DNA from: Gemmatimonadota bacterium
Lineage (GTDB): Bacteria; Gemmatimonadota; Gemmatimonadetes; Longimicrobiales; Gaopeijiaceae
Length of the DNA: 64,000 nt
Assembly: GCA_013002885.1 (NCBI GenBank)
Contig: JABDLS010000099.1
Coordinates: forward strand, 1-64,000
Reading direction: 5' to 3'
Each line of letters starts with the position of its first letter. Positions within the stretch are counted from its first letter, which is position 1. Below the pieces are notes generated by a model. It had not been told where the DNA came from and ran no database searches. It worked only from the letters and a program-made list of their open reading frames with translations. The translations under genes and the position numbers were made by a program. Positions 1 through 64,000 of the stretch are shown in pieces.

Positions 1-26
1 AGGCAAATAAGGAGACCGGATATACG

Positions 27-932
27 ATGGCCGCTGCCACGACAACGAAGCGCCGTAAGCGACGCGGGAAGGGCAACCTCCTGTCGGGTTTCGACGCCAG
101 TGTCGAGGAGCAGAGCGCTCTCGATCAGTACCTCCGCGATGTGAGTCGCCACGAGCTCATCACGCCAGACCGTGAGAAGGAGCTCGGCGCGCGCGCTCAG
201 AAGGGTGATCAGGACGCGATCCAGGAGCTCGCGCGAGCGAACCTGCGCTTCGTCATCAGCGTCGCGAAGAAGTATCAGAACCGGGGCGTGTCGCTCACGG
301 ATCTTATCCAGGAAGGCAACGTCGGACTCGTCACGGCTGCACGGAAGTTCGATCCCGAGCAGGGCGTGAAGTTCATCAGTTATGCCGTGTGGTGGATTCG
401 TCAGGCGATCCTCGCGTCGCTGGCGAATCATGGCCGAGCGGTGCGAGTCCCGCTGAACCGGGCCAGCGATCTGGCGCGGATCTTCCGAGAGAAGGAACGT
501 CTCAAGCAGGAGAAGGGACGCGATCCATCCACGGAAGAACTGGCCGAGGCCACGAACCTCACACCTGAACTCGTCGAGTCCCTGCAGACGCTGAACGCCG
601 CCGAGATCCGTCTCGACGCGCCCATCGGTGACTCGGAGGACTCCCAGCTCGTGGAGCGCTTCATCACCGAGGAAGCCGCCGAGCCGGAGATCGAGGTCGA
701 AAGCCGCCTCCTCACGGAGACCATCACCGACGCGCTCTCGACGCTCGAAGCGCGGGACGCCAAGGTGCTGCGGTTGTACTTCGGCCTGGAAGGTGAGCGG
801 GAGCACACGCTGGAAGAGATCGGCAACATGTTGGGCGTGACTCGCGAGCGGATTCGTCAGCTCCGCGATCGTGCCCTCCGACGTCTTCGCGAGGGCGAGA
901 AGGGCAACGCCCTGGAGACCTTCGCCGCTTGA
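27..932 (+). CDS. rpoD: sigma-70 family RNA polymerase sigma factor, primary (RpoD/SigA) type
   Basis: Promoter-recognition subunit of RNA polymerase, 301 aa. Seen: region 1.2 starting near residue 31 (SALDQYLRDVSRHELIT), region 2 with NLRFVISVAKKY, the aromatic -10-melting stretch FISYAVWWIRQAI, region 3, and region 4 ending in the helix-turn-helix VTRERIRQLRDRALRRLRE. It lacks region 1.1 and the non-conserved insert of proteobacterial RpoD, giving a short form close in size to group 1/2 sigmas of other phyla. The ATG follows an AAGGAGA ribosome site at 9-15. The basic N-terminus (KRRKRRGKG) is probably a lineage extension. A strong terminator follows, so it is likely monocistronic or last in its transcript. 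Whether it is the housekeeping sigma or a close group 2 relative cannot be decided here. Confidence 0.93.
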   Translation: MAAATTTKRRKRRGKGNLLSGFDASVEEQSALDQYLRDVSRHELITPDREKELGARAQKGDQDAIQELARANLRFVISVAKKYQNRGVSLTDLIQEGNVGLVTAARKFDPEQGVKFISYAVWWIRQAILASLANHGRAVRVPLNRASDLARIFREKERLKQEKGRDPSTEELAEATNLTPELVESLQTLNAAEIRLDAPIGDSEDSQLVERFITEEAAEPEIEVESRLLTETITDALSTLEARDAKVLRLYFGLEGEREHTLEEIGNMLGVTRERIRQLRDRALRRLREGEKGNALETFAA

Positions 933-958
933 CGGGACGTTGACAGCGTCGATGGACG

Positions 959-997
959 AAGACCCCCTGCCGGGAACGATGCCCGGCAGGGGGTCTT
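959..997 (+). terminator. rho-independent terminator after the sigma factor gene
   Basis: Perfect 16-bp inverted repeat (959-974 with 982-997) around a 7-nt loop, GC-rich at the loop side and ending in a short T run at 996-998. It lies 27 nt after the sigma factor stop and ends 12 nt before the rsgA start chosen here, which separates the two transcripts and argues against longer N-termini for rsgA. Confidence 0.85.
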
Positions 998-1008
998 TGC
1001 GTCGCGGC

Positions 1009-1899
1009 ATGGTCCACGAGACGCGCGGCGGCGTCTATGCGGTCGTCCTCGAAGACGGTTCGCGGGTCGAGGCGTCTTTGCGAGGGCGCCTGAAACGGGA
1101 GCAGCGAACGGGGAGCCGTGTCGTCGTCGGCGACCGGGTCGGCCTGGAGAGCCAGGGAGATCGTTGGACCATCGAGTCCGTGGAGCCGAGGGAGGCGGAG
1201 CTGGTACGGAGGGGTCGAGGCGGTCGAGCACCGAAGATCCTTGCCGCCAATCTCGATCGGATCTTCGTGACGGTAGCCTTCGAGGCCCCCCGTGCGAGCA
1301 CACAGCTCATTGATCGGCTCCTGGTTCTTGTCGAGTCAAGCGGCATGCACCCCACGCTCATCCTCAACAAGGCCGACCTGGTCGACGACCCGACGACGTT
1401 CATCGATCTCTACGAGTCTGTCGGATACGAGGTCATCGTCGCCAGCGCCCACTCGGGAACCGGTGTCGACGAGATCCACCGCCTGGCGTGTGACGGTCTG
1501 TCTGCTTTCATCGGCCCATCGGGGGCCGGCAAGTCATCGATCCTCAACGCCATCGATCCCGATCTGGATCTTCGCACCGCAGGCCTCTCCAAGAAGACGG
1601 GCACGGGCCGACATACGACGGTGGGCTCGAGACTCATCCGGCTGAACTGCGGTGGGCTCGTGGCGGATACACCCGGATTCGGAGACGTCGGTCTGTGGTC
1701 CGTGTCCCCGGAGGAGGTGGCGGAGTGCTTCCCGGAGTTCACCGAGCCGGCCGGGTCGTGCCGCTTCCGCAGCTGTACCCACCGGGTGGAGCCGGGCTGC
1801 GGTGTCCGAGAGGCCCTCCGGAAAGGCGAGATCCCCCAGTCCCGCTACGAAAGCTACCTGGCGCTCTACGAAGAAGCCGATTCCGGCTCAGGCTACTGA
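1009..1899 (+). CDS. rsgA: ribosome small subunit-dependent GTPase RsgA
   Basis: Circularly permuted GTPase that checks late 30S ribosome assembly, 296 aa, cytoplasmic. An N-terminal OB-fold (about residues 5-65) precedes the permuted G domain: the G4 motif NKAD (120-123) comes before the P-loop GPSGAGKSS (169-177), then GRHTT (200-204) and G3 DTPGF (220-224). A C-terminal zinc site follows with Cys251, Cys256, His258 and Cys264. The ATG at 1009 is chosen because any longer reading would run through the terminator hairpin at 959-997. Its stop overlaps the stop of the convergent ABC ATPase gene by 7 bp. Confidence 0.95.
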   Translation: MVHETRGGVYAVVLEDGSRVEASLRGRLKREQRTGSRVVVGDRVGLESQGDRWTIESVEPREAELVRRGRGGRAPKILAANLDRIFVTVAFEAPRASTQLIDRLLVLVESSGMHPTLILNKADLVDDPTTFIDLYESVGYEVIVASAHSGTGVDEIHRLACDGLSAFIGPSGAGKSSILNAIDPDLDLRTAGLSKKTGTGRHTTVGSRLIRLNCGGLVADTPGFGDVGLWSVSPEEVAECFPEFTEPAGSCRFRSCTHRVEPGCGVREALRKGEIPQSRYESYLALYEEADSGSGY

Positions 1900-2717
1900 G
1901 GCAGGTCCCGTCGGGAGCTTCCGGGTACCCAGCTCGGAGGACGCCGGACAGGCGCTACCCTGGGTGCCCCGCTGTCGGGGTCGGTGGAGACAGACAGAGG
2001 CCACCCGTAGACATCGCTGAGCACTTCCTCTCGAAGGACCTCCGACGGTGTGCCCTGCTGGGCCACGCGTCCCTCGGCCAAGAGGAGCATGCGGTCCGAA
2101 AACTGGGCGGCCAGGTCCAGGCTGTGGGTGACGAGGAGAACCGTCATCCCGTCGTCTGCGGACCGTCGTAGGAGTTCCAGGATCGCCATCTGATGGCGGA
2201 TGTCCAGGCTGCTGGTGGGTTCGTCGAGAACGAGGGCGGACGGCTCCTGAGCCAGTGCTCGGGCGATCCGAGCCCTTTGAAACTCGCCTCCAGACAGTGT
2301 CGTCACGTTGCGTAGGGCCAGGGGTTCGATGTCGCAGGCGGCAAGCGCCGCCCGTACCGCGGCGCGGTCCTTCTCGGTCTCCACCGACAGGGGGCCGACG
2401 TGAGGGTAGCGTCCCATGCCCACGAAGTCGGACACCGTGAGGGGGAAGGCGATGGACTCGCTCTGTGAGACCACTCCCACGGACCGGGCCAGTTCCACCC
2501 GCTTCCATTCGTCGACCCTTCGCCCCTCCAGGCGGGCAACCCCCGAGGCGAGAGGTAGGACGCCCAGGAGGGCGCGCACCAACGAAGACTTGCCCGAACC
2601 GTTGGGGCCGAGAACCGAGAAGAGGCAGCCCGCCGGCACGTCGAGGGACACCGCGTCCAGAGCGGGCCTGCTCGCCCCCGGGTACCGGACGGTGAGATCC
2701 TCCGCAGTGATTCTCAT
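1893..2717 (-). CDS. btuD: ABC transporter ATP-binding protein, BtuD/FhuC family
   Basis: Cytoplasmic ATPase of a type II (B12/siderophore/heme) importer, 274 aa. Walker A GPNGSGKSS is at residues 37-45, the signature LSGGE is followed by QRARIARALAQ, Walker B reads ALVLDEPTSSLD, and the H-loop is VTHSLD. The start ATG overlaps the stop of the permease gene in an ATGA junction at 2714-2717, so translation is coupled. Order on the minus strand is lipoprotein, binding protein, permease, ATPase. Substrate (cobalamin, iron chelate or heme) is not fixed by sequence, and no TonB receptor or riboswitch is adjacent. The gene symbol gives the family, not a proven substrate. Confidence 0.88.
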   Translation of the reverse strand: MRITAEDLTVRYPGASRPALDAVSLDVPAGCLFSVLGPNGSGKSSLVRALLGVLPLASGVARLEGRRVDEWKRVELARSVGVVSQSESIAFPLTVSDFVGMGRYPHVGPLSVETEKDRAAVRAALAACDIEPLALRNVTTLSGGEFQRARIARALAQEPSALVLDEPTSSLDIRHQMAILELLRRSADDGMTVLLVTHSLDLAAQFSDRMLLLAEGRVAQQGTPSEVLREEVLSDVYGWPLSVSTDPDSGAPRVAPVRRPPSWVPGSSRRDLPQ

Positions 2718-3706
2718 GCCGAGGTCAGGGAGCGCCGCAAGAGCGCCAGAAAGAAGGGGACACCTACGAACGCCGTGATAACTCCGATGGGGATCTCGGT
2801 CGGTGCCAGAGCGAGGCGGGCCACCAGGTCCGCCAACGTCAAAAAGGCGCCGCCCGCCAGGAACGAAAGCGGCAGAAGGGCCCTGTGGTCGGGGCCGATC
2901 AGGAGCCGGACGGCGTGAGGGACCACGAGGCCGACGAATCCGATGACCCCGGCCACGGCCACGCCCGACGCGGTGATGAGGGCTGCCACCAGGAGAGCCG
3001 CACGCTTCACGCGCTCCACGTCCGTACCCAGGTACGCGGCCGTCTCCTCTCCGATGGCCATGAGGTTCAACGGGCGCGCGAAGGCGATGAGAAGGAGGGC
3101 GGCGGGGACAGTGTACGCCGCCGTGAGTGTGACGGCCCCCCAATCGGCAGCGGCGAGGCTGCCCATGATCCAAAGAACCGCGCTCTGCACCGTTCGAGCT
3201 GTCGAGAGCGACAGGATGAGCGTGATGCACGCCGAAAAGAAGGCCGCCACCACGACGCCCGCCAGCAGGAGCACCCTGACGTCCATGGCCCGGCCCGTCG
3301 CGGTGGCGACGCCGAAGACCATGGCGATGGCGAGGATGGCGCCGGCGAAGGCGGCGAGGGGCAGGACCCACGAACCACTGGCTGCCCATCCGAACGCGAG
3401 GACCAACACCGCACCCACCGAAGCCCCGCCCGATATCCCCAGGATATACGGCTCGGCGAGAGGATTCCTGAGGAGTGCCTGGAAGGTCGCTCCGGCCATC
3501 GCCAAGCCACCGCCTACGAGCACGCCGAGAAGGACCCGCGGCATACGCAGGCGAAGAACGATATCCCGGGCCGTGGGATCGCCCCCGCCTCGGAGGACCG
3601 CGAAGACGTCGTTCGTCGAGAGGGGCACCGAACCGAATCGCACGCCCACCACGAGGGAGACGGCCAGGACGACCGTGAGTCCGATCGCGAGGGACCAGCG
3701 ATTCAA
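2714..3706 (-). CDS. btuC: ABC transporter permease, BtuC/FecCD family
   Basis: Inner-membrane permease of the importer, 330 aa and about ten hydrophobic segments. The family hallmark near the C-terminus is clear: IGFVGLVVPHAVRLL, then GPDHRALLPLS and a following LADLVAR. GISGGASVGAV is the conserved loop after the early membrane helices. The start is taken as TTG at 3706, which overlaps the upstream TGA (TTGA junction), gives a signal-anchor-like N-terminus (NRWSLAIGLTVVLAVSLVV) and fits the family length. Longer readings would put an implausible arginine/glycine-rich extension inside the binding-protein gene. Confidence 0.9.
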   Translation of the reverse strand: MNRWSLAIGLTVVLAVSLVVGVRFGSVPLSTNDVFAVLRGGGDPTARDIVLRLRMPRVLLGVLVGGGLAMAGATFQALLRNPLAEPYILGISGGASVGAVLVLAFGWAASGSWVLPLAAFAGAILAIAMVFGVATATGRAMDVRVLLLAGVVVAAFFSACITLILSLSTARTVQSAVLWIMGSLAAADWGAVTLTAAYTVPAALLLIAFARPLNLMAIGEETAAYLGTDVERVKRAALLVAALITASGVAVAGVIGFVGLVVPHAVRLLIGPDHRALLPLSFLAGGAFLTLADLVARLALAPTEIPIGVITAFVGVPFFLALLRRSLTSA

Positions 3707-4659
3707 TGGACCGGACGGCCGTGGATGACCTCCGCCATGGATCGGGCGGCCTCGACGACGTCCGGACCGGGTACCTGGAGCGCGTCGCCCACCACTTCGA
3801 TCCGCGCGTTCGGCGTGAGAGACGCGTCGTAGGATCCTGCCCTGGTCACCAGGACGACATCGATCTCGCGGGCCCGCAGCTCTTCGGGGCTCACCGCCTG
3901 GTAGGGACTCGTCAGATCCCCGAAGACGTTGTCCCCCCCAGCCAGGGTCAGGATGTCGGAGATATAGGTGTCGGGGCCCGATACCCACGGCGGTGAGCCG
4001 CCGAGCATGTAGACCACTCGTTGGCGAGGCAGATCGGCAACGGACTGCGACAGGTCGGCGAGACCCTCACGAATGGTCGACGAGAGCGAGTCGGCGACCC
4101 GAGGTCGCCCCAGAAGTTGGCCGACGATCCGGTTGGTTTCGTATACGTCTCCGAGAGCCACCGGCCGCACCGCTACGTGAGGGATACCCAGGTCGTCGAG
4201 ACGGGCCGGGGTCCTCGGATCCTGCTCACCGTGGAAGCGGATCACGACGTCGGGATGCAGGGCCACCAACGACTCCATGTTCGGCTCCAGTCCACCGCCG
4301 ACGGATGGTAGCGACCCGGTCCACTCGCCATCGTCGTAGTCGGTTACACCTACGAGTGCGTCCTCAGCGCCGATGGCCCGGATGGTCTCGGTGGCCGACG
4401 GGACGAGGGAGATCACGCGCTGGGCGGGCGCCTCGAGCCGGTGCTCACGGCCAGCGGCGTCGGTGAAGAAGATCGCGGTTGTCGAGAGCGTGTCGGTTTC
4501 GGCCGGGGCGGCCCCCGACCCGTCCCGGGCATGATCTGCATCGAGCTGTGCTTCCTCCCCCGAGCACGACGACCCGACGAGAGCAGCGGCCAGCACGGCG
4601 AACCCGAGTAGGGAGCGGGCGGAGGGGTACCGGGGGGCGAGGCCGTCGCCTCGGACCAT
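3703..4659 (-). CDS. btuF: ABC transporter substrate-binding lipoprotein, BtuF/FecB-like
   Basis: Cell-surface or periplasmic solute-binding lipoprotein of the type II importer, 318 aa. N-terminal signal LLGFAVLAAALVGSSC with a lipidation cysteine, then the periplasmic-binding fold beginning QRVISLVPSATETIRAIGA, followed by PSVGGGLEPNMESLVALHPDVVI, both typical of cobalamin/iron-chelate binding proteins. The ATG at 4659 is chosen because it forms a TGATG junction with the upstream lipoprotein stop. A longer reading to 4713 would overlap that gene by 55 nt and push the signal peptide inward. It is coupled to the permease gene downstream. Confidence 0.87.
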   Translation of the reverse strand: MVRGDGLAPRYPSARSLLGFAVLAAALVGSSCSGEEAQLDADHARDGSGAAPAETDTLSTTAIFFTDAAGREHRLEAPAQRVISLVPSATETIRAIGAEDALVGVTDYDDGEWTGSLPSVGGGLEPNMESLVALHPDVVIRFHGEQDPRTPARLDDLGIPHVAVRPVALGDVYETNRIVGQLLGRPRVADSLSSTIREGLADLSQSVADLPRQRVVYMLGGSPPWVSGPDTYISDILTLAGGDNVFGDLTSPYQAVSPEELRAREIDVVLVTRAGSYDASLTPNARIEVVGDALQVPGPDVVEAARSMAEVIHGRPVH

Positions 4660-5648
4660 CAGGGCGTCGGCCGAGGGGCGGGGCCGCATGAATCCTCGTA
4701 CGATCGGACCCACTGGCCGTCCCGACGGTCGAGAACCGCAAACCAGCGACGCGTGGCTCCGAAGACGTCGACGAGGATCTCACTGGCGCCGTCGCCGTCC
4801 CAGTCCATGTGATCGTGGTATTGCGGGACACCTTTTCCTTCTGCCTCCACCGAACGGAAGACGCTGACGGCCTCGACGAAGCCGTCGCCCTCTGGACGAG
4901 CCACGACGAGGAGGCCGTAGGCGCCCTGGGACGGTGAGCCGATGCCCAGCTGGTCCCGATTCACGAAGGTCGTCGCGACCCACGGCCGAGCAGCGTCCAC
5001 GGGCTGGAAGGCCTGGGTGTGCTCCCGGATTCCCAGGGCCCCGTCGGACGGAAGGGTGGCGCCGTTCCTGGTGATGGCGTCCCTGGCGATGGCCAGCGCC
5101 GCAACCCGTTGATCGAAGACGTCGACGTGGGCGGCGAACGCGCTGTACGGCAGATCCGCCACGTCTTCGGCCGGGAACGCGAGGAATCGCTCCGCGGCCA
5201 CCGCCGACGGGACGAGTTCGAGGACGCCCGACACCCGGTGTGGTGCTCCGCAGTAATCCTCAGCCGCCTCGGAGGTATCGGCAACCAGGCGGCCGACGCG
5301 GACGCCCTCGGAGAACAGCACCCACTCGGAGCCCGGTGCGGTGAGTGTGGCGAGGCGCGCCGAGTCGCCGGGGAAGCGTGGGTCGGGGAAGGGAGTGAGG
5401 CCGCCTTCCAGGATCTCCCCGACGACCACGAGTTCCGCTCTTTCCTCGAAGCGGTCTCCGGCAAGGAGGATAGCGCCAGGCACCTTCGTGACGCTGTCCG
5501 TACTGGTAGGCCCACCGCCGAGGGAATCCGTGCCCTCTCCGGACGCCGGAGGCGCCTGCAACTGGACGTCGATCCCCCCCCAGGCCACGTTGTCGCAGCC
5601 GGTGGCCCCGGTTAAGATCAGCGCGAGTGCTAGTAAGTGCTTTCCCAT
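4659..5648 (-). CDS. lipoprotein of unknown function, first gene of the B12/iron-type importer operon
   Basis: Predicted exported lipoprotein of 329 aa, not assigned to a known family. The N-terminus MGKHLLALALILTGATGC is a signal peptide with a lipobox cysteine. The rest is soluble, with a C-terminal stretch DHMDWDGDGASEILVDVF resembling the calcium-binding-like repeats of FG-GAP/integrin-type proteins and ending RWFAVLDRRDGQWVRSYE. The start at 5648 is preferred over one 54 nt upstream because it places the signal peptide at the N-terminus and has AAGGG upstream. A TGATG junction couples it to the binding protein, so a role in ligand handling is possible but only inferred. Confidence 0.75.
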   Translation of the reverse strand: MGKHLLALALILTGATGCDNVAWGGIDVQLQAPPASGEGTDSLGGGPTSTDSVTKVPGAILLAGDRFEERAELVVVGEILEGGLTPFPDPRFPGDSARLATLTAPGSEWVLFSEGVRVGRLVADTSEAAEDYCGAPHRVSGVLELVPSAVAAERFLAFPAEDVADLPYSAFAAHVDVFDQRVAALAIARDAITRNGATLPSDGALGIREHTQAFQPVDAARPWVATTFVNRDQLGIGSPSQGAYGLLVVARPEGDGFVEAVSVFRSVEAEGKGVPQYHDHMDWDGDGASEILVDVFGATRRWFAVLDRRDGQWVRSYEDSCGPAPRPTP

Positions 5649-5740
5649 CAAGCCCTTGAGGTCGGTTCGACTCCGAGTCCGACGGCGGATCCCGGGCCTC
5701 ACAAGCTAGCGACGCCCACTTGGTGAGCAAGCCGATTCCA

Positions 5741-6229
5741 ATGGACCTTCGAGAACAAGCCGACGCCTCGCTGCGCGAGGTCATGAGCATTTACCCGACT
5801 GGGGTGACGGTGGTCGCAGCCAGCGATCCGGACGGCTCGCCGTATGGACTTACCGTAAACTCCTTCACGTCGTTGTCTCTCGAGCCCCCTCTCGTTCTCG
5901 TGTGCATCGGACACACATCGAGCTCACACGCTCGCTTGATCGTGGCTCCTGCGTTCACGGTCAACGTCCTCGCTGCTGACCAGGAGGAGGTCGCCTCCCG
6001 GTTCTCCCGGGACCCGTCCGAAGGGCGGTTCCAGGATTTCCCCTGGCGGCGGGCTGTCTCGGGAGCTCCGGTACTGGATGGCGTCGCGGCCTGGCTGGAG
6101 TGTTCGGTCCACGAAGTTCTCGCCGGTGGCGACCACTCCATCGTCGTGGGGCGAGTGCAACGGTCTGCGGTGTCCGACCGGCCGGCTCTTCTCTTTCATC
6201 GCGGTCGTTTGGGTCCGACGGCCAAATGA
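5741..6229 (+). CDS. flavin reductase family protein
   Basis: NAD(P)H:flavin oxidoreductase-like domain protein of about 162 aa, likely binding FMN and supplying reduced flavin or acting as a diflavin-type reductase. The family opening is seen (MSIYPTGVTVVAAS, then PYGLTVNSFTSLSLEPPLVLVCI) and the late SIVVGRV strand. The ATG at 5741 matches where family members begin; in-frame TTG at 5720 and GTG at 5723 are alternatives and no start has a clear ribosome site. Its stop overlaps the next gene in an ATGA junction, making it the first gene of a four-gene rightward cluster. No partner monooxygenase is adjacent. Confidence 0.85.
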   Translation: MDLREQADASLREVMSIYPTGVTVVAASDPDGSPYGLTVNSFTSLSLEPPLVLVCIGHTSSSHARLIVAPAFTVNVLAADQEEVASRFSRDPSEGRFQDFPWRRAVSGAPVLDGVAAWLECSVHEVLAGGDHSIVVGRVQRSAVSDRPALLFHRGRLGPTAK

Positions 6230-7551
6230 CGGACCGGTATTCGCGGGTCGATTGGCTGCCTCCCCTTCTCGTAGGGGCCTCGGCGGCCGTGGCCGCAGAG
6301 GTGGCGTTGGCCCTGCTGCTCTACGGAGGAGCCGGCTTCGTCCGGTCTCTGACCACGATTCTCGCCGTGGAGGGGATGGCCCTCGCCGTGGGACTGTGGG
6401 GTGCCCCCGGGGAGGGATCGGACCTCGTCGATCGGCTGCGTCGTCGGTGGCTCTTCTGCCTCTTCGCCTTCGTCGCGGCGGCGTCCTTCGGAATCGCGTG
6501 GAGCATCTTTCCCCGGGTCGGCGACGGTGCCCTCGGGCAGGGCGTCGGGCTGACGGTGCTGGCTGCCCTCCCGCTCTATGCTGCCGGTGGGGTTCTCGGC
6601 GGCATGGCCGTCGTCGCGGGGACCGATCCCGGACGGCGTCTGCGTCTTCCCGGGGCCTCGGCGGCCCTGGGTGCCGCTGCCGGCTTCGTCCTCACCGGCG
6701 CGTTGCTGCCGCGCGTCCCTCTTCCGGCGTCGTTGCTGTTGGGCTGCCTGGTCATGCTCTCCCTGGGGGGAATGCTCTACGGGGGTGTCCTGGCTGCCCG
6801 GACGGAGCTTCGGACGTTGGCCCGACGACCCGGCCGGGGCCCCGATGTCCGGGTCGAAGAGCGTAGGCTTCCCGCGGAGGACCTCGCCACACTCGAACTG
6901 TGGGAAGGGCCCTTTCTCCGCCGAAGGATGGTTCTCGACAGCGGAGTACCAGAAGCGTGGGAAGTGGCGCTGATCCGAGCTTTTCTCGGGGCCGGGGCCG
7001 ACTCGCCCAGTGAAGCCGGATTCCGTGTTCTCAGCGTGGGGGGTGGAGCCTCCGCGCTGGTGGGACAACTCCTCCGGCTCCACCCGACGGCAACCATCGA
7101 CGTCCTCGAGAGGACCGCCGCTGTGGTGGAGCTCGGGCGAGAGCACTTCGACACTGGCCTGTCCGTCGGCGGTCACGACCGGTGCTCCGTGACGTTGGGG
7201 AATCTCGACGATGCCATCACCGCCCGCGACGGAGGCTACGACCTCGTCATCATCGACTCCGACGCCATGGCTCCCATCGGTGGTCTCATGGGACTCTCGC
7301 GGATGGCTCGCAGGCGACTCCCGGCGCTCGTGAGTGGTGGAGGGGTCCTTGTCTGTGGCCCCGACGGGTCCGATCTGGACCCGTCGACAGTGCCCGCTGG
7401 GTGGAGGGCCGCGCGATACCGTCGTCCCCGCTCCCGGGATGTCGGGTCTGTCGACATGGCGAGGGATGTCGCCCTGGTGCTCGTGCGCCGCGGCGACGAG
7501 TCTGCGACGCCTCCGGCACTGCCCGGCTTCAAGGAAGTACCCGTCACGTGA
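6226..7551 (+). CDS. membrane protein with C-terminal spermidine-synthase-like (Rossmann methyltransferase fold) domain
   Basis: 441 aa. The N-terminal half (about residues 10-190) holds several hydrophobic helices. The C-terminal half carries a nucleotide-fold pattern as in polyamine synthases: VLSVGGGASALVGQLL, then TIDVLERTAAVVELGREHF, and YDLVIIDSDAMAPIG where spermidine synthases have the catalytic Asp strand. Membrane proteins with a spermidine-synthase-like domain are common in bacteria and mostly uncharacterised, so the substrate is unknown. The ATG at 6226 overlaps the flavin reductase stop (ATGA), and its own stop overlaps the next start (GTGA). Alternative: a SAM-dependent methyltransferase. 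Confidence 0.75.
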   Translation: MTDRYSRVDWLPPLLVGASAAVAAEVALALLLYGGAGFVRSLTTILAVEGMALAVGLWGAPGEGSDLVDRLRRRWLFCLFAFVAAASFGIAWSIFPRVGDGALGQGVGLTVLAALPLYAAGGVLGGMAVVAGTDPGRRLRLPGASAALGAAAGFVLTGALLPRVPLPASLLLGCLVMLSLGGMLYGGVLAARTELRTLARRPGRGPDVRVEERRLPAEDLATLELWEGPFLRRRMVLDSGVPEAWEVALIRAFLGAGADSPSEAGFRVLSVGGGASALVGQLLRLHPTATIDVLERTAAVVELGREHFDTGLSVGGHDRCSVTLGNLDDAITARDGGYDLVIIDSDAMAPIGGLMGLSRMARRRLPALVSGGGVLVCGPDGSDLDPSTVPAGWRAARYRRPRSRDVGSVDMARDVALVLVRRGDESATPPALPGFKEVPVT

Positions 7552-10046
7552 TCGTCGCGCACCTCTCGGACCTGCACCTCGGTTTCCGGGCCTACGGCAG
7601 GATCGAGCAGGGTGCGAACATGCGGGAGCGCGACGTCGCGGCGGCATTCGAACGGGCGGTCCAGGCCGTCGTGGGCTTGAAGCCCGATGCTGTCGTCGTG
7701 GCTGGAGACGTATTCGATCGCCCCGATCCCCCGGCGAGCGCCGTCATTGCCCTTGCTCGGGGACTGGAGACCCTCCGGGTGGCGCTTCCCGAGACGCCGG
7801 TCCTGATGGTGGCGGGTCCCAGGGACACGTCTCGACGCCCCGGCGATCCGGGGGCACTGGCCGTGCTCGACACCTTTCCCAACGTCGAAGCGGCCACCGG
7901 ACTGACGCGATCGATCCTCATCGATCGTCTCGGGCTCCATGCTTGCCTCGTGCCATACCGATCGGTCATTCGGCGACCGCCCGCTCCTCCGGATCCCGAC
8001 CCGAGAATGCGATGGAACCTGCTCGTCCTCCATGCGGAGGTAGGGCGGGGCGAGCAGGGACTGGTCGTCGATCCCGCCGAATGGGACTACGTGGCCCTCG
8101 GCGGGGAGCACGCCCGAACGACCCTGGCCGGCCACGTCCGGTATCCGGGATCTCTGGAGCGGGTTGCCCTCGACCCATGGAAGGAGGCCGCCGACGAGAA
8201 GGGCTTCCTCGTCGCCGACCTGAGCAGGGCCGAGGTCGACTTCCACGCCATCCCCGGCCGACCCGTAGTCGCCCTCGCTCCCATCAAAGTGGCGCCAGGC
8301 GACAGCGAGCGCGTCCGCCGAAGGGTTGGAGAGGTCGCTCGAGAGGTCCCTGGAGGGATCGCAGACAAGATTGTGCGGATGAGGCTTCAAGGGGCGACGC
8401 CCTTCGACGTATTGGCTCTTCAAGGCGAGCCCCTGCAGGCCCTGCGGAGCGAAGCCCTTCACCTCGTCGTCGAGGCGGGCAGAGACCTGCGGGTGCCCGC
8501 CGAGGCGAGGAGCCCGGCGGCCGCTCCGCGGCTGCTCCGGGAGGCCGTCCTCGCCGAACTGGAACGCGACGGAACGGACTCGGAGGAGGCAGCGCAGGTG
8601 GTGGCCGAAGTCATCCCGGACGTGTCCTACAGTGCGATCGATCGTCCCCACGGCGACGTCGATGCCCTGGACGGAGAGATTGCTGGACTGGGTCGGCTCT
8701 CCACCTCCGTGCCACCAGGGCTTACGGCGGTGTTGGGCGGCGATGGACGCGCGAGGCGGGCCGTCGCCCAGTTCTTCGTGGAGTCGGGCTCGACAGGGCC
8801 TGAGGGCGCCATCGCGCGATGGTGGCGGGGCGAGCCCGTCGAGACGCTGGAGGGAGCCTTTCGGCGGGCATCCGACGCGGTGGCCGAGAGCCGTGGTCTG
8901 GGTCTCGTGGATCAGGCTCTGGAGACCCTGGGCGCTCGCAGCGTGCCATCGTCGGAACAGGATTTGCCCCGGGAGCGTCCGGTGGGGGGGGCGGTCCGGG
9001 TGGATCCCGACCATCTCCAGATGGAGTTCGACACCGCCCGGAAGGAACTGCTGGCCACTCGCGCTGACGCGACCGAGGTCGATGGAGACCTGGAGGTGGC
9101 CACGATGGACTGGCACCGGGAGCGGCAAGATGCGGAGACGACCCTCCACGCCTACCGCGACCGCGCCCGGGAGCTGAGGTCCCGAATCCGCCAGATGGAA
9201 GTGGCAGGCCCCGAAGCGCCTTGTCCGACCTGTGGTCGTGTACTGGAGAGCCACTACGACGAGGTGCTGGCGAAACTCCGCGATCAGTACGAGTCGGTGG
9301 TTCAGGACGGCAGCTGGTGGCGAAGCCGGTGGGAGCAGCTCGAGCCCAAGCCTGGACACCTTCGTGACCTCGAGCGTCGCTCGCTGACCCTCCACGCCAC
9401 TGTAGAGGCTGGGTCGGAGCGCGTGGAGCTCCTCCGGGCACGACTCGGGGAGTATGAGGAGGCGTGGACGCCGGCTTCGGGGGCGGAGGTCGAAGGGGTT
9501 CGGGGTGGGGTAGTGACGGCGTTGAATCGCGTGCGGACCGCCCGACGCACCCGTGCCATCGACCTCCTCCTCGACAGGGCCTCACGTTTCGTATCGAGGA
9601 TTTCGGGAGCGCGTATCCTCGCCGTCACCGTCGTCGACGACACCGTCCACCTACAAGGCAGCGAGGGCGTCCTGACACCCTTGTCCGAGGAGGACCTCGG
9701 GGCCGGCCGCATGGCGTTGAGGCTCGCCGCCGCGTCCCTCCTCGCCGGCCGCGGCAGCGTCGTCGCGTCACTCGCGGTGGAGCAGCCCTTCGACCGTTTG
9801 GACGAGGAAGCCCGCATCCGCACCCTGGTGCTCACGAAAGGGCTCCTCCGAGAGATCCCCCGCATCGTCCTCTTCAGCCGGGGAGACGCTGTCGAGGCCC
9901 GTCCGGAGCTCTTCGACTACCTCCTCGAGGTTCGAGACGAGGGGTCGTTGTCCGGTCCGGTCCTGAAGCCTGCGCCGTCCGGCCCGGGGCGGGTGGCCCT
10001 GCGCCCGGCTGTGCGGCGCCGGCCGGCGGCTGCCGGCGAGGGCTGA
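7548..10046 (+). CDS. single-chain Mre11-Rad50-like fusion with degenerate nuclease and ATPase motifs
   Basis: 832 aa; GTG start in a GTGA junction with the preceding gene. Residues 1-240 match an SbcD/Mre11 metallophosphoesterase: SDLHLGF (7-13), GDVFD (53-57), LHAEV (161-165), then YVALGGEHA. The metal motifs usually read GNHD and GHxH, but here they are GPRDT (90-94) and GGEH (185-188). Residues about 390-780 match Rad50/SbcC: a Walker A-like position GGDGRARR lacking Lys-Ser/Thr, a coiled coil with a zinc hook CPTCG (559-563), a signature-like LSEEDLGAG, and a Walker B position LAVEQPFDRLDEE where Asp-Glu has become Glu-Gln. I infer a structural DNA- or end-binding protein, or a regulator, rather than an active ATP-driven nuclease. 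Confidence 0.8.
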   Translation: MIVAHLSDLHLGFRAYGRIEQGANMRERDVAAAFERAVQAVVGLKPDAVVVAGDVFDRPDPPASAVIALARGLETLRVALPETPVLMVAGPRDTSRRPGDPGALAVLDTFPNVEAATGLTRSILIDRLGLHACLVPYRSVIRRPPAPPDPDPRMRWNLLVLHAEVGRGEQGLVVDPAEWDYVALGGEHARTTLAGHVRYPGSLERVALDPWKEAADEKGFLVADLSRAEVDFHAIPGRPVVALAPIKVAPGDSERVRRRVGEVAREVPGGIADKIVRMRLQGATPFDVLALQGEPLQALRSEALHLVVEAGRDLRVPAEARSPAAAPRLLREAVLAELERDGTDSEEAAQVVAEVIPDVSYSAIDRPHGDVDALDGEIAGLGRLSTSVPPGLTAVLGGDGRARRAVAQFFVESGSTGPEGAIARWWRGEPVETLEGAFRRASDAVAESRGLGLVDQALETLGARSVPSSEQDLPRERPVGGAVRVDPDHLQMEFDTARKELLATRADATEVDGDLEVATMDWHRERQDAETTLHAYRDRARELRSRIRQMEVAGPEAPCPTCGRVLESHYDEVLAKLRDQYESVVQDGSWWRSRWEQLEPKPGHLRDLERRSLTLHATVEAGSERVELLRARLGEYEEAWTPASGAEVEGVRGGVVTALNRVRTARRTRAIDLLLDRASRFVSRISGARILAVTVVDDTVHLQGSEGVLTPLSEEDLGAGRMALRLAAASLLAGRGSVVASLAVEQPFDRLDEEARIRTLVLTKGLLREIPRIVLFSRGDAVEARPELFDYLLEVRDEGSLSGPVLKPAPSGPGRVALRPAVRRRPAAAGEG

Positions 10047-10061
10047 TTGGCGGCAGCCGCC
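10025..10061 (+). terminator. GC-rich hairpin over the stop codon of the Mre11-Rad50-like gene
   Basis: Perfect 11-bp arms (10025-10035 and 10051-10061) with a 15-nt loop that contains the TGA at 10044-10046. There is no T run, so it may act as an intrinsic pause, a 3'-end stabiliser or a Rho-dependent end. A second, weaker 7-bp hairpin lies at 10105-10127 in the following gap. Confidence 0.4.
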
Positions 10062-10199
10062 CACCACGCGGTGGCCCCCGGTTGCGTGGCCATGGCTCGC
10101 CGCTGCAACTTTCGCCCTCGAAGTTGCGTCTAAGTCAGTGAGAAGACCGAGGCGTCCAGGGGGATGCCTCCGCAGTTGGGAATCGGGGACATGGGTCAG

Positions 10200-10523
10200 A
10201 TGATGACAATCTTGATACCCGCCACAGTCGCGGCCGTCCTCGGGGGCTTCGCCCTGAGGATCTGGTACCGCCGTTGGAAGCAGCAGCGGATCGAAGCCAA
10301 CCGGAAGGTCGAGGCACCCAACTCGTACTACTCGTCCAGAGGCGTCCGTCAGCAGGAGGACCGTGAGCGTTGGCACAGCATCAAAGTCGGCACGCTCCAC
10401 CCGCTCAACCGCGAAGAGGTTCTGCGCCTCCTCGACGTCGTCGACGAGGACGGGGTGAGTTCGCTGTCGCGCAAGGACCGGCTCTTCCTCGACAACATGA
10501 CCCTTCCCCGCATGGGGGTTTGA
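10200..10523 (+). CDS. small membrane-anchored protein of unknown function
   Basis: About 107 aa with one N-terminal hydrophobic segment (MMTILIPATVAAVLGGFALRI) followed by a basic stretch YRRWKQQRIEANRK and a soluble tail that ends HPLNREEVLRLLDVVDEDG...LSRKDRLFLDNM. This gives a single-pass protein with a cytoplasmic helical domain. The ATG at 10200 is chosen because GGGGA at 10185-10189 lies ten bases upstream; in-frame ATGs at 10164 and 10191 give longer versions, but a G-run directly abuts the first and GGGGA nearly abuts the second. It follows the Mre11-Rad50-like gene and may belong to its transcript. No family recognised. Confidence 0.65.
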   Translation: MMTILIPATVAAVLGGFALRIWYRRWKQQRIEANRKVEAPNSYYSSRGVRQQEDRERWHSIKVGTLHPLNREEVLRLLDVVDEDGVSSLSRKDRLFLDNMTLPRMGV

Positions 10524-10535
10524 CGACGGGGTCGG

Positions 10536-10916
10536 TCAGCGACCGAGGGCAGCCGTCGCGACGATCTCCAGCACGTAGGGATCCCGGAACCGCTTGACGG
10601 GCACAATGGCTCGCGCGGGCTTGTGGTCGCCCATGACCTCCGCATAGACCTGGTTGACCGGGCCCCAGTGCTCGACGTCGGAAACGAAGATCTCCATGCG
10701 GACGACGGAGTCGAGTCCGGAGCCTGCCGCCTCGAGGACCTTTTCGACGTTCTTCAGAGCCTGCCGGGCCTGTTCGGCAGGACCCCCGATGTCGCCGTCC
10801 GGGTTCGCCGGATCGTGTCCGAGCATGCCCGCTACGTAGACGACGCCCCCGTAGACGACGGCTTGGCTGTAGTGACCGGCGGGCTGGGGAGCGGCATCGG
10901 TATGGATGTACTTCAT
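10536..10916 (-). CDS. RidA/YjgF/UK114 family enamine/imine deaminase
   Basis: 126 aa, the usual family length. Members hydrolyse reactive enamine/imine intermediates released by PLP enzymes or amine oxidases. Family features: GHYSQAVVYGGVVYVAG near the N-terminus, the long helix with KNVEKVLEAAGSGLDSVVR, and the conserved arginine in KPARAIVPVKR. The ATG at 10916 gives the canonical N-terminus; the 5-nt gap to the upstream FAD-dependent oxidase gene on the same strand indicates one transcript. Its neighbour should generate an imine, the expected substrate type. RidA versus another Rid subfamily is not settled. Confidence 0.9.
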   Translation of the reverse strand: MKYIHTDAAPQPAGHYSQAVVYGGVVYVAGMLGHDPANPDGDIGGPAEQARQALKNVEKVLEAAGSGLDSVVRMEIFVSDVEHWGPVNQVYAEVMGDHKPARAIVPVKRFRDPYVLEIVATAALGR

Positions 10917-10921
10917 TCTTC

Positions 10922-12103
10922 TTATCCTCTGGAGTCCAGGAGTCGGGCTTCTTCGCTCTTCACCGCTTCGGGCACTCGCCACCGGAAGCGTTGAGTCCAC
11001 GGGTTTGTTCGCCCTTCCACGGCGTCGGCGATGATGCCGCCGAGGACCGGCGCAAACTTGAACCCGTGGCCGCTTCCACCGGCGGCTATCGTCAGGTCTT
11101 CTCGGCCCGGGACCCGGTCGATGAGCAGATCGCCGTCGCGGCTGTCACAGTACATGCAGACACGCGATCCCACGAGAGGAGCCTCGGCCAAGGACGGAAT
11201 GGCGTGGCCCAGAAAGCGGCGGGCGAGGGCGACGTGGTCGACGGGTACGGCTCCCCGTCCCCCGGGGAGAACCGGGCGGCCCGGTCCGTGATGCCCGAGT
11301 TTGAGCCGCCTGTCTTCCAGGGCCGGAAAGCCGTACCAGCCGGATCCGGCGATATCGGCCGCGAAGGGCGGGAACGACGGGCCTCGGTAGTCGTCCGGCT
11401 CCTCGACCCCGAAGTGCAGCACCGGCTGGGCGACGGCGGCAAGAAGAGGCGCCGTTTCGGGGACGAGCTCCGGCGTCCATGCCCCTGCGCAAACGACGAC
11501 GTGGTCGGGCCGGAGGGTTTCACCGGTTGTGAGTCGCAAGTCCAAGCCCGTGCTCTGGCCATCGTACGTCAGCTGCGCCACCGAGCCCCGACCCGACCGC
11601 ACACCCGCCCCGGCGGCCTCCAGCGAAAGCCTCTGGACCACCGCCCCGCTCTCGGCCCACCCTCCCCGCGGGCTGAGGTATCCGTCGAAGTACTCGTCGG
11701 CGTTCCACTTGGGGTAGCGGCGGCGGAGCTTGTCGGCGCTGAGCCGTGACGGCTCGTATCCGCGTTCCAGAAGGACCCGACGACTCTCGTACTCGAAACC
11801 CCCCGGCTCCATGGCCCCCGCCGCGAGGACGAGGAAGCCCTCGTCGTGGTAGAGGGGCCGGGGCCAATCGAGGTTCCACCGCTCCCAACCCTCCAAGGCG
11901 GCCTCTGCGAGCTCGTGGTAGAACACATCGGAGCCATAGTCCATCCGGATCATCTTGCTGATGTCTGTGGAGGATGCATCCGGGTGGGGTACGGGCCCCC
12001 GGTCCAGGAGTGTCACCGTCCAGCCGCGGAGGGCCAACTCCCATGCTGCCGTCACCCCGAAGGCGCCGGCACCGACGACGACGATATCGCGTCCTGATGT
12101 CAT
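10922..12103 (-). CDS. FAD-dependent amine oxidase, monomeric sarcosine oxidase/N-methyltryptophan oxidase-like
   Basis: 393 aa flavoprotein of the DAO superfamily. Residues near the N-terminus carry the dinucleotide motif VVVGAGAFGVTAAWELALRG followed by LLDRG. RVCMYCDSRDGDLLIDRVPG near residue 325 corresponds to the MSOX region where a cysteine binds FAD covalently, and IAAGGSGHGFKFAPVLG is the C-terminal flavin loop. Expected reaction: oxidation of a secondary or N-methyl amine to an imine plus H2O2. The start at 12103 places the flavin motif about six residues in. It is followed by ridA on the same strand and is divergent from an ornithine cyclodeaminase-like gene. Exact amine substrate unknown. 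Confidence 0.87.
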   Translation of the reverse strand: MTSGRDIVVVGAGAFGVTAAWELALRGWTVTLLDRGPVPHPDASSTDISKMIRMDYGSDVFYHELAEAALEGWERWNLDWPRPLYHDEGFLVLAAGAMEPGGFEYESRRVLLERGYEPSRLSADKLRRRYPKWNADEYFDGYLSPRGGWAESGAVVQRLSLEAAGAGVRSGRGSVAQLTYDGQSTGLDLRLTTGETLRPDHVVVCAGAWTPELVPETAPLLAAVAQPVLHFGVEEPDDYRGPSFPPFAADIAGSGWYGFPALEDRRLKLGHHGPGRPVLPGGRGAVPVDHVALARRFLGHAIPSLAEAPLVGSRVCMYCDSRDGDLLIDRVPGREDLTIAAGGSGHGFKFAPVLGGIIADAVEGRTNPWTQRFRWRVPEAVKSEEARLLDSRG

Positions 12104-12129
12104 CGGACTATCATGGAGTCTTCGCCCGC

Positions 12130-13122
12130 ATGCCCGCCACACCCGTCACCGCGATGAAGCTCAGAATCCTCTCTGCCGCCGACGTCCGGACGGCCGTCGA
12201 TATGCCTGCCGCCATCGACGCCATGAGGGACGCGTTCAGAGCGCTTTCGTCTGGCAAGGCTACCGTGCCGGTGCGATTGGCGCTGGAGACCCGACACGGC
12301 GTCAGCCTCTTCATGCCCGCCCACCTCCAGGCACCGGACCGTGTGGCGGCGAAGGTGGTGTCTGTGAACCCGGGCAACGCCTCCCGCGGCTTGCCGGCCA
12401 TCCACGCTGTCGTGCTGGTCGTGGAACCCGAGACGGGACAGCCCAGCGCCCTCATGGACGGAACCTGGCTGACGGCCCTTCGGACCGGAGCCGTTGGCGG
12501 GCTGGCTGCTGATCTTCTTGCCCGCCCTGACGCCCGCACTGTCGCCCTCTTCGGGGCGGGTGTTCAGGCGCGGACCCAGCTCGACGCAGTGCGATGCGTC
12601 CGCGACATCGAGGAGGTCCGAATCGTGTCCAGGACCGGAGAGAGCGCCGACAGTCTGGTGTCGGAGATCGAAGGAGTTCGCGCCCACCGCGTGGACGACC
12701 CGGCAGCGGCAGTGGCCGGGGCGGACATCGTCATCGCCGCGACGAGCAGCGCGACACCCGTCTTCGACGGATCTCTCATCGAGGCCGGAACCCACGTCAC
12801 GGGGGTGGGCTCCTACACCACCGCGATGCGGGAGGTGGATACCGAGCTCGTCCGCCGATCTCGCGTCATCGTCGATCAGCGAGAAGCCATTCTGGACGAG
12901 GCAGGGGATATCGCAGGACCCATCGCCGACGGAGCCCTCGACGAGTCGGTCATGGTCGCCGAACTCGGCGACGTCGTACTGGGTCGGATCCCGGGTCGGA
13001 CGGGGAACGAGGAAATCACGTTCTTCAAGTCGGTGGGCAACGCAGTTCAGGACGTGGCGGTGGCGGCACGTGTCCTGGAAGTAGCCGAGCGGGACGGCCT
13101 GGGCACCACCGTCGAGCTCTAG
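12130..13122 (+). CDS. ornithine cyclodeaminase/mu-crystallin family protein
   Basis: 330 aa NAD(P)-dependent enzyme. The family includes ornithine cyclodeaminase, alanine dehydrogenase and ketimine reductase. Seen: N-terminal ILSAADVRTAVDMPAAIDAMRDAF, the substrate-side arginine in WLTALRTGAVGGLAADLLA, and the Rossmann motif VALFGAGVQARTQLDAV, then ADIVIAATSSATPVF. The ATG at 12130 is preferred for the GGAG at 12115-12118; ATG 12154 also fits the family start. It is divergent, at 26 bp, from the sarcosine-oxidase-like gene, suggesting joint imine/amino acid metabolism. Its stop overlaps the stop of the convergent DUF2723 gene by 4 bp. Confidence 0.87.
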   Translation: MPATPVTAMKLRILSAADVRTAVDMPAAIDAMRDAFRALSSGKATVPVRLALETRHGVSLFMPAHLQAPDRVAAKVVSVNPGNASRGLPAIHAVVLVVEPETGQPSALMDGTWLTALRTGAVGGLAADLLARPDARTVALFGAGVQARTQLDAVRCVRDIEEVRIVSRTGESADSLVSEIEGVRAHRVDDPAAAVAGADIVIAATSSATPVFDGSLIEAGTHVTGVGSYTTAMREVDTELVRRSRVIVDQREAILDEAGDIAGPIADGALDESVMVAELGDVVLGRIPGRTGNEEITFFKSVGNAVQDVAVAARVLEVAERDGLGTTVEL

Positions 13123-15434
13123 GGCGTACCCAGCTCCATCCAAGCCTGATACCGAGCCCGGTACCGGTCGATGGCTTCGGTGTCACCTGACTGGATGGCC
13201 TCCTGGAGGAGGGCGAGGTACACCCAGGCGTAGTAGTTGGGGATCCCTATGGTGGCGATGTCCGGCCAGTGCCCCCACTCGTCGGGCAGACCTCCGCGAT
13301 GGACGAACACTTCGTCTACGAGCAGATGGGTCCGATCAGGGTCGAGCCATTGACCCGTGACGGGCGTCAGCGTCGGATCCTCGAGCTGCACGTACTCACC
13401 TTCTTCTTCGTCCGGGGGGCCGTCGTTCAGTCTGAAGGCCAGGCCTTGTCGCACGAGGTACGGGTCGACACCCAGCGACATGGCCGCGTTGCCCGACGAG
13501 GCGAAGTAGATGGGACGGTCGTCGATGGCGGTGACCATGAGCGTGAGGGCGAATCGCTGCCAGGGGGAGAGGTACTGGCCCCCGGGAATGCGAGCTTCGA
13601 TATCGCCGATCTGCACCACTACCGACTCCTCGACGCGGGCCAGGCCGCCGGCGGCCTCATCGATCTGCTCGTCGGTGAGGGGGATGATGGACTCCGTGGG
13701 ACGTCGGATCTCGTCGATGACGATGGGGGTTCGGTCCCCGGCCTCCGATGCTCGAGTCACGTATGCCGCGCCCGTGTTTTCGAAGGTGTAGGGCCGCTGG
13801 CACTGGATGACGCTCCAGTCCGTCGCCGGATCGACGCCGTCGGGGCAAGGCGCCGTGAGTTGCTTGAGTTGCTTCGTGTACCACGGCGTGTTGAGGTACG
13901 ACGTCACGATGACCGTAACGTCGCGCCGGATACCTTCCACCTCCTGGAGATACCAGAGAGGGAACGTGTCGTTGTCACCATTGGTGAAGAGCACCGAATA
14001 CGGCTCGACGCTCATGAGGAGGTTGTACGCCCAGTCGCGAGCGGCGTAGTCGTCGGTTCGTGTGGCCCACCCCCAGTTGAGGAGCAGTGGAATGAGAGCG
14101 AGTCCCAGAACCGGGCTGGCTTTGGCCAGTGTGACCTTGGCCTCCCTCGCCGCCTCATTCCAGAGGGTCGCCACGCCCATGCCGGCCCAGAGCCCCCATA
14201 CCGAGAACGAAGCGATGAAGAAGTAGTCGCGCTCACGGACCTCGTGGAGGCCACGGTCCTGGACGGGAGCCAGGAGGGAGTACCCGTACTTGAAGTTCAG
14301 GTAGTAGACGAGGGCGATTGAAAGGGTGCCGAAGAGGGTGGCGACGTAGATGAAGCTGGCCTTGTCCCGACGGAGGTGCTCGATGGCGCCCCAGACGCCG
14401 AGCCCGGTGAAGAGCATTGTGAAGGGGAGCCGAACGCGGGGGAAGACGGTGCTCTCTCCGGCCAGTGACCGGGCCCACTGCCAGTCGAAGTACTGCAGGT
14501 AGTTCATCAGCTGGGAGCCCAGCGGCGCCTGTCGGGGAACGAGAGGCGGCTTCACGTACTGGTCGCGGTTCAGCGCCTCGGCCAGGGCCACGCAGCCGGC
14601 TTTGCCGTAGGTGACGATCGCTCCGATGGCCGAGCCGATGTCGGGACAGGTAGGGGCCGCCTCGTTGATTACGGGCCCGAGTCCCGATCGGATGGGAAGA
14701 AAGAGGTGGATGGAGAGGCCGAGGATTGCTGCCCCGATACCGGCAACGTAAAGACGCCAGTTCAGCAGCGTCTGAGGGTGGACCCAGAGAATGAAGAGGC
14801 CGATGGCCGGGGCTGCCAGAAACGCCATGAGGTGGTTCCCGACGCTGAGCGCCAGGATGAACATCATCAGGATGAGGAGGTTATCGTCCTTGCCCTTCCC
14901 CAGATTCTCCTGCCACCGAAAGGCCAACCAGGAGAGGAGGGCGATGGTCAGCAGTGAGACCGTATAGACCTTCTCGTTGACGTTGGACTGGCTCCAGACG
15001 GTGAAGGCCGTCGCGCTCACGAGCACCGCTGCCGACGCGCCCACCAGTCGGAAGGTCCGGTCCTTCGAGAAATACCGGAGGATGTGGTGGACGACGAGGA
15101 ACCAGAGTCCGTGGGTCGTGGCGCTCATGAGGGCGCTGAACAGGTTCACCCTGACGGCCACCGAAAGGCCGAAGGGAGCCAGGAGAAGGGTCCAGGCCTT
15201 GGCCAGAACCACGAATAGCGGGTTCCCCGGCGGATGCGGAATACCGAGGATGTCCGCCGTCGCGATGTACTCGCTGGTGTCCCAGAAAGCCGTCGTCGGC
15301 GCCAACGTGAAGGCGTAGAGGGCGAAGACGGCGAGCGCTGCAATGCCCGCGTACAGGTACGGGGGCTTCAGGTCACGTTCATCGATGGCCGGGACGGCTT
15401 CGCCGTCGGCAGATCGCTTGTCTTCTGTGGCCAT
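13119..15434 (-). CDS. DUF2723 family membrane protein (protein O-mannosyltransferase-like, GT-C fold)
   Basis: 771 aa integral membrane protein. The N-terminal domain has about ten to twelve hydrophobic helices and the DUF2723 signature FWDTSEYIATADILGIPHPPG, whose acidic loop corresponds to the catalytic DE region of GT-C glycosyltransferases. A soluble C-terminal region (about residues 480-771) includes LFTNGDNDTFPLWYLQEVEGIRRDV, typical of the family. Such proteins are thought to transfer sugars from lipid carriers to exported proteins or lipids, but the reaction is not established. It stands alone between convergent and same-strand neighbours. Confidence 0.88.
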   Translation of the reverse strand: MATEDKRSADGEAVPAIDERDLKPPYLYAGIAALAVFALYAFTLAPTTAFWDTSEYIATADILGIPHPPGNPLFVVLAKAWTLLLAPFGLSVAVRVNLFSALMSATTHGLWFLVVHHILRYFSKDRTFRLVGASAAVLVSATAFTVWSQSNVNEKVYTVSLLTIALLSWLAFRWQENLGKGKDDNLLILMMFILALSVGNHLMAFLAAPAIGLFILWVHPQTLLNWRLYVAGIGAAILGLSIHLFLPIRSGLGPVINEAAPTCPDIGSAIGAIVTYGKAGCVALAEALNRDQYVKPPLVPRQAPLGSQLMNYLQYFDWQWARSLAGESTVFPRVRLPFTMLFTGLGVWGAIEHLRRDKASFIYVATLFGTLSIALVYYLNFKYGYSLLAPVQDRGLHEVRERDYFFIASFSVWGLWAGMGVATLWNEAAREAKVTLAKASPVLGLALIPLLLNWGWATRTDDYAARDWAYNLLMSVEPYSVLFTNGDNDTFPLWYLQEVEGIRRDVTVIVTSYLNTPWYTKQLKQLTAPCPDGVDPATDWSVIQCQRPYTFENTGAAYVTRASEAGDRTPIVIDEIRRPTESIIPLTDEQIDEAAGGLARVEESVVVQIGDIEARIPGGQYLSPWQRFALTLMVTAIDDRPIYFASSGNAAMSLGVDPYLVRQGLAFRLNDGPPDEEEGEYVQLEDPTLTPVTGQWLDPDRTHLLVDEVFVHRGGLPDEWGHWPDIATIGIPNYYAWVYLALLQEAIQSGDTEAIDRYRARYQAWMELGTP

Positions 15435-15483
15435 GTTCCGGGGTTCAGCGGTGCGTGTAGCAAGCGTAGAAGATAACCCGTCG

Positions 15484-17502
15484 TCAGCGGGCTGGGGTGA
15501 CGGAGGGAGTCAGGTGGAGGCAGCCCCACTCGTCGACCCGGAGGGTCCACTCAGGGGGCACCCACGTGGTCCCGCTGTACTCCTCCACGATGAGCGGGCC
15601 TTCCAGCTCGTGGCCGGCGCGGAGGTGTCTTCGGCGAACGCTGCCCGTCTGGTGGATTCTCCCGCCGAGGCTCACGTCGCGGGCCACCAGATGCGGCGCC
15701 CCAGACGCCTCTTCGAGGTGCGTAGCCGAAACCACCGGCGGAGGCGCGGAGACCACAGCCCGGGCCGTCACGGCCTCCAACGGGGCTTCGTGACGCTGGT
15801 AGCCGTACCGTTCCTCGTGGGCTTTGTGGAACGCCTCCACCCACCCCTCGGCGAGGACGCCGAGCTCGAAGCTCTGGCCCGCGTACCGCGCATCGATCCA
15901 GCGCTCCATGGACAGTGCGGCCGGCTCGACCCCCTCCGCCACGATGGCGTCCCTTGCCGACTCCTCGAGCTCGGTCAGCACCGCGTCGAGGCGCTCGTGA
16001 AGCTGTGCATCGTCGGTGGTCAGAAGAACCGTCCTCGACGCCTCTCGCGTCACCGGCGAGGCCAGCATGCCGTATGCCGACAGGAGACCCGGGTCGGGTG
16101 GGATGATCGCTTTCATTGCGCCAAGGCGGTCTGTGAGCTCGACGACATGGAGGCCCCCGGCCCCCCCGAAGGCCACGACGGCGAAGTCCACAGGGTCGTA
16201 GCCGCGCTCCACGGAGATGACCCGCAGGGCGCGCTCCATGGCCGTGTCGGCAACCGCCAGGACACCCTCCGCGGCGGCGTCAAGGCTGCTTCCCAGTGAG
16301 TCGGCAATGAGCTTCAGCGGCGCTTCGACGGCGGCCCGGTCCAGGGCACGATCTCCGCCGAGGAAGGCGTCGGCGGGGAGCCGCCCGAGCCAGACGTGGG
16401 CGTCGGTGACCGTGATGTCGCTTCCGCCCCGGCCGTAGCAGATGGGCCCTGGGACCGCGCCGGCACTCTGGGGCCCTACACGGAGAGCGCCTCCCGCGTC
16501 GACGCGAGCGATGGATCCTCCGCCGGCGCCCACCGTGTGGATGTCGAGGACCGGGATCGCCGCCGGCTGGCCGCCGATGGCGAACTCGCGGGTCCGGAGG
16601 GGCCGACCTGGGCACAGGGACACATCGGTGCTCGTGCCTCCCATGTCGAAGGAGAGGATGGAATCGTGGCCCGCCCGCTTCCCCCAGGTCAGGGCGCCCA
16701 CGACCCCGCCGGCGGGGCCGGACAGGACGGTGTGGACCGGCTCCCTACGCGCGCGGTCGATGGGCAGCGCACCACCGTTCGAGCCCATGATGGTGACCCG
16801 CTCGGCGCCGGAATCGCGGTCGAGTCGACCCAGGTAGCCATCCATGATCGGAGCGACGTAGGCGTTCAGCACCGTCGTGGACGTGCGCTCGTACTCCCGA
16901 AACTCGGGCAGGAGCCGGCTCGATACCGACACCGGGATGTCCAACCCTGTCAGGGTCTCGGCCACCGCCTCTTCATGGGTGGGGTCGGCATAGGCGTGGA
17001 GCAGGCAGACAGCCACCGACTCGGCGCCGTGGCCGCGGATCTCGTCGGAAAGACCCGAGAGGCGGACCTCATCGATGGGCGTGATCTCCTCGCCGTCCGG
17101 ACCGAGTCGGCCGCGGATGCCCAATCGATCCTCTCGAGCCACCAGGGGTGGAGGGCGGTGGCCTACGAGGGCGTAGAGCTGAGGGCGGTTCTGCCGACCG
17201 ATCTCGATGACGTCCTCGAAGCCGTCGTTGGTCACCAACACGACGCGCGCTCCACGTCGCTCGAGGAGTGCGTTGGTGGCTACTGTGGAGCCGTGCAGAA
17301 GCACGAAGGGCCGTCCACTGCCCAGAATCTCCGCGATGCCGTCGAGCACGGCTCGGGAGGGATCGTCCGGGGTCGAAGGCACCTTGAGCGTGCGTATGGT
17401 GCCCTCGTCGAGCAGCACCAGATCGGTGAACGTCCCACCCGTATCCACTGCGAGGAGCGGCGTTGACGCTCCTGGCGGGCTCTTGGACATTGGGTCGCTC
17501 AA
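15484..17502 (-). CDS. hyuA: hydantoinase/oxoprolinase family protein, HyuA-like subunit
   Basis: 672 aa ATP-dependent ring-opening amidohydrolase subunit (N-methylhydantoinase A/5-oxoprolinase type), ASKHA fold. Seen: LLAVDTGGTFTDLVLL at the N-terminus, VLLHGSTVATNALLERRGARV, the second phosphate loop SFDMGGTSTDVSLC, and HTVGAGGGSIARVD. Length matches HyuA. The partner HyuB is not next to it; upstream (49 nt) is the DUF2723 start on the same strand, downstream side is trpE divergent after 27 bp. Start 17502, with a second ATG 12 nt downstream as an option. Substrate (hydantoin, oxoproline, acetophenone-type) unknown. Confidence 0.88.
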   Translation of the reverse strand: MSDPMSKSPPGASTPLLAVDTGGTFTDLVLLDEGTIRTLKVPSTPDDPSRAVLDGIAEILGSGRPFVLLHGSTVATNALLERRGARVVLVTNDGFEDVIEIGRQNRPQLYALVGHRPPPLVAREDRLGIRGRLGPDGEEITPIDEVRLSGLSDEIRGHGAESVAVCLLHAYADPTHEEAVAETLTGLDIPVSVSSRLLPEFREYERTSTTVLNAYVAPIMDGYLGRLDRDSGAERVTIMGSNGGALPIDRARREPVHTVLSGPAGGVVGALTWGKRAGHDSILSFDMGGTSTDVSLCPGRPLRTREFAIGGQPAAIPVLDIHTVGAGGGSIARVDAGGALRVGPQSAGAVPGPICYGRGGSDITVTDAHVWLGRLPADAFLGGDRALDRAAVEAPLKLIADSLGSSLDAAAEGVLAVADTAMERALRVISVERGYDPVDFAVVAFGGAGGLHVVELTDRLGAMKAIIPPDPGLLSAYGMLASPVTREASRTVLLTTDDAQLHERLDAVLTELEESARDAIVAEGVEPAALSMERWIDARYAGQSFELGVLAEGWVEAFHKAHEERYGYQRHEAPLEAVTARAVVSAPPPVVSATHLEEASGAPHLVARDVSLGGRIHQTGSVRRRHLRAGHELEGPLIVEEYSGTTWVPPEWTLRVDEWGCLHLTPSVTPAR

Positions 17503-17529
17503 CGGGTCTCTCCCCGATCGGCCGAACTC

Positions 17530-19059
<1,530 letters not shown>

Positions 19060-19065
<6 letters not shown>

Positions 19066-19087
19066 CCGCGCGTGGCTGACCGCGCCT
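19060..19087. repeat. tandem 14-bp repeat over the trpE stop codon
   Basis: Two adjacent 14-bp units (19060-19073 and 19074-19087) that differ at one base, each starting GGCTGACCGCGC. The first copy contains the trpE TGA (19063-19065), and the second repeats the stop in the same relative position. It looks like a small slippage duplication in the convergent gap. Confidence 0.8.
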
Positions 19088-19095
19088 GGCCGGGT

Positions 19096-21456
19096 CTATC
19101 TGACCGGCTGACGTCCCCCGAGAGCGTTGATGCGCGCCAGCGCGTTCCGGAGCTTCGGAGTGTCGTCCCCTCCGATGAGCTGACCGGCGAAGGCGCGGTA
19201 GTGCTCCAACGCCTGCTCGGTGTCGCCCTGGGCCTCGTAGAGTCGGCCGAGGGCCTCGTGGGCGGCGAGTCGGTGCAGAGCGAAGTAGAAGTCCTGTCCC
19301 GCCTCGAGGCTGCGTTCCCGCTCCCGGATGGCGGCGTCGACGTCACCGGCCCTCTCGTAGAGGGTGCCGATCTCCCAGGCGTAGCACCGCTCGCAATCCC
19401 AGTCGCGACGCTTCCGCTCCAGGCCCTGGGCCCCTCCGGTGGGATCGTCGAGACCCGTGGTGACGGCTTCCAGGACATCTTCCACGTCCTGGATGAAGAC
19501 ACTCTGCAGTTCTCCGGCCGCGTCCTTCCACTCCTGAAGAAGGCGGTCCGCTTCGGATGTGAGGCCGACCCAGCCCAGCCGGGGGATGAGCCTGAAGTTC
19601 GGGCGCAGTCCAGGTTCGATCTCGTCGATGACGCCGCTGGCCAGCAGATCTTCGAGGAATGGCCGCTGGTCTTCACCCGCAAGGAGGTCCATGGCGCGGG
19701 CCTCGTCCACCCAGGCCTGGATCACGTCTCCGGGCGCTCCGTCGCGCCGGGCCTCCATCCGGGCTCCCTCGAACACCTCGGCGGACGCAGCGAACTCGCC
19801 GTCGATGGCATAGGTTAGGGCGAGGGCTCGTGTGCCGGTTCGGCGATAGGTGGGCGAGTCGGGGAGGCCTTGAAGCGCCCGGGCACGTACCTGGGCTTCG
19901 TCGCTATCCCAGGAAGAGAAGGCGTGGAGGAACCCCGCCCAGTTGCGCCAGAGATCCGACCCCGGATACCTGGCTTCGCGTTCCGCCAGGACGTCCTGCG
20001 CGGCATCGAAGTTCCCGGCGAATGTCTCGTACATGCCCAGGTTCGTGTATGCCGAATGAGACGTACCAGGACCGGAGATGGCTCGCCGGAGTAGCTCGGA
20101 CGCTTCCTCCCATCGGGTCTGGGTGGAGTAGGCGATGGACAGGTTGTTCAGCCCCGTTGCGTCGTCGGGGTAGATGTCCAGGAGCGTTTGATAGGCGTCG
20201 ATCTCTGCATCGAGGTCGAACGTCACGTCGTTGTGGTACTGGGCGATGGCCCGGTAGCGCTCCCGGTCGGTGAGTCGCTCCCGGAGCTCGTAGGCCCGGG
20301 TCGACGCCTGTCGGATGGCGGCCTGATCGTTGCCGGTCTCCTGAAGGACGATGGCGAGCCACCGCCACGCCATGGCGAAGTCCGGATCCAAGCGCAACGC
20401 CTCCTCCAATAGAGCCTGGGCCCGGGCGGGCTCGCCGGATTCGCGTGCATCGATGGCCTGGGTCATGAGGCGGAGAGCTTCCAGCGAGCCGGTGGTGGCA
20501 GCTTCCAACGGCTCGTCTGCCCGAATCGACCGGAGAGACTCACCTGCCCGTTCCCGGATATCCTGGGACAGGCCGTCGATGGCTGCGATGACCTCACCCC
20601 CGTCTGCAGCCGTGCGCCGGAAGGTCGCGATGGTCTGTCCGGTCGACGCGCTCCGGATACTCGCCAGGAGGACGTAGCCCGATCCCGCGGACCCCACTTC
20701 GCCTTCGATGATGGCGCGGTACCCCCCTCGAAGGGCGACCTCCTCCGCCACGCTGCCGCGAACGGGTACGTCTTCCTGGCGACCCATCATGGACAGAATC
20801 TCCGACACCGACGAAGACTCGACGACGGTGATGGCGTCGGTGGTGGCGAGATCCACACGCAACGCCTCGGTCACGACCTCACCCAGAGTGGGGTCGTTGG
20901 ATCGGTTGTCGAAGTCGGCAAGGAGAACCGGGTCGCCCTCGTCGATGAGGCCCTGGGCCTGGAGGTTGCCCACCGGCCCGATGCCCGTAGACCACATGAC
21001 GAAGTAGGCCAGCAGGGAGAAGCCCAGGAGTGCGAAGGCGCCGATGCCCCCGAGGATGGCGTTGCGCCACGTGAGCATGCGCCTGGTTTTGGAGGGCCGG
21101 GTGGACGGACGATCCAGGGAGCCCGTGCCTGCGGCCAGGTTTTCGACGGGGGCTGCTGCCGCCGCACCTTCGCCGGAGACGTCGGCGTCCGCCCCTGAGG
21201 AGCCGCCAGGTGCCGGTTCGGCGGCGCTCGTGTCCCCGGGCAGACCTTCCTGGACAAAGGCCGTGGCGAGACAGATGGGGAGCCCGAGAAGGAGCAGCAC
21301 CAACGCCATCGTCGGCGTCCAATCGGGGAGCCCGGCGGTCTCGGTCAGGACCTCCACCACCTGGAGCACACCCCACGACGCCGCGAGGAAGATTCCCAGC
21401 ACCTGCCAGAGCGAGCGCCGGTGGACCTCGTGGATGAGCTTCTTCAGGCGGTCCAA
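19096..21456 (-). CDS. membrane-anchored TolB/FlgO-like domain and TPR repeat protein
   Basis: 786 aa. N-terminal membrane segments (about residues 15-36, 48-70 and 130-155) surround a low-complexity Ala/Gly/Glu linker. Then comes a TolB/FlgO-type domain starting DPVLLADFDNRSNDPTLGEVVTEAL, with GGYRAIIEGEVGSAGSGYVLLASI. The C-terminal half (about 330-786) is made of tetratricopeptide repeats, e.g. ALLEEALRLDPDFAMAWRWLA and YPDDATGLNNLSIAYS. The same architecture is found fused to Ser/Thr kinases or DNA-binding domains in this type of genome (compare 48897-51686); here no catalytic domain is present. Probably an envelope sensor or scaffold; function unknown. Confidence 0.72.
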   Translation of the reverse strand: MDRLKKLIHEVHRRSLWQVLGIFLAASWGVLQVVEVLTETAGLPDWTPTMALVLLLLGLPICLATAFVQEGLPGDTSAAEPAPGGSSGADADVSGEGAAAAAPVENLAAGTGSLDRPSTRPSKTRRMLTWRNAILGGIGAFALLGFSLLAYFVMWSTGIGPVGNLQAQGLIDEGDPVLLADFDNRSNDPTLGEVVTEALRVDLATTDAITVVESSSVSEILSMMGRQEDVPVRGSVAEEVALRGGYRAIIEGEVGSAGSGYVLLASIRSASTGQTIATFRRTAADGGEVIAAIDGLSQDIRERAGESLRSIRADEPLEAATTGSLEALRLMTQAIDARESGEPARAQALLEEALRLDPDFAMAWRWLAIVLQETGNDQAAIRQASTRAYELRERLTDRERYRAIAQYHNDVTFDLDAEIDAYQTLLDIYPDDATGLNNLSIAYSTQTRWEEASELLRRAISGPGTSHSAYTNLGMYETFAGNFDAAQDVLAEREARYPGSDLWRNWAGFLHAFSSWDSDEAQVRARALQGLPDSPTYRRTGTRALALTYAIDGEFAASAEVFEGARMEARRDGAPGDVIQAWVDEARAMDLLAGEDQRPFLEDLLASGVIDEIEPGLRPNFRLIPRLGWVGLTSEADRLLQEWKDAAGELQSVFIQDVEDVLEAVTTGLDDPTGGAQGLERKRRDWDCERCYAWEIGTLYERAGDVDAAIRERERSLEAGQDFYFALHRLAAHEALGRLYEAQGDTEQALEHYRAFAGQLIGGDDTPKLRNALARINALGGRQPVR

Positions 21457-21639
21457 GCGAGTCTACCCTTCGTCAGTGTGCGTGTCCTCTCGTGGCAGCT
21501 TTCGGGTCTCGGCTGCCGGGCGCGCTCGAGCCCGACCGGGGCCGGACCATCGCTCGCCGCGAATCTAGGCCACGCCGGGTCGCGCCGCTACGACGATGCG
21601 TGCGCTCAGCCACTGCCGAGCGCGTAGAACAGCGGCCCC

Positions 21640-23013
21640 TCAGCCCCTGAGACTCCCGAGCTTACCGTACAGGCGCGCCAAGGCACCGATCCCCTTCTCG
21701 TAGTTCTCGATGGGGAACCACTCGTTGGGCGCGTGGAGGTTGCAGTTCGGCAGGGAGAAGCCGACGAGGAGCGCGGTGGCGTCGAGCTTCTCTTCGAACT
21801 CCACGACGATGGGGATGGAGCCACCACCGCCCATGAGCACCGGCTCTGTTCCGAAGGCCTCGGCCAACGCCTCTCCCGCGGCCTCGAAGGCCGGGCCGCT
21901 GGGGCTGGCCTTCCAAGGGCGGCCCCCGTGAAGTTCGCGCACCTCCACGGTGACTCCACGTGGCGCGACCTTGGCGACGTGGGCCTCGAAGAGCTCCTTG
22001 ATCCGGTCGGGGTGCTGGTCCGGGACCAAGCGGAAGCTGACCTTTGCCATGGCGTGGTTCGGCAGCACGGTCTTGGCGCCCTCACCGGTGTAGCCGCAGA
22101 GAATGCCGCACACGTCACACGTCGGGCGGATCCAGAGACGCTCCAGCGCCGAGTAGCCGTCTTCGCCGATCAGGCCCGGCGCGCCGACGTCCTGAGCGAA
22201 GGACTTGTCCGAGTGTGGCAGCCCGGCGATCTGGCTTCGGGTCTCGGCGTCCCACTCGACGACGTCGTCATAGAAGCCGTCGATGGCGATGCGGCCTTTG
22301 TCGTCGTGGAGGGAGGCGATGATGCGGGACATGGCGTTGCCCGGGTTCCCGACGGCGCCTCCGTACTCGCCAGAGTGGAGGTCGCTGTTCGCGCCGTGCA
22401 CGTGGAGCTCGAAGTAGGCGAGCCCCCGCAGGGAGAAGAGAAGCGAGGGTAGCCCCTCGGCGAACATCCCGGTGTCCGAGATGAGGACCACGTCGCATGC
22501 GAGCTCGTCGGCCCTCGCCTCGACGAAGGGAACCAGATTCGGCGAGCCTACCTCCTCCTCGCCCTCTGCCAGCACGACGACGTTGATGGGCAGCTCGGCG
22601 CCGGTGGCGTGGAAAGCCTCCAGAGCCTTCACGTGCATGTAGAGCTGGCCTTTGTCGTCGGCGGAGCCCCGAGCATAGATCCGGCCGTCGCGCTCCGTCG
22701 GCTCGAAGGGTGGCGAGTCCCAGAGGTCGAGGGGCTCGGGCGGCTGGACGTCGTAGTGCCCGTAGATGAGCACGGTGGGTGCATCGGGCCCTGCGCCGCG
22801 CCACTCTCCCACGACGATGGGATGACCGGGTGTGTCGTGGACGACGGCCGTCAGCCCCGCTTCTTGGAGCCGTTGGCCGAACCACTCTGCGGCCTCGCGG
22901 GTGTCGGCGTCGTGCTCGGATTTGGCGCTGACGGAGGGGATCCGGAGGAAGTCGTACAGCTCCTCCCGGAAGCGCCCGAGGTTGTCTTCTACGAAGCGGA
23001 GGACGTCGGACAT
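21640..23013 (-). CDS. M20 family dipeptidase
   Basis: 457 aa zinc metallopeptidase of the M20/M25/M40 clan, likely a cytosolic non-specific dipeptidase or acetylated-peptide deacylase. Metal and catalytic motifs: VLIYGHYDVQPPEP (His ligand and catalytic Asp), ARGSADDKGQLYMHVKALEA (bridging Asp), and LAEGEEEVGSPNL (catalytic Glu and ligand Glu), then the dimerisation domain and GGGGSIPIVVEFE near the C-terminus. Length is typical. It stands alone; the 183-bp gap to the TPR gene shows no recognised feature. Confidence 0.92.
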   Translation of the reverse strand: MSDVLRFVEDNLGRFREELYDFLRIPSVSAKSEHDADTREAAEWFGQRLQEAGLTAVVHDTPGHPIVVGEWRGAGPDAPTVLIYGHYDVQPPEPLDLWDSPPFEPTERDGRIYARGSADDKGQLYMHVKALEAFHATGAELPINVVVLAEGEEEVGSPNLVPFVEARADELACDVVLISDTGMFAEGLPSLLFSLRGLAYFELHVHGANSDLHSGEYGGAVGNPGNAMSRIIASLHDDKGRIAIDGFYDDVVEWDAETRSQIAGLPHSDKSFAQDVGAPGLIGEDGYSALERLWIRPTCDVCGILCGYTGEGAKTVLPNHAMAKVSFRLVPDQHPDRIKELFEAHVAKVAPRGVTVEVRELHGGRPWKASPSGPAFEAAGEALAEAFGTEPVLMGGGGSIPIVVEFEEKLDATALLVGFSLPNCNLHAPNEWFPIENYEKGIGALARLYGKLGSLRG

Positions 23014-23030
23014 GGGATCCGCTCAGCCCG

Positions 23031-23309
23031 TCAGATGAGCGTCCGGAGGCCCCAGCGGTAGATGAACGTCATCACGATTGCGAGGACGGCCGCTCCACCC
23101 ATGCCCCCGGCGCTGAGGGAGACGGGGTCCCACAGGTGGAAGAGCCCGACCCCGAGCATGCCGCCGATGAGCGCACCGAACGCGCCGAGAACGGCGATGA
23201 TCTGGGCGTGACCGGGCTGCTCCTCGGGGCGGTCGATGACCACACGCATTCCGAGGCCGATGGCGGCGCCCATGATGATCCAAATGGCGATGCCGATCCA
23301 GTTCTCCAT
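23031..23309 (-). CDS. GlsB/YeaQ/YmgE-like small membrane protein
   Basis: 92 aa with three hydrophobic segments: IGIAIWIIMGAAIGLGMRVV, IIAVLGAFGALIGGMLGVGL and GMGGAAVLAIVMTFIYRWGL. The glycine-rich first and second helices with a short polar loop fit the transglycosylase-associated (GlsB/YeaQ) family of stress-induced membrane proteins, whose role is poorly known. ATG at 23309 is the first that puts the membrane helix at the N-terminus. It precedes the dipeptidase-side region and lies opposite to a divergent unknown gene. Confidence 0.75.
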   Translation of the reverse strand: MENWIGIAIWIIMGAAIGLGMRVVIDRPEEQPGHAQIIAVLGAFGALIGGMLGVGLFHLWDPVSLSAGGMGGAAVLAIVMTFIYRWGLRTLI

Positions 23310-23466
23310 AAAACCGTGAGGTTCGGGTCGTTCGTGTCGATGACGGACCGAAAAGCTATCCGAACCCAGGGACGAGAGCCACCCTCGGCGGGGGTGCGGG
23401 GTGGCCCGAGCGTTCGTGGTCGGGGCTCCTTTTTGACTCCGTCCACCGTCGGTTGTCCATTGATGT

Positions 23467-23961
23467 ATGACCGACGAGATCATCGATCTGACGCGCTACC
23501 TGAAACGGGAGCCGACGTCCGACCTGCCCAAGGGGACCATGTCCCTGTGGGGCGCGGATGGAGAGCGGTCGCGGTTCGCACTGCCCCTCTGGCGGATCAT
23601 CTATCTGGCGCAGGGCGACCGGGCGGTCATTTCGTGGTCCTACACGGAGCGTCAGGCCCGGATGCACCCCTTCGTCGTCCTCGACATCGCGGCCGATCCT
23701 GCCCGGACGGACGTGGACGGAGCGAACGTCCCCAAGTTCGACCCCGACGAAGGACCGTCCCTCATCGATTTCGAGGATGAGGGGATCGTGATCTTCCTGG
23801 GTTCCCGGGCGGGCCGCATCTGGACGCTGCTCGTGGATGGTGGCGGTGGAAGGCCGGAGCCCCTGGCTCGACCGGCGAGAGAGGACATCCTCTTCCTCGC
23901 GGGGGAATGCGCAGGCCTGCTCTTCCTGAGGGACCTCGCGGACGACGCGCCGGCCGAATGA
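23467..23961 (+). CDS. hypothetical protein, soluble, about 164 aa
   Basis: No family recognised. The protein is acidic, without signal peptide or membrane segment; it opens MTDEIIDLTRYLKREPTSDLPKG, has a beta-rich core (RIIYLAQGDRAVISWSYTER, then EGIVIFLGSRAGRIWTLLVDG) and a helical C-terminus. Codon use is like its neighbours. It is divergent from the small membrane protein gene and convergent with pspA; its stop lies inside the hairpin at 23960-23995. Confidence 0.7.
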   Translation: MTDEIIDLTRYLKREPTSDLPKGTMSLWGADGERSRFALPLWRIIYLAQGDRAVISWSYTERQARMHPFVVLDIAADPARTDVDGANVPKFDPDEGPSLIDFEDEGIVIFLGSRAGRIWTLLVDGGGGRPEPLARPAREDILFLAGECAGLLFLRDLADDAPAE

Positions 23962-23995
23962 CGGCTAGGCTGGCCGGTAAAGCCGACTAGCCGTC
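23960..23995. terminator. bidirectional hairpin between convergent genes
   Basis: Perfect 9-bp arms (23960-23968 with 23987-23995) with a further short inner pairing (GGCT/AGCC type) in the loop. The arms contain the stop codon of the rightward gene (23959-23961) and of leftward pspA (23987-23989). There is no T run, so termination strength is uncertain. Confidence 0.5.
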
Positions 23996-24661
23996 GTCGC
24001 CCTCCTGCATCCGCCGCTTCAGCTCCTCCAGGGCGGCGTCGACATCGAGCTCTTCAGGCGGCTCGTCGTCGAGTTCCACCCTGAAGTCGGACCGCTCGTC
24101 GAAGTCGAAGTCGCTGAAGGCTTCGGCTGCCTCGGCCTCCGCTTCCGTCCCTTCGATCTTGTCGGCCATCCGATCGAGTTCGGCGAAAAGATCGTTCGCC
24201 GCCGAAATGCTCTCCCGTGCCCCTGAGCGCCCTGTGGTCGCCTTGAGGGCGGATCGCTTCTCCTTGGCCTCCTCGAACTGACTCATCATCCCCTCGAGGG
24301 TGGTCCGCCGAAAGGAGAGCTCCTCCTCGAGGGCCGCCACCTTCTTCCGCAACACGTCGCGGTGACCCTCGGCTTTCGCCGAATACTGCGAGGCCAGCTT
24401 CACGGTTTCCTCGTCGTCGATCTCCCGGGCCATGGCTTCTCTGCGCCGAGCCGTAGCGGCGTCTTTCGAGAGCTGCTCGATTTGCTGGTTGGCCTTCTCG
24501 ATCTGGTCCTCGAGACCGGCGACGGCTGCTTTCTCGTCGACGATCTCGCTACGCATTCCCACGAGAAGCTTGTCGGCGGCTTCCGAGACCTGATCCCGGT
24601 TCAACTCCTTGTTGAAGTTGTCGAGCGCCTCTTTGAAGGCGTTTCGCAGATCTTCGAACAT
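23987..24661 (-). CDS. pspA: PspA/IM30 family membrane-stress protein
   Basis: 224 aa, almost wholly helical coiled coil, as in phage-shock protein A/Vipp1, which binds and stabilises the inner membrane. It opens MFEDLRNAFKEALDNFNKEL; long heptad-rich helices run through VAALEEELSFRRTTLEGMM. The C-terminus is strongly acidic (SDFDFDERSDF... and EELDVDAALEELKRRMQE). The usual amphipathic N-terminal helix is short. A GAGGA site precedes the ATG. A terminator lies only 30 bp upstream, directly after an ECF sigma gene on the same strand, so expression may depend on read-through. Confidence 0.75.
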   Translation of the reverse strand: MFEDLRNAFKEALDNFNKELNRDQVSEAADKLLVGMRSEIVDEKAAVAGLEDQIEKANQQIEQLSKDAATARRREAMAREIDDEETVKLASQYSAKAEGHRDVLRKKVAALEEELSFRRTTLEGMMSQFEEAKEKRSALKATTGRSGARESISAANDLFAELDRMADKIEGTEAEAEAAEAFSDFDFDERSDFRVELDDEPPEELDVDAALEELKRRMQEGDDG

Positions 24662-24691
24662 CGCGCTGTCCTCGTGGCTCCGGTGCGAAGC

Positions 24692-24727
24692 AAAAAATCG
24701 GGCGGCGACCGGTAGGCCGCCGCCCGA
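24692..24727 (-). terminator. rho-independent terminator between ECF sigma and pspA
   Basis: On the minus strand a perfect 10-bp GC-rich stem (24727-24718 with 24707-24698) with a 10-nt loop is followed by six T residues (24697-24692), a textbook intrinsic terminator. A second small 6-bp hairpin lies just upstream (24756-24735). It begins 41 nt after the sigma stop and ends 30 nt before the pspA ATG, so it could be an attenuator for pspA. Confidence 0.9.
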
Positions 24728-24767
24728 CCGTCTACACTCTCGATACGAAAAGAGTGCAGGCGAAGCT

Positions 24768-25397
24768 TCAGTTCAAGAAGGGCTCGATCCGCTGCGCGAA
24801 GGAGTTGCGTGCGCGATGCAGACGGCTCTTCACCGTTCCCAGGTTCACCCCGGTGATTTCGGAGATCTCCTCATAGCTCTTGCCTTCGAGTTCCCGAAGG
24901 CGGAAGACGAGGCGGTGATGCTCCGGCAGCGTCTGGACGGTGTCCTCGACCAGGCGCTTGAGGTAGCGCTTCCGATAGAGGTCGTCCGGACGCATGGAGA
25001 TGTCTTCGAACTGAATGGGCCGATGGTCGTCGTCCCAGTTCCCCGTCAGCTTCTGGAAAAGCACCAACGGGCTGCGAGACCGATTCCTCAACTCATTCTT
25101 GGAGAGGTTCCCGGCGATGGTGTAGACCCACGTCGAAAACTTCTTCGACGTGTCGAAACGGTGCAGGTGCCGCGTGACACGAATGAAGGCCTCCTGCACC
25201 AGATCCTGGGCCCGATCCGAATCACCCGTCTTTCGGGTGATGAAATGGACGAGGCGATCCCGATAGCGGTCATACAGGCGCTGAAAGGCGCCTGGCCGTC
25301 CTTCGAGATGTGCGGTGACCAACTCCTCGTCGGACAGGTCCTCGAGGGGGCGTTCCGCTAATGACTGGCTCACGTTCTCAGGAGTTGCGTTGACCAT
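24768..25397 (-). CDS. ECF-type (group 4) RNA polymerase sigma factor
   Basis: 209 aa with sigma region 2 (FQRLYDRYRDRLVHFITRKTGDSDRAQDLVQEAFIRVTRHLHRF, then FSTWVYTIAGNLSKNELRN) and region 4 (LPEHHRLVFRLRELEGKSYEEISEITGVNLGTVKSRLHRARNSF) and no region 3. The start is supported by AAGGTGA seven bases upstream. No anti-sigma gene is next to it; the following gene on the strand is pspA after a terminator, which suggests but does not prove an envelope-stress regulon. Confidence 0.93.
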   Translation of the reverse strand: MVNATPENVSQSLAERPLEDLSDEELVTAHLEGRPGAFQRLYDRYRDRLVHFITRKTGDSDRAQDLVQEAFIRVTRHLHRFDTSKKFSTWVYTIAGNLSKNELRNRSRSPLVLFQKLTGNWDDDHRPIQFEDISMRPDDLYRKRYLKRLVEDTVQTLPEHHRLVFRLRELEGKSYEEISEITGVNLGTVKSRLHRARNSFAQRIEPFLN

Positions 25398-25463
25398 TTG
25401 TGGGTCACCTTTTTCCGAGTTGTCGGAGCCAAGCGCGATACAGATCCGAGATACTTGACATGT

Positions 25464-25491
25464 AAGATATCGAAGTGGGCGGGCCTTACAA
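25464..25491 (-). promoter_or_regulatory. possible promoter of the ECF sigma gene
   Basis: On the minus strand TTGTAA (25491-25486) and TATCTT (25469-25464) are separated by 16 bp, about 67 bp before the start codon, in an AT-richer patch between the E1 alpha stop and the sigma gene. Sigma-70-like by eye only. Confidence 0.3.
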
Positions 25492-25508
25492 GACGTCGCG
25501 GGAGAGTG

Positions 25509-26636
25509 TTACTCGATGACGACCGGGCGGTGCTCGAGGCCGACGAGGGTCCCTCCCTCGGAGAACCCTTTGTAGAGGGCGTGCTCCGGTGGGGGGACAC
25601 GATCCTTGGACTCCAGAGCTTCTGTGGCGGCGGCCTCCATTTCCTCCGTGACCTCGGTATCGATGCGGTCCAGTACATCGCTTTTCACGCCGCGCCTACC
25701 CAGATAAGCCTCGAACAGTCCCACGGGATCCCGCCGACCCCACGCCGCGAAAAGCTCGGTCGGGAAGGTGTCCCGTGCTTCGCGCTCATCGTGGGTCGCG
25801 TGCCCCCCCATTCGAAACGTGTCGGCGACGATGGCCGCCGGCCCGTGGCCCGACCGACAGCGCTCGGCGGCGATGCGTGTGGCCGCGTAGACGTCGAGGA
25901 CGTTGTTGCCGTCGCAGCTCCAGGCGTCGATACCGTACATGGCTGGCCATGCGTGGATGTCGCCGACGCCGTGCATCTCAGCGGGCGTACCCAGGGCGAC
26001 CTGATTGTTCTGGATGACGAAGATGACGGGGAGGCTCTGCACCGCAGCCAGGTTCATTCCCTCATGGCATGCGGCGCACTTGGTGGCTCCATCGCCGATC
26101 CAGGTCATGGCCACTCGTTGCTCGCCCCGATTGCGAAAGGAGAGAGCGACGCCCGCCACGATGGTCACACTGGTGCCCATGTGACTGATGGGCTGGATGA
26201 TCCCGCTGCCCATGTCACCGATGTGGAGATCGCGTCCCTCGCTCGGCGAGTCGGACGTGGCAAGGTATCCCCGGAACATGTCTGCCAGGGGCATGCCCAT
26301 CATATGGAGGGCCCCGGCGTTGCGGATCATGGGGGAGACGACGTCGACGTCGGGATCCAGTGCCCGAACGTTGCCCACGGTGACCGCTTCCTCGCCCGTG
26401 CCCAACCAGGCCTTGGAGATGACGCCGGTTCGAACCCAACGCTTGAGGCCGATGTCGTGGAGGCGTGTGCGGAGGAGGTCCCGGTAGATGGCGAGGAGCT
26501 CCGCCTCGTCGAGGCCGGTGACGATGCGGGTCCGCTCGGGATCGTCCCCGAGGGTGCGCTCGTAAGCGTCGACGAGCTCCGGATCGGGCGTCCAGTCGAC
26601 GTATTCGGGCGGATCGAAGGCCGGATATCGCTTCAT
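25509..26636 (-). CDS. thiamine-dependent dehydrogenase E1 component subunit alpha (pyruvate/branched-chain 2-oxoacid type)
   Basis: 375 aa, the alpha chain of a heterotetrameric 2-oxoacid dehydrogenase E1 that decarboxylates the oxoacid with thiamine diphosphate. The TPP motif is AMTWIGDGATKCAACHEGMN ending in FVIQNNQVALGTP; GSGIIQPISHMGTSVTIVAGVALS is the conserved core. The beta subunit, E2 and E3 are not adjacent, so partners must be elsewhere. It may be pyruvate or branched-chain specific; sequence reading alone does not decide. It lies upstream of the ECF sigma gene on the same strand with a 111-bp gap. Confidence 0.88.
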   Translation of the reverse strand: MKRYPAFDPPEYVDWTPDPELVDAYERTLGDDPERTRIVTGLDEAELLAIYRDLLRTRLHDIGLKRWVRTGVISKAWLGTGEEAVTVGNVRALDPDVDVVSPMIRNAGALHMMGMPLADMFRGYLATSDSPSEGRDLHIGDMGSGIIQPISHMGTSVTIVAGVALSFRNRGEQRVAMTWIGDGATKCAACHEGMNLAAVQSLPVIFVIQNNQVALGTPAEMHGVGDIHAWPAMYGIDAWSCDGNNVLDVYAATRIAAERCRSGHGPAAIVADTFRMGGHATHDEREARDTFPTELFAAWGRRDPVGLFEAYLGRRGVKSDVLDRIDTEVTEEMEAAATEALESKDRVPPPEHALYKGFSEGGTLVGLEHRPVVIE

Positions 26637-26951
26637 TACGGCAATCTAATCAAGTCGCCGGAATCGGGCGGCCGACACGGAAAGAGAAACGGGGGAGGCG
26701 AAGGGTCTCAGCGGCACGAAGAACCAGCCCCCCCAGGGTGGGCCACCGAGATTGCCTCCACACTCCCCCGTCAGAGTCGACCGTAGCCGACGCCCTCTAT
26801 TTACTAGGCCTTCCGACAGGTGTCACTCTCAATTTGGTACGTTTCCCAAATTCGTTCCCTTCGCCTTGTCGACACGTTGATTGACGGGCCGCTCCATTCG
26901 AGATTACGCCGTCGGCGCCGTAGCCTTTCACCCTCCCCTCGCTGAGCCCAC
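26637..26951. other. 315-bp intergenic region between divergent genes
   Basis: No gene with convincing coding character. The stretch about 26795-26890 is visibly richer in A/T than its surroundings and probably holds the promoters of the leftward E1 alpha gene and the rightward V4R-like gene. No clear -35/-10 pair, tRNA or terminator was seen. Confidence 0.5.
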
Positions 26952-27659
26952 GTGACAGATCCTGATTCGGCCGCAGCGGCCAACGGGCCACGTCGAGTCC
27001 AGGCGGTCGTAGCGCTCAGGCTGCTGGAGGCGATGAGGGACATGGATCTGCCGCAGGAGCTTCTCGAGGATGAGGACCCCGCCCAGACGATCCCGCGGCG
27101 TTTCGGCCTCAGCGATGTGGTGGAACGGCAGATCCGATCGTACAAGAATGACGTTCGGAAGCGGGTGCGCCTCACGGACCAGGAGATCGAGGGTCTTTTC
27201 CGGTTCGTCATTCGCCGCCCCGACAGCTCGGCCGTCTTTCGGCGAGTGGGTCGACTCCTCGCGGAACGGCAGCGGTCGTCGCGGTGGATGCGGTATCTAC
27301 CCCGCGCCGCGCAGTACGCCGTCGCCAGGTCCAGGGCCCGGCGGCGGTTGAAGCGTCTTTTCGGGCGACCCGTCGGAGGGTTCGGTCGTGGTCCCTTCGT
27401 CGTGGAGGGACGTGCCCACGTCTTCCACGACGTGGACCCCAGCGGCGACGCGTGCGAACTCGTGTCCGGCTTCGGTAAGGAGACCCTCGAACAGACCCTA
27501 GGCGGCTCGGCTCGCGTGACCCACACCCTCTGCCAGGGTCGTGGTGACGATCTCTGCCGTTGGGAGGGGGAACTGGTCAAGCCTAGGGCCACCGTCGCGG
27601 AGGAGGGCCTCACCCCTGCTCCAGACGGAGGGGCCGTGAGCGGATCATCCGGGCCATGA
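26952..27659 (+). CDS. V4R-like domain protein of unknown function
   Basis: 235 aa with a GTG start. The N-terminal part is a basic helical region (about residues 15-135). The C-terminal 90 residues resemble a V4R (4-vinyl reductase) small-molecule-binding domain: ELVSGFGKETLEQTLGGSARV followed by the paired-cysteine ending TLCQGRGDDLCRWEGEL. V4R domains sense hydrocarbons or bind metals. The stop overlaps the start of the peroxiredoxin gene (ATGA), so the two are co-translated. The V4R call rests on this C-terminal pattern only. Confidence 0.6.
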   Translation: MTDPDSAAAANGPRRVQAVVALRLLEAMRDMDLPQELLEDEDPAQTIPRRFGLSDVVERQIRSYKNDVRKRVRLTDQEIEGLFRFVIRRPDSSAVFRRVGRLLAERQRSSRWMRYLPRAAQYAVARSRARRRLKRLFGRPVGGFGRGPFVVEGRAHVFHDVDPSGDACELVSGFGKETLEQTLGGSARVTHTLCQGRGDDLCRWEGELVKPRATVAEEGLTPAPDGGAVSGSSGP

Positions 27660-28096
27660 AGGCACCGGCGGAGGGCGAGGCCGCGCCAGACTTCACGCTC
27701 GACTCCGATTCGGGTGGATCGATCACCCTGTCGGGGCTCCGGGGAAGTAAAGTCGTGCTCTACTTCTACCCCCGCGACGACACCCCGGGCTGTACCGTCC
27801 AGGCGTGCGACTTCCGGGATGCGCTGCCCCGATTCGACGGTGTCGGTGCCGTGGTCCTCGGCGTCTCCACGGACAATGTGGTTTCGCACGGGGCCTTCCG
27901 TGCGAAATACGACCTCAACTTCCCTCTTCTCGCCGATGTCGAGGGCTCGGTGTGCGACGCTTACGCCGTCCGGGCGGGGGGACGGATCCAGCGGAGCACC
28001 TTCCTCATCGACCAAGAGGGAGTCATCCAGAGAGTATGGCGGGGGGTCTCGGCCCAGGGCCACGCGGACATGCTGGCTGAAGCGTTGGGGGCCTGA
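27656..28096 (+). CDS. bcp: thioredoxin-dependent thiol peroxidase, Bcp/PrxQ type
   Basis: 146 aa atypical two-cysteine peroxiredoxin that reduces hydroperoxides. The active-site motif YPRDDTPGCTVQACDFRD has the peroxidatic Cys46 and the resolving Cys51 five residues later, diagnostic of Bcp/PrxQ. Thr43 and the distal arginine region (GGRIQRSTFLID) are also present. The ATGA overlap with the upstream V4R-like gene implies joint expression. Confidence 0.95.
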   Translation: MKAPAEGEAAPDFTLDSDSGGSITLSGLRGSKVVLYFYPRDDTPGCTVQACDFRDALPRFDGVGAVVLGVSTDNVVSHGAFRAKYDLNFPLLADVEGSVCDAYAVRAGGRIQRSTFLIDQEGVIQRVWRGVSAQGHADMLAEALGA

Positions 28097-28107
28097 AGCT
28101 CGCGGAG

Positions 28108-28710
28108 CTACGCCATCAGCACCCGGTGTACCCTGAAGATGCAGAGATCCTGCACGACGATTCTTCCGCGGATGCGTGCGTCGAGAACCTCCTCTTCCGA
28201 CCGAACGCCGGTCTGAAGCCAGATGGATGGCTCCTCTTTTCGGCGAACAGCTTCGCGCACGAACGGGCCGGCTTCTTCCGAGGGCCGGAAAATCAGCACC
28301 AGGTCCACCGGCTCTTCGACCTCGCTCAGGGTGGCGTAGGACCTCCTTCCGAGCAGCCGGTCGGCGTGGGGATTCACCGGGATGACGTCGAAGCCCTTCG
28401 CAGCCAGGTACGAGGGTACGCGCCGCGCCGGCTTCTCCAGATTCCTGGAGAGACCGACGACCGCAATGGTCTGCGCGTTGGTGAGCAATTCGACAAGGCG
28501 TTCGGCCGGCGGGTTGTCCGGGTCCGACGACTCGTCGAGGAGGCGCTCGAGCTCCACGAGAGTATTCACGAGGCGGCGAGCTTGGGGGGCTCCGTCCGAT
28601 CCCGCAACCACCCGTCCGGACACACTGGCTCGCGTTCGGCGGATCCCCGGAGAGGCAGCCGGGATATCCATGTTCGCGTGGGAGCAGGCACCGACCCCGC
28701 CGCCCCTCAT
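28108..28710 (-). CDS. CoA-binding domain protein, YccU-like
   Basis: 200 aa at most. The Rossmann-type CoA-binding domain covers about residues 65-200: TIAVVGLSRNLEKPARRVPSYLAAKGFDVIPVNP, then VDLVLIFRPSEEAGPFVREAV, IWLQTGVRSEEE and GRIVVQDLCI. The family is widespread and of unclear function. The ATG at 28710 has GGAAG upstream, but the first 45 residues are arginine/glycine-rich and may not be translated; ATG 28671 or GTG 28569 are alternatives. Convergent with bcp (11-bp gap) and divergent from the kinase-like gene. Confidence 0.8.
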   Translation of the reverse strand: MRGGGVGACSHANMDIPAASPGIRRTRASVSGRVVAGSDGAPQARRLVNTLVELERLLDESSDPDNPPAERLVELLTNAQTIAVVGLSRNLEKPARRVPSYLAAKGFDVIPVNPHADRLLGRRSYATLSEVEEPVDLVLIFRPSEEAGPFVREAVRRKEEPSIWLQTGVRSEEEVLDARIRGRIVVQDLCIFRVHRVLMA

Positions 28711-28733
28711 CGCTGTGAACTTCCGGGAACGCC

Positions 28734-29618
28734 ATGGATCCGATTCTGATCGTCGTCGTCGTCATCGCCTTGCTTGTGGGCGCCGGTACCGGGTTCGTGC
28801 TCGGCCGGGGGTCTGGCCGCGCCTCCGCCCTCGATGAAGGGCGGGCTGCAGGCCTCAGCGAAGGGCGGAAGGCCGGAACGGAGGAGGGCCGCAGGATGGG
28901 AGAGGAGGCGGGCCGCCGGCTAGGCCTCGAGGAGGGGGAGAGGGCGGGAGCCGAGGCCGCTCGGAAGGAGGGTTTCGACGAGGGTGTCGCCCACACGCGA
29001 CGAGGAGAGCGTGACGCTGCCCTCCGCGAAGCCATCGGACGCGTCTCGACGTTCCTCCATTCCCAGGTGCGCGCCCCTCTGGCCGGAGCCGGCGAGGCCA
29101 GCGACGAGGTCGAGCTTCGGGAGCGGATCGAGCGTGCCCTGGGCTCCCTGGAGGATCTCGACTTCTTCATTACCGAGACAGGAGTCGCGCGGCAGGGCGC
29201 CGATCTGGCCAAGCTCGCCCAGTCCGTGTCCCGGGAGTTCGCAGGGGATCACGACGTGGCCGTGCGGGTCATGCTGGGCCAGCCCACGGTGAGGGCAGAG
29301 GTAAACTCACAGGCGATCATGGACGCCCTCTACTTGATACTCCACAATGCCGCCCGCTTCGGAGACGGCAACACGGTCGACCTTACGGTGGAGCAGGCCG
29401 GGAGCCAGGCGAAGATCACGGTGCGGGACCGGGGCCCCGGTTTCTCCGAGGAGGCTTTCAAGCGCGCCTTCGACCCCTTCTACTCCACTTCCGACGAGGG
29501 CTTGGGTCTCGGTCTTCCCCACGCCAGGCAGGTCGTCGAGGAGATGGGCGGAGCCATCGAGCTCAGGAACATGCCCGATGGCGGAGCGGAGGTAGAGGTG
29601 TCGCTACCGGTCTCGTGA
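28734..29618 (+). CDS. membrane-anchored histidine-kinase-like ATPase with FliH-type GxxxG repeat helix
   Basis: 294 aa. An N-terminal membrane helix (residues 4-22) is followed by a remarkable helix in which glycine occupies every fourth position from 36 to 84 (12 of 13 positions, Ala at 76), rich in E and R. A DHp-like segment follows with a candidate phospho-acceptor His109 (FLHSQVRAPL). The C-terminal HATPase domain has an N-box (LYLILHNAARF), G1 (VRDRGPGF), an F-box FDPFYST and G2 (GLGLGLPHA). No receiver or response regulator is adjacent. It is probably a sensor kinase whose linker forms a helix-packing zipper; signal and partner unknown. Confidence 0.78.
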   Translation: MDPILIVVVVIALLVGAGTGFVLGRGSGRASALDEGRAAGLSEGRKAGTEEGRRMGEEAGRRLGLEEGERAGAEAARKEGFDEGVAHTRRGERDAALREAIGRVSTFLHSQVRAPLAGAGEASDEVELRERIERALGSLEDLDFFITETGVARQGADLAKLAQSVSREFAGDHDVAVRVMLGQPTVRAEVNSQAIMDALYLILHNAARFGDGNTVDLTVEQAGSQAKITVRDRGPGFSEEAFKRAFDPFYSTSDEGLGLGLPHARQVVEEMGGAIELRNMPDGGAEVEVSLPVS

Positions 29619-30545
29619 TGATCGTCGGGCCGTGAAGCCGACACCCGCCACTCCAGCGGCCACCAGGGCGATACCCATCCATCCCAGGGGCGACAGCCCC
29701 TGAGAGAGGAGAAGGGTGGCGAGCACCCCGGCCACGACCGGTTCGATGGCCGTCGCGATGGAGGCTCTGCTGGCGTCGATGCGCGACAGGGCGTCGAAGA
29801 AGAGAAAGTGGGCCACCGCGATGGTGAGGACAGCGAAGGCCAGGAGGACGAGCCACGCCGTGGATGACCCCGGCCAGACCACGGGACCCGACATGAAGGG
29901 GAGCGCCATGGCCAGGAAGGCGACGGACCCGGCCGTGCTGTATGCCACCGTCCGGAGGGCGCCGTAGCGGGGAGCCGCGAATCGACCGAAGAGCGTGTAC
30001 GTGCCGTACGACACGCCGGCCAGGACCCCCCAGGCCACACCGCTGTTTCCGAAGGTCGCGGTCACCTCCTCTGCTCCGAGCACCGAGATCCAGACACCCG
30101 TGAGGGTCACGACGAGAAGAGCGATCCGGGTCCTGTCCGGCCATTCGCCGAGCAAGGGACCCGACGCGGCCGCGACGACGGCCGGTGCAAGGTAGAGGAG
30201 GGCTACCGTGGAGGGCACGCCCACGGCGTCGGTGGACAGCTGGTAGGCAAGCTGGAAGACGCCGATGGCCAGCCCCCCGCCCAGCGACAGAATGACGAAG
30301 CCACGGAGGTCGAGAAGGAGGCTTCGGCCGCCGCGCACGACCAGGATCCCGAGGACCAGGACGACGCCTCCTACCAAGGGGCGAAGGAGGGCCAGACTCT
30401 CCGGGGGGACACCGAGGCGGAAGAGGTTGACCGCGAAGATCCCCGATGAGCCCCAGAGCGAGGCGGCCAGAACCGCCTCGAAGTACCCCACGAGGACGCC
30501 TCGGTCGGGGCTCTGGGGGCCGGACCTCGTGGCCTCTCGGGTCAC
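29604..30545 (-). CDS. EamA/DMT superfamily transporter
   Basis: 313 aa, two EamA repeats of five membrane helices each: first repeat from FEAVLAASLWGSSGIFAVNLF to about residue 150, second from GVAWGVLAGVSYGTYTLFGRF, ending ALVAAGVAGVGFTARR. Members export metabolites such as amino acids or purines. The GTG at 30545 overlaps the upstream ctaM-like stop (GTGA). Its 3' end overlaps the convergent kinase-like gene by 15 bp. Substrate unknown. Confidence 0.88.
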   Translation of the reverse strand: MTREATRSGPQSPDRGVLVGYFEAVLAASLWGSSGIFAVNLFRLGVPPESLALLRPLVGGVVLVLGILVVRGGRSLLLDLRGFVILSLGGGLAIGVFQLAYQLSTDAVGVPSTVALLYLAPAVVAAASGPLLGEWPDRTRIALLVVTLTGVWISVLGAEEVTATFGNSGVAWGVLAGVSYGTYTLFGRFAAPRYGALRTVAYSTAGSVAFLAMALPFMSGPVVWPGSSTAWLVLLAFAVLTIAVAHFLFFDALSRIDASRASIATAIEPVVAGVLATLLLSQGLSPLGWMGIALVAAGVAGVGFTARRSSRDR

Positions 30546-30979
30546 GCGTATCCGTAGATCTGGTAGAGGAGGATGTAGACCAACAGGCCGGTGATGGAAA
30601 CGTAGGCCCACACTGGGAAGACGAATCGAGCGAGTCGCTTGTGCTCGGCGAAGCGCTCCTTTCGTACGAGCCAGAGCAGGCGGAGCACGAAGGGGAGAAC
30701 CAGTACGGCGAGGATCATGTGCGAAACCAGCACGGTGAGGTAGACCGTCCGGGCCAGCCCCTCACCGGCGAACTCATGGGTCCCGGTGAGCGCGACCCGG
30801 GCGAGGTAGAAGACCAGAAAGAGAGCCGAGGCGCCCACCGCGGTGAGCATGGCTCTCTTGTGGTTGTCGATGACTTTTCGGCGAATGAAGTAGAAGCCTG
30901 AGAACAAGGCCACTGCGCTCATGGCGTTGAGGCTCGCGTTCACCATGGCGAGCATGTCGCCCACTTCCGTCGTGTTCAT
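30542..30979 (-). CDS. ctaM: DUF420/CtaM-like cytochrome oxidase assembly membrane protein
   Basis: 145 aa with four membrane helices. Conserved histidines are visible in DNHKRAMLTA, GTHEFAGEG, VSHMILAVLVLPF and EHKRLARFVFPVWAYVSITG, as expected for DUF420 proteins (CtaM), needed for assembly of haem-copper oxidases. Directly downstream of ctaA (15-bp gap) on the same strand, which supports a role in haem A oxidase biogenesis. Overlaps the EamA gene start. Confidence 0.85.
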   Translation of the reverse strand: MNTTEVGDMLAMVNASLNAMSAVALFSGFYFIRRKVIDNHKRAMLTAVGASALFLVFYLARVALTGTHEFAGEGLARTVYLTVLVSHMILAVLVLPFVLRLLWLVRKERFAEHKRLARFVFPVWAYVSITGLLVYILLYQIYGYA

Positions 30980-30994
30980 GGAGGGTGGTCCCGC

Positions 30995-31945
30995 TCAGGC
31001 CAGCACGGCGTCCGACGCATTCGACGTCGCGGGCGCGCCGGACGTCGCTTCGGGTCGGGTCGCCAACGTCGCAGTCGCGGCGAGGACCGCCAGGAGGGCC
31101 GCGGCCACGAGGGTGTGGAGAGAGACCGGGACGACGGCGAGAACGGTGAGAACCGAGGCGACGCCCAGGGCCACCTGCACCAGAACCAGCGCGACGGCGG
31201 CGACAACCCATCGACGAATCCGGCCGGGGACACCCCTACGGTGCGCTGCGACGGCGAGCCACAGCACGGCGCCCGTGGCGACCAGGGCCACTACGCGATG
31301 GGCGAAGTGGGCGGTAATGGGCAGGTTGACCAGGGGTGGTACGACCTGGCCGAGACAAAGCGGCACGTCGGGGCAAGCCATCCCCGCATCGGTATGTCGA
31401 ACCAGGCCGCCCACCACCGACTGAAGGAAGACGAGGAGCCAGGCGAAACCGGCGAGTGCGCGTAGTCGCATGCCCATCGACTCGTGAAGGCCCTCGACGG
31501 GACCTCCGCCCCGACTCGTGGCTGCCGCCAGGACCGAGGCCAGGGTCAGGAAGGCGAACGCGAGGGTCAGATGGGTCGTGGAGACCAGGTCCGGCAACCG
31601 GTAGATGACCGTGAGTCCCCCGAAGATCGATTGGATCACCAGGAGACCGAGTCCGGCAAGACACGCCTTGAAGATCCACGGCCGATCTGGTGCCTCCTGC
31701 CGAGCCAGCCACGTCGCCAGCCCGAACATGAGCACCAACCCTCCGGCCACCAGACGGTGCAGGTGCTCCCAGAAGACGCCGCCGGTCATCTCCGGGACCA
31801 TGGTCCCGAAGCAGGTCGGCCAGTCGGGGCACGCGAGGCTGGACTCCGTGGCGTGGACCACACTACCGAGAAAGAGGAGCCCCAGGGTCCATACCACGGT
31901 CACACGGAACGCTCGTGGATGCAGTGGAGCCGATTCGGTGGTCAT
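30995..31945 (-). CDS. ctaA: haem A synthase, COX15/CtaA family
   Basis: 316 aa, eight membrane helices in two four-helix repeats. It oxidises the C8 methyl of haem O to formyl, giving haem A for aa3 oxidase. Haem-ligand histidines occur in EHLHRLVAG and STTHLTLAF of repeat one and AHFAHRVVAL and SLHTLVAA of repeat two. Both repeats carry an extracytoplasmic cysteine pair, CPDWPTC and CPDVPLC, as in type-1 CtaA. Precedes the ctaM-like gene and follows the acyl-CoA dehydrogenase by 9 bp. Confidence 0.93.
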   Translation of the reverse strand: MTTESAPLHPRAFRVTVVWTLGLLFLGSVVHATESSLACPDWPTCFGTMVPEMTGGVFWEHLHRLVAGGLVLMFGLATWLARQEAPDRPWIFKACLAGLGLLVIQSIFGGLTVIYRLPDLVSTTHLTLAFAFLTLASVLAAATSRGGGPVEGLHESMGMRLRALAGFAWLLVFLQSVVGGLVRHTDAGMACPDVPLCLGQVVPPLVNLPITAHFAHRVVALVATGAVLWLAVAAHRRGVPGRIRRWVVAAVALVLVQVALGVASVLTVLAVVPVSLHTLVAAALLAVLAATATLATRPEATSGAPATSNASDAVLA

Positions 31946-31954
31946 GGCGCGAGG

Positions 31955-33880
31955 TCAGGCGTGGACGACCTGGTCGGCCGGCTCTGACGTCTCCGGCTTC
32001 GCAGTAGGCTTCGAGGCTGTGGGCCGGTACCCCTCGAAAGAGACGACGCCGGCTTCGAGCCAGGTGAAGTCCCCTTCCAGGAAGCGGCTCGACAGCGCGT
32101 AGGTCGCCGTATCCTCATTGTCGAAAAGGGAGCGGAACCGCTCGGAGATGCGGCGGCGCGACTGACGGCAGAAGGTATCGGCCAGGGCGTCGACACCGGT
32201 TTCCGCGCTGCCCTTCTCCATGAGCGTTCGGGCTCGCACCAGGACCGTGCTCATGACGAGCAACTCGGCGCCGATATCGACGATGCGCCCCAGGACGGCC
32301 TGCCGTTTTTCCAGCGCCGGTCCGAATCGCACCATGGTATGGAAGGTGGCGCGGGCGAGTCGACGAGAGGTGCGTTCGATGTAGCGTGCGTGTCGTGCCA
32401 GCTTCCCGAAGCCCGAATACTTGGGCCAGAAGCTCCATCCGAAGAAGCGGGTGGGATACCACCACGCGTAGTGGATGCCGGCCTTCACCAAGGCAGTCAG
32501 CTTCGCCCCGAGGGGGGCCTTGGGGTTCACGAGGTCACCGGCCACGGCGAGGTGCCGGTCCACCGCTTCCCGGGCAATGAAGAGGCGCATGATCTCGGAT
32601 GAACCCTCGAAGATCGTGTTGATACGCATGTCTCGCAGGCAGCGCTCGACGGGGTAGGCGGTTTCACCCCGGCTCTCGAGGGACTCGTGGGTCTCGTACC
32701 CACGGCCGCCCCGCACCTGAACGGCCTCGTCGACGAGGGACCAGCCGGTCTCGGTGGCCCACATCTTGGCCACCGCGGCTTCGAGACGGATGTCGAAGTC
32801 CCCCGAGTCGGACATGGCGCCGATGACGTCCACCAGGGACTGCATGGCGAAGGTGTCGGCGGCCATCTTCCCAAGCTTCTGGGCGATGGCGTCGTGCTTA
32901 CCGACGGGAAGACCCCACTGGACCCTGGACCCCGCCCAGTCCCGGAGCATCTCCAGGCACCCCTTGCCGGCCGCAGCGCAAAACGCCGGAAGGGCCAGAC
33001 GACCGGTGTTGAGTGTGATCAGGGCCAACTTGAGGCCCTTTCCTTCACCCCAGAGAAGGTTGTCTCGAGGGACCTTCACGTCGGTGAAACGGAGGACACC
33101 GTTGGAAAGACCCCGAAGGCCCATGAAGGAACACTCGTGGACCGTCTCCACTCCTGGCCAGTCGGTCTCGACGATGAACGCGCTGATGGGCTTGCGCTTG
33201 GAGCCTTCCTCGGCGGGAGTGCGGGCCATGACCACGATGATGTCGGCACGGGGCCCATTGGTGGTCCAGAGCTTCTCGCCGTTGAGAATCCAGTGCTCGC
33301 CGTCGTCGGAGAGCACTGCGGTGGTGGACATGTTCGCCGGGTCCGACCCCACGTCCTGCTCGGTGAGGGCGAAGGCCGACAGGGCGCCGCCCGCCAGGCG
33401 AGGCAGGTACCTCTGCTTCTGTTCTTCGGTGCCGAACTTGAGAAGGGGTCCAGGGACTCCGATGCTCTGGTGTGCCGACAGGAAGGCACCCGTGGCCGAG
33501 CACCGGGAGGCGACGATGGCCAACGCCTTCAGGTAGGAGAGCTGGGACAGCCCCAAACCTCCATACTCCTCGGGAGTCTTGATTCCGAAAGCGCCGAGCT
33601 CTGCGAGGCCGTCGAGGACCGCCTGGGGCACGTGGCCTTCACGATCGATGGCGTCGCCGTCGATGTGATCCTCGGCGAAGGCGTGGAGCCTCTCGAGAAA
33701 GGCGGCCGCCTTCTTCTGCTCCCCGGGATCGGGCTCGGGCTGCGGATAGACGAGGTCGAGGTCGAATCGACCCTCGAAGAGGGCCCGGGCGAAGCTCTGC
33801 TTCTCCCAGTCCTTCTCTCGTGCCTGCTCGGCGACCTCTCGGGACTCGAGCTCGGTGGCCAACTGCGTGGTCTTCGCCAT
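31955..33880 (-). CDS. acyl-CoA dehydrogenase, long form with C-terminal extension
   Basis: 641 aa flavoprotein catalysing the first beta-oxidation step. Residues about 75-460 form the dehydrogenase domain: the flavin/substrate motif FALTEQDVGSDPANMSTTAV, WILNGEKLWTTNGPRADI, and INTIFEGSSEIMRLFIAREAV near residue 430, where the catalytic base and flavin contacts of the family lie. The extra C-terminal domain of about 180 aa is as in very-long-chain/ACAD9-type or FadE-like enzymes. Separated by only 9 bp from ctaA, but functionally unrelated. Confidence 0.9.
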   Translation of the reverse strand: MAKTTQLATELESREVAEQAREKDWEKQSFARALFEGRFDLDLVYPQPEPDPGEQKKAAAFLERLHAFAEDHIDGDAIDREGHVPQAVLDGLAELGAFGIKTPEEYGGLGLSQLSYLKALAIVASRCSATGAFLSAHQSIGVPGPLLKFGTEEQKQRYLPRLAGGALSAFALTEQDVGSDPANMSTTAVLSDDGEHWILNGEKLWTTNGPRADIIVVMARTPAEEGSKRKPISAFIVETDWPGVETVHECSFMGLRGLSNGVLRFTDVKVPRDNLLWGEGKGLKLALITLNTGRLALPAFCAAAGKGCLEMLRDWAGSRVQWGLPVGKHDAIAQKLGKMAADTFAMQSLVDVIGAMSDSGDFDIRLEAAVAKMWATETGWSLVDEAVQVRGGRGYETHESLESRGETAYPVERCLRDMRINTIFEGSSEIMRLFIAREAVDRHLAVAGDLVNPKAPLGAKLTALVKAGIHYAWWYPTRFFGWSFWPKYSGFGKLARHARYIERTSRRLARATFHTMVRFGPALEKRQAVLGRIVDIGAELLVMSTVLVRARTLMEKGSAETGVDALADTFCRQSRRRISERFRSLFDNEDTATYALSSRFLEGDFTWLEAGVVSFEGYRPTASKPTAKPETSEPADQVVHA

Positions 33881-34022
33881 GATACTCCCGGCTGGTCTGC
33901 GTCGGGCCGGTCACGACCGTCCCGAACTCTTCGCTTTCCGAGCGCCATCGCCCGGACATCTGACTACCCCCATGCCCTCCCGGGGAGCCACCAGGATCCA
34001 CTCCGGCGGCGACGCCCCGGCA

Positions 34023-35231
34023 TCACCCCAAGATGAACTCCTCGATCTCGTCGGACCGTTCTTCCGCGTCGCTCTCACCGATCTCCATGAGAGTCCGCAC
34101 GTAGTCGGGCTGGAAGAGGATGAGGCTCAGGACGTCGGGACTCTTCGTCTCCCGGGTCCCCAGGCCCCGCGTCAGGAAACGGAAGGCCTTCGGCAGATCT
34201 GCCTCGAAGTCACCCGCCAGCTTCCCCAGGTCCTCCGACGGCCGTAGGACGAGGAGCTCGATGGGCTCGAGCCCGTGGCGCTGTTCCTCCGGGAGGAGCT
34301 CGAGGAGGTTGTTCAGACGTTCGAGGCGAAGGGCGTCATTGTCGAGGAGGTCGAGAAAGACGGCGTTCAGGAGAACGCCCAGGACCTGGGCCGGCGGCGG
34401 ATAGCCCTGTACCACCGACACATCGGCGGCGGCGCGACTCTTACGGTGTCGGGTGGAAATGGCCATGATCCGCCGAGCTCCCAGGTGTAGGGCCGGGGAG
34501 AGAGGTGCCGTAAGGCGGATGCCTCCGTCGCCGTACCACCGGCTTCCGAGCTGGATGGCGGGGAAGAGCAGGGGAAGGGCGGACGACGCCATGATGTGAT
34601 CCACCGTCATGGTGGCGATCTCCGTGAGCCGCTGTGGTCGCTCCCACGGCTCGATCTCGCGGCCCTGGAGCCACGTCACCGAGTTGCCGGTGGAGTAGCT
34701 CGACGTGCTGATGGCCAGGGCTCTGAGTCGTCCCCGGTCCAGGTTGTAGCGGATTCCGGTGATCTCGCCGTCGACCGCATGGAGGACCTCCGAGAGGTAT
34801 TCCCGGAGGGGCGCGGTGTCCACGAGACCACGCGCCTGATGCGACATGTCCCGGCCACCACCGCCAAGCTGGCGGAGCCAGCGTACCGTGTTCAGGGCCA
34901 GGGAACGGGTGTCGACGCGGAAGACGTTGTCGACGGAGATGTTGCTCCAGAGGTGGGAGAGCTCGTTGACCGCCTGGAGAAAACTCCCGTGATGCGAAGC
35001 GAGGGCGGCCGCGTTGATGGCGCCTGCCGACACCCCCGTGATGTACGGGAGATGCAGGTCGGGGAAGCGACGGGCGAGACAGCGAAGGAAGCCCACCTGG
35101 TACGCCGCCCGTGCGCCCCCTCCCCCCATGACGAGCCCGAGGTCGTCAGGCCCGTTCGTATGATGCGCGGCGGCACCCGGCTCGACGTCCGCCAGTGCCT
35201 CCACGCCGGCTTCGCCTATCTCCTGGCCCAC
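34023..35231 (-). CDS. patatin-like phospholipase
   Basis: 402 aa serine acyl hydrolase with a Ser-Asp dyad. Oxyanion motif VMGGGGARAAYQVGFL (about 34-49), nucleophile elbow ITGVSAGAINAAAL, and the aspartate motif WYGDGGIRLTAPLSP. There is no signal peptide, so it is probably cytoplasmic or membrane-associated. The C-terminal 150 residues are helical and charged. Precedes the small membrane protein gene on the strand order and likely acts in lipid turnover. Confidence 0.9.
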   Translation of the reverse strand: MGQEIGEAGVEALADVEPGAAAHHTNGPDDLGLVMGGGGARAAYQVGFLRCLARRFPDLHLPYITGVSAGAINAAALASHHGSFLQAVNELSHLWSNISVDNVFRVDTRSLALNTVRWLRQLGGGGRDMSHQARGLVDTAPLREYLSEVLHAVDGEITGIRYNLDRGRLRALAISTSSYSTGNSVTWLQGREIEPWERPQRLTEIATMTVDHIMASSALPLLFPAIQLGSRWYGDGGIRLTAPLSPALHLGARRIMAISTRHRKSRAAADVSVVQGYPPPAQVLGVLLNAVFLDLLDNDALRLERLNNLLELLPEEQRHGLEPIELLVLRPSEDLGKLAGDFEADLPKAFRFLTRGLGTRETKSPDVLSLILFQPDYVRTLMEIGESDAEERSDEIEEFILG

Positions 35232-35262
35232 GTCCGCTCTCCGGTGTCACCCTTGGCAGACC

Positions 35263-35655
35263 TCATAGCGCCGAACCGATCAGAGGTCGCCCGATCGCCA
35301 TGATCCCTGCCGCGATGAGGCCGAAGGCCACGAGGGTCCCGACGATGTGTGGGGCATAGCTCTGCTGCTCCGGTGGGCGTCGCTTCATGACGCCGTGGAC
35401 GATGTGAGCGACGGCAGCGGCGAGAACCATCATCACGATGTGTCCACCCAACTGGGGGTAGAACATTCCGGTGAAGAGGAGTGTGACGCCCAGGAGGATC
35501 ATCAGGTCGAGGAGCCCGGTGAAGGCTGCGGAGAGAATCCGCATCGTCTTGTCGTAGGGGCGCCCCGTGACCATCCCGTAGACGGCATAGCCGATGACGG
35601 CGAGGGCCGCCAGGAAGACGAGATACCGGATGCCGGAGTGGGCGTAGAGAAGCAT
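35263..35655 (-). CDS. small four-helix membrane protein of unknown function
   Basis: 130 aa with four hydrophobic segments: YLVFLAALAVIGYAVYGMV, LLDLMILLGVTLLFTGMF, HIVMMVLAAAVAHIVHGVM and HIVGTLVAFGLIAAGIMAI. Histidines near membrane ends (HSGIRYL, HIVMM, HIVHG) recall small haem- or metal-binding membrane proteins, but no family is assigned. It lies 37 bp after the cupredoxin gene on the minus strand and could belong to the same transcript. Confidence 0.7.
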   Translation of the reverse strand: MLLYAHSGIRYLVFLAALAVIGYAVYGMVTGRPYDKTMRILSAAFTGLLDLMILLGVTLLFTGMFYPQLGGHIVMMVLAAAVAHIVHGVMKRRPPEQQSYAPHIVGTLVAFGLIAAGIMAIGRPLIGSAL

Positions 35656-35692
35656 GAGCGTCCGTTGGAGTTCGAGGAGCCGGAAAGTGTCG

Positions 35693-36475
35693 CTATTGGC
35701 GTGTTAGATCGAGAGGAGGCATGTCTTTGGTGAGCTCGACGACCCGCTCGACGCCCCATCCTTCGACGGTCCACACCCTGGCCAAGTACTCGCCGGGTGG
35801 CACGGGGTCCATCTCGAAACGCCCGTTGGATCCGGCGGCGACGGCCAGCGGGGCGTCGGTGATGAACACGAAGCCGGTCATGCCCGGGTGCATGTCGCAC
35901 AGGACGTCGTATCCGCCTGGGTCCGGCAACATCACATCGACTTCTTCCGTCGGACCGGTATCGCCGTTGAACACGGTGGAGTCGCCTGACACGGACCGGA
36001 GGTGCACGTTGTGACTGATTGCGCCTTCGGAGTTGGTGAAGCGGACCGGTGATCCGTGGGCGACGATGAGGACCCGGGGCGAGAACGCGAGCCCAAACTG
36101 ATCCACGACCGCCTGGCCGCCCTCGGCTGGCGCGGCGGGGTGTCCGGACAGCCCACTGCCCTCGAGGGCCGGTGTCCGGCTGTCAGTCGGCGCGGGGCCG
36201 TCGGAGGCCTGCGGTGTGAGCGTGACGATGGCGGGGATGCCGCCGCTGGCCGGGGGGGTCTGACCGCGCACTGCCGCCGTCGCCCCTCCCCCGTTCAAGC
36301 CAGCCGCGCCGCCTTCGCTGGAGCCATCGGTGGCCGCGCCCACGGTCCCCGCTCCCTCGCCAACGACCTCCGCGTCGCCGACGACTCTGTCGCCGCCCTC
36401 GTCACCGGTCCCGCACGCCAGGGCGAGCGCGGTGGCGCAAACCAGGGGCGCCCGAACCATGAGACGAGGCGCCAC
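35693..36475 (-). CDS. cupredoxin-domain lipoprotein with carboxypeptidase-regulatory-like tail
   Basis: 260 aa. The signal peptide VCATALALACG has a lipobox. A Gly/Ala-rich linker to about residue 120 precedes a plastocyanin-like domain: ISHNVHLR supplies the first His ligand and LCDMHPGMTGFV the Cys, His and Met ligands, so a type 1 copper site is complete. The last 55 residues (SNGRFEMDPVPPGEYLARVW) are a carboxypeptidase-regulatory-like beta sandwich. Expected to carry electrons or copper on the outer face; the partner is unknown. ATG 36460 is an alternative start. Confidence 0.8.
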   Translation of the reverse strand: MAPRLMVRAPLVCATALALACGTGDEGGDRVVGDAEVVGEGAGTVGAATDGSSEGGAAGLNGGGATAAVRGQTPPASGGIPAIVTLTPQASDGPAPTDSRTPALEGSGLSGHPAAPAEGGQAVVDQFGLAFSPRVLIVAHGSPVRFTNSEGAISHNVHLRSVSGDSTVFNGDTGPTEEVDVMLPDPGGYDVLCDMHPGMTGFVFITDAPLAVAAGSNGRFEMDPVPPGEYLARVWTVEGWGVERVVELTKDMPPLDLTRQ

Positions 36476-36480
36476 GCCAG

Positions 36481-39400
36481 TCAGTCGTCCAGCTCCGCCA
36501 TGGCTTCGTCGTAGAGACGCTGAGCGAGTTCCACCCGTTCCCTTTGACTCTGGGTCGGGGGGTAGAGGGTGGCCTGTCGGACGCCGCCGCCATTCATGCT
36601 GCGGTAGACGCCGCCCACCAGTCGGATGGCCGCGCGCAGCTTTTCCTCGGGGGTCTGGGGAGGACGGTCGGGCCCTCCGCCGAAGAAGCCGCCGCCACCG
36701 CCACCCATCTCGTTCTGCCGCATGGCGGTCTGGATCCGGTCCTGGAGCTGGAGGGCGTCGAGCATGAAGCGCTCACGGGTCTCATACATCGCCAAGGTGA
36801 TGGGCATGTCCGGATCGCCCTCGACCCGGAAGACGGCCGAGTCCTCGGCGCCGTTGGCGACGACGGTGGCGACGTACGTCCCTGGCGACACCCACGGACC
36901 CCACTCGCCGATGGGACGAGCGAGGACCGGGTTGTCCCATCGCTCCCAGCGATCGGTCTCCCCGGGGAGACCGTGGCGCAGGTCCCAGTTCACCCGATGC
37001 GTTCCGGCGTCTCCGGGCACGGTCATCTCACGCACCGTCTCTCCGGCAGCGTTGGTGATACGCAGCGTCGCGTCCCCCGAACCCGACGCGACGCGATAGG
37101 TGACGTAGACGCCGTCGGGCGGGTTCTCGCCGGCCCACGGCTCCTGACCGCGGTACGACGTGTCCTTCTTGTAGATCTGGATGCGCCCGTCGGGGACGGT
37201 GAAGACGGTCAGCGGGCCCGAGGCCGCGGCGAACTCGGCGATGGGTTGGGTGTCGTCGAGAATCCAGATGCCCTGACCATGGGTCCCAAGAACCAGGTCC
37301 TTGTCCCGGGGGTGGATGAGGATGTCGTCGTAGTGGGTCGTGGGGAGGTTGGGGATCTTCGCCCACGTCGCACCCCGGTCCGTGCTTGCAAAAGCGTGGT
37401 GCTCGGTCCCCACGAAGAGGGCGTTCGGGTTGTCGGGATGCTCGATGACGTCGTTGACGACCCCCATCTCCGGTAGCCCATCGTGGAGTGGCGCCCACGA
37501 GGCGCCGAAGTCCGTGGTCCGGTAGAGGTACGGACGGAAGTCGCCGTCGCGGTGGCCGTCGAAGGCCGCGTAGGCGGTACCGGCTGACGACGCCGACGCC
37601 GTGATCCGGCTCACGTACGTACCAGACCGGACGCCAGGTACGTTGCCCGATACCTCGGCCCAGGTGGTTCCGCCATCTCGACTCACCTGCAGGTTGCCGT
37701 CGTCGAAGCCCAGCCACAGCACGTCGGGATCCGACGGCGACTCGTCGAGGGTCACCGCCTCGCCGAAGGAGCTGGTGCCGTCATTGCGCGAAATCGAGAT
37801 GTCGCCGCCCTGCACGCCCATGATCGACATCGTGTCGCGGTCGACGGCGCGGCTCAGGTCCTCCGTCCGCGTCCAGGTGCCGCCTCGATCCGTGGAGGAG
37901 AAGAAATGGTTGCCGGCCACGTAAAGGACGTCGGAGTCGTGCCTCGAGAGCATCATCGGTGACGTCCAGTCGAACCGGTAATCCAGCCCGAGGGGCGGCT
38001 CCGGCGAGATGTCGACCATGTCACCGGTCTGGGTGTCGTAGCGGAAGTAGCTGCCGCCATTGGAGCTGCCGTAGGCGAAGCGCGGGTCGGCGAAGTCGGA
38101 CTGCCAGTACATCCCGTCGCCGAAGCCGTTCTGCATCCAGTCGTCGTTGAGGATGCCCGCCCAGCGGCGATTCTCCGAGGGCCCGAAAAAGGAGTGGTTG
38201 TCCTGGAGACCGCCGTAGACCCAGTACGGGTCCTGCATGTCCACGCCGATGGCGTAGAATTGGGCGATGGGGAAGTTGTTCATTCGCCTGAAGTTGATGC
38301 CCCGGTCGTAGCTTTCATGCATTCCCGCGTCACCCACCAGGTAGAGGTGGTCGGGATCGTCGGGGTCTATCCAGAGGTCGTGATGGTCGGCGTGCACACC
38401 AACGTCGTAGGTGGGGGCGAGGGCGATCTGGCTGAAGGTCCGGCCCCCGTCGTCACTCACGTACGAGCGCGTCGCGAGGGTGTACACGCGCTCGTCGTCG
38501 TTGGGGTCGATGTAGATGTGGGAGTAGTACATGGGGCGGATGTTCTGGTCATTGACCATTTCCCATGTAGCTCCAGCGTTCTCCGAGCGGTAGACGCCGG
38601 TGGTCTCGTCGTCGTCGGTCTCGATGAGGGCCATGAGAACGTTCGGATTCGACTCGGAGATCGCGATGCCGATGCGTCCCTTGTCTCCGCTGGGAATCCC
38701 ACCGGTCAGCTCGCGCCACGTTTCCCCACCGTCCGTGCTCTTGTAGATGCCGCTGCCGGGACCTCCGCCGTTGAACCCCCACGCTCTCCTGAGACGCTGG
38801 TAGGTTGCCGCGTAGAGAACGTCCGGGTCTGAGCTGTCGATCTCCAGGTCGATGACGCCGGTCACGTTGTCCACGTAGAGGACCTTTGCCCAGGTCTCAC
38901 CGCCATCGACGCTCTTGAAGACGCCGCGCTCTTCCGACGGGGCCCACAGATTGCCCAGGCCGCCCACCCAAACGACATCCGGATTCGTCGGGTGCACGAC
39001 GATCTTGCCGGTGTGCCGGGTCTCGTCCAGGCCCACATGGCGCCACGTGTCTCCCCCGTCGTTGGAGCGATAGACGCCGTTGCCGTAGGAACTCGACTGC
39101 CGATTCTGCTGTTCCCCCGTGCCTGCGTAAACGACACGCGGGTTCGATGGAGCGATGGCGATGTCGCCGAAGGTGCTCACGGGCATGTCGAAGAAGACGT
39201 TCGTCCAGTTGTGCCCACGGTTCGTCGTCTTCCATAGCCCGCCGGAAGCCGAGCCCACGAAGATGGTCGAGGGGTCGCCAGGCACCACTTCGACGTCGTG
39301 AATGCGCCCGCCGGTGGTTGCCGGTCCGATCGGGCGAGGGTACATGGCGGACATGTCGTCTGTCGTGATGGCGCTCTGGGCTTGAACTGCGGTTGGGGTC

Positions 39401-39534
39401 ACCGCCGCCACCAGGGCTGTGAGGCCCAGGATCGCCCAAAGGCAGGCTGTCCTCCGGAAGCAGGCAGACGCTCGCAGGCCGTTCGGGAGGGTCAGGTTGA
39501 GCGTCGCTGTCCAGATTCGAGTGCGGTCCCTCAT
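36481..39534 (-). CDS. secreted sortilin/VPS10-type BNR-repeat beta-propeller protein
   Basis: 1017 aa exported protein. Signal peptide CLWAILGLTALVAAVTPTAVQAQ, then two seven-bladed-type propellers built of BNR/Asp-box repeats, e.g. GVYRSNDGGDTWRHV, GVFKSVDGGETWAKV, GIYKSTDGGETWREL and YVSDDGGRTFSQI. The C-terminal region after about residue 760 has beta-sandwich segments and a Gly-rich stretch. Such proteins are annotated as glycosyl hydrolases or exo-alpha-sialidases, but no catalytic residues are evident. The start at 39534 is preferred since upstream sequence is arginine-rich without a signal. Confidence 0.85.
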   Translation of the reverse strand: MRDRTRIWTATLNLTLPNGLRASACFRRTACLWAILGLTALVAAVTPTAVQAQSAITTDDMSAMYPRPIGPATTGGRIHDVEVVPGDPSTIFVGSASGGLWKTTNRGHNWTNVFFDMPVSTFGDIAIAPSNPRVVYAGTGEQQNRQSSSYGNGVYRSNDGGDTWRHVGLDETRHTGKIVVHPTNPDVVWVGGLGNLWAPSEERGVFKSVDGGETWAKVLYVDNVTGVIDLEIDSSDPDVLYAATYQRLRRAWGFNGGGPGSGIYKSTDGGETWRELTGGIPSGDKGRIGIAISESNPNVLMALIETDDDETTGVYRSENAGATWEMVNDQNIRPMYYSHIYIDPNDDERVYTLATRSYVSDDGGRTFSQIALAPTYDVGVHADHHDLWIDPDDPDHLYLVGDAGMHESYDRGINFRRMNNFPIAQFYAIGVDMQDPYWVYGGLQDNHSFFGPSENRRWAGILNDDWMQNGFGDGMYWQSDFADPRFAYGSSNGGSYFRYDTQTGDMVDISPEPPLGLDYRFDWTSPMMLSRHDSDVLYVAGNHFFSSTDRGGTWTRTEDLSRAVDRDTMSIMGVQGGDISISRNDGTSSFGEAVTLDESPSDPDVLWLGFDDGNLQVSRDGGTTWAEVSGNVPGVRSGTYVSRITASASSAGTAYAAFDGHRDGDFRPYLYRTTDFGASWAPLHDGLPEMGVVNDVIEHPDNPNALFVGTEHHAFASTDRGATWAKIPNLPTTHYDDILIHPRDKDLVLGTHGQGIWILDDTQPIAEFAAASGPLTVFTVPDGRIQIYKKDTSYRGQEPWAGENPPDGVYVTYRVASGSGDATLRITNAAGETVREMTVPGDAGTHRVNWDLRHGLPGETDRWERWDNPVLARPIGEWGPWVSPGTYVATVVANGAEDSAVFRVEGDPDMPITLAMYETRERFMLDALQLQDRIQTAMRQNEMGGGGGGFFGGGPDRPPQTPEEKLRAAIRLVGGVYRSMNGGGVRQATLYPPTQSQRERVELAQRLYDEAMAELDD

Positions 39535-39563
39535 GTACAGACTCCTGTCGTTGGTCTCGCTGT

Positions 39564-40379
39564 CTATGCCTGGGTTCCTTCCGGCGCTTCTCCTGAGGTC
39601 GCCGTAGGCGGGCTCCCGGCCAAAGCCTCGCGTACGATGGCGATGACCTCTTCGTCCATGTCGTCGGCGCCGATCATCCATTGGAGGTAATCGGGGGCCT
39701 CGGTGGCGATTTCCGCCAGGGGGCGTCCCCTGTACTTCCCTCTACGGAAGACACGCCCCTCCTCGGGAGGGCTGAACCAGCGGTCCGCTTCCGTCCTGGT
39801 CGGTGCGTACTCCTCGCAGTAGGCGTGGAGGCCCACCAGGTCCCGGGGCAGGTGCGGATACCGCTGGAGCTGGGCGCCCAGCACCCCGGCCGATGTGCGG
39901 ATATCTCCCAGGGCGGTGTGGGCCTCTTCGTGCTCCCTCTGGAGGTAGAAACGCGCCGCCGCAGACAGGTCCCTCGGTTCTTCCCGGTGGAAGATGTTCT
40001 GCATGTCGACCACGAGGCGCCCCTCCATGTCGAGGTCGACCCCCGCCCGGGCGAACTCCGCGAGGAGCATCGGGATGTCGAATCGACGCACGTTGAAACC
40101 CGCCAGGTCCGAATCGTCGAGCATGTCCGCCAGGCTGCGGGCCGTCCGGGCAAAAGGCAATTCGTCGGCTACGTCGGCATCGCTGATGCCGTGGACCGCC
40201 GTCGCCTCTGGCGGGATGGGGATCCCGGGATTGAAGCGCCGCTCCCGCTCGAGGACGTCGCCGTGGGGCGTGATCTTGATGAAAGCGAGCTCGACGATAC
40301 GATCGTTCTTCAAGTCGAGACCGGTGGTCTCGAGGTCGAAGAAGACCAGAGGGCGTTCGAGGTCGAAGGGGAGCTTCAT
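39564..40379 (-). CDS. DEDDh-type 3'-5' exonuclease, DnaQ-like
   Basis: 271 aa. Exo I motif FFDLETTGLD (residues 14-23, Asp and Glu ligands), Exo II with GFNVRRFDIPML, and Exo III EEAHTALGDIRTSAGVL with the general-base His and metal Asp. The C-terminal extension contains FRRGKYRGRPLAEIATEAPDYLQWM, a small module (about residues 210-240) also found after exonuclease domains in some bacteria. It is likely a repair or proofreading nuclease rather than the polymerase III subunit. Follows sucA by 28 bp on the same strand. Confidence 0.88.
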   Translation of the reverse strand: MKLPFDLERPLVFFDLETTGLDLKNDRIVELAFIKITPHGDVLERERRFNPGIPIPPEATAVHGISDADVADELPFARTARSLADMLDDSDLAGFNVRRFDIPMLLAEFARAGVDLDMEGRLVVDMQNIFHREEPRDLSAAARFYLQREHEEAHTALGDIRTSAGVLGAQLQRYPHLPRDLVGLHAYCEEYAPTRTEADRWFSPPEEGRVFRRGKYRGRPLAEIATEAPDYLQWMIGADDMDEEVIAIVREALAGSPPTATSGEAPEGTQA

Positions 40380-40407
40380 CGTGCCGGTGCGTTCGCCGAA
40401 GCGCCCG

Positions 40408-43392
40408 TCAGCTTTCGTCCGCCGGCTCGAGACCGAGCGCTTCGAGGACCACCTTCTCCTGCTCCTTCGCGTGCTCCGATGCTTTGCCCTCGGCAGGGCT
40501 CGCTCGCTCCGGGCGGGCGGAATACGAGAGGGGAATGTTTCTCGGCACCGCGGCGCGAAGGCGGGGACCGACGAAGGTCAGCCCACCCATGTTCCGCGGC
40601 TCCTCCTGAGCCCAGACAACCTCGCGGACGTTGGGGTAGTGCTCCACGAGCTTCTGGATGGCCGGCTCGGGGAACGGGTAGAGGAGCTCGAGTCGCGCCA
40701 GCGCCGTCTTCTGCGCTTCGCCGCGTCGGTCGTGGCCCTGCATGTCGTAGTAGACCTTGCCCGAACAGAGCACCAGTCGCTCGATGGCTCCCGGGTCATC
40801 CACCGACGGGTCCTCGAGGACATGGCGAAAGTTGCCGGTGGTCAGCTCGGACACTGTGGACGTCGCCTGCGGGAGCCGGAGGAGGCTCTTCGGCGTCATC
40901 ACGATCATGGGGCGCTCCGGCCTCCGCAGGGCCTGGCGCCTGAGCATGTGGAAGTACTGGGCCGGAGTCGTCGGGTATGTAACCCGCATGTTGTCTTCGG
41001 CGCACAGCTGGAGGAACCGCTCGAGACGAGCACTCGAGTGTTCGGGTCCCTGTCCCTCATAGCCGTGGGGCAGGAGAAGTACGAGGCGCGAGTACTGGCC
41101 CCATTTCTGGTGTCCAGACGAGAGGAACTGATCGATCATGACCTGGGCGACGTTGACGAAGTCGCCGAACTGGGCCTCCCAGAGGACTGCGTCCGCGTCG
41201 CATGCCACCGAGTATCCGTACTCAAAGCCGATGACGGCGGTCTCGGTGAGGGGCGAGTTGTAGATCTCGAAGGGCGCCTTGGCCACGGTGGAGAGGGGGA
41301 CGAACTCCTCGCCCGTCTCGACGTCATGGAGTACGGCGTGTCGATGGCTGAACGTCCCTCTCTCGGCATCTTGGCCGGTCATGCGAACGGGGATGCCCTG
41401 CATGAGGAGGCTGCCGAAGGCGAGGGTCTCGGCGTGGCCCCAGTCGAGGACCTTGTTGGCTCCGAACTCGCTGGCCTTCTTGCCGATCTGGCGCCAGAGC
41501 TTCGGGTGGGGGGAGAAGCCGTCAGGCACGTCGATGAGAGCGTGGTTGGCCTTCTCGAGGATCTCCAGATCGACGCCGGTGGTCTCGGGAATGACGGGGA
41601 CCTCCCTCTCCTCGTCAGGTCGATCGTCCTCGACGGGTTGGTGCTCACGGATTCGATCCTGACAGTCCCTCAGGGTCTGCGCAGTGTCATCGCGGAGGGA
41701 GACCACGTAGGAGTCCTTGATGACACCCTCTTCGATAAGCCGATCCGAGTAGACCTCCAGAACTGTCGGATGATCATCGATGGCCTGGTACTTCTTGGGC
41801 TGCGTATAGGCCGGCTCGTCGCCCTCGTTGTGACCGTGACGCCGGTATCCCACCAGGTCGATCACGAAGTCGTCGTGGAATTTCCGACGGTAGGCCATGG
41901 CCAGTCGGACCACCGCGAGACAAGCCTCCGGGTCGTCGGCGTTCACATGGACGATGGGGATCCCGTACCCCTTGGCCAGATCGCTGGCGTAGGTCGTCGA
42001 GCGACCGTCGTCCGGGTCGGTCGTGAACCCGATCTGATTGTTCACGATGACGTGAACGGTTCCTCCGACGTCATAGCCCTCGAGGCGAGCCATGTTCAAC
42101 GTCTCGGCCACCACGCCCTCGGCCGCGAAGGCGGCGTCGCCGTGCATGAGAACGGGCACCACACGGTCGTAATCGGGCTCCCCTTGCTCGTCCAGCTCCG
42201 ACCAGAGCTTGGCGCGGGCCATGCCCATGACCACCGGATTCACGAACTCCAGGTGGCTGGGGTTCGGCGCGAGGGTCACGTCGACCCTGCCCGCGGCGCC
42301 GGTGTCCCGGGTGCCGCGGGCGCCGTGGTGGTACTTCACGTCCCCCGTGCCTTCAATGTCGAGTGCGCCACCTTTTCGGGACGGGCCCTCGAACTCGGCG
42401 AGAAGATCCCCGTACACGACACCTACCGTGTGAGTGAGGACGTTCAGGCGTCCGCGATGGGCCATGCCGAGAACGACGTCGGTGCCTCCGGCGCGCGCCG
42501 TCTCCTCGATGACGAGGTCCAGCATGGGCACGAGCATGTCGTTACCCTCGAGGGAGAACCGCTTCTGGCCCAGATAGGTCCGGTGGAGGAACTGTTCCAG
42601 ACCCTCCACCTCGCTGATGCGCTTCAGGAGGACCTTCCGGTTGTCCTCGGAGAGCGATGGCCGGTGGACACCCCCTTCGACATGATCCCAGAGCCAGTCG
42701 ACCTTCAGGTGGTCGTCCAGGTGCTCGAACTCGTAACCGATGGTGTCGGCGTAGATCTCGCTGAAGTCGGACAGGGCGTCGGCCACGGAGCGGTCGGCCA
42801 GGCTCTTCCCGTTCTCGTTGAGAATCAAAGAGGCGGGGAGCTCCTTCAGCTCTTCGGTGGATGTCCCGTGGAACGCCGGCGACAGCTGGGGGTGCCCGGG
42901 AGGCTCACTGCCGAGGGGATCGATCCGAGCGAGTTGGTGGCCGTGGTCCCGGAAGGCCTGGACGAGCGCCGTGGCCCGCGACACCGCGGGCAGGAGCTGC
43001 TGCAGCTTGTCGGCTGGTGAGGCGGTGCCGTCGCCGTTCTCGTCCAACGAAACCGGGCTGACGGTCGCACTGGAGGCGGGCGCCTGTTTCGGCGGTGTGG
43101 CGGCGGGCGGAGCGTCTCGGGACGGAGGCGCCGGTGGGGAGGAGGCGCTCGACCTGGGTGATGTGAGGGTAGGATCGGGCGCAGGCGCCGACTCATCGCC
43201 GCGCGCTCCGGACCGGGGGTGATCCTGGAGTTGGTCGGGCACGAGAAGGCCCTCTTCAATGGCGAGTTCCGCGCCATTGTCGAAGAGCCTACGCCACTCG
43301 GCGGAGACGGCTTCGGGGTTCCGGGCGTATTCTTCGAACATCGCCTGCGCGTAGGCGACGTTTTGACTGTCGAAAAGGGTGTCGTCCTTCAC
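40408..43392 (-). CDS. sucA: 2-oxoglutarate dehydrogenase E1 component
   Basis: 994 aa thiamine-dependent decarboxylase of the TCA cycle. The N-terminus FDSQNVAYAQAMFEEYARNPEAVSAEWRRLF is the E1o peptide that contacts E2/E3. A Pro/Ala/Ser-rich linker follows (about 60-120). Catalytic features: GMAHRGRLNVL, VLMHGDAAFAAEGVVAETLN and HVIVNNQIGFTTDP for TPP/Mg binding, and SGHQKWGQYSRLVLLLPHGYEGQGPEHSSARLERFL. The GTG at 43392 has GAGCGGA upstream, and the N-terminus matches homologues. E2 and E3 are not in the window. The length and linker resemble E1o of Bacteroidota/Gemmatimonadota-type genomes. Confidence 0.92.
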   Translation of the reverse strand: MKDDTLFDSQNVAYAQAMFEEYARNPEAVSAEWRRLFDNGAELAIEEGLLVPDQLQDHPRSGARGDESAPAPDPTLTSPRSSASSPPAPPSRDAPPAATPPKQAPASSATVSPVSLDENGDGTASPADKLQQLLPAVSRATALVQAFRDHGHQLARIDPLGSEPPGHPQLSPAFHGTSTEELKELPASLILNENGKSLADRSVADALSDFSEIYADTIGYEFEHLDDHLKVDWLWDHVEGGVHRPSLSEDNRKVLLKRISEVEGLEQFLHRTYLGQKRFSLEGNDMLVPMLDLVIEETARAGGTDVVLGMAHRGRLNVLTHTVGVVYGDLLAEFEGPSRKGGALDIEGTGDVKYHHGARGTRDTGAAGRVDVTLAPNPSHLEFVNPVVMGMARAKLWSELDEQGEPDYDRVVPVLMHGDAAFAAEGVVAETLNMARLEGYDVGGTVHVIVNNQIGFTTDPDDGRSTTYASDLAKGYGIPIVHVNADDPEACLAVVRLAMAYRRKFHDDFVIDLVGYRRHGHNEGDEPAYTQPKKYQAIDDHPTVLEVYSDRLIEEGVIKDSYVVSLRDDTAQTLRDCQDRIREHQPVEDDRPDEEREVPVIPETTGVDLEILEKANHALIDVPDGFSPHPKLWRQIGKKASEFGANKVLDWGHAETLAFGSLLMQGIPVRMTGQDAERGTFSHRHAVLHDVETGEEFVPLSTVAKAPFEIYNSPLTETAVIGFEYGYSVACDADAVLWEAQFGDFVNVAQVMIDQFLSSGHQKWGQYSRLVLLLPHGYEGQGPEHSSARLERFLQLCAEDNMRVTYPTTPAQYFHMLRRQALRRPERPMIVMTPKSLLRLPQATSTVSELTTGNFRHVLEDPSVDDPGAIERLVLCSGKVYYDMQGHDRRGEAQKTALARLELLYPFPEPAIQKLVEHYPNVREVVWAQEEPRNMGGLTFVGPRLRAAVPRNIPLSYSARPERASPAEGKASEHAKEQEKVVLEALGLEPADES

Positions 43393-43576
43393 GGTCCGCT
43401 CAGCTGAGGAGTCAACGTTCCTCGTGGTCGATAACCTACCGCATTTGCCTTTGCGGCAGGAGGGCCGGGGCGGGATCCGGGAGCCCTTGCACGTACACGG
43501 CCCGTCCGGGTACACCTGAGGTTCCCGGTCCTTCCCCAGCCTCCTTTCGAACTTCTCGATTCCCCGGTCTCACCGC

Positions 43577-44404
43577 ATGCGTCATCGAGCCGCGAGCACG
43601 TCGTTTCGTGTGGTCTTCGAATCCGTCAGAGACCCTCTACCGGTGGTCGTACATGATGGCTGGGTGGAGGCTTTTCCCTGGCTCGTGCAGGGCACGACGA
43701 CGTCGGGTCGGGTTTCTCCAGCCGGTGAGGGAGCTCCGCCATTCGACCTTGGCCTCTTCTCCGACGGGAGCGCGGAGGCCGTCGTGCGCCGCAACTGGCG
43801 CACCCTGGCTCAACACCTCGACGCGACGGCCGTCGTCCACGCCCCTCAGCCCCACGGGTGCGTGGTGCGCGTCTGGCCAGGCAGCGGGGCCACCGAGGAT
43901 GGTGTGGCCGGCGGCGACGGAGCACCGCAACTCGTCGATCCGTGCGACGGTCACGTGACCCGCCAACCCGGCGTCGTTGTCGCCGTCACCGTGGCGGATT
44001 GCGTGCCGGTATCCCTCGTGGATCCTAAGCAGCGTGTGGTGGCCATGGTGCACGCGGGGTGGCGGAGCGCGGCCGCCGGCATCCTCGAGCTGGCCCTGGA
44101 GACGATGACGGATCGGTTCGGCACCCGGACGGACGACGTGCACGTGCACCTGGGACCCGCGATCTGCGGGGCGTGCTACGAGGTGGGACCGGAGGTGCAC
44201 GAGGCCCTGGGCCAACAGGTTCCCTCTGGCCCCGAGCCCATCGACCTGAGGGGGGTCCTCGGGCGGCGCGCTCTGGAGTATGGCGCCGTCCCCGACAGAA
44301 CGACCGTATCGGGGCACTGCACCTTGTGCGGCGAGGCCGGTCTCTTCTCCCATCGGGGTGGTGATGCCCAGCGCCAGGTCGGTTTTCTGGGGATCCGCGG
44401 GTGA
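43577..44404 (+). CDS. pgeF: YfiH/laccase-domain protein (peptidoglycan editing factor PgeF)
   Basis: 275 aa copper/zinc-binding purine nucleoside phosphorylase-like multicopper domain protein; in bacteria linked to removal of mis-incorporated L-serine from peptidoglycan precursors. Metal motifs: HAPQPHG, VTVADCVPVSLVD (Cys), VAMVHAGWRSAAAGILE (His) and LGPAICGACYEVGPEV (Cys), then SGHCTLCGEAGLFSHRGG. The N-terminus is uncertain; a start downstream is possible. Its stop overlaps the next small gene in a GTGA junction. First gene of a three-gene cluster ending with the OsmC-like gene. Confidence 0.9.
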   Translation: MRHRAASTSFRVVFESVRDPLPVVVHDGWVEAFPWLVQGTTTSGRVSPAGEGAPPFDLGLFSDGSAEAVVRRNWRTLAQHLDATAVVHAPQPHGCVVRVWPGSGATEDGVAGGDGAPQLVDPCDGHVTRQPGVVVAVTVADCVPVSLVDPKQRVVAMVHAGWRSAAAGILELALETMTDRFGTRTDDVHVHLGPAICGACYEVGPEVHEALGQQVPSGPEPIDLRGVLGRRALEYGAVPDRTTVSGHCTLCGEAGLFSHRGGDAQRQVGFLGIRG

Positions 44405-44652
44405 GGCGGGGACCACCGCCCGCCGGTGCGGGCCCACCTCCCGCCGTTCCCGATCATCCGGCGGGCCTGTGCAGCATCTGCACTCACCACCGCGTCACGG
44501 GCAATCGTCGAGGCTCCAGGTTCTATCTGTGCGAGCTTTCGTCCTCCGACCCTCGGTTCTCCAGGTACCCACCCCTTCCGGTGCGGCGGTGTCGCGGCTT
44601 CGAGGAGCAGGGGGATGATGTATGGCCGTGTACCGAAACGGCCGACGATTGA
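44401..44652 (+). CDS. small cysteine-rich (zinc-ribbon-like) protein
   Basis: 83 aa. GTG start in a GTGA overlap with pgeF. Conserved-looking core of about 45 residues: LCSICTHHRVTGNRRGSRFYLCELSSSDPRFSRYPPLPVRRCRGFEE, quoted here in parts as C-x2-C ... RFYLC ... DPRFSRYPPLPVRRCRGFE, with four cysteines (two in CSIC, one in YLC, one in RRC) that could form a structural zinc site. I recall short proteins with this SDPRF-x-KYPxLPV-xxC pattern in many bacteria, without known function. The N-terminal 20 residues are proline-rich and may vary. Confidence 0.72.
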   Translation: MRRGPPPAGAGPPPAVPDHPAGLCSICTHHRVTGNRRGSRFYLCELSSSDPRFSRYPPLPVRRCRGFEEQGDDVWPCTETADD

Positions 44653-44739
44653 ACCTGGTCGCTGGCGCTTTGGCGCCGCCCGTCCGACTGTTCTTTCCTT
44701 GTCCACCACGACGATGCCATCCCCCACGAGGAGCAATGC

Positions 44740-45207
44740 GTGACTGAGCCGTTCTACATCGCCAAGGCCGAGGTCGAGAAGATCGACGGTCTGCACCGCC
44801 GAGGGACACTAGAGGACGGCACCACGGTCGACTTCGGTGTCCACGGGCCGGTAAAGGCCCACTATGGCCTCGACTCCCAACCCAATCTGCCGCTGCCCGT
44901 GGACTACCTCGTGGCTGCGGCTGCCGGCTGACTACTCGGGACTCTCAACGGCGCACTGGAGGTGCGCGGGATCGCAGTGCCGAACGGCGACATCAGCTGC
45001 AAGGCCGAGGGGACCAACGAGGTCGTAGATCGGATCATCGTGCTGACCCGGATCGACGTGCACTACACCATTCGTCTCCCTGCGGGGGTCGACCGGGAGA
45101 AGGTCGATCGAGCCTTGTCGAGCCATGTCGCCAAATGCCCGACTGCGCAGAGCATCAAGGACTCGGTGGAGATCGGCTGGACGGCAGAGTTAGTCGAGCT
45201 GGACTGA
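44740..45207 (+). CDS. OsmC-family protein with in-frame TGA at the catalytic cysteine (candidate selenoprotein)
   Basis: One continuous frame of 155 residues if the TGA at 44929-44931 is read as selenocysteine (residue 64). OsmC/Ohr/YhfA proteins reduce hydroperoxides with a cysteine following a small-residue helix; here PVDYLVAAAAG-TGA-LLGTLNGALEVRGIAV puts the TGA at exactly that site, and the partner cysteine is intact (AKCPTAQS, Cys133). The GTG start has GAGGAG six bases upstream. The frame is open on both sides and ends VEIGWTAELVELD. A hairpin typical of bacterial SECIS lies downstream of the TGA (44951-44967). Alternatives: nonsense mutation or sequencing error. No selA, selB or selC is in the window. 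Confidence 0.8.
44951..44967 (+). promoter_or_regulatory. bacterial SECIS-like stem-loop after the OsmC TGA
   Basis: In the mRNA, GCGCAC (44951-44956) pairs with GUGCGC (44962-44967) around the 5-nt loop UGGAG. The loop begins 26 nt after the UGA, within the 16-37 nt used by bacterial SECIS models, and a G is the second loop base as those models require. Six Watson-Crick pairs, inside the reading frame. Confidence 0.6.
45168..45188 (+). repeat. 21-bp direct repeat, copy 1, in the OsmC gene 3' end
   Basis: Identical to 51935-51955. Begins GGAGATCGGCTGG and encodes EIGWTA(E/D) in both places. It marks the left edge of the 45.2-51.9 kb accessory block. The 234 bp that follow (45208-45441) hold no gene I can support. 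Confidence 0.85.
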
Positions 45208-45441
45208 TGAGTCGTAGCTGGTGGTGTTGGCAGCAGCGTTCGATTCATGGGACTGACGGTCGTCGGCCTCGCGGCTAACAACGACGGAGATATCGACAGG
45301 TGAGGGGCCATAGGGCCACTCGGTCGGGCTCCCTGACAGGAATTTCTACAGTCCGGGGTTGGCGTCTTAGGTGCGCTTCGCGCTTGGGAGTGGCCGGCCC
45401 AGTTGCAGCGACTGAGGCGCGTCAGCAGAGCTTTGATCTCC

Positions 45442-48093
45442 TCAGGCCCCAAGCCGCGGGTCTTCGCGATCCTCATCCTCGGGGTGCGCCAGCTCGAACG
45501 TGACGCGACCAACCTCTCTGTCGCAGTACACCTGACGCACCGCGATGCGGCCCACCGCAGGTTCGTCCTTCGGAATCAGGATTCTGAGGACGCAGGCGAA
45601 CGCGGCTCGAGTCGCGAGCTCCACTCTGGGGAAACGATAGACCTCCGCCGAGGGCATTAGAAGCCGGACTCTCTCGCCCTTCACCCATCGTCCGAGGTCA
45701 GACCGACTCCCTCGACCGAGCGCGCGAGCAAACTCGGTCGGGACCTCCAACGCGACGTACGAGCCTTCCGACAGGTTGTGGCCCAACTCGAACCGGAACC
45801 CCGCGAGGTCGTCGCTTGCTCCGCGGGCCCAGAAGCGGGCCCGATACTCCCGGAAACGGTTACGCCAACGCCCATCGCCCCAGACCGGCCCATCATCTTC
45901 TTCATCTTCATCATCATCTTCGTCGTCTTCCGGGCACACGCACTGACCGTCCGGATCCTGCCAGTCCGGCGCCTGTTCGCCTACCTCCTCTTCCTCCTCC
46001 GGCTCCTCGAAGGGGTCCTCCGCCCCTTCGACCTCGTCGCCGACCGGCGGCGCAGATTCATCGATGGGTGGATCGCCGACCGCCGGCTCCTCAGGCTCGA
46101 GCACCTCGAAGTTCCGCCAGGTAACGTTGTTGTTATTGGCCAAGAACTCGAGGAAGGTGTCGAAATCAACGGGGAGGCCTGTGACAGGATTCGTGTCGGG
46201 AAATGGAACGGGTGCGGGGTCGAACTCGTGGTGAAGCATCACGACGAAACACCCGTGTCCTGTCGACGGCAGCTTGTCCGCAGTCGGCGTCCATTCGATT
46301 GGCTCGGCAACGACGAGTTCGTGGTGCGGCGGAACGTCGAAGGCGTCGGACTCGCCGATGAAGTGCCACGAAGTTGGCGTCACCAGGGTCGCGCTGTCGC
46401 CCCAATACGCGCGAGCCCTGACACCTGTCGCCTGGACGCTACCCGCGTTGAGCGCACGTACGTAGACGTAGTGCGTTTCTCCAGCCGTGATCTTGTCGTT
46501 CGGCACCATGCTGTCCTCGGTGCCACTGCCCTCCCCGTATTCCGCCACACGGTCCGCCGCCTTCACCGATTTGATGAAGACGTCCGGACTCTGCGACACC
46601 GGCGTGCTGGGCATCGTGCCGTCGTCCGTGACTGAATCGCGGCAATACACGTCGGGAATCGAACCGAGCGTCGATGCGATCAAGGCGAGATCGGGCATCG
46701 TCCCGATTCGATCCGTTCCGTTCATCACGGCAACGCCGTTCTTCGGGTCGGAGAGAATGTGGCGAAGCTGGAGGGGCGATAGGGTCGTATCGCGTGCTGC
46801 GCCCGGGGGTGTGCGGGTCTTCCGCCACATGTCGTGGACCACGACGGCCACGCCCGCAATGAGCGAAGCAGCAGCGCTCGTTCCACTCCAGACGACGAAA
46901 TCGTCTTCGTACGACGTACTGAGCACGTTCGTCCACCACGCGTAAACATCCACCCGTGGGCCATGATTCATGTCCTTGGCGAAATCGTGCTGGTGCGAGG
47001 CCACTGTCTTGAAGCAACAGCCCGATACCATGATCGCTCCCGAGTCGTCCGACCCGCCGGGCCCGCCGCCCCCAAGGTCCGCAAGACCATCGTTGCCCGC
47101 CGGCTCGATCACGGTGACGCCCAAAGCGGAGACCAGGCGAATCGTGTCGAAGACGGCTGGCGTGTATTCGACCGGAACTTTTTGAACCAACTGCCGCTCG
47201 ATGAGCAACACGTCACCCGGCCCGAGCGGAAGGCGGTCCCCGTTCAAGAGCACGGCGTCGACGATAGCCTTCGGCACATTCTCGATCCGATTGCCGAGTT
47301 CATCCGTGTACCCCACCGCAAGGACTCCGGGGACCTCACAGTCGGGTGCAATCCCCGCAATTCCCTCCCCTTGCCGCGGGGCGATCACCGCCCCAAGAGA
47401 CAGCGTTCCGTGGGACAGGCTGTCGCTGTTGTTCTCGTAGGGTGGGTTAAGGACCTTGAGTTCACGGTGTGCTCGCCACTCGACATGATCCAACTGCCAA
47501 CCGGACTCCAGGTCGACGAACTTCACTGGTTGGTTGACGCCGTCGCCTCCGTAGACCCCCCAGACTCCACTCGCCGTCGCGTTGACGCCGCTGTCGTCAC
47601 TCGGATGGTCATGGCACCCCCGCAGATACCCTTGCGAGTAAAGGACACCGTCGAGCAAGGGATCCGCATCGGCCGGCACAGGGTCGCACGCGGCATCAAC
47701 GGTGAGCGGTTCGAGGAAAGCGTCGGCGATCTCGTCGAGCGTTCTGAGGTCCTGGAGGAGAGGGCGCAGCCGTCGGGCTGACCCGGACCCATGCCACACC
47801 CGAAAGTAGCCGGATAGACTGCGGACCGGCGCGAGCCGCGGATGCCTCGTCGCTCGCTCTTCGGCGCGCCAAAGCAGGGCCAGATCCGTGTCGCCCAGCA
47901 GGCGTTCCGAGCGGAACCCCGAGTGACTATCGAGGACCTGGAGGATCTCGTCCAGCTCGAGCAGCTCGGCGGCCGGCCGAAGCCCCCGCGGCTGATTCGC
48001 CCCGTCCCGGACACGGTTCTTCAACTCGATCACGCTGTCGGGCGCTAGCCTTACTAGGGCGACCCGCGCCCTCCGATCGTCGAGGATACTCAT
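45442..48093 (-). CDS. S8 family subtilisin-like serine peptidase without signal peptide
   Basis: 883 aa. Catalytic triad in subtilase order: Asp194 (VKFVDLESGW), His228 (DSLSHGTLSLGAVI), oxyanion Asn334 (EPAGNDG) and Ser406 (VWSGTSAAASLIAG). About 190 N-terminal residues (MSILDDRRARVALVRL...) precede the protease domain; no signal peptide or propeptide is recognised, so it may be cytoplasmic. The C-terminal half contains beta domains and an acidic tract near residue 720 (PEDDEDDDEDEEDDG). The ATG at 48093 is chosen for the GGAGAGAGG just upstream. It lies in the accessory block with an unknown gene and a Ser/Thr kinase. Target unknown. Confidence 0.85.
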   Translation of the reverse strand: MSILDDRRARVALVRLAPDSVIELKNRVRDGANQPRGLRPAAELLELDEILQVLDSHSGFRSERLLGDTDLALLWRAEERATRHPRLAPVRSLSGYFRVWHGSGSARRLRPLLQDLRTLDEIADAFLEPLTVDAACDPVPADADPLLDGVLYSQGYLRGCHDHPSDDSGVNATASGVWGVYGGDGVNQPVKFVDLESGWQLDHVEWRAHRELKVLNPPYENNSDSLSHGTLSLGAVIAPRQGEGIAGIAPDCEVPGVLAVGYTDELGNRIENVPKAIVDAVLLNGDRLPLGPGDVLLIERQLVQKVPVEYTPAVFDTIRLVSALGVTVIEPAGNDGLADLGGGGPGGSDDSGAIMVSGCCFKTVASHQHDFAKDMNHGPRVDVYAWWTNVLSTSYEDDFVVWSGTSAAASLIAGVAVVVHDMWRKTRTPPGAARDTTLSPLQLRHILSDPKNGVAVMNGTDRIGTMPDLALIASTLGSIPDVYCRDSVTDDGTMPSTPVSQSPDVFIKSVKAADRVAEYGEGSGTEDSMVPNDKITAGETHYVYVRALNAGSVQATGVRARAYWGDSATLVTPTSWHFIGESDAFDVPPHHELVVAEPIEWTPTADKLPSTGHGCFVVMLHHEFDPAPVPFPDTNPVTGLPVDFDTFLEFLANNNNVTWRNFEVLEPEEPAVGDPPIDESAPPVGDEVEGAEDPFEEPEEEEEVGEQAPDWQDPDGQCVCPEDDEDDDEDEEDDGPVWGDGRWRNRFREYRARFWARGASDDLAGFRFELGHNLSEGSYVALEVPTEFARALGRGSRSDLGRWVKGERVRLLMPSAEVYRFPRVELATRAAFACVLRILIPKDEPAVGRIAVRQVYCDREVGRVTFELAHPEDEDREDPRLGA
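45891..45931. repeat. imperfect trinucleotide tract coding Asp/Glu
   Basis: Run of CAT/CTT-type triplets (GAT/GAA/GAC codons on the minus strand) encoding EDDEDDDEDEEDD in the subtilase. Low complexity and prone to length change. Confidence 0.8.
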
Positions 48094-48309
48094 GCCGACC
48101 TCTCTCCGCTGCATGCCATCGGCGCGAACGTTGGTCTTTGGACCCACTCACAGTCTATGCGCAATCCTACGCAGCCATGCTCAGAATTGCGAAAACCGCC
48201 TCATCGCAGCATGTTCGCATCCCATTTCTTAGGATCGGGAACATGCGCGGCAGCCCATCGGCCTGCAAGCTCGTGCGACCTCCGGCGCCGCGCCTACAGG
48301 AGGAACCCT

Positions 48310-48846
48310 ATGGCCAACGGACATCACCGGCACGTCGCACCCGAGGACCTCAAGGCGCTCTGGGAGGCGGAGCGTCCATACCGCGGCAGCTGCCCTGAGA
48401 CACCAGAGGACTACTGCGATCAGAACCACTCATGGTCCGTCGAGGCCATGCTGTGGTTGCTCGAGGCGGATCACAACGTCCGCGAGTGCTGCGGCACGGA
48501 AGTCCCGGGGCCGCCGATCGTATTGACGGCGACCGGATGCACGACATGGCAGGACGCTTGGGGAGAGCTGCACGACTTCGGAGATGCCGTGCTGAGCTAT
48601 TTGAAGGAGCTGGAAGAGACCGTTGAGGCGTGCACCGGCGGGAAGATTAGGAGAGCTCGCCCCGTTCCGAAGCGCCGTCGGCTACCGAGTGACGAAGGCC
48701 GACACCGCAGGGTGGCTTGTCGGCGTGCACGGAACTACACCCGCCGATTCAAGAAATGGGGTCAGCAGCTCACCGACGTGTTCAACGACCACTGCCACGA
48801 CGCCCACCCCACCCACCTCAGCCCACCTCCCGATCCGCCGTTCTAA
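48310..48846 (+). CDS. hypothetical protein of the accessory block
   Basis: 178 aa, no family recognised. ATG at 48310 is preceded by a very strong AGGAGGAA site (48298-48305), which decides against longer readings. Sequence: MANGHHRHVAPEDLKALWEA, several cysteines (SCPETPEDYC, RECCGTE, TGCTTW, EACTGG and a late DHCHDAH), a helical middle (AWGELHDFGDAVLSYLKELEE) and a basic C-terminal part. No signal peptide. Divergent from the subtilase and convergent with the kinase; spacing suggests the three form one module, but the function is not known. Confidence 0.65.
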   Translation: MANGHHRHVAPEDLKALWEAERPYRGSCPETPEDYCDQNHSWSVEAMLWLLEADHNVRECCGTEVPGPPIVLTATGCTTWQDAWGELHDFGDAVLSYLKELEETVEACTGGKIRRARPVPKRRRLPSDEGRHRRVACRRARNYTRRFKKWGQQLTDVFNDHCHDAHPTHLSPPPDPPF

Positions 48847-48885
48847 TCACCCGGTCGGTCGGCCGCAGCCACGCACCCCGATTCG

Positions 48886-48911
48886 CGCGGCCGCGCTCAA
48901 GCGCGGCCGCG
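48886..48911. terminator. perfect 11-bp hairpin over the kinase stop codon
   Basis: CGCGGCCGCGC (48886-48896) and its exact reverse complement (48901-48911) flank a 4-nt loop; the leftward kinase gene's stop is at 48897-48899. It lies between convergent genes, so may end both transcripts, though without a T run. Confidence 0.45.
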
Positions 48912-51686
48912 TAGTCGGCGGAGCCGCTCGCGCAGAGCCCGCGCCTCGTCTGGCCGCCCCAGACGCTCGGCGGCCTCAGCTCTCACCGCGAGGGTCCGCG
49001 GCAAGAGCAGTAGATGAAAGGCCGAGCGGTGGCTGTCCATCTCGCGAGCGACGCGCTCGGCCTCCCCCCATCGCCCCGCTGCAAGGAGTAGCTCGGCAAG
49101 CCGAGCACGCTCCAGGGCGAGTCCCGCCCATAGGTCCCAGAGGAGGTCTCCCGATGGTTCGAGAGCCCCGAGGGCCGCCACCCCTTCCGGATCGATTAGC
49201 GCGGCGACCTGTGCACGCAGGACCTGGACGAAGAAGCGGTCGCGCGTCTGGTCGGAATCGACAGCCACGTCCTCCAGCCGTCCGACGACCTCCGTAAGCC
49301 CAGCGAGGTCACCCTCACTGGCCTGGAACTCACCCAACACCCAGAGATTGCTCGAGCGGAGGGGCTCACCCTGCCCGATCATATCGGCTGCAACGCGGCG
49401 GGCTTCGTCCGCGACTTCGACGCCTGCAGCAGCGTCGAACAGGTACAGCATGTCCGTCGGCAGATGCGCGACAGCAGGTGAGCGCATGAGTTCATGGAGC
49501 TCTTCGAAGCGCTCTTGTACCGCGAGGACGCTCTGCAGGATCAGGAAGGCTCCCCATGTGGCGTTCGTGGGGGTTGCCGTGCTTAGAAGACTTCGTGCCC
49601 CGGCTTCTGCGCATTCGAGCGATGCACCCCGGATCGATGCCGATAGCGCAATCGAAAGAACCTCGCCCGGCTCCTCCTCGACCAACGTCGACCAATCGAC
49701 GGTCGCAGGACCTGAGGACGCACAGGCTAGAAGAACGCGGGCTGCCGGGATCGCAAGGAGGTCGGCACCTGCCTGCTCCAACTCATCAAGATACGCGCTC
49801 GCGCGATCCGCCTGTCCCTCCCAGATCGCGTAATCGGTCAGCGGTACCAGCGGGACTTTGAAGTCAGCGTCGAGGCGGCGGGCCTCCAGATATGCGGCCT
49901 TTGCAAGCGAGTCCAGCGGCTCGACGCTGGGCATCAGCTCGAAGTAGACGTCGCCGAGCGCCATCCACCCCTCCGCCCAGTCGGCCTGAATCGTGAGGCC
50001 GGCGCGAAGGTCCGCCACCGCCTCGTCAGCTTCGCCACGGACGTGGTGCGAGATCCCGTCCGCCAGGTGACGGAAGCGACGCGGTAGGTTCTCCCGGTGC
50101 CGTTGGGCCACCTCGAGGAGCTCCTCAGCTTGACCCACATTGTGGACCCATTGGGCTGCGAGCGCGCCTTTGAGCGCCGCGAGCGCAAAGCTGGAGTCGT
50201 TTCCGAGCGCGGCACCGTAGTGCTCAAGGGCATCGGCCAACCGTGTTTCCCGGAACGCGATCTCGCCCAAGTGGAACTGCGCGACCCCGGAAGGGACAGC
50301 GCGGCCGAGCGTTCCGACGTCCAGGGGACGATCCCCGAGGAGGTCCCCCACAAGCACCGAGACAGCACGCGCCGCAACGCCCGCCGGACTCGCTTCGAGT
50401 GATCCGGTCGCTCCGCGGCGTGCTACCAGAGACCCCTCCGCGACGTTGTAGAGCCGCAACACGACCCTCAAGGAGTCCGCCCAAATGATGTCGCCGTCGA
50501 TCATGTGACCGACGCCGCGCTCACGGCTGAGCTGAAGCTTTCGAGCCGTGCTCAGGAGGGCTGGGTCATCGCGCTCCCTAGCCAGCAGCCAATCTCGGCC
50601 CTCTTCCCAAAGAAGCGGATCAGTTCCCTCGAGGACGTAGCCGAGATACGTAGCCAGCTGCTCTGCCTCGGTACCACCCCCACCCGGGATGCTCGGATCG
50701 ACGACGGGGAAAAGCGCGATACGATTGTCGTCCAGGCGCGTCCCCAATGGCCCGATTATCGCGTACAGCACGATGGCGATGATGGCCGCCCCGAGCGTGA
50801 GAACGGGCCAAAGAGTCCGCCGGGGCACGCCCGAGGTGACAATCGCCTGCGTGACATCCGCCTGGAGCGCGTCGACGAAGTCACGCACGGACTCGTGTCG
50901 GTCGGCCGCCGTCTTTTCTAGTCCTCGCATGACAGCGAGCTCGACCGCGGGTGAAACGGAGCGGAGACTCGTGAGGGGCGCGGGCGGCTGGGTCAGCTGC
51001 CGGGCTGCGATGATACGCGCACTCGAGCCCGTAAACGGTGGATCGCCGGTGAGCATCTCGTACACGACGCACGCCAGGCTGTAAAGGTCACTCCGCGGAT
51101 CGACTGGCATGTCGCCCGAAAGTTGCTCCGGACTCATGTAGTGCGGTGTCCCGACGACGGTACCCGACTCCGTGAGCGTCTCCTCGTCATCCGCCCGTGA
51201 AAGCGCCGTGGCGATGCCGAAGTCGCCGAGCATGGCGACATTCCCCGTGAGAAGGATATTCGACGGCTTTACATCTCGATGGAGCACGCCATGCTGATGT
51301 GCATGGTGCAACGCTTCGCCGATACCTCGCGCGATCCGAAGCGCGACGTCAACCGGGAGCGGTCCATCTGCCCTCAGCCTGCTCGCTAGGGAATCGCTCT
51401 CCACAAAGGGCATCACGAAGTAGACCCGCCCGTCGAGCTCCCCTGAATCGAGCACCGGAAGGATGTGGGGGTGCGAGAGGCGGGCTGCGAGGTCGATTTC
51501 CCGCTGGAAGCGGTCTGGAACCACGGAATCGGCCAGGTCAGCCCTCAGAAGCTTGAGCGCAACGAGACGATCATAGCGCAGATCGCGGCACAGAAAGACG
51601 CGAGCGGATGCTCCGCGTCCCAGCTCCCGAAGGACCTGGTAGGTGCCTTCCAGTCCGCGCTCCAACCACTCCTGATCACCCGCCAC
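48897..51686 (-). CDS. Ser/Thr protein kinase with membrane segment and TolB/TPR-like sensor region
   Basis: 929 aa from GTG 51686 (GGAG seven bases upstream); an ATG 24 nt further upstream lacks such a site. The kinase domain covers about residues 15-275: Gly-loop GRGASARVF, VALKLLR (Lys45), HRDVKPSNILL (Asp138), GDFGIA (Asp155) and GTPHYMSPEQ. It is a complete Hanks-type kinase of the PknB group. A membrane helix (LWPVLTLGAAIIAIVLYAIIG) near residue 305 follows. The outer part starts with a FlgO/TolB-like region (NRIALFPVVDP) and continues as TPR-like helices to the end. This architecture is typical of Gemmatimonadota/Acidobacteriota genomes. Targets unknown. Confidence 0.88.
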   Translation of the reverse strand: MAGDQEWLERGLEGTYQVLRELGRGASARVFLCRDLRYDRLVALKLLRADLADSVVPDRFQREIDLAARLSHPHILPVLDSGELDGRVYFVMPFVESDSLASRLRADGPLPVDVALRIARGIGEALHHAHQHGVLHRDVKPSNILLTGNVAMLGDFGIATALSRADDEETLTESGTVVGTPHYMSPEQLSGDMPVDPRSDLYSLACVVYEMLTGDPPFTGSSARIIAARQLTQPPAPLTSLRSVSPAVELAVMRGLEKTAADRHESVRDFVDALQADVTQAIVTSGVPRRTLWPVLTLGAAIIAIVLYAIIGPLGTRLDDNRIALFPVVDPSIPGGGGTEAEQLATYLGYVLEGTDPLLWEEGRDWLLARERDDPALLSTARKLQLSRERGVGHMIDGDIIWADSLRVVLRLYNVAEGSLVARRGATGSLEASPAGVAARAVSVLVGDLLGDRPLDVGTLGRAVPSGVAQFHLGEIAFRETRLADALEHYGAALGNDSSFALAALKGALAAQWVHNVGQAEELLEVAQRHRENLPRRFRHLADGISHHVRGEADEAVADLRAGLTIQADWAEGWMALGDVYFELMPSVEPLDSLAKAAYLEARRLDADFKVPLVPLTDYAIWEGQADRASAYLDELEQAGADLLAIPAARVLLACASSGPATVDWSTLVEEEPGEVLSIALSASIRGASLECAEAGARSLLSTATPTNATWGAFLILQSVLAVQERFEELHELMRSPAVAHLPTDMLYLFDAAAGVEVADEARRVAADMIGQGEPLRSSNLWVLGEFQASEGDLAGLTEVVGRLEDVAVDSDQTRDRFFVQVLRAQVAALIDPEGVAALGALEPSGDLLWDLWAGLALERARLAELLLAAGRWGEAERVAREMDSHRSAFHLLLLPRTLAVRAEAAERLGRPDEARALRERLRRLRGRA

Positions 51687-51755
51687 GTGCTCACTCCGCG
51701 CAGCGCCCATCCGATTGTCGGACCGGGGCGTGAGAAGGGCAGCAAATAAAGCTTC

Positions 51756-51971
51756 GTGCTCATTTCATCGCAAGGCGATCGTAGTCAACAGGTTGCGCGG
51801 TTCGACACCGAGGTGGGAGATCGGACGGTAGACCATGTCCGCAAGCGTGATGGGGACGGATGGCTTCCCGATTGGCTCCTCAACGAGTGGCAGCACTCCC
51901 AGCCTCTCACTCGAGGACACGGTGACGGCGGACAGGAGATCGGCTGGACGGCAGACATCACGGAAGGCTGA
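51756..51971 (+). pseudogene. possible remnant of an OsmC-family gene 3' end
   Basis: The frame ends QEIGWTADITEG then TGA, matching the C-terminal VEIGWTAELVELD of the intact OsmC gene at 44740-45207, with 21 identical bases. Just upstream in the +1 frame, SLEDTV resembles SIKDSV of the intact gene (11 of 13 bases), followed by extra bases. The rest upstream shows no similarity by eye. Either a decayed paralogue or the original gene end displaced by an insertion. Confidence 0.4.
51935..51955 (+). repeat. 21-bp direct repeat, copy 2
   Basis: Exact match to 45168-45188, same orientation, 6.77 kb away. See the finding on the accessory block. Confidence 0.85.
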
Positions 51972-52037
51972 CGCCCGGGGATGTCGCGTGTCTTCTGCGG
52001 GCCGCCGAGCCTCCTGGCGCGGCCGCTGCGGCTCCCG

Positions 52038-53522
52038 TCAGCCCCTCTTCGGCCCGTTCAGCACGGCGTTGCGGACGTGCTCCACGATGAGGTCCACCTC
52101 TTCGGACGTCACGTTGAAGTGAGGTGTGAAGCGCAGGGAGTTCTCTCCACCGTGGATGACGCCGATGCCGTGTAGTCGCATGAACTCCTCACTGCTATCG
52201 GTGCCGTACGCCTTGTACGCCGGATCCAGCTCGCAGGAGAAGAGGAGGCCCGTGCCCACGACCTTCGTGATGGGTCCGTCGAGTTCGTCGGCCAGGGCCT
52301 GGAGTTTCTCGACGAACTCCTTCCCGCGTTCGACGATGTTCCGGCGCACGTCGTCGGTCACCATTTCGAGCACGGCGGTTCCCACATCCATGGCTCGGGG
52401 ATTCGCCGTCATGGTGTTGCCGTAGATGCCCTTCCGATAGAGACCAGCGGCCCTCTCGTTGAGAGCGAGAATGGAGAGGGGGTACTGCCCGGCGTTGAGG
52501 GCCTTGGAGTACGTCTCCATGTCCGGCGCTTCGAGTGCCTCGAAGCCGGGGTAGTCCACGATGGAGAGGTAGCCCGTGGAACGGAGGCCGGCCTGGATCG
52601 AGTCGACGAGAAGCAGTGAGCCGTGGGCCTTGGTGAGCTCCCTCGCCGCGGCGTAATACTGAGGCGTGATGGCCGCTCCCGGGTTGCCCTCGCCCATGAC
52701 GGGCTCCATGAAGAAGGCCTCGATGAAGTACCCGTTGGCGTCGGCATGAGTGAACGCGGCGCGAAGCCCCTCGACGTCGTTGGGCTCCACCGTGATGAGG
52801 CACTCGTTGCGGAAGGTCGCCAGGTGCGCCCGATACCCCTTCGCGGTGGAGTCGGAGTACTGAGCCGGGCGTCCCGTGCGGCCGTGGAAACCGCCGGCGA
52901 GAGACATCTTCTGAATGGACTTGCCTGCGTGACGTCCTCCCTCGTCGGTGAGGAGCTTGGCGTTCACGTCAGCGATCCTGGTGGCTACCGAAACGGACTC
53001 GGAGCCCGAGTTCATGGCGAGGAAGTGCGAGAAGGGACAGCCCCCTTCACGACGCTGGCCGATCTCGCGCTCGAGGGCCTGGGCGAGGCGGAGCTGAGAG
53101 AAGCTCGGCGTCATGACATTGGCCATGACCTGAGGCTTCGTCATCGCCGAGATGATGGGCTCCGGAACGTGGCCGAAGCCGAGCATTCCGTAGCCGCCGT
53201 TGTCATGGACGACGGCGCCCTTGGTGGTGACGATCCACGGCCCCCTGGCAGCCAGGGAGACGTACGGGTTGACGGTGTCGTCGGCGTAGAAGTTCACGAG
53301 GTGGCGTTCGATGGTCTCCACCTGCTCGTGCTCCGGGAGGTGGATCAGCTCGGGGAAATCCTGCTGCAGCGCCTCGAATTCCTCCGTTGCCGCATCGACG
53401 GCTTCGGACAGGTCCGGGTCCCGAGTCGCGAATTGACAGACGGTATTGTCGTCCAGCCCGAGGGTGCGGCGCTCGCCCGCCTTGGATCGGATCGCCTGAA
53501 GCTGCTCGAGAACACCTGCCAC
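52038..53522 (-). CDS. class III PLP-dependent aminotransferase
   Basis: 494 aa fold-type I aminotransferase. Seen: NFYADDTVNPYVSLAARGPW near the N-terminus, FLAMNSGSESVSVATRIADV (phosphate-binding region), GGFHGRTGRPAQYSDST, the cofactor aspartate LLLVDSIQAGLRSTGYLS, and the Schiff-base lysine in DMETYSKALNAGQYPLS. The usual DEVQTG is replaced by DSIQAG, placing it in a subgroup apart from ornithine/GABA enzymes; substrate not determined. The GTG at 53522 is chosen for GAGG six bases upstream; a TTG 15 nt further is possible. Confidence 0.88.
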   Translation of the reverse strand: MAGVLEQLQAIRSKAGERRTLGLDDNTVCQFATRDPDLSEAVDAATEEFEALQQDFPELIHLPEHEQVETIERHLVNFYADDTVNPYVSLAARGPWIVTTKGAVVHDNGGYGMLGFGHVPEPIISAMTKPQVMANVMTPSFSQLRLAQALEREIGQRREGGCPFSHFLAMNSGSESVSVATRIADVNAKLLTDEGGRHAGKSIQKMSLAGGFHGRTGRPAQYSDSTAKGYRAHLATFRNECLITVEPNDVEGLRAAFTHADANGYFIEAFFMEPVMGEGNPGAAITPQYYAAARELTKAHGSLLLVDSIQAGLRSTGYLSIVDYPGFEALEAPDMETYSKALNAGQYPLSILALNERAAGLYRKGIYGNTMTANPRAMDVGTAVLEMVTDDVRRNIVERGKEFVEKLQALADELDGPITKVVGTGLLFSCELDPAYKAYGTDSSEEFMRLHGIGVIHGGENSLRFTPHFNVTSEEVDLIVEHVRNAVLNGPKRG

Positions 53523-53692
53523 GGTACACCTCGTCAAGAAGGCTGGTCACAACGTGCCGAAAGAGATAGAAAAGCTCGCGAAAAGCGCGGCCTCGGACCA
53601 GTGTGGTTTGACGTGGCGGAGCGTCCGGGACAACGTCCTCCCAATGCCCACTCTGCGGAACCACTTCTCGCCGACCGGGATTCGCTGAGCGT

Positions 53693-55273
53693 ATGACAGA
53701 ACCGCTCGCCGTCCTCGTCCTGACGCTCACCGCGCTGGTGTTTGCGGTGCTCATTCCCTTTGCCTCGCACCGCAGCTATCTCCTGCTCCAGTCTCGGCGT
53801 AGTCGTAGCGAGGTCCGCGAACCTCTCGCCGAAGCCGATCTTCCGGTCGTCACGGTCCAGCTCCCCATGTACAACGAGCGGATGGTGGCGGCGCGGGCCG
53901 TGGACGCGGCCTGTGTGCTCGACTATCCGAGGGACCGCCTGGAGATCCAGGTCCTCGACGACTCCACCGATGCCACGTCCTTCATCGTCGAGCAGAGGGT
54001 GGCGTTCTGGCAGGCCCATGGCATCGACATCCGGCACGTCCGCCGCGATGACCGAGTGGGCTTCAAGGCGGGGGCTCTAGCCTACGGGACCGAGAGGGCC
54101 CGTGGTGACTTCCTTCTCGTTCTCGACGCCGACTTCCTTCCGCCGACTGACCTGATTCGGGACCTCCTGCCGCCCATGCAGGACCGGGGTGTCGGCATGG
54201 TCCAGGCAGCGTGGGACCACCTGAATCGCGAGGTGAGTTGGCTCACGAAGGCTCAGACGTATCTGCTGGACGGACACTTCCTCTTCGAGCAGGGAGGGAG
54301 GTACGCCGCCCGCAGGTTCTTCAACTTCAACGGAACGGCCGGTTTGTGGCGTCGACGGTGCCTGGAGGAAGCCGGCGGGTGGCAGAGCGATACCCTGACC
54401 GAGGATCTCGACCTGAGCTACCGGGCCCAGATGGCGGGCTGGCGTTTCGCGTACCTCGACGACGTTCGCGTACCGGCCGAGATCCCTGAGACGGTCACGG
54501 CACTGGAGGTCCAGCAGAGGCGCTGGGCCCAGGGAGGTGTCCAGACGGGGCGCAAGATCCTCCCGACCCTCCTCCGCGGGGACTTTTCCCCGGGGGTGAA
54601 GGTCGAGGCCGTGATCCATCTCATGGGGCACGTAGCCCATCCTCTCACCCTTGCCCTCGCCATCCTCCTCTTCCCATCGGCGGTTGCTCGCCGATCTCTC
54701 GGTCTCGAGTCCCTTCTGGGTCTCGACGTACTCCTCTTCGGCGCGGCGACGGTTCCCTTCGCCGTCTTCTATTGGCTCGCGGGGGAGAGGAGGGGACGCC
54801 CACGTAAGGGCCGGGTCCGGGACGTCCTTCGCACACTCGCTCTGGGAATCGGCCTTTCGGCGCCCGTTTCCCGTGCGGTTGCTCGAGGATTCCGGGGCGC
54901 GGACGATCCCTTCGTGCGAACGCCCAAGCGTGGTGTCGGCCGGGGATCCGTGTACCAGGCCATGGTGGTGCCATTCGACACTGTGGCCAAGCTGGCCATG
55001 GGGACGCTCATGCTGGTGTACCTCGGCCTTGCGGTCGACGGCGGCTACTGGGGGCAGATCCCCTTCATCGTCCTCTTTCTTTCCGGCTACCTGGGTCTCG
55101 GCCTACCCGCCGTCCGCGACCGGCTCCTGGGTGAGACCGCGATAGGTGTCGACGGCGAGGACGGCGAAGAAGGGCATCCAGAGCGCGGCCCGCGCCAGCG
55201 GGGGCTGGGCCCATTCGCCGGTCTCCTGATACCCCGTCAGGCCGAAGTAGCCGATGAATGCGAGGCCGCTTAG
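53693..55273 (+). CDS. membrane glycosyltransferase family 2, cellulose synthase/mannan synthase-like
   Basis: 526 aa processive-type GT2. An N-terminal membrane helix is followed by the GT-A domain: VVTVQLPMYNERMVAARAV, QVLDDSTDAT (first Asp), FLLVLDADFLPP (DxD), TLTEDLDLSYRAQMAGW (catalytic Asp) and QQRRWAQGG (the QxxRW motif). Three to four C-terminal membrane helices complete it. Close to CslA-like beta-mannan or glucomannan synthases. The last 56 residues lie in a 171-bp overlap with the convergent GT-C gene and look unconserved. Probably makes an exopolysaccharide backbone. Confidence 0.88.
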   Translation: MTEPLAVLVLTLTALVFAVLIPFASHRSYLLLQSRRSRSEVREPLAEADLPVVTVQLPMYNERMVAARAVDAACVLDYPRDRLEIQVLDDSTDATSFIVEQRVAFWQAHGIDIRHVRRDDRVGFKAGALAYGTERARGDFLLVLDADFLPPTDLIRDLLPPMQDRGVGMVQAAWDHLNREVSWLTKAQTYLLDGHFLFEQGGRYAARRFFNFNGTAGLWRRRCLEEAGGWQSDTLTEDLDLSYRAQMAGWRFAYLDDVRVPAEIPETVTALEVQQRRWAQGGVQTGRKILPTLLRGDFSPGVKVEAVIHLMGHVAHPLTLALAILLFPSAVARRSLGLESLLGLDVLLFGAATVPFAVFYWLAGERRGRPRKGRVRDVLRTLALGIGLSAPVSRAVARGFRGADDPFVRTPKRGVGRGSVYQAMVVPFDTVAKLAMGTLMLVYLGLAVDGGYWGQIPFIVLFLSGYLGLGLPAVRDRLLGETAIGVDGEDGEEGHPERGPRQRGLGPFAGLLIPRQAEVADECEAA

Positions 55274-56416
55274 CAGGATCCAGGCTCGTGAGCTCCGAAG
55301 CGCGGCCATTGGGAGCATCCAGAGGACGTACCAGGGATGCAGCGTGGGCGTGAGGATCATCCCGGCCCCCAGGGTCCAGAAGAGCGCCCGCTCGAGGTCG
55401 AAGCGGCGCACGGTGGTCCACCCGACGACCGTCAGTACCAGAGCCCCGGCGAGTCGGCGCGCCGTATCGGGCTCACCGGCGACTGCCTCCAGGAGTGAGA
55501 AGGCCCCCATCATGAACCACCAGTGCTCGCTGTACGTTCGGAGACCGGCGAAGAGGGCGCCGCCTGCGAGGGAGTACGGAGCGTACAGCAGGACCAGCGT
55601 GACGGCGAACGCCAGCAGGGGGCGCCATCCGTGACGGCGCACGAGAGAGGGCAGCGCCGCCGCGGGTGCGAACTTGGTCAGGGTGGCGAGAGCGAGGGCC
55701 ACGCCCGCGGCGAGTGCCCGCGACCGGCGGGCCCAACGTATGGCCAGGACCATCATCAGAAGGCCCAGGGGCTCCAGGTGGGCGCTCCACGCAACCTCCA
55801 CGACGAGGAGCGGAGCCCAGAGGTAGAGGAGGAGCACGACGCGTTCGTCCCGCTGCGAGTCCCGGGCGATACTCACGAGGACAGCCGCCGTGGCGAGGTC
55901 GCAGGTCACCCAGAGGATCTTGGCCGCCAGGATGGACGACCCGAAAAGCCCGAGGAGCGCGAAGACCACCTGGGCCAGAGGCGGATAGATGGTCGGGACC
56001 GAGGGGTTGTTGATGAGGTGGTGCCAGGCAGTTCGAACACCCTCCAGCTCCTCGGCCGCCGGTGGGTACAGGAACGGGTTCAGTCCCGAGAGCTGGACGT
56101 GGCCGTCCCACAGATATCGATAGACGTCGTCCGAGAGCTCCGGTGCGAGCGGCAGGAGGGCGAGGCGCATGGCGATGGCGACGAGCCAGATGATTCGCAC
56201 GTCGGGTCCGTCGCCGCTCTCCCCATCGCCGGACGCCCGGGCGCTCTTGCCTACCCACCAGCCGGCGACCAGATAGGCGAGGAACGCTGCTCCGAGGACC
56301 GCAAGCCCAGGCATGGGAAAGGCATGCGCGGCGGGGATCCATCCGAGTCCCGTGAGGAGAGCGAGTTCGACGAGCCCGAGCGCGAGGAGCACACTCCCCG
56401 TCGACGAGCCTCTCAC
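55103..56416 (-). CDS. polyprenol-phosphate-dependent GT-C mannosyltransferase-like membrane protein
   Basis: 437 aa with about ten membrane helices. The first loop has the GT-C acidic motif ELSDDVYRYLWDGHVQLSGLNPFLYPP, characteristic of mannosyltransferases of the PIG-M/MptB-like and DUF2029-type groups; WHHLINNPSVPTIYPPLAQVVFALLG follows. LTPTLHPWYVLWMLPMAAL is the conserved late helix. The sugar donor is probably a polyprenol-phosphate hexose made by the adjacent GT2 gene (56452-57150). Tail overlap of 171 bp with the mannan-synthase-like gene. Confidence 0.85.
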   Translation of the reverse strand: MRGSSTGSVLLALGLVELALLTGLGWIPAAHAFPMPGLAVLGAAFLAYLVAGWWVGKSARASGDGESGDGPDVRIIWLVAIAMRLALLPLAPELSDDVYRYLWDGHVQLSGLNPFLYPPAAEELEGVRTAWHHLINNPSVPTIYPPLAQVVFALLGLFGSSILAAKILWVTCDLATAAVLVSIARDSQRDERVVLLLYLWAPLLVVEVAWSAHLEPLGLLMMVLAIRWARRSRALAAGVALALATLTKFAPAAALPSLVRRHGWRPLLAFAVTLVLLYAPYSLAGGALFAGLRTYSEHWWFMMGAFSLLEAVAGEPDTARRLAGALVLTVVGWTTVRRFDLERALFWTLGAGMILTPTLHPWYVLWMLPMAALRSSRAWILLSGLAFIGYFGLTGYQETGEWAQPPLARAALWMPFFAVLAVDTYRGLTQEPVADGG

Positions 56417-56451
56417 CGGCAGGCTCGCTTCGCCACAGCGGGCTGCTCGTG

Positions 56452-57150
56452 ATGCGAGTCGCGTTGCTGATGCCGGCTCTGAACGAAGAGGATGCCTTGC
56501 CGGCGATCCTGGCGTCCATCCCGGATCTCGTGCACCGAGTGGTGGTCGCCGACAACGACTCGACCGACAGGACCGCTGATGTCGCGAGAGCAGCCGGCGC
56601 AGAGGTCGTGTATGAGGCGGAGCGCGGGTATGGCGCGGCTTGTCTCGCGGGGATCCGTCACCTGCAGCATGAGGGTGATCCTCCCGATGTGCTCGTCTTC
56701 ATGGATGCGGACGGCAGTGACGATCCCGCCGACCTCGAGAGCCTCCTGGAGCCCATCCGCTCCGACGGAGCCGATCTGGTCCTGGGGGTGCGTCGAGGTG
56801 AGGGTGGCGACGTGGGAACGATTCTCCCTCACGCCCGCCTGGGCAACCGGGTCGTCCTGGGTCTGACCCGGCTGCTCTACAGGGAAGCCTTCGAGGACCT
56901 GCCTCCGTTCCGGGCCATCCGATTCGAGTCCCTTCGAGCCCTCGAGATGGACGACAGGAACTGGGGATGGACCCTTCAGATGCAGATCCGCGCAGCTCGG
57001 CGTGGCCTTCGCATCGTCGAGGTCGAGGTGGCCCACCGCCGACGTGTGGAGGGTGTGTCCAAGATCTCCGGGTCACTGTCGATGTCCCTCCGAGTCGGGG
57101 CAAAAATGTTCTGGACGCTGGCGCGCGAACGGCTCCGCACGGAGCGTTGA
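56452..57150 (+). CDS. GT2 glycosyltransferase, polyprenol-phosphate hexose synthase-like
   Basis: 232 aa, the size of a dolichol-phosphate mannose synthase-type catalytic domain, without membrane helices. Motifs: VALLMPALNEEDALPAIL, VVVADNDSTDRTADVARAA and VFMDADGSDDPADLESLL with the metal-binding DAD. AYGAACLAGI-like RGYGAACLAGI is the family loop. Adjacent GT-C gene on the other strand suggests it supplies a lipid-linked sugar. A GTG immediately upstream (56449) is an equally possible start. Confidence 0.87.
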   Translation: MRVALLMPALNEEDALPAILASIPDLVHRVVVADNDSTDRTADVARAAGAEVVYEAERGYGAACLAGIRHLQHEGDPPDVLVFMDADGSDDPADLESLLEPIRSDGADLVLGVRRGEGGDVGTILPHARLGNRVVLGLTRLLYREAFEDLPPFRAIRFESLRALEMDDRNWGWTLQMQIRAARRGLRIVEVEVAHRRRVEGVSKISGSLSMSLRVGAKMFWTLARERLRTER

Positions 57151-57156
57151 ACTCCC

Positions 57157-58107
57157 TTACCCGGAGCGGGCGTCGAGGAATTCGGTGGTGATCTCCAGGG
57201 ACTTCTCGGGGTGTTCGTCCGGAGCCATGTGCCCGCAGCGGTGAAGGATCACGAGGCGCGCGTCGGGCAGTTGCCGCTCCAGGCGATGTCCCACCTTCAG
57301 AGGGACGACGCGGTCGTTGTCACCCCACACGAGGAGGGTGGGCACGTCCAGCTCTCCGTAGCGGTAGGTATGGGTCTCGATGTCCGGCGGGATGATCTGG
57401 CGGCCGGCTGCCAATGCCGCTCGAAGGCCGTCCCGCGACCGCCAGGGCCGCGCGTAGACCTCGATCTCGTCTTCCGTGACCGCCGCACCGTCGTATACCA
57501 CGGAGCGCATGGTCCATCGGAGGACCCGCTTGGCCCCAACCAGTCGGATCAGGGCGGTGGCGAGGCGGGGCTTGTGGGACAACCAGACGAATGGAGGGGG
57601 GCGCTGTCGGTAGGCCGCCGGTGCCAGGAGGACGAGACGTGCCAATCGAGACGCCCTCCCCGACTCGCGGGCCTCGTCGTGGAGGCGCAAGGCCGTAAGG
57701 AGAGCGATGCCCCCGCCCAGAGATTGACCGACGAGAGTGACTCGCCGGAGATCGTGTTCTTGAACGAGGTCGGTGACGGCGTCCGCGAGGTCATAGGGTG
57801 AGTAGCGTCCGTCGTCGGGCTTCGGGGCATCGCCGAACCCCTTCATGTCAACGAGCAGGACACGACCTCGTCGTGTGAACGGCCCGATCCAGTGTCTCCA
57901 CATGAAGGACGAGGCGCCGTACCCGTGGAGGAAGACGAAAGTGTCCGCTGGGGGCGAAGCCTGGTGGGCTCCATCCTGGGAGAGGCCGCCCGGGGACATC
58001 TTCATGCCGGTCTCCAGGACATGAAGGGGGGCTCGGGTCGGGAGGACCCGGAAGCCGGGTCCTCGATGGCTGGTGCCCCACGGACCGGGTTCGCCCGACG
58101 CTGTCAC
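57157..58107 (-). CDS. alpha/beta hydrolase
   Basis: 316 aa. Oxyanion region FVFLHGYGASSFMWRHWIGPF, nucleophile elbow VGQSLGGGIALL (Ser), acid LLVWGDNDRVVP (Asp) and HRCGHMAPDEHPEKS (His). The triad is complete. GTG start at 58107, one base after the stop of the YhaN-like gene (TGA-C-GTG), so translation is coupled to the ATPase. Substrate unknown. The link to the Mre11/Rad50-like pair may be incidental but is tight. Confidence 0.88.
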   Translation of the reverse strand: MTASGEPGPWGTSHRGPGFRVLPTRAPLHVLETGMKMSPGGLSQDGAHQASPPADTFVFLHGYGASSFMWRHWIGPFTRRGRVLLVDMKGFGDAPKPDDGRYSPYDLADAVTDLVQEHDLRRVTLVGQSLGGGIALLTALRLHDEARESGRASRLARLVLLAPAAYRQRPPPFVWLSHKPRLATALIRLVGAKRVLRWTMRSVVYDGAAVTEDEIEVYARPWRSRDGLRAALAAGRQIIPPDIETHTYRYGELDVPTLLVWGDNDRVVPLKVGHRLERQLPDARLVILHRCGHMAPDEHPEKSLEITTEFLDARSG

Positions 58108-58108
58108 G

Positions 58109-60748
58109 TCACCTCGCGAGTCGAAGAACGCACGCGCCCCGGCGCTCCAGGTGCTCAGCCATCTCGGGGTGGCAGGTAAAGGCGAAGACCTGTCGCGTCC
58201 GGGCGAGCTCGGCTACGACCTCCAGGCCCTTCTCCCGACGGGATGCGTCCCAGTTGACGAAAGCCTCGTCGAGGAAGAGTGGGAGCCGCTCCTCACCCTG
58301 ATCGAGGTGGTCGACGATGGCGAGGCGCAGGGCGAGGTATGCCTGCTCCAAGGTGCCGGTGGAGATGGGGCGAGCGAGGGGCACTGGAGCGGGCAACTGG
58401 GGGCCCATGAGTTGGAAGAGATCGCCATCGCCCTCCTCTTGGACCATGAGGCGATCGTAACGGCCGTCGGTGAGGCGTTCGAGGTAACCTGAAGCCAGAC
58501 GTAGAAGGTCAGGCTGATGCTCTTCCCTGAACCGCCGGTCGGCCTCTCGCACGAGGCGGGCCAGGAGCCACCTCTTGTCGCGCTCGACGGTCAGCCGGAG
58601 TGCCTCCTCCTTCAGGCTGTCGATCTCGCTATCGACGGTGTCGACCGTCTCCTGGTCGCGCCGGTGGATGACATCACGCTCCAGAGCGTCGCCACGGCCT
58701 CTCAACTCCTCGATGCTCTCGTCCAACTCCTCGATACGGAGCTTACGCCGGGCCAGGTCCTCGTCGTCCACGGACCACGTTACGCCCGCCTGTTCAGCGC
58801 TACGGATGTCCTCGATCCGCGCCTCGAGGTCGGGGTGGGCCGTCTCGAGCTCCTCCTGAAGGCGGTCCGCACGGTGATGGGCGTCCAGGCGTCGCTGGAG
58901 CACGTCGATCGGCTTCCCTCCCTCGGCTCCTGCGGCGAGCTGCCAGACCCGCTGGTCGATCTCGGCCAGGCGGTCGTCGACCTCGGCCAGCTCCGCAACC
59001 AGCCCTGCCCTGAGCCGTTCCACCCGGACGAGCTCTCTTTCGGCGGCTGCGGCCGCGTCCGATGCCCGCTCGGCTTCCCTCAACTCGCGGTCGAGGCTCC
59101 GTGCGAGTGCGATGGGATCGTCGCCAGCATCCCGCCCGAGGCCGCCCGCCAAGGCCTGGGCCTCGGTCCGTAGCTCCTCGGACCGTGCCCGCAGAAGGCC
59201 CGCCTGGCTCTCGACCTCCCCGGCCTCCCGCAGAGTCGCCTGAACGGCCTCGAAGGCCTGGACCAAGGGCTGGGCGGGCGGATCCAGGTACTCGGCTCGC
59301 ACCGGGATGTTGGCCAGCATCCCCTCTACCTCACGTTGCGTGATGCCCCCTCTCGCTTCCTCGGCGGGAGGCGGTGCGGCTGTTCCACGTCGCTGCAGGA
59401 TGGTGGCCACCGCCACCGCCGTGGCGGCCGCCCCCAGCACGGTCGCCGGCGTCACGCTTTCGACGAGACCCCACGCCAGGATCGCGGCACCGATGCCGGC
59501 GGCGGCGAGTTGAGCCCATGTCACCGGTCCGTTCGCCGCCGGGTGGGTGGGAGCGTCGTCCCCTCGGCGCCGGTCCGCTGCGGCTCGCTCCACACGGTCC
59601 CGCAGCAATTCCACGGAGGTCGCGAGCACCGTCTCACCGATCACCCCATCGAGGGGCGTGGAAAGCAGCCGGTCGGCTTCCGCCGCCAGGCGTACTTCGA
59701 GTTCACCCGTCCTGGTCTCGAGATCGGCGAGTCGCACTCGGTCCCGCTGGGCCAGATCAGCCCGAGAGACGAAGGCGGCGATGGGGTCACGCTGGTCGAG
59801 GAGTACCTTCCGACGAGCGTCGAAGTCGCCGATGGTGGCCTGCGGTTCACGCAGGTCGTCGTCCAATGCCTGGATCTCGCGGGTGAGCGCCTCTCCGCGG
59901 TTGGCCAGGGAGTCCCTGTGGCCCACCACGTCGTCCGGCAGCTCCACCAGATCCGAACGAGGGCCTCCCGACCTCCGCAGTGCTTCGATTCGCTCCAACT
60001 GTCGCTTCAACGGCAACAGCTCCTGAAGACGCTCTACGACCAGCTTCTCCCGGTGTCGCTCGGCGCGGGCCTCCTGCAGACGGCGGGCGACGCCTTCGCC
60101 TTCCTCGACCAGGGCGCGGATCTCCCGGTCGCGCTCGACGGCTGCGCTACGTCGAGATCGGAGGTCGCGGATCTCCGACTGCAGGTCGCGAAGGCGTTGG
60201 TTCCCCCGTCTGTTGGGCCGCCAGATCTCGCCGGCCTCGCGCTCGAGCGTGTCGGCGACCTCTCGTGCCGAGCGCAGGTCCGAAGCGCCCATGGAGCCGA
60301 GTACCCGATCCTGGATGCTGGCCCAGGTCTCCTCGTCCAGGCCGGCCAGCTCCTGAAGCGTGATGGCGAAGACCTGACGGAAAACCGTTCGCGGCACGTG
60401 CTCCGCCCAGCGCAGAGGGCGATTCCGAAGCTCCCGGGAATCCTCTCCGAACGTGAGCGTCCCTGAAGGCGACGACCGGAGACGCCGGGCCACGGTGGCT
60501 CGGCCTCCCGATGAAAGACGGAGGGAGATCTCTCCGCCGGCCTCCTCGGCACCCCACGGAACGTACGGGCTACGGTCACGCGCAGCAGGATGGAATCCGT
60601 ACAGAGCCGTGGTAAGGAAGTGAAAGAGGGTGGACTTGCCGGCCTCGTTGGGCCCCAGGACGACGACCAGGGAACCGAGCCTCTTCGGGCCTGTGTCGAA
60701 GCCGCTCAGCCGCCCGAACCCGTCGATGCGGATCTGTTCGATCTTCAT
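58109..60748 (-). CDS. YhaN-like AAA/ABC ATPase with coiled coils and a central membrane hairpin (Rad50/SbcC relative)
   Basis: 879 aa. Walker A VVVLGPNEAGKSTLFHFLTTALYGF at about residues 29-52 (motif GPNEAGKST, 32-40); two long coiled-coil arms (about 190-430 and 530-760); between them two hydrophobic helices (TWAQLAAAGIGAAILAWGLV and TPATVLGAAATAVAVATIL) instead of a zinc hook, as in Bacillus YhaN. C-terminal signature ISTGTLEQAYLALRLA and intact Walker B LPLFLDEAFVNWD (Asp827-Glu828). The ATG at 60748 gives MKIEQIRIDGFGRL, the usual opening. Acts with the adjacent phosphoesterase, probably at membrane-proximal DNA; precise role unknown. Confidence 0.87.
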   Translation of the reverse strand: MKIEQIRIDGFGRLSGFDTGPKRLGSLVVVLGPNEAGKSTLFHFLTTALYGFHPAARDRSPYVPWGAEEAGGEISLRLSSGGRATVARRLRSSPSGTLTFGEDSRELRNRPLRWAEHVPRTVFRQVFAITLQELAGLDEETWASIQDRVLGSMGASDLRSAREVADTLEREAGEIWRPNRRGNQRLRDLQSEIRDLRSRRSAAVERDREIRALVEEGEGVARRLQEARAERHREKLVVERLQELLPLKRQLERIEALRRSGGPRSDLVELPDDVVGHRDSLANRGEALTREIQALDDDLREPQATIGDFDARRKVLLDQRDPIAAFVSRADLAQRDRVRLADLETRTGELEVRLAAEADRLLSTPLDGVIGETVLATSVELLRDRVERAAADRRRGDDAPTHPAANGPVTWAQLAAAGIGAAILAWGLVESVTPATVLGAAATAVAVATILQRRGTAAPPPAEEARGGITQREVEGMLANIPVRAEYLDPPAQPLVQAFEAVQATLREAGEVESQAGLLRARSEELRTEAQALAGGLGRDAGDDPIALARSLDRELREAERASDAAAAAERELVRVERLRAGLVAELAEVDDRLAEIDQRVWQLAAGAEGGKPIDVLQRRLDAHHRADRLQEELETAHPDLEARIEDIRSAEQAGVTWSVDDEDLARRKLRIEELDESIEELRGRGDALERDVIHRRDQETVDTVDSEIDSLKEEALRLTVERDKRWLLARLVREADRRFREEHQPDLLRLASGYLERLTDGRYDRLMVQEEGDGDLFQLMGPQLPAPVPLARPISTGTLEQAYLALRLAIVDHLDQGEERLPLFLDEAFVNWDASRREKGLEVVAELARTRQVFAFTCHPEMAEHLERRGACVLRLAR

Positions 60749-60764
60749 CGGGGGACCGGCCTCG

Positions 60765-62009
60765 TCACGAGTCTCCGGAGGCGAGGAGTCGAGCGGCCAC
60801 CTCTCCTTCGGCGTCTGCAAGAAGTCGACGGACGTAGGCTTCGATGGCAAGCGGATCGTCGGAGGGCGCACCCACGAGCTCGCTGGCATCGACGTCCAGG
60901 ATCGATTCGCCACGCCCGAGTCGGTCGACCATCCGGAGCGCCTGCCCGAGGACGTCGGTGCGAGCCCGGTGCTCTTCGATGGGGAAGACGGGGTGGACGG
61001 CATCGGCGAGCACGGTGACGTCGATGGCACCGAGAATGTCCCGCAACTCACGGCCGAGCATCTCGACCTCTTCTCCTCGGCGCAGTTCAGACCAGAGGGG
61101 GCAGGGCCCCGAGAGAACGACCCTCGCCATCCACTCGGCGTCCGAGCCGGAGTCCGCTTCCCTACGGGCTTCCCACGCGAAATGGATCGTTCGTTCTAAT
61201 TCGTCGAGGGTGCCCACGTCGTCGAGGCGATCGACCTCCAGGGTTTCCCACCGGACGCCGGCGAGGGGTCGAAAGGTCACCGACGGAGCGAGGCGGTCGG
61301 ACAGGTCGACGAGCAGTCCACCACGCTCGCCCGTGTCGGCGTTCGTCTTCCCTTGAGGGCTGCCCGGATACCAGATGGGAGGGTCCTCGCAGAGCTGCTG
61401 GCGAACGTGGACGTGACCGAGCGCCCAATAGTCGAAACCGGCGTGACGGAGGTAGGTCAGGTCGGAAGGGGCGTAGGCTCCGTGATCGGCGGCGCCTAAC
61501 GAGGTGCGGACCTGGGTGTGCAGCAGAGCGACCTCCGGAAGGTCCCCCTTCGGACGCGGAAGCCGGCGGGAGAGGTCCTCGCTGACCTCCGACGTGGCGT
61601 GCCCGATGGCGCTCACGTGGCCCACGGGGGCGCCGGTGCGGTCGGCGATGAGGAAGCGCTGTGGCGTAGCGTCCGCCGCGACGCGCACGTTCGCCGGCCA
61701 GGGCAGGCGCCGGGGTCCGCGGTCCAGAGACCCCGGGTCGTGATTGCCGGTGGCGTAGACGACGGTGATGTCGTGATCGCCCAGGCGGGTGGCTTGCTCC
61801 AGAAGGAAGCGCTCGGTCTGGAAGGAGAGCCGGTCGCCGTCGAAGAGGTCGCCTGCGACGAGAAGTGCTTGAACTTCTTCCCGAATGGCGACATCGACGG
61901 CCCGCCGAAAGGCTCCCCGGGCCGCCTCGCGGAGCTGCCTGCGAACGGCCTCTGAACGGCCCGTGAACGACGTATCCAGGTGGACGTCGGCGATGTGCAG
62001 AAAACGCAT
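60765..62009 (-). CDS. YhaO/SbcD-like metallophosphoesterase (Mre11 relative)
   Basis: 414 aa nuclease-type calcineurin phosphoesterase. All metal motifs are intact: FLHIADVHLDTSF (Asp8, His10), LLVAGDLFDGD (Asp54), YATGNHDPGS (Asn89, His90), LLHTQVRTS and WALGHVHVRQQL. The C-terminal 130 residues form a capping/partner-binding region. It is followed 16 bp later by the YhaN-like ATPase gene, as in yhaO-yhaN of Bacillus and sbcD-sbcC generally. Likely processes DNA ends with its partner. Confidence 0.9.
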   Translation of the reverse strand: MRFLHIADVHLDTSFTGRSEAVRRQLREAARGAFRRAVDVAIREEVQALLVAGDLFDGDRLSFQTERFLLEQATRLGDHDITVVYATGNHDPGSLDRGPRRLPWPANVRVAADATPQRFLIADRTGAPVGHVSAIGHATSEVSEDLSRRLPRPKGDLPEVALLHTQVRTSLGAADHGAYAPSDLTYLRHAGFDYWALGHVHVRQQLCEDPPIWYPGSPQGKTNADTGERGGLLVDLSDRLAPSVTFRPLAGVRWETLEVDRLDDVGTLDELERTIHFAWEARREADSGSDAEWMARVVLSGPCPLWSELRRGEEVEMLGRELRDILGAIDVTVLADAVHPVFPIEEHRARTDVLGQALRMVDRLGRGESILDVDASELVGAPSDDPLAIEAYVRRLLADAEGEVAARLLASGDS

Positions 62010-62179
62010 TACGGAAGGTAGGTCAAACGTCGGGCCGGTGGAATTTCGTGGATGGCCGACACATCGCGGTTCCCCGCGTATCGCTTCTCACGTAACGTAG
62101 AGGGTATCCTCATAGCTATCCTCGGGTCCGACTCTCATCCGCGCCCTGGCATGACGGGCGCGCCCGCCCCACAGACTCA

Positions 62180-64000
62180 ATGAGCGACACCACGGAAGCG
62201 GCCAAGAGCACGCTCCGCCAGGAAGCACCCATCATCTCCGAGGTCTGCGACCTCCTCGCCAAGGCTGATGGGTCCTTCGACCTGCTCCTCGACTTCGCCC
62301 GACTTTTTCTGTCACGGGCGCCCGAGGATCTCCTCCGACAGCGAGAGGCGCGAGACCTTGCGTCCATGACCCTCGGCGCCTTCCGCTTCCTGGAAGGGTC
62401 ACGGCCGTACCGGGTGGACGTCGAGGTGACGGCGCCGGAATCCGACGGGGATGGATGGCGAGCGCCGTTGACGGTCATCCGGACCAACGTGTCGGAGCGG
62501 CCGTTCATCATCGACTCGATTCGTGAGTATCTGAGCGTCCACGCGTTCACCATCGAGCGGATGGTCTACCCCATCCTCGACGTCGAGCGGGACGGCTCCG
62601 GACGGGTGGTGGCCGTGAGCCGGCCGACCGATGGAGGCTCCAAGGAGTCCGTCGTCCACTGCGAGATCGCCGAGGTGACGGACCCGGAGCGGCTGGAGGC
62701 GATCGAGGAGGATCTCAAGGCCCGGCTCCAGGACGTGGTCCGTGCGACCGACGACTTCAAGCCCATGCTCGATGCCGTCGACGTGGTCATCGAGGACGTC
62801 AGGAAGACAGCCGATGCCCTTCCGGCGAGACGCGCCGAGCTCGAGGAGATCGAGCATTTCCTCCGGTGGCTCCAGGACGGCGGCTTCGTCTTCCTTGGTT
62901 ACCGGGGCTACGACTTCGCGGAAGGTGCCGACGAACCGAGCATCGTTGTCGAACCGGGTTCAGGTCTGGGCCTGTTGCGAAACGAGGCCGACTCGCGCTT
63001 CGCCGAGCCCGTCCCCCTGTCCCAGCTGTCCGAGGGGATGAGGGAGCTGGCTCTTCACGGGCCGCTCCTCATCATCAACAAGACCAACGCAGAGTCCACC
63101 GTACACCGCCGGGCCCGGATGGACTATGTCGGCGTGAAAAAGCTGGACTCTGACGGTGAGGTGTGCGGTGAACACCGCTTCATCGGGCTGTTCACCTCGA
63201 AGGCCTACGCAGAGTCGGCTGGCTCCATCCCCATTCTCCGACACAAGCTGGACTCGGTCCTCGAGTCGGAGGGTGTCCGAGAAGGATCCCACGACTACAA
63301 GGAGATCATCACGATCTTCAATTCGTTGCCGAAGGAGGAGCTCTTTCTCTCCTCGGCCGACGAGGTGGGCGACGACGTGCGGGCGGTCCTCGACTCGTAC
63401 GGGGTTTCCGACGTTCGTGTCACCCTGCGGGAAGACCTTCTCCATCGTGGCCTCTCGGTCATGGTCATCCTGCCCCGGGATCGATTTTCAGGTGCTGTGC
63501 GAAAGGCCATCGAGGCTGCCTTGGTCGAGGCATACGACGCCGAGGTCCTGAACTACCATCTCGCCCTCGGTGAGGGTAATCAGGCTCGCCTCCACTTCTA
63601 CCTCGGAGCCGGGGCGGACTCCCTCACCGTGGTCAGTGCCGACGACCTGGAGGACGTCGTCGCGCAGCTGATTCGTACCTGGGCGGATCGGGTGCAGGAG
63701 GGCCTGGAGAGTTATCACCCTGCCGACGAAGCGCACCGTCTCGCCCTCCACTACGGGGATGCGTTCAGCCGTGAGTACCAGGCGGCGGTCTCCCCCGAGG
63801 TGGCCGTGCAGGATATCCTCGAGATCGAGGCGATGTCGAACGGAGATCGAGGCGTTTCCGTCCGGCTGACCAACCCCGACTCGAGCGAGGTCGTCGCGGG
63901 TGTGGACGAGGTGACCGAGCTCAAGCTGTTCCTCCGAGGAGAGCGGCTGGTCCTCTCGACGTTCATGCCCATCCTGGAGAACGCCGGTCTCCGGGTTCTG
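62180..64000 (+). CDS. NAD-glutamate dehydrogenase, large (GDH180-type), 5' part
   Basis: First 607 codons of a gene that continues past the window; the frame is open to base 64000 and full members exceed 1500 residues. It begins MSDTTEAAKSTLRQEAPIIS. Family-like segments: VSERPFIIDSIREYLSVHAF, FLRWLQDGGFVFLGYRGYDF, RRARMDYVGVKKLDSDGEV and FIGLFTSKAYAESAGSIPILR, all from the N-terminal regulatory (ACT-like) part of bacterial NAD-GDH, which converts glutamate to 2-oxoglutarate. The catalytic domain would lie beyond the window. The start lacks a clear ribosome site. Divergent from the YhaO-like gene after 170 bp, in which TATCCTC occurs twice (about 62103-62122). Confidence 0.87.
   Translation, partial: MSDTTEAAKSTLRQEAPIISEVCDLLAKADGSFDLLLDFARLFLSRAPEDLLRQREARDLASMTLGAFRFLEGSRPYRVDVEVTAPESDGDGWRAPLTVIRTNVSERPFIIDSIREYLSVHAFTIERMVYPILDVERDGSGRVVAVSRPTDGGSKESVVHCEIAEVTDPERLEAIEEDLKARLQDVVRATDDFKPMLDAVDVVIEDVRKTADALPARRAELEEIEHFLRWLQDGGFVFLGYRGYDFAEGADEPSIVVEPGSGLGLLRNEADSRFAEPVPLSQLSEGMRELALHGPLLIINKTNAESTVHRRARMDYVGVKKLDSDGEVCGEHRFIGLFTSKAYAESAGSIPILRHKLDSVLESEGVREGSHDYKEIITIFNSLPKEELFLSSADEVGDDVRAVLDSYGVSDVRVTLREDLLHRGLSVMVILPRDRFSGAVRKAIEAALVEAYDAEVLNYHLALGEGNQARLHFYLGAGADSLTVVSADDLEDVVAQLIRTWADRVQEGLESYHPADEAHRLALHYGDAFSREYQAAVSPEVAVQDILEIEAMSNGDRGVSVRLTNPDSSEVVAGVDEVTELKLFLRGERLVLSTFMPILENAGLRVL

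Follow-up and report, generated by a model that had tools for sequence, protein, structure and literature searches.

What remains of an Mre11-Rad50 complex once both of its active sites have gone, and is the remnant a gene in decay or a protein with a role of its own? What the zinc hook and arms of Rad50 contribute apart from the enzyme has been asked for a long time, mostly by way of engineered mutants. We examine a natural case in a Gemmatimonadota bacterium, within a stretch of 64,000 nucleotides (the window), for which a sequence-only reading had proposed a single open frame joining an SbcD-type phosphoesterase to a Rad50-type zinc hook and C-lobe. That frame exists at 7548-10046 on the forward strand, as do its parts and upstream neighbours given below, and encodes 832 aa from a GTG start; every string quoted in support of it (SDLHLGF, GDVFD, GPRD, GGEH, GGDGRARR, CPTCG and LAVEQPF) is present, and its orthologues rule out a chance or misread frame. 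Upstream lie a gene with weak similarity to spermine synthase (6100-7551), whose TGA stop overlaps the GTG, and a conserved flavin reductase-like neighbour (5720-6229), recognised by domain match and synteny. PADLOC gave only weak coiled-coil matches (LmuB, E 0.009) and no defence assignment.

The N-terminal domain (aa 1-240; 7548-8267) has a phosphoesterase fold homologous to that of Mre11/SbcD. Pfam Metallophos matches aa 3-93 at E 5.9e-6, and a profile of 11 orthologues finds the Mre11 of M. jannaschii (3auz) over positions 1-250 at E 3.5e-15, or 6.2e-20 with a family-wide profile; the NCBIfam sbcd model scores 49.4 bits (E 5e-13) against a curated cut-off of 77.65, a weak test given that an intact member from sister family f3 also falls below it at 77.0. 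Across 92 family copies, counted without L142 (masked or broken) and L038 (the second, contig-end copy of G021), motif I (HLSDLHLGF, 7560-7586) keeps D8 in 91 and H10 in 90, and motif II (GDVFD, 7704-7718) keeps D54 in 89. Motif III (7815-7835) reads GPRDTSR in place of GNHDxPR, with Asn and His in no copy and Arg in 90, and motif V (8100-8111) reads GGEH in place of GHYH, its first His surviving in six copies and its second, H188, in 88, so that neither the GNH(D/E) nor the GHxH of Mre11/SbcD is left. The degraded nuclease motifs of the sequence-only reading are thus losses common to the whole family, although the site is half gone rather than wholly so: the second-metal ligands are lost and the first-metal ligands persist in 88-91 of 92 copies. 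The following stretch (aa 241-360; 8268-8627) probably corresponds, by position, to the capping and Rad50-binding parts of Mre11, with two helices at 323-355 in a low-confidence model.

A half site of this kind could belong to an enzyme whose chemistry has changed, such as a phosphoesterase that works with one metal or is modified in some other way and uses D8, H10, D54 and H188, and the near-universal Arg at the position of the catalytic His looks like a directed change and not random decay. We nevertheless regard this as improbable, as the second-metal positions are gone, genus g17 has lost the GD Asp as well, and the Mre11 nuclease, in the passages of PMC4996933 that treat it, needs His at that position.

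The C-terminal half carries, as Rad50/SbcC proteins do, two coiled-coil arms that flank a CxxC zinc hook. Both Cys of the hook (CPTC, 9222-9233) occur in 92 of 92 family copies (L038 being left out of the hook and ATPase counts), while Pfam Rad50_zn_hook gives E 0.19 and 12 bits, under its cut-off of 24.3. Structure models place shortened arms at aa 487-553 (9006-9206) and aa 570-637 (9255-9458), the latter containing a strongly conserved QDGxWW...R..QL segment. A Rad50-like C-lobe follows (aa 650-810; 9495-9977): the 11-orthologue profile matches the P. furiosus Rad50 C-lobe (3qku) over positions 618-780 at E 1.2e-5, the family-wide profile at 9.8e-9, and the predicted C-terminal half superposes on 3qku with Z 12.7 and 4.4 A over 241 residues, the N-lobe part having pLDDT below 50. 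The models, with pLDDT of 57.7 and 68.6, were built from 11 sequences out of the 98 family copies that exist, and the heads of the first AlphaFold model were too poor for use; matches to PI3K regulatory subunits in the structure search were dismissed as long-helix matches. Profiles and predicted fold together support the Rad50-like head that had been proposed.

None of the motifs of the Rad50/SbcC ATPase survives in this head. At the P-loop position the protein has GLTAVLGGDGRARRAVAQ where intact relatives carry GLTGIIGPNGAGKSTILE, the aligned Walker A remnant (8718-8777) being GLTAVLGGDGRARRAVAQFF; the absence of Lys-Ser at GGDGRARR, as first read, extends to the family, with the Lys-Ser/Thr pair in 0 of 92 copies, some rows being cut by contig ends. 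In the family alignment the ABC signature (9684-9698) is SEEDL for SGGEED, Walker B (9771-9803) is LAVEQPFDRLD for LILDEVFGSLD and the H-loop (9873-9887) is FSRGD for ITHIE. The claim that both Walker B acidic residues are changed needs dividing: the Asp is absent from all 92 aligned rows (four of them gapped there), whereas the Gln of the window's copy is not universal: of the 92 copies, 13 have Gln at that position and 27 have Glu. The motif tables omit G073, G136 and G009, a contig-cut copy that does appear in the alignment with intact relatives. ATP might still be bound non-canonically, or an ATPase site supplied by a partner, since a P-loop shape, GLTAxxGGxGRxR, is recognisable in the window's relatives and Glu or Gln is common at the Walker B Glu position in the near clade; against the loss of Lys-Ser/Thr and Asp throughout, and of the signature and H-loop too, we consider this very unlikely.

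The same losses run through one Gemmatimonadota family, of environmental bacteria, in which 98 of 121 genomes carry a homologue and 23 do not; all 13 other genomes of the window's genus have the fused gene, one copy being cut by a contig end. Close homologues with intact motifs were not found. That the protein is what it appears to be, and that its motifs have been lost family-wide, we hold to be almost certain. Its intact counterparts are the archaeal-type, two-gene Mre11-Rad50 (SbcD/SbcC) operons of the same class (families f2-f6 and f9), which are homologous over both halves, share the hook and head folds and have all the catalytic motifs, in contrast to the usually single, motif-less gene of this family. 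The arms differ as well: from P-loop to hook nearly all intact operons have 375 aa, against some 165-170 here, a stretch shorter by about 210 aa, and from hook to Walker B 329 aa against 140-223.

In the sister families the intact pair occupies, wherever flanks are comparable, the same chromosomal place as the fused gene (f2 and f3), and an intact f3-type Rad50 elsewhere in the genome occurs in only one of the 121 family genomes (G110). Catalysis was therefore lost vertically and in place. Fusion had been taken as the starting event, but family copies that are still two genes have the same catalytic losses, and the fused or split state switches at least six times on the tree (the first tree being built without L142, L098 and L038, and the switches counted also without L027 and L128); fusion is later than the catalytic loss, and repeated. 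One apparent intermediate, L055/G054, was not used for the order of losses. Its Mre11 half has degenerate nuclease motifs (GDRDTPR, GHHP) and clusters with the family (support 87, or 85 without the motif columns; placement with f3 is disfavoured by the AU test at p 0.010), and its Rad50 half is intact and groups with f3 (97, starred), in trees whose class outgroup comprised 17 of 20 Mre11 halves and which also left out L042 and L027. Because the two halves conflict, we do not take it as proof of loss order; the conflict suggests long-branch attraction or parallel loss.

The architecture had been thought undescribed, but Yoshida 2011 (PMC3175470) had already reported Mre11(N)-Rad50(C) fusions, and the best described case has catalytic motifs. 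Mimivirus R555 and 12 other fusions have Mre11 then Rad50 in one chain, as here, and they include kinds, in Anaerostipes and Bacillus phage, that resemble the present gene further in that one P-loop segment was not observed (PMC3175470). R555, on the other hand, retains both Walker motifs, A and B, and the majority of its nuclease residues, where the present gene has lost both sites. Those fusions are reported to be sporadic and no more than distantly related to canonical proteins (PMC3175470), and would form a lineage distinct from their host's canonical pair, whereas the gene described here is vertical, family-wide and seated where sister families have the intact pair. Its shared domain order would suit horizontal acquisition of such a fusion from a virus or plasmid, yet place and neighbours match the intact pair, degenerate two-gene copies sit in the same clade, and beyond the phosphoesterase part there were no matches in phages (three records, at most 11% of the query) or among the 8 listed of 20 plasmid matches (at most 29% of the query). 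Synteny and these poor matches rule out a viral or plasmid origin, to which we assign a negligible probability. A further parallel comes from the eukaryotic DNA polymerase B-subunits, which, in the relevant passages of PMC4996933, keep an Mre11-like fold as a structural subunit after catalytic loss; they have no Rad50 part or hook and have lost all catalytic residues, where half a metal site is kept here. What appears to be new is that the two active sites have been lost in a conserved manner while the hook is kept.

Loss of this extent could also mark a relic on its way out. The genomes without the gene include 14 of the 39 that have canonical SbcC and 9 of the 82 that do not (counted by hand; Fisher p 0.002, kinship ignored), as such a reading would have it. 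However, the frame is intact in all 26 copies examined from the genus and its near relatives, those genus members with small genomes, of 2.3-2.4 Mb, retain it, and whole-ORF pairwise omega is 0.040-0.192 in six pairs. A regional codon model over the genus and near relatives, with synonymous sites saturated, gives omega of 0.02 for the phosphoesterase, 0.03 for the C-lobe, 0.05 for hook and coil and 0.07 for the middle; in two close pairs hook and coil reach 0.315 and 0.399, where the C-lobe has 0.158 and 0.298. Within this group other regions are under tighter constraint than the hook, and the low omega of the C-lobe means that it clearly does something in the window's genus. Across the family, residue identity (one row per genus, listed partial rows excluded) indicates that conservation has shifted from the ATPase motifs to the hook: identity over the hook and 50 aa to either side is 0.57 among 27 family genera and 0.42 among 30 intact relatives, as against 0.30 and 0.78 for the signature and 0.27 and 0.74 for Walker B. 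Intact frames, purifying selection and losses common to the family rule out the decaying copy that had been named as one refuting outcome, and we put a relic or pseudogene at the far edge of probability.

Selection maintains a single chain made up of the phosphoesterase fold with half a metal site and Arg at the catalytic-His position, a short arm whose CxxC zinc hook is intact, and a Rad50-like head lacking ATPase motifs. This suggests a passive tether or scaffold, not an enzyme, as the present role; of the pseudoenzyme first proposed, shared losses and purifying selection bear out the retained hook and coiled-coil scaffold, and its new role is the conjectural part. The protein might instead regulate or recruit another nuclease as one of its subunits. 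The window itself holds, at 58109-62009, a pair of SbcD/SbcC-like genes, separate and with intact motifs, which we take to be YhaO/YhaN-like, and strong matches to AddAB-like PDDEXK proteins (E <= 5e-31) occur in 12 of the 14 genomes of the genus (with a weak one in G007 and none in G008). A second SbcD-type match is, however, absent at E <= 0.001 from five of the 14 (G002, G004, G009, G012 and G013), all carrying the fused gene; a YhaO-like partner is therefore not obligate and a link to that pair was rejected, and the locus comparison revealed no conserved new neighbour able to be a partner. We think such a subunit role unlikely, if less so than the other alternatives. An obligate NHEJ link is ruled out too, since just 5 of the 14 genus genomes, and 61 of the 121 in the family, have Ku.

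Taken as a whole, the best explanation, which we judge slightly better than evenly supported, is an in-place degenerate Mre11-Rad50 orthologue acting as a hook-dimerised tether or scaffold; the mechanism by itself we put at even chances. Against this reading weigh the tighter constraint on other regions than the hook within the genus and its near relatives, the modest confidence of the models and the absence of the gene from 23 family genomes. As the sequences show, an archaeal-type Mre11-Rad50 operon lost both catalytic sites in the family ancestor and had its coiled-coil arms and N-lobe shortened; as the tree shows, its two genes were fused repeatedly. The zinc hook may hold two chains together permanently, in keeping with passages of PMC6969161 in which the hook by itself serves as a stable module for constitutive dimerisation, and both head ends could bind either DNA, at its ends or backbone, or a partner protein, with neither opening nor cutting driven by ATP. 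Such a protein would serve at DNA as a short tether or scaffold that is always in place, with other enzymes processing the breaks. More tentatively, and on balance doubtfully, the ATP-driven nuclease Mre11-Rad50 may have become, throughout the family, a zinc-hook tether that needs no ATP and in which the Arg replacing the catalytic His reads phosphate.

If true, this would be a natural case of separation of function, showing that selection can act on what hook and short arms do when neither cutting nor ATP hydrolysis is left. The family and its sisters offer a graded evolutionary series, from the intact two-gene enzyme through two-gene copies without catalysis to fused copies without catalysis, with the hook retained in every copy, and the usefulness of ATP-free hook tethering in the cell is directly testable. 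The case also shows that an SbcD/SbcC-like gene in a genome does not imply a working Mre11-Rad50.

The fused Mre11-Rad50-like gene (7548-10046, + strand) is a single frame encoding 832 aa, of which residues 1-240 form a Mre11/SbcD-like phosphoesterase (Metallophos E 5.9e-6; sbcd model E 5e-13, yet under that model's cut-off). A profile of 11 orthologues matched M. jannaschii Mre11 over residues 1-250 (E 3.5e-15) and the C-lobe of P. furiosus Rad50 over 618-780 (E 1.2e-5), while one of 22 members of the wider Gemmatimonadota family to which the genome belongs (hereafter the family) matched the same two proteins at E 6.2e-20 and 9.8e-9, respectively. The whole-chain AlphaFold2 model, built from 11 sequences, is poor (pLDDT 57.7), with a better model obtained for the C-terminal half (pLDDT 68.6), in which the arms and hook reach values near 90. 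With this half model, the best Foldseek match was a LmuACB structure of Salmonella Lamassu (E 6.6e-6), followed by Rad50 3qkt (E 2.9e-5), and VIA-align ranked Rad50 3qku top, spanning both lobes (241 residues, 4.4 A), at a Z of 12.7 that is only slightly above the roughly 11 of unrelated long-helix entries. As profile matches and predicted fold agree, a Rad50-like C-lobe is supported; the putative N-lobe remnant, modelled at a pLDDT under 50, is a weaker assignment. The GTG start and the upstream frame's TGA stop overlap as GTGA, and overlaps of the same kind, in which the upstream frame stays open over more than 150 aa, recur in 20 of 26 copies from the genus and its near relatives. This upstream gene (6100-7551, + strand) has a spermidine-synthase-like C-terminal part that falls below the Pfam cut-off.

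The loss of catalytic motifs extends across the family. Neither the Asn of GNH nor the catalytic His survives in any of 92 family copies, the latter being Arg in 90, and the first His of GHxH is found in 6 and the motif IV His in 56; the residues kept are D8 (91/92), H10 (90/92), D54 (89/92) and the last His (88/92). In P. furiosus numbering, we take those kept to be first-metal ligands and those lost to be second-metal ligands together with the catalytic His. On the Rad50 side, Walker A is absent from all 92 copies (some cut by contig ends) versus present in 15/15 from the sister families f2 and f3, and the Walker B Asp is likewise never found. Each of the two hook cysteines is present in 92/92, even where the proline is lost, as in genus g41 (L096-L115), whose hooks read CGGC, CSGC, CRSC or CANC and whose genomes also hold a canonical SbcC-like gene. 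For the nuclease, the relevant passages of two papers name H85, H173, H206 and H208 (PMC4996933, PMC3175470).

Each of the other 13 genomes in the genus carries the fused gene; 12 copies are full-length and 66-79% identical, and the remaining one is truncated at a contig end. A homologue occurs in 98 of the 121 family genomes (61/73 among the best), and a sample of the phylum that includes the family gave a match in 329 of 395 genomes, most of the class outside the family being matched. In f2 and f3 the 15 copies are all two adjacent genes, with GNHD kept in 14 (the exception being locus L055); because contig ends truncate two of their ATPase genes early and another is missing its C-terminus, the hook could be read in 13 and Walker B in 12, and each was intact wherever read. 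Four further families of the class (f4, f5, f6 and f9) have the pair split in 20/20 copies, with nuclease motifs intact save one GDYH (L172), motif I of L157 and L162 not being read as its pattern matched elsewhere, and ATPase motifs complete in all 18 copies free of contig-end cuts. Where contigs are long enough for comparison, the order of flavin reductase, upstream gene, pair and the same downstream genes is common to the family and f2/f3. Since the sister families hold an intact pair in the same neighbourhood, the degenerate gene is its vertical, in-place descendant.

In the tree of the Mre11 half, the family is a single clade (SH-aLRT 100) within which the fused or split state changes at least six times, although some splits may be assembly errors. 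Because of this pattern, the loss of catalysis is ancestral to the family, with fusion (or fission) later and repeated. At L055 (3499-7084, in an f3 genome), a nuclease-degenerate Mre11 (GDRDTPR, GHHP) lies beside a fully intact Rad50; as its halves take conflicting tree placements, the locus offers no more than a hint that the nuclease can be the first to be lost.

The arms are shortened. Intact ATPases have 375 aa from P-loop to hook in 25 of 30 (373 or 374 in four, 330 in one) and 329 aa from hook to Walker B in 28 of 30 (330 and 269 in the others). In the family the GLT-to-hook distance, taken where a P-loop remnant is recognisable, is 167-173 aa versus 381 in intact copies, and hook to Walker B spans 140-223 aa. 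Comparing 27 family genera with 30 intact ATPases from several families, mean identity is 0.57 versus 0.42 within 50 aa either side of the hook, 0.30 versus 0.78 at the signature, 0.27 versus 0.74 at Walker B and 0.55 versus 0.72 over the first 100 aa; of the invariant columns listed for the 22-member alignment, 20 lie in residues 511-608 around the hook and one after. On these sequence comparisons, constraint in the family has moved to the hook. Against this, the genus and near relatives conserve all parts, with regional omega of 0.02-0.07 (saturated) and the hook not lowest, and hook/coil omega is 0.315 and 0.399 in two close pairs. Pairwise omega over the whole ORF is 0.040-0.192 in six pairs.

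Queried with an intact f3 Rad50, 93/121 family genomes gave a match; among the matches listed, degenerate copies align around the hook segment only, a few genomes show an additional C-lobe match to a different gene, which is canonical and SbcC-like, and a full-length intact second Rad50 occurs in G110 alone (G110:C160:3832-6219; 924 aa and 32% identical to an f3 Rad50), a genome that also has the degenerate fused gene. Canonical SbcC-like genes occur in genera g11, g8, g41, g42 and g22, plus genomes G116 and G139; in g11 and g8 the degenerate gene is absent and canonical SbcCD-like genes are a possible replacement. The degenerate gene is found in 25/39 genomes with canonical SbcC versus 73/82 without (Fisher p 0.002), a hand count that, with kinship uncorrected and few independent losses, is only suggestive of overlapping function. 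Within the genus, Ku is found in 5/14 genomes. As 12/14 have a strong match to AddAB-like nucleases, break resection need not depend on the degenerate gene. The window also carries an intact pair at 58109-62009 (- strand), presumably YhaO/YhaN-like, comprising an SbcD-like phosphoesterase (60765-62009, - strand; GDLF, GNHD, GHVH) and an SbcC-like ATPase (58109-61051, - strand; GPNEAGKST, LDEAF).

The sequence-only reading knew of no described family with this architecture, a claim that falls to a 2011 report of Mre11-Rad50 fusions in the same order, whose relevant passages describe Mimivirus R555 plus a further 12, of which five are in bacteria, and explain the order by the nearness of the Mre11 C-terminus to the Rad50 N-terminus (PMC3175470). 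Unlike the present gene, R555 is there described as having Walker A, Walker B and most nuclease residues, while in two other fusions one P-loop segment was not observed (PMC3175470). The text searched of that paper makes no mention of Gemmatimonadota (PMC3175470), and the open-access literature yielded nothing on Gemmatimonadota together with Rad50 and, among the matches listed, no degenerate, pseudo or inactive Mre11-Rad50 like this one. Fusion is already known, then, and the degenerate form with its hook kept appears new among the matches listed from the open-access literature.

The Rad50 hook is described, in the part of the source consulted, as a stable, constitutive dimerisation module that in yeast can be swapped for the SMC hinge (PMC6969161), and a disarmed Mre11-like fold is noted as a structural subunit of eukaryotic DNA polymerases in a passage of PMC4996933. 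The fused protein could dimerise through its hook and, with short arms and heads no longer cycling ATP, form a permanent short bridge, while the uniform Arg at the catalytic-His position, beside the kept metal ligands, could grip a DNA phosphate uncut. We infer that such a bridge is probably the mechanism as a whole. With both active sites gone and its hook kept, the degenerate gene of the family provides a good natural experiment on what the hook does.

Follow-up and report, generated by a model that had tools for sequence, protein, structure and literature searches.

We propose that the gene at positions 44740..45207 on the forward strand of the window, by which we mean the whole analysed stretch of 64,000 nucleotides, is an expressed selenoprotein gene of the OsmC superfamily, whose internal UGA codon (44929..44931, forward strand) is decoded by means of SelB and a SECIS hairpin as selenocysteine (Sec), residue 64 of a 155-amino acid, OsmC/Ohr-type product. 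We put the probability of this reading at roughly 95%. Sec insertion at UGA 44929 itself is near certain, judging from the sequence-based supports, namely the TGA column, a covarying SECIS element, continuing purifying selection and the presence of tRNA-Sec and SelB in the genome. The GTG codon at 44740 is the only start codon available 3' of the in-frame stop at 44650 and is preceded by a Shine-Dalgarno-like GAGGAG motif, read from the sequence 6 nt 5' of it (44728..44733, forward strand). The gene ends with an ordinary TGA stop (45205..45207, forward strand), near the positions at which its orthologues end with TAG, TAA or TGA. Re-reading of the sequence bore out the initial annotation in describing one frame from 44740 to 45207 that is interrupted only by the TGA at 44929-44931, with no further lesion and an intact second cysteine, Cys133, encoded at 45136..45138 (forward strand). 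The upstream gene at 43577-44404 of the window codes for a Cu-oxidase_4/YfiH protein, and such a gene adjoins OsmC-Sec both in those loci of the same genus that we examined and in several loci of other genera.

The similarity to OsmC proteins that had been noticed on both sides of the TGA is carried by a single Pfam match, in which residues 51-146 align with OsmC (PF02566) across the codon (E 1.5e-13, 51.5 bits against a gathering score of 27.5). The Thermus thermophilus OsmC protein in the PDB likewise aligns with the read-through protein across the TGA. Placement of the TGA at the redox cysteine of the family was also confirmed, as distant Gemmatimonadota OsmC proteins and YhfA/OsmC homologues have a cysteine aligned with residue 64, among them a remote homologue encoded in the same genome as the window gene (L058). 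Sec64, Cys133, Arg20, Asp55, G67 and T68 are invariant in our alignment A1. An AlphaFold model built with 28 sequences reached a pLDDT of 87.5, and the best PDB matches found for it with Foldseek are OsmC/Ohr-like, with TM-scores to OsmC and Ohr structures of only 0.5-0.6. In the model, Sec64 is placed within a helix spanning residues 54-75 and Cys133 between two later helices.

In OsmC/Ohr proteins, the peroxidatic residue reduces a hydroperoxide, the second cysteine resolves the oxidized form and a thiol recycles the enzyme. By analogy, we infer a peroxidase role for the product of the window gene, in which peroxide is reduced via Sec64 and Cys133. The protein would take an OsmC/Ohr-type fold with Sec64 at the position of the peroxidatic cysteine of the family, and Sec64 would attack a peroxide or another oxidized substrate. 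Cys133, the likely resolving partner, would then resolve Sec64 through a selenenylsulfide, which a cellular thiol would reduce. Alternatively, the product may be a selenoprotein whose OsmC fold does not reduce peroxides but performs a different redox reaction, for instance the transfer of a persulfide, disulfide or thiol. The catalytic glutamate of OsmC/Ohr proteins lies at position -10 from the redox cysteine; its place is taken by Val54 in the window gene, next to the invariant Asp55. Due to the missing glutamate and the invariant aspartate beside its place, the protein may have a substrate or reaction other than that of Ohr. In addition, the protein scores just 29.8 bits against the OsmC_like_Se model and 21.4 bits against the SACOL1771 peroxiredoxin model, both below the respective cut-offs. 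Against this, Sec64, Cys133 and Arg20 are invariant, the fold is of the OsmC/Ohr type and the nearest cysteine-containing branch in our tree carries classic OsmC motifs. We therefore regard a reaction other than peroxide reduction as a possibility to be taken seriously, if a somewhat improbable one.

Directly downstream of the TGA, we find a bacterial SECIS hairpin, GCGCAC-UGGAG-GUGCGC (44951..44967, forward strand), with stem arms at 44951-44956 and 44962-44967 and the UGGAG loop at 44957-44961. The 6-bp stem and the UGGAG loop are as originally described, whereas the start of the hairpin is not 26 nt past the TGA; it is the loop that begins at the 26th nucleotide, with 25 nt between, while the stem begins at the 20th. 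Published limits for bacterial SECIS elements are a loop of 3-9 nt, a stem of 4-16 bp, a distance of 16-37 nt from the UGA, a G in the first two loop positions and a minimum free energy of at most -7.5 (PMC13188914). With a 5-nt loop, 6 bp, a G at loop position 2, a distance of 25 nt and -8.8 to -9.7 kcal/mol, the hairpin lies within every one of these limits, which upholds its proposed fit to the bacterial SECIS model. In RNAfold, the 5-nt loop is 0.9 kcal/mol less favourable than a 3-nt loop closed by an additional U-G pair, and both forms are within the loop-length limits. A stretch of 57 nt folds 2.3 s.d. better than its shuffles. Furthermore, the hairpin is frozen at synonymous positions: in its six codons, the probability that two sequences have the same synonymous codon is 0.92, where codon use predicts 0.38; in the remaining 127 codon columns, it is 0.49, where 0.46 is predicted. 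One stem pair varies between A-U (25 sequences), G-C (7) and G-U (1), and the exchange between A-U and G-C couples a synonymous change in an alanine codon to a Val/Ala replacement; a second pair shows a compensatory change from C-G to U-A. Standard pairs make up 98.9% of the pair cells in 75 distinct sequences from three subgroups, compared to 0-72% when the partner is slid, where the 75 sequences are related by descent and the pair counts do not represent independent events. No Rfam family matches the hairpin, even at E 10.

The genome from which the window derives codes for a tRNA-Sec with the anticodon UCA (G000:C27:37817-37909, 69.4 bits) and for SelB (G000:C150:28085-29944, 338.8 bits, with the cut-off at 242). 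A search for the Sec machinery, as had been proposed, thus recovered these two components, whereas the draft assembly, which is 89.5% complete, yielded neither SelA nor SelD. Of 13 relatives from the same genus, 12 have SelA and 12 have SelD. The selA region of a sister genome aligns to contig G000:C155, whose start falls approximately 0.7 kb short of selA, and for selD the alignment runs to the end of contig G000:C15, approximately 5 kb short of the gene; beyond the end of G000:C15, no syntenic match to the sister selD region was detected. An OsmC-Sec gene occurs in 35 of the 43 genomes with at least two parts of the machinery and in none of the 16 genomes with no part (Fisher p 7e-9, not corrected for phylogeny). 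The presence of tRNA-Sec and SelB, together with the agreement of the hairpin with the SECIS limits, supports the earlier suggestion that this genome decodes UGA as Sec: SelB with Sec-tRNA-Sec would bind the hairpin at 44951-44967, leading to the insertion of Sec at UGA 44929. In the Sec-using relatives, most SelD genes (L050-L056 and others) themselves contain one TGA, whereas those of some relatives (G055, G043, G023, G028 and G058) do not, and the TGA-containing SelD proteins are probably selenoproteins as well.

Read-through of the UGA in the window gene would also be expected if the codon had been reassigned or were suppressed in this lineage, so that, with no need for a SECIS element, it is read as a standard residue such as Trp or Cys. 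However, the 33 orthologues that we compared end with TGA (17), TAG (14) or TAA (2), that is, 17 of them use TGA where others have TAG or TAA, which indicates that UGA remains a stop codon elsewhere in the same message. A SECIS element, tRNA-Sec and SelB are moreover present, and the OsmC-Sec trait tracks the Sec machinery. Based on the terminal TGA stops and the Sec machinery, we reject a change in the code, to which we assign a very small residual chance, in favour of decoding as Sec.

The TGA codon is conserved in every orthologue of the window gene that we compared. Our comparison set consisted of 59 genomes, that is, the genome containing the window (G000) and 58 relatives. Orthologues of the window gene, referred to as clade A, are present in 33 of the 59, the own genome included, with the other 32 being 52-89% identical and belonging to two families. 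All 33 genes have exactly one internal stop codon, which is TGA in each case and falls into one alignment column. A scan of contigs with a single protein as query, a method that finds close relatives only, yielded 40 named loci, nearly all from Gemmatimonadota and Longimicrobiales and some from genomes already among the 59, and TGA is found at that column in 40 of 40. These include loci on the single-contig, long-read chromosomes OX639991.1, OX638356.1 and OY282361.1. A search of 395 genomes from the phylum gave matches at E <=1e-6 in 117 of them, and each of the approximately 150 matches listed (E up to 8.6e-21) contains one TGA; among these listed matches, no Cys orthologue was found. The weakest matches, which we inspected in a separate step, are ordinary OsmC proteins that carry a cysteine at the aligned place, and a weak match in G210 that had been flagged as containing one TGA proved to be such a Cys form, with the TGA being its own stop codon. 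Two contigs of a bin labelled as Deltaproteobacteria, JAPPNF010000025.1 (L112) and JAPPNF010000186.1 (L114), each contain a clade A gene with approximately 70% identity; this bin is probably mislabelled or mixed.

In a codon alignment of the window gene with its 15 closest orthologues, dN is 0.06-0.17 and dS 0.73-3.0 upstream of the TGA, and dN is 0.08-0.27 and dS 0.66-1.6 downstream of it. As dN is well below dS on either side, purifying selection acts both 5' and 3' of the TGA; the sequence 3' of it is hence translated, which also rules out the TGA as the programmed end of a 63-amino acid protein. The idea of a pseudogene or an assembly error, with a nonsense mutation or a miscalled base at the Cys codon, is a general possibility for a draft metagenome assembly that lacks SelA and SelD, but it is refuted by the same TGA in 33 of 33 and 40 of 40 homologues from independent assemblies, which makes a sequencing error untenable, and by the downstream purifying selection and the lack of any other lesion, leaving it hardly any probability. 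The initial annotation had considered a chance nonsense mutation unlikely, and the conserved TGA and the synonymously frozen, covarying hairpin argue the same way. As both the codon and the RNA hairpin are kept in the related genomes examined, we conclude that the gene is a real selenoprotein gene.

The TGA column is shared by three subgroups, A, which contains the window gene, B and C. The genome containing the window also encodes a subgroup B copy (L057, G000:C70:79260-79685), which is approximately 36% identical to the window gene and has a TGA at the same column, followed by a SECIS-type hairpin, GCGCGC-UGGAG-GCGCGC. In a maximum-likelihood tree, subgroups A, B and C form one branch (support 96/94) that includes no Cys sequences and stands beside ordinary OsmC/Ohr proteins, in a tree whose bootstrap is not fully settled and whose Cys sample is small. 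Given these two limits, a single ancient replacement of Cys by Sec is the simplest reading, but not proven. We think it rather likely that Gemmatimonadota hold a separate, Sec-only OsmC branch of three subgroups, often with two copies per genome, which goes back to one old Cys-to-Sec change and has persisted in several families, where we found no reversion to Cys. Another OsmC type, the fourth to have a TGA at the redox position, is group D (LGAUTSMT ... CPVHRTL; loci L164-L166, L168, L169 and L171-L173 of family f4 of the class). It is located elsewhere in the tree, scores approximately 50 bits against NF041052 and has a hairpin at a similar distance. Group D is probably an independent Cys-to-Sec gain.

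OsmC-like selenoproteins were first reported in 2005 with three sequences, a UxxT motif and assignment to COG1765 (PMC1088965), and again in later studies (PMC2398784, with UxxT; PMC9312934; PMC13188914), so that the kind is already known. The marine surveys that the initial annotation mentioned could be traced to the first two of these reports (PMC1088965, PMC2398784). Similar to the Sargasso Sea/GOS family (PF02566, COG1765), the window protein has the OsmC fold, Sec in place of the redox cysteine and a bacterial SECIS element directly downstream. The motifs differ, being UxxT in that family and U[LM][LV]GT in the branch of the window gene (U-L-L-G-T in the window gene itself), and Cys homologues exist for the published family, but we found none within this branch. 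The NCBIfam model NF041052 (OsmC_like_Se), which we take to represent the Sargasso Sea OsmC-like Sec family, has a curated cut-off of 95 bits; the 29.8 bits of the window protein rule out its membership, and no gene among 249 Gemmatimonadota genomes passes. By this cut-off, the sequence of the window gene places it outside the published OsmC-like Sec family, in a separate branch. The E. coli (1nye) and T. thermophilus (1ukk) OsmC proteins share the fold, the peroxidatic position and the second cysteine in a CP motif. Compared to OsmC/Ohr hydroperoxide reductases, to which it is approximately 20-25% identical, the window protein has Sec instead of Cys and Val instead of Glu at position -10. The YhfA-like OsmC proteins (COG1765; NF008009), for example the one encoded at G000:C109:82550-82852, have in common with it an acidic residue at position -9, and their cysteine aligns with Sec64; this example is a Cys form with 28% identity to the window protein and falls on a different branch of the tree. 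Among the open-access papers searched, judged by their titles and abstracts, none describes selenoproteins from Gemmatimonadota or Longimicrobiales.

Most bacterial selenoproteins have been reported with many Cys homologues. As no Cys member of this OsmC branch was found in the phylum, Sec appears to be hard to give up here. In the SECIS stem, there are two compensated pairs, with an amino acid change on one side matched by a synonymous change on the other, and these provide a clear natural test of the constraint that the SECIS element imposes. Ordinary annotation pipelines would truncate these OsmC-Sec genes at the TGA codon. The OsmC-Sec gene also identifies a group of Gemmatimonadota that is widespread but uncultured as a user of Sec.
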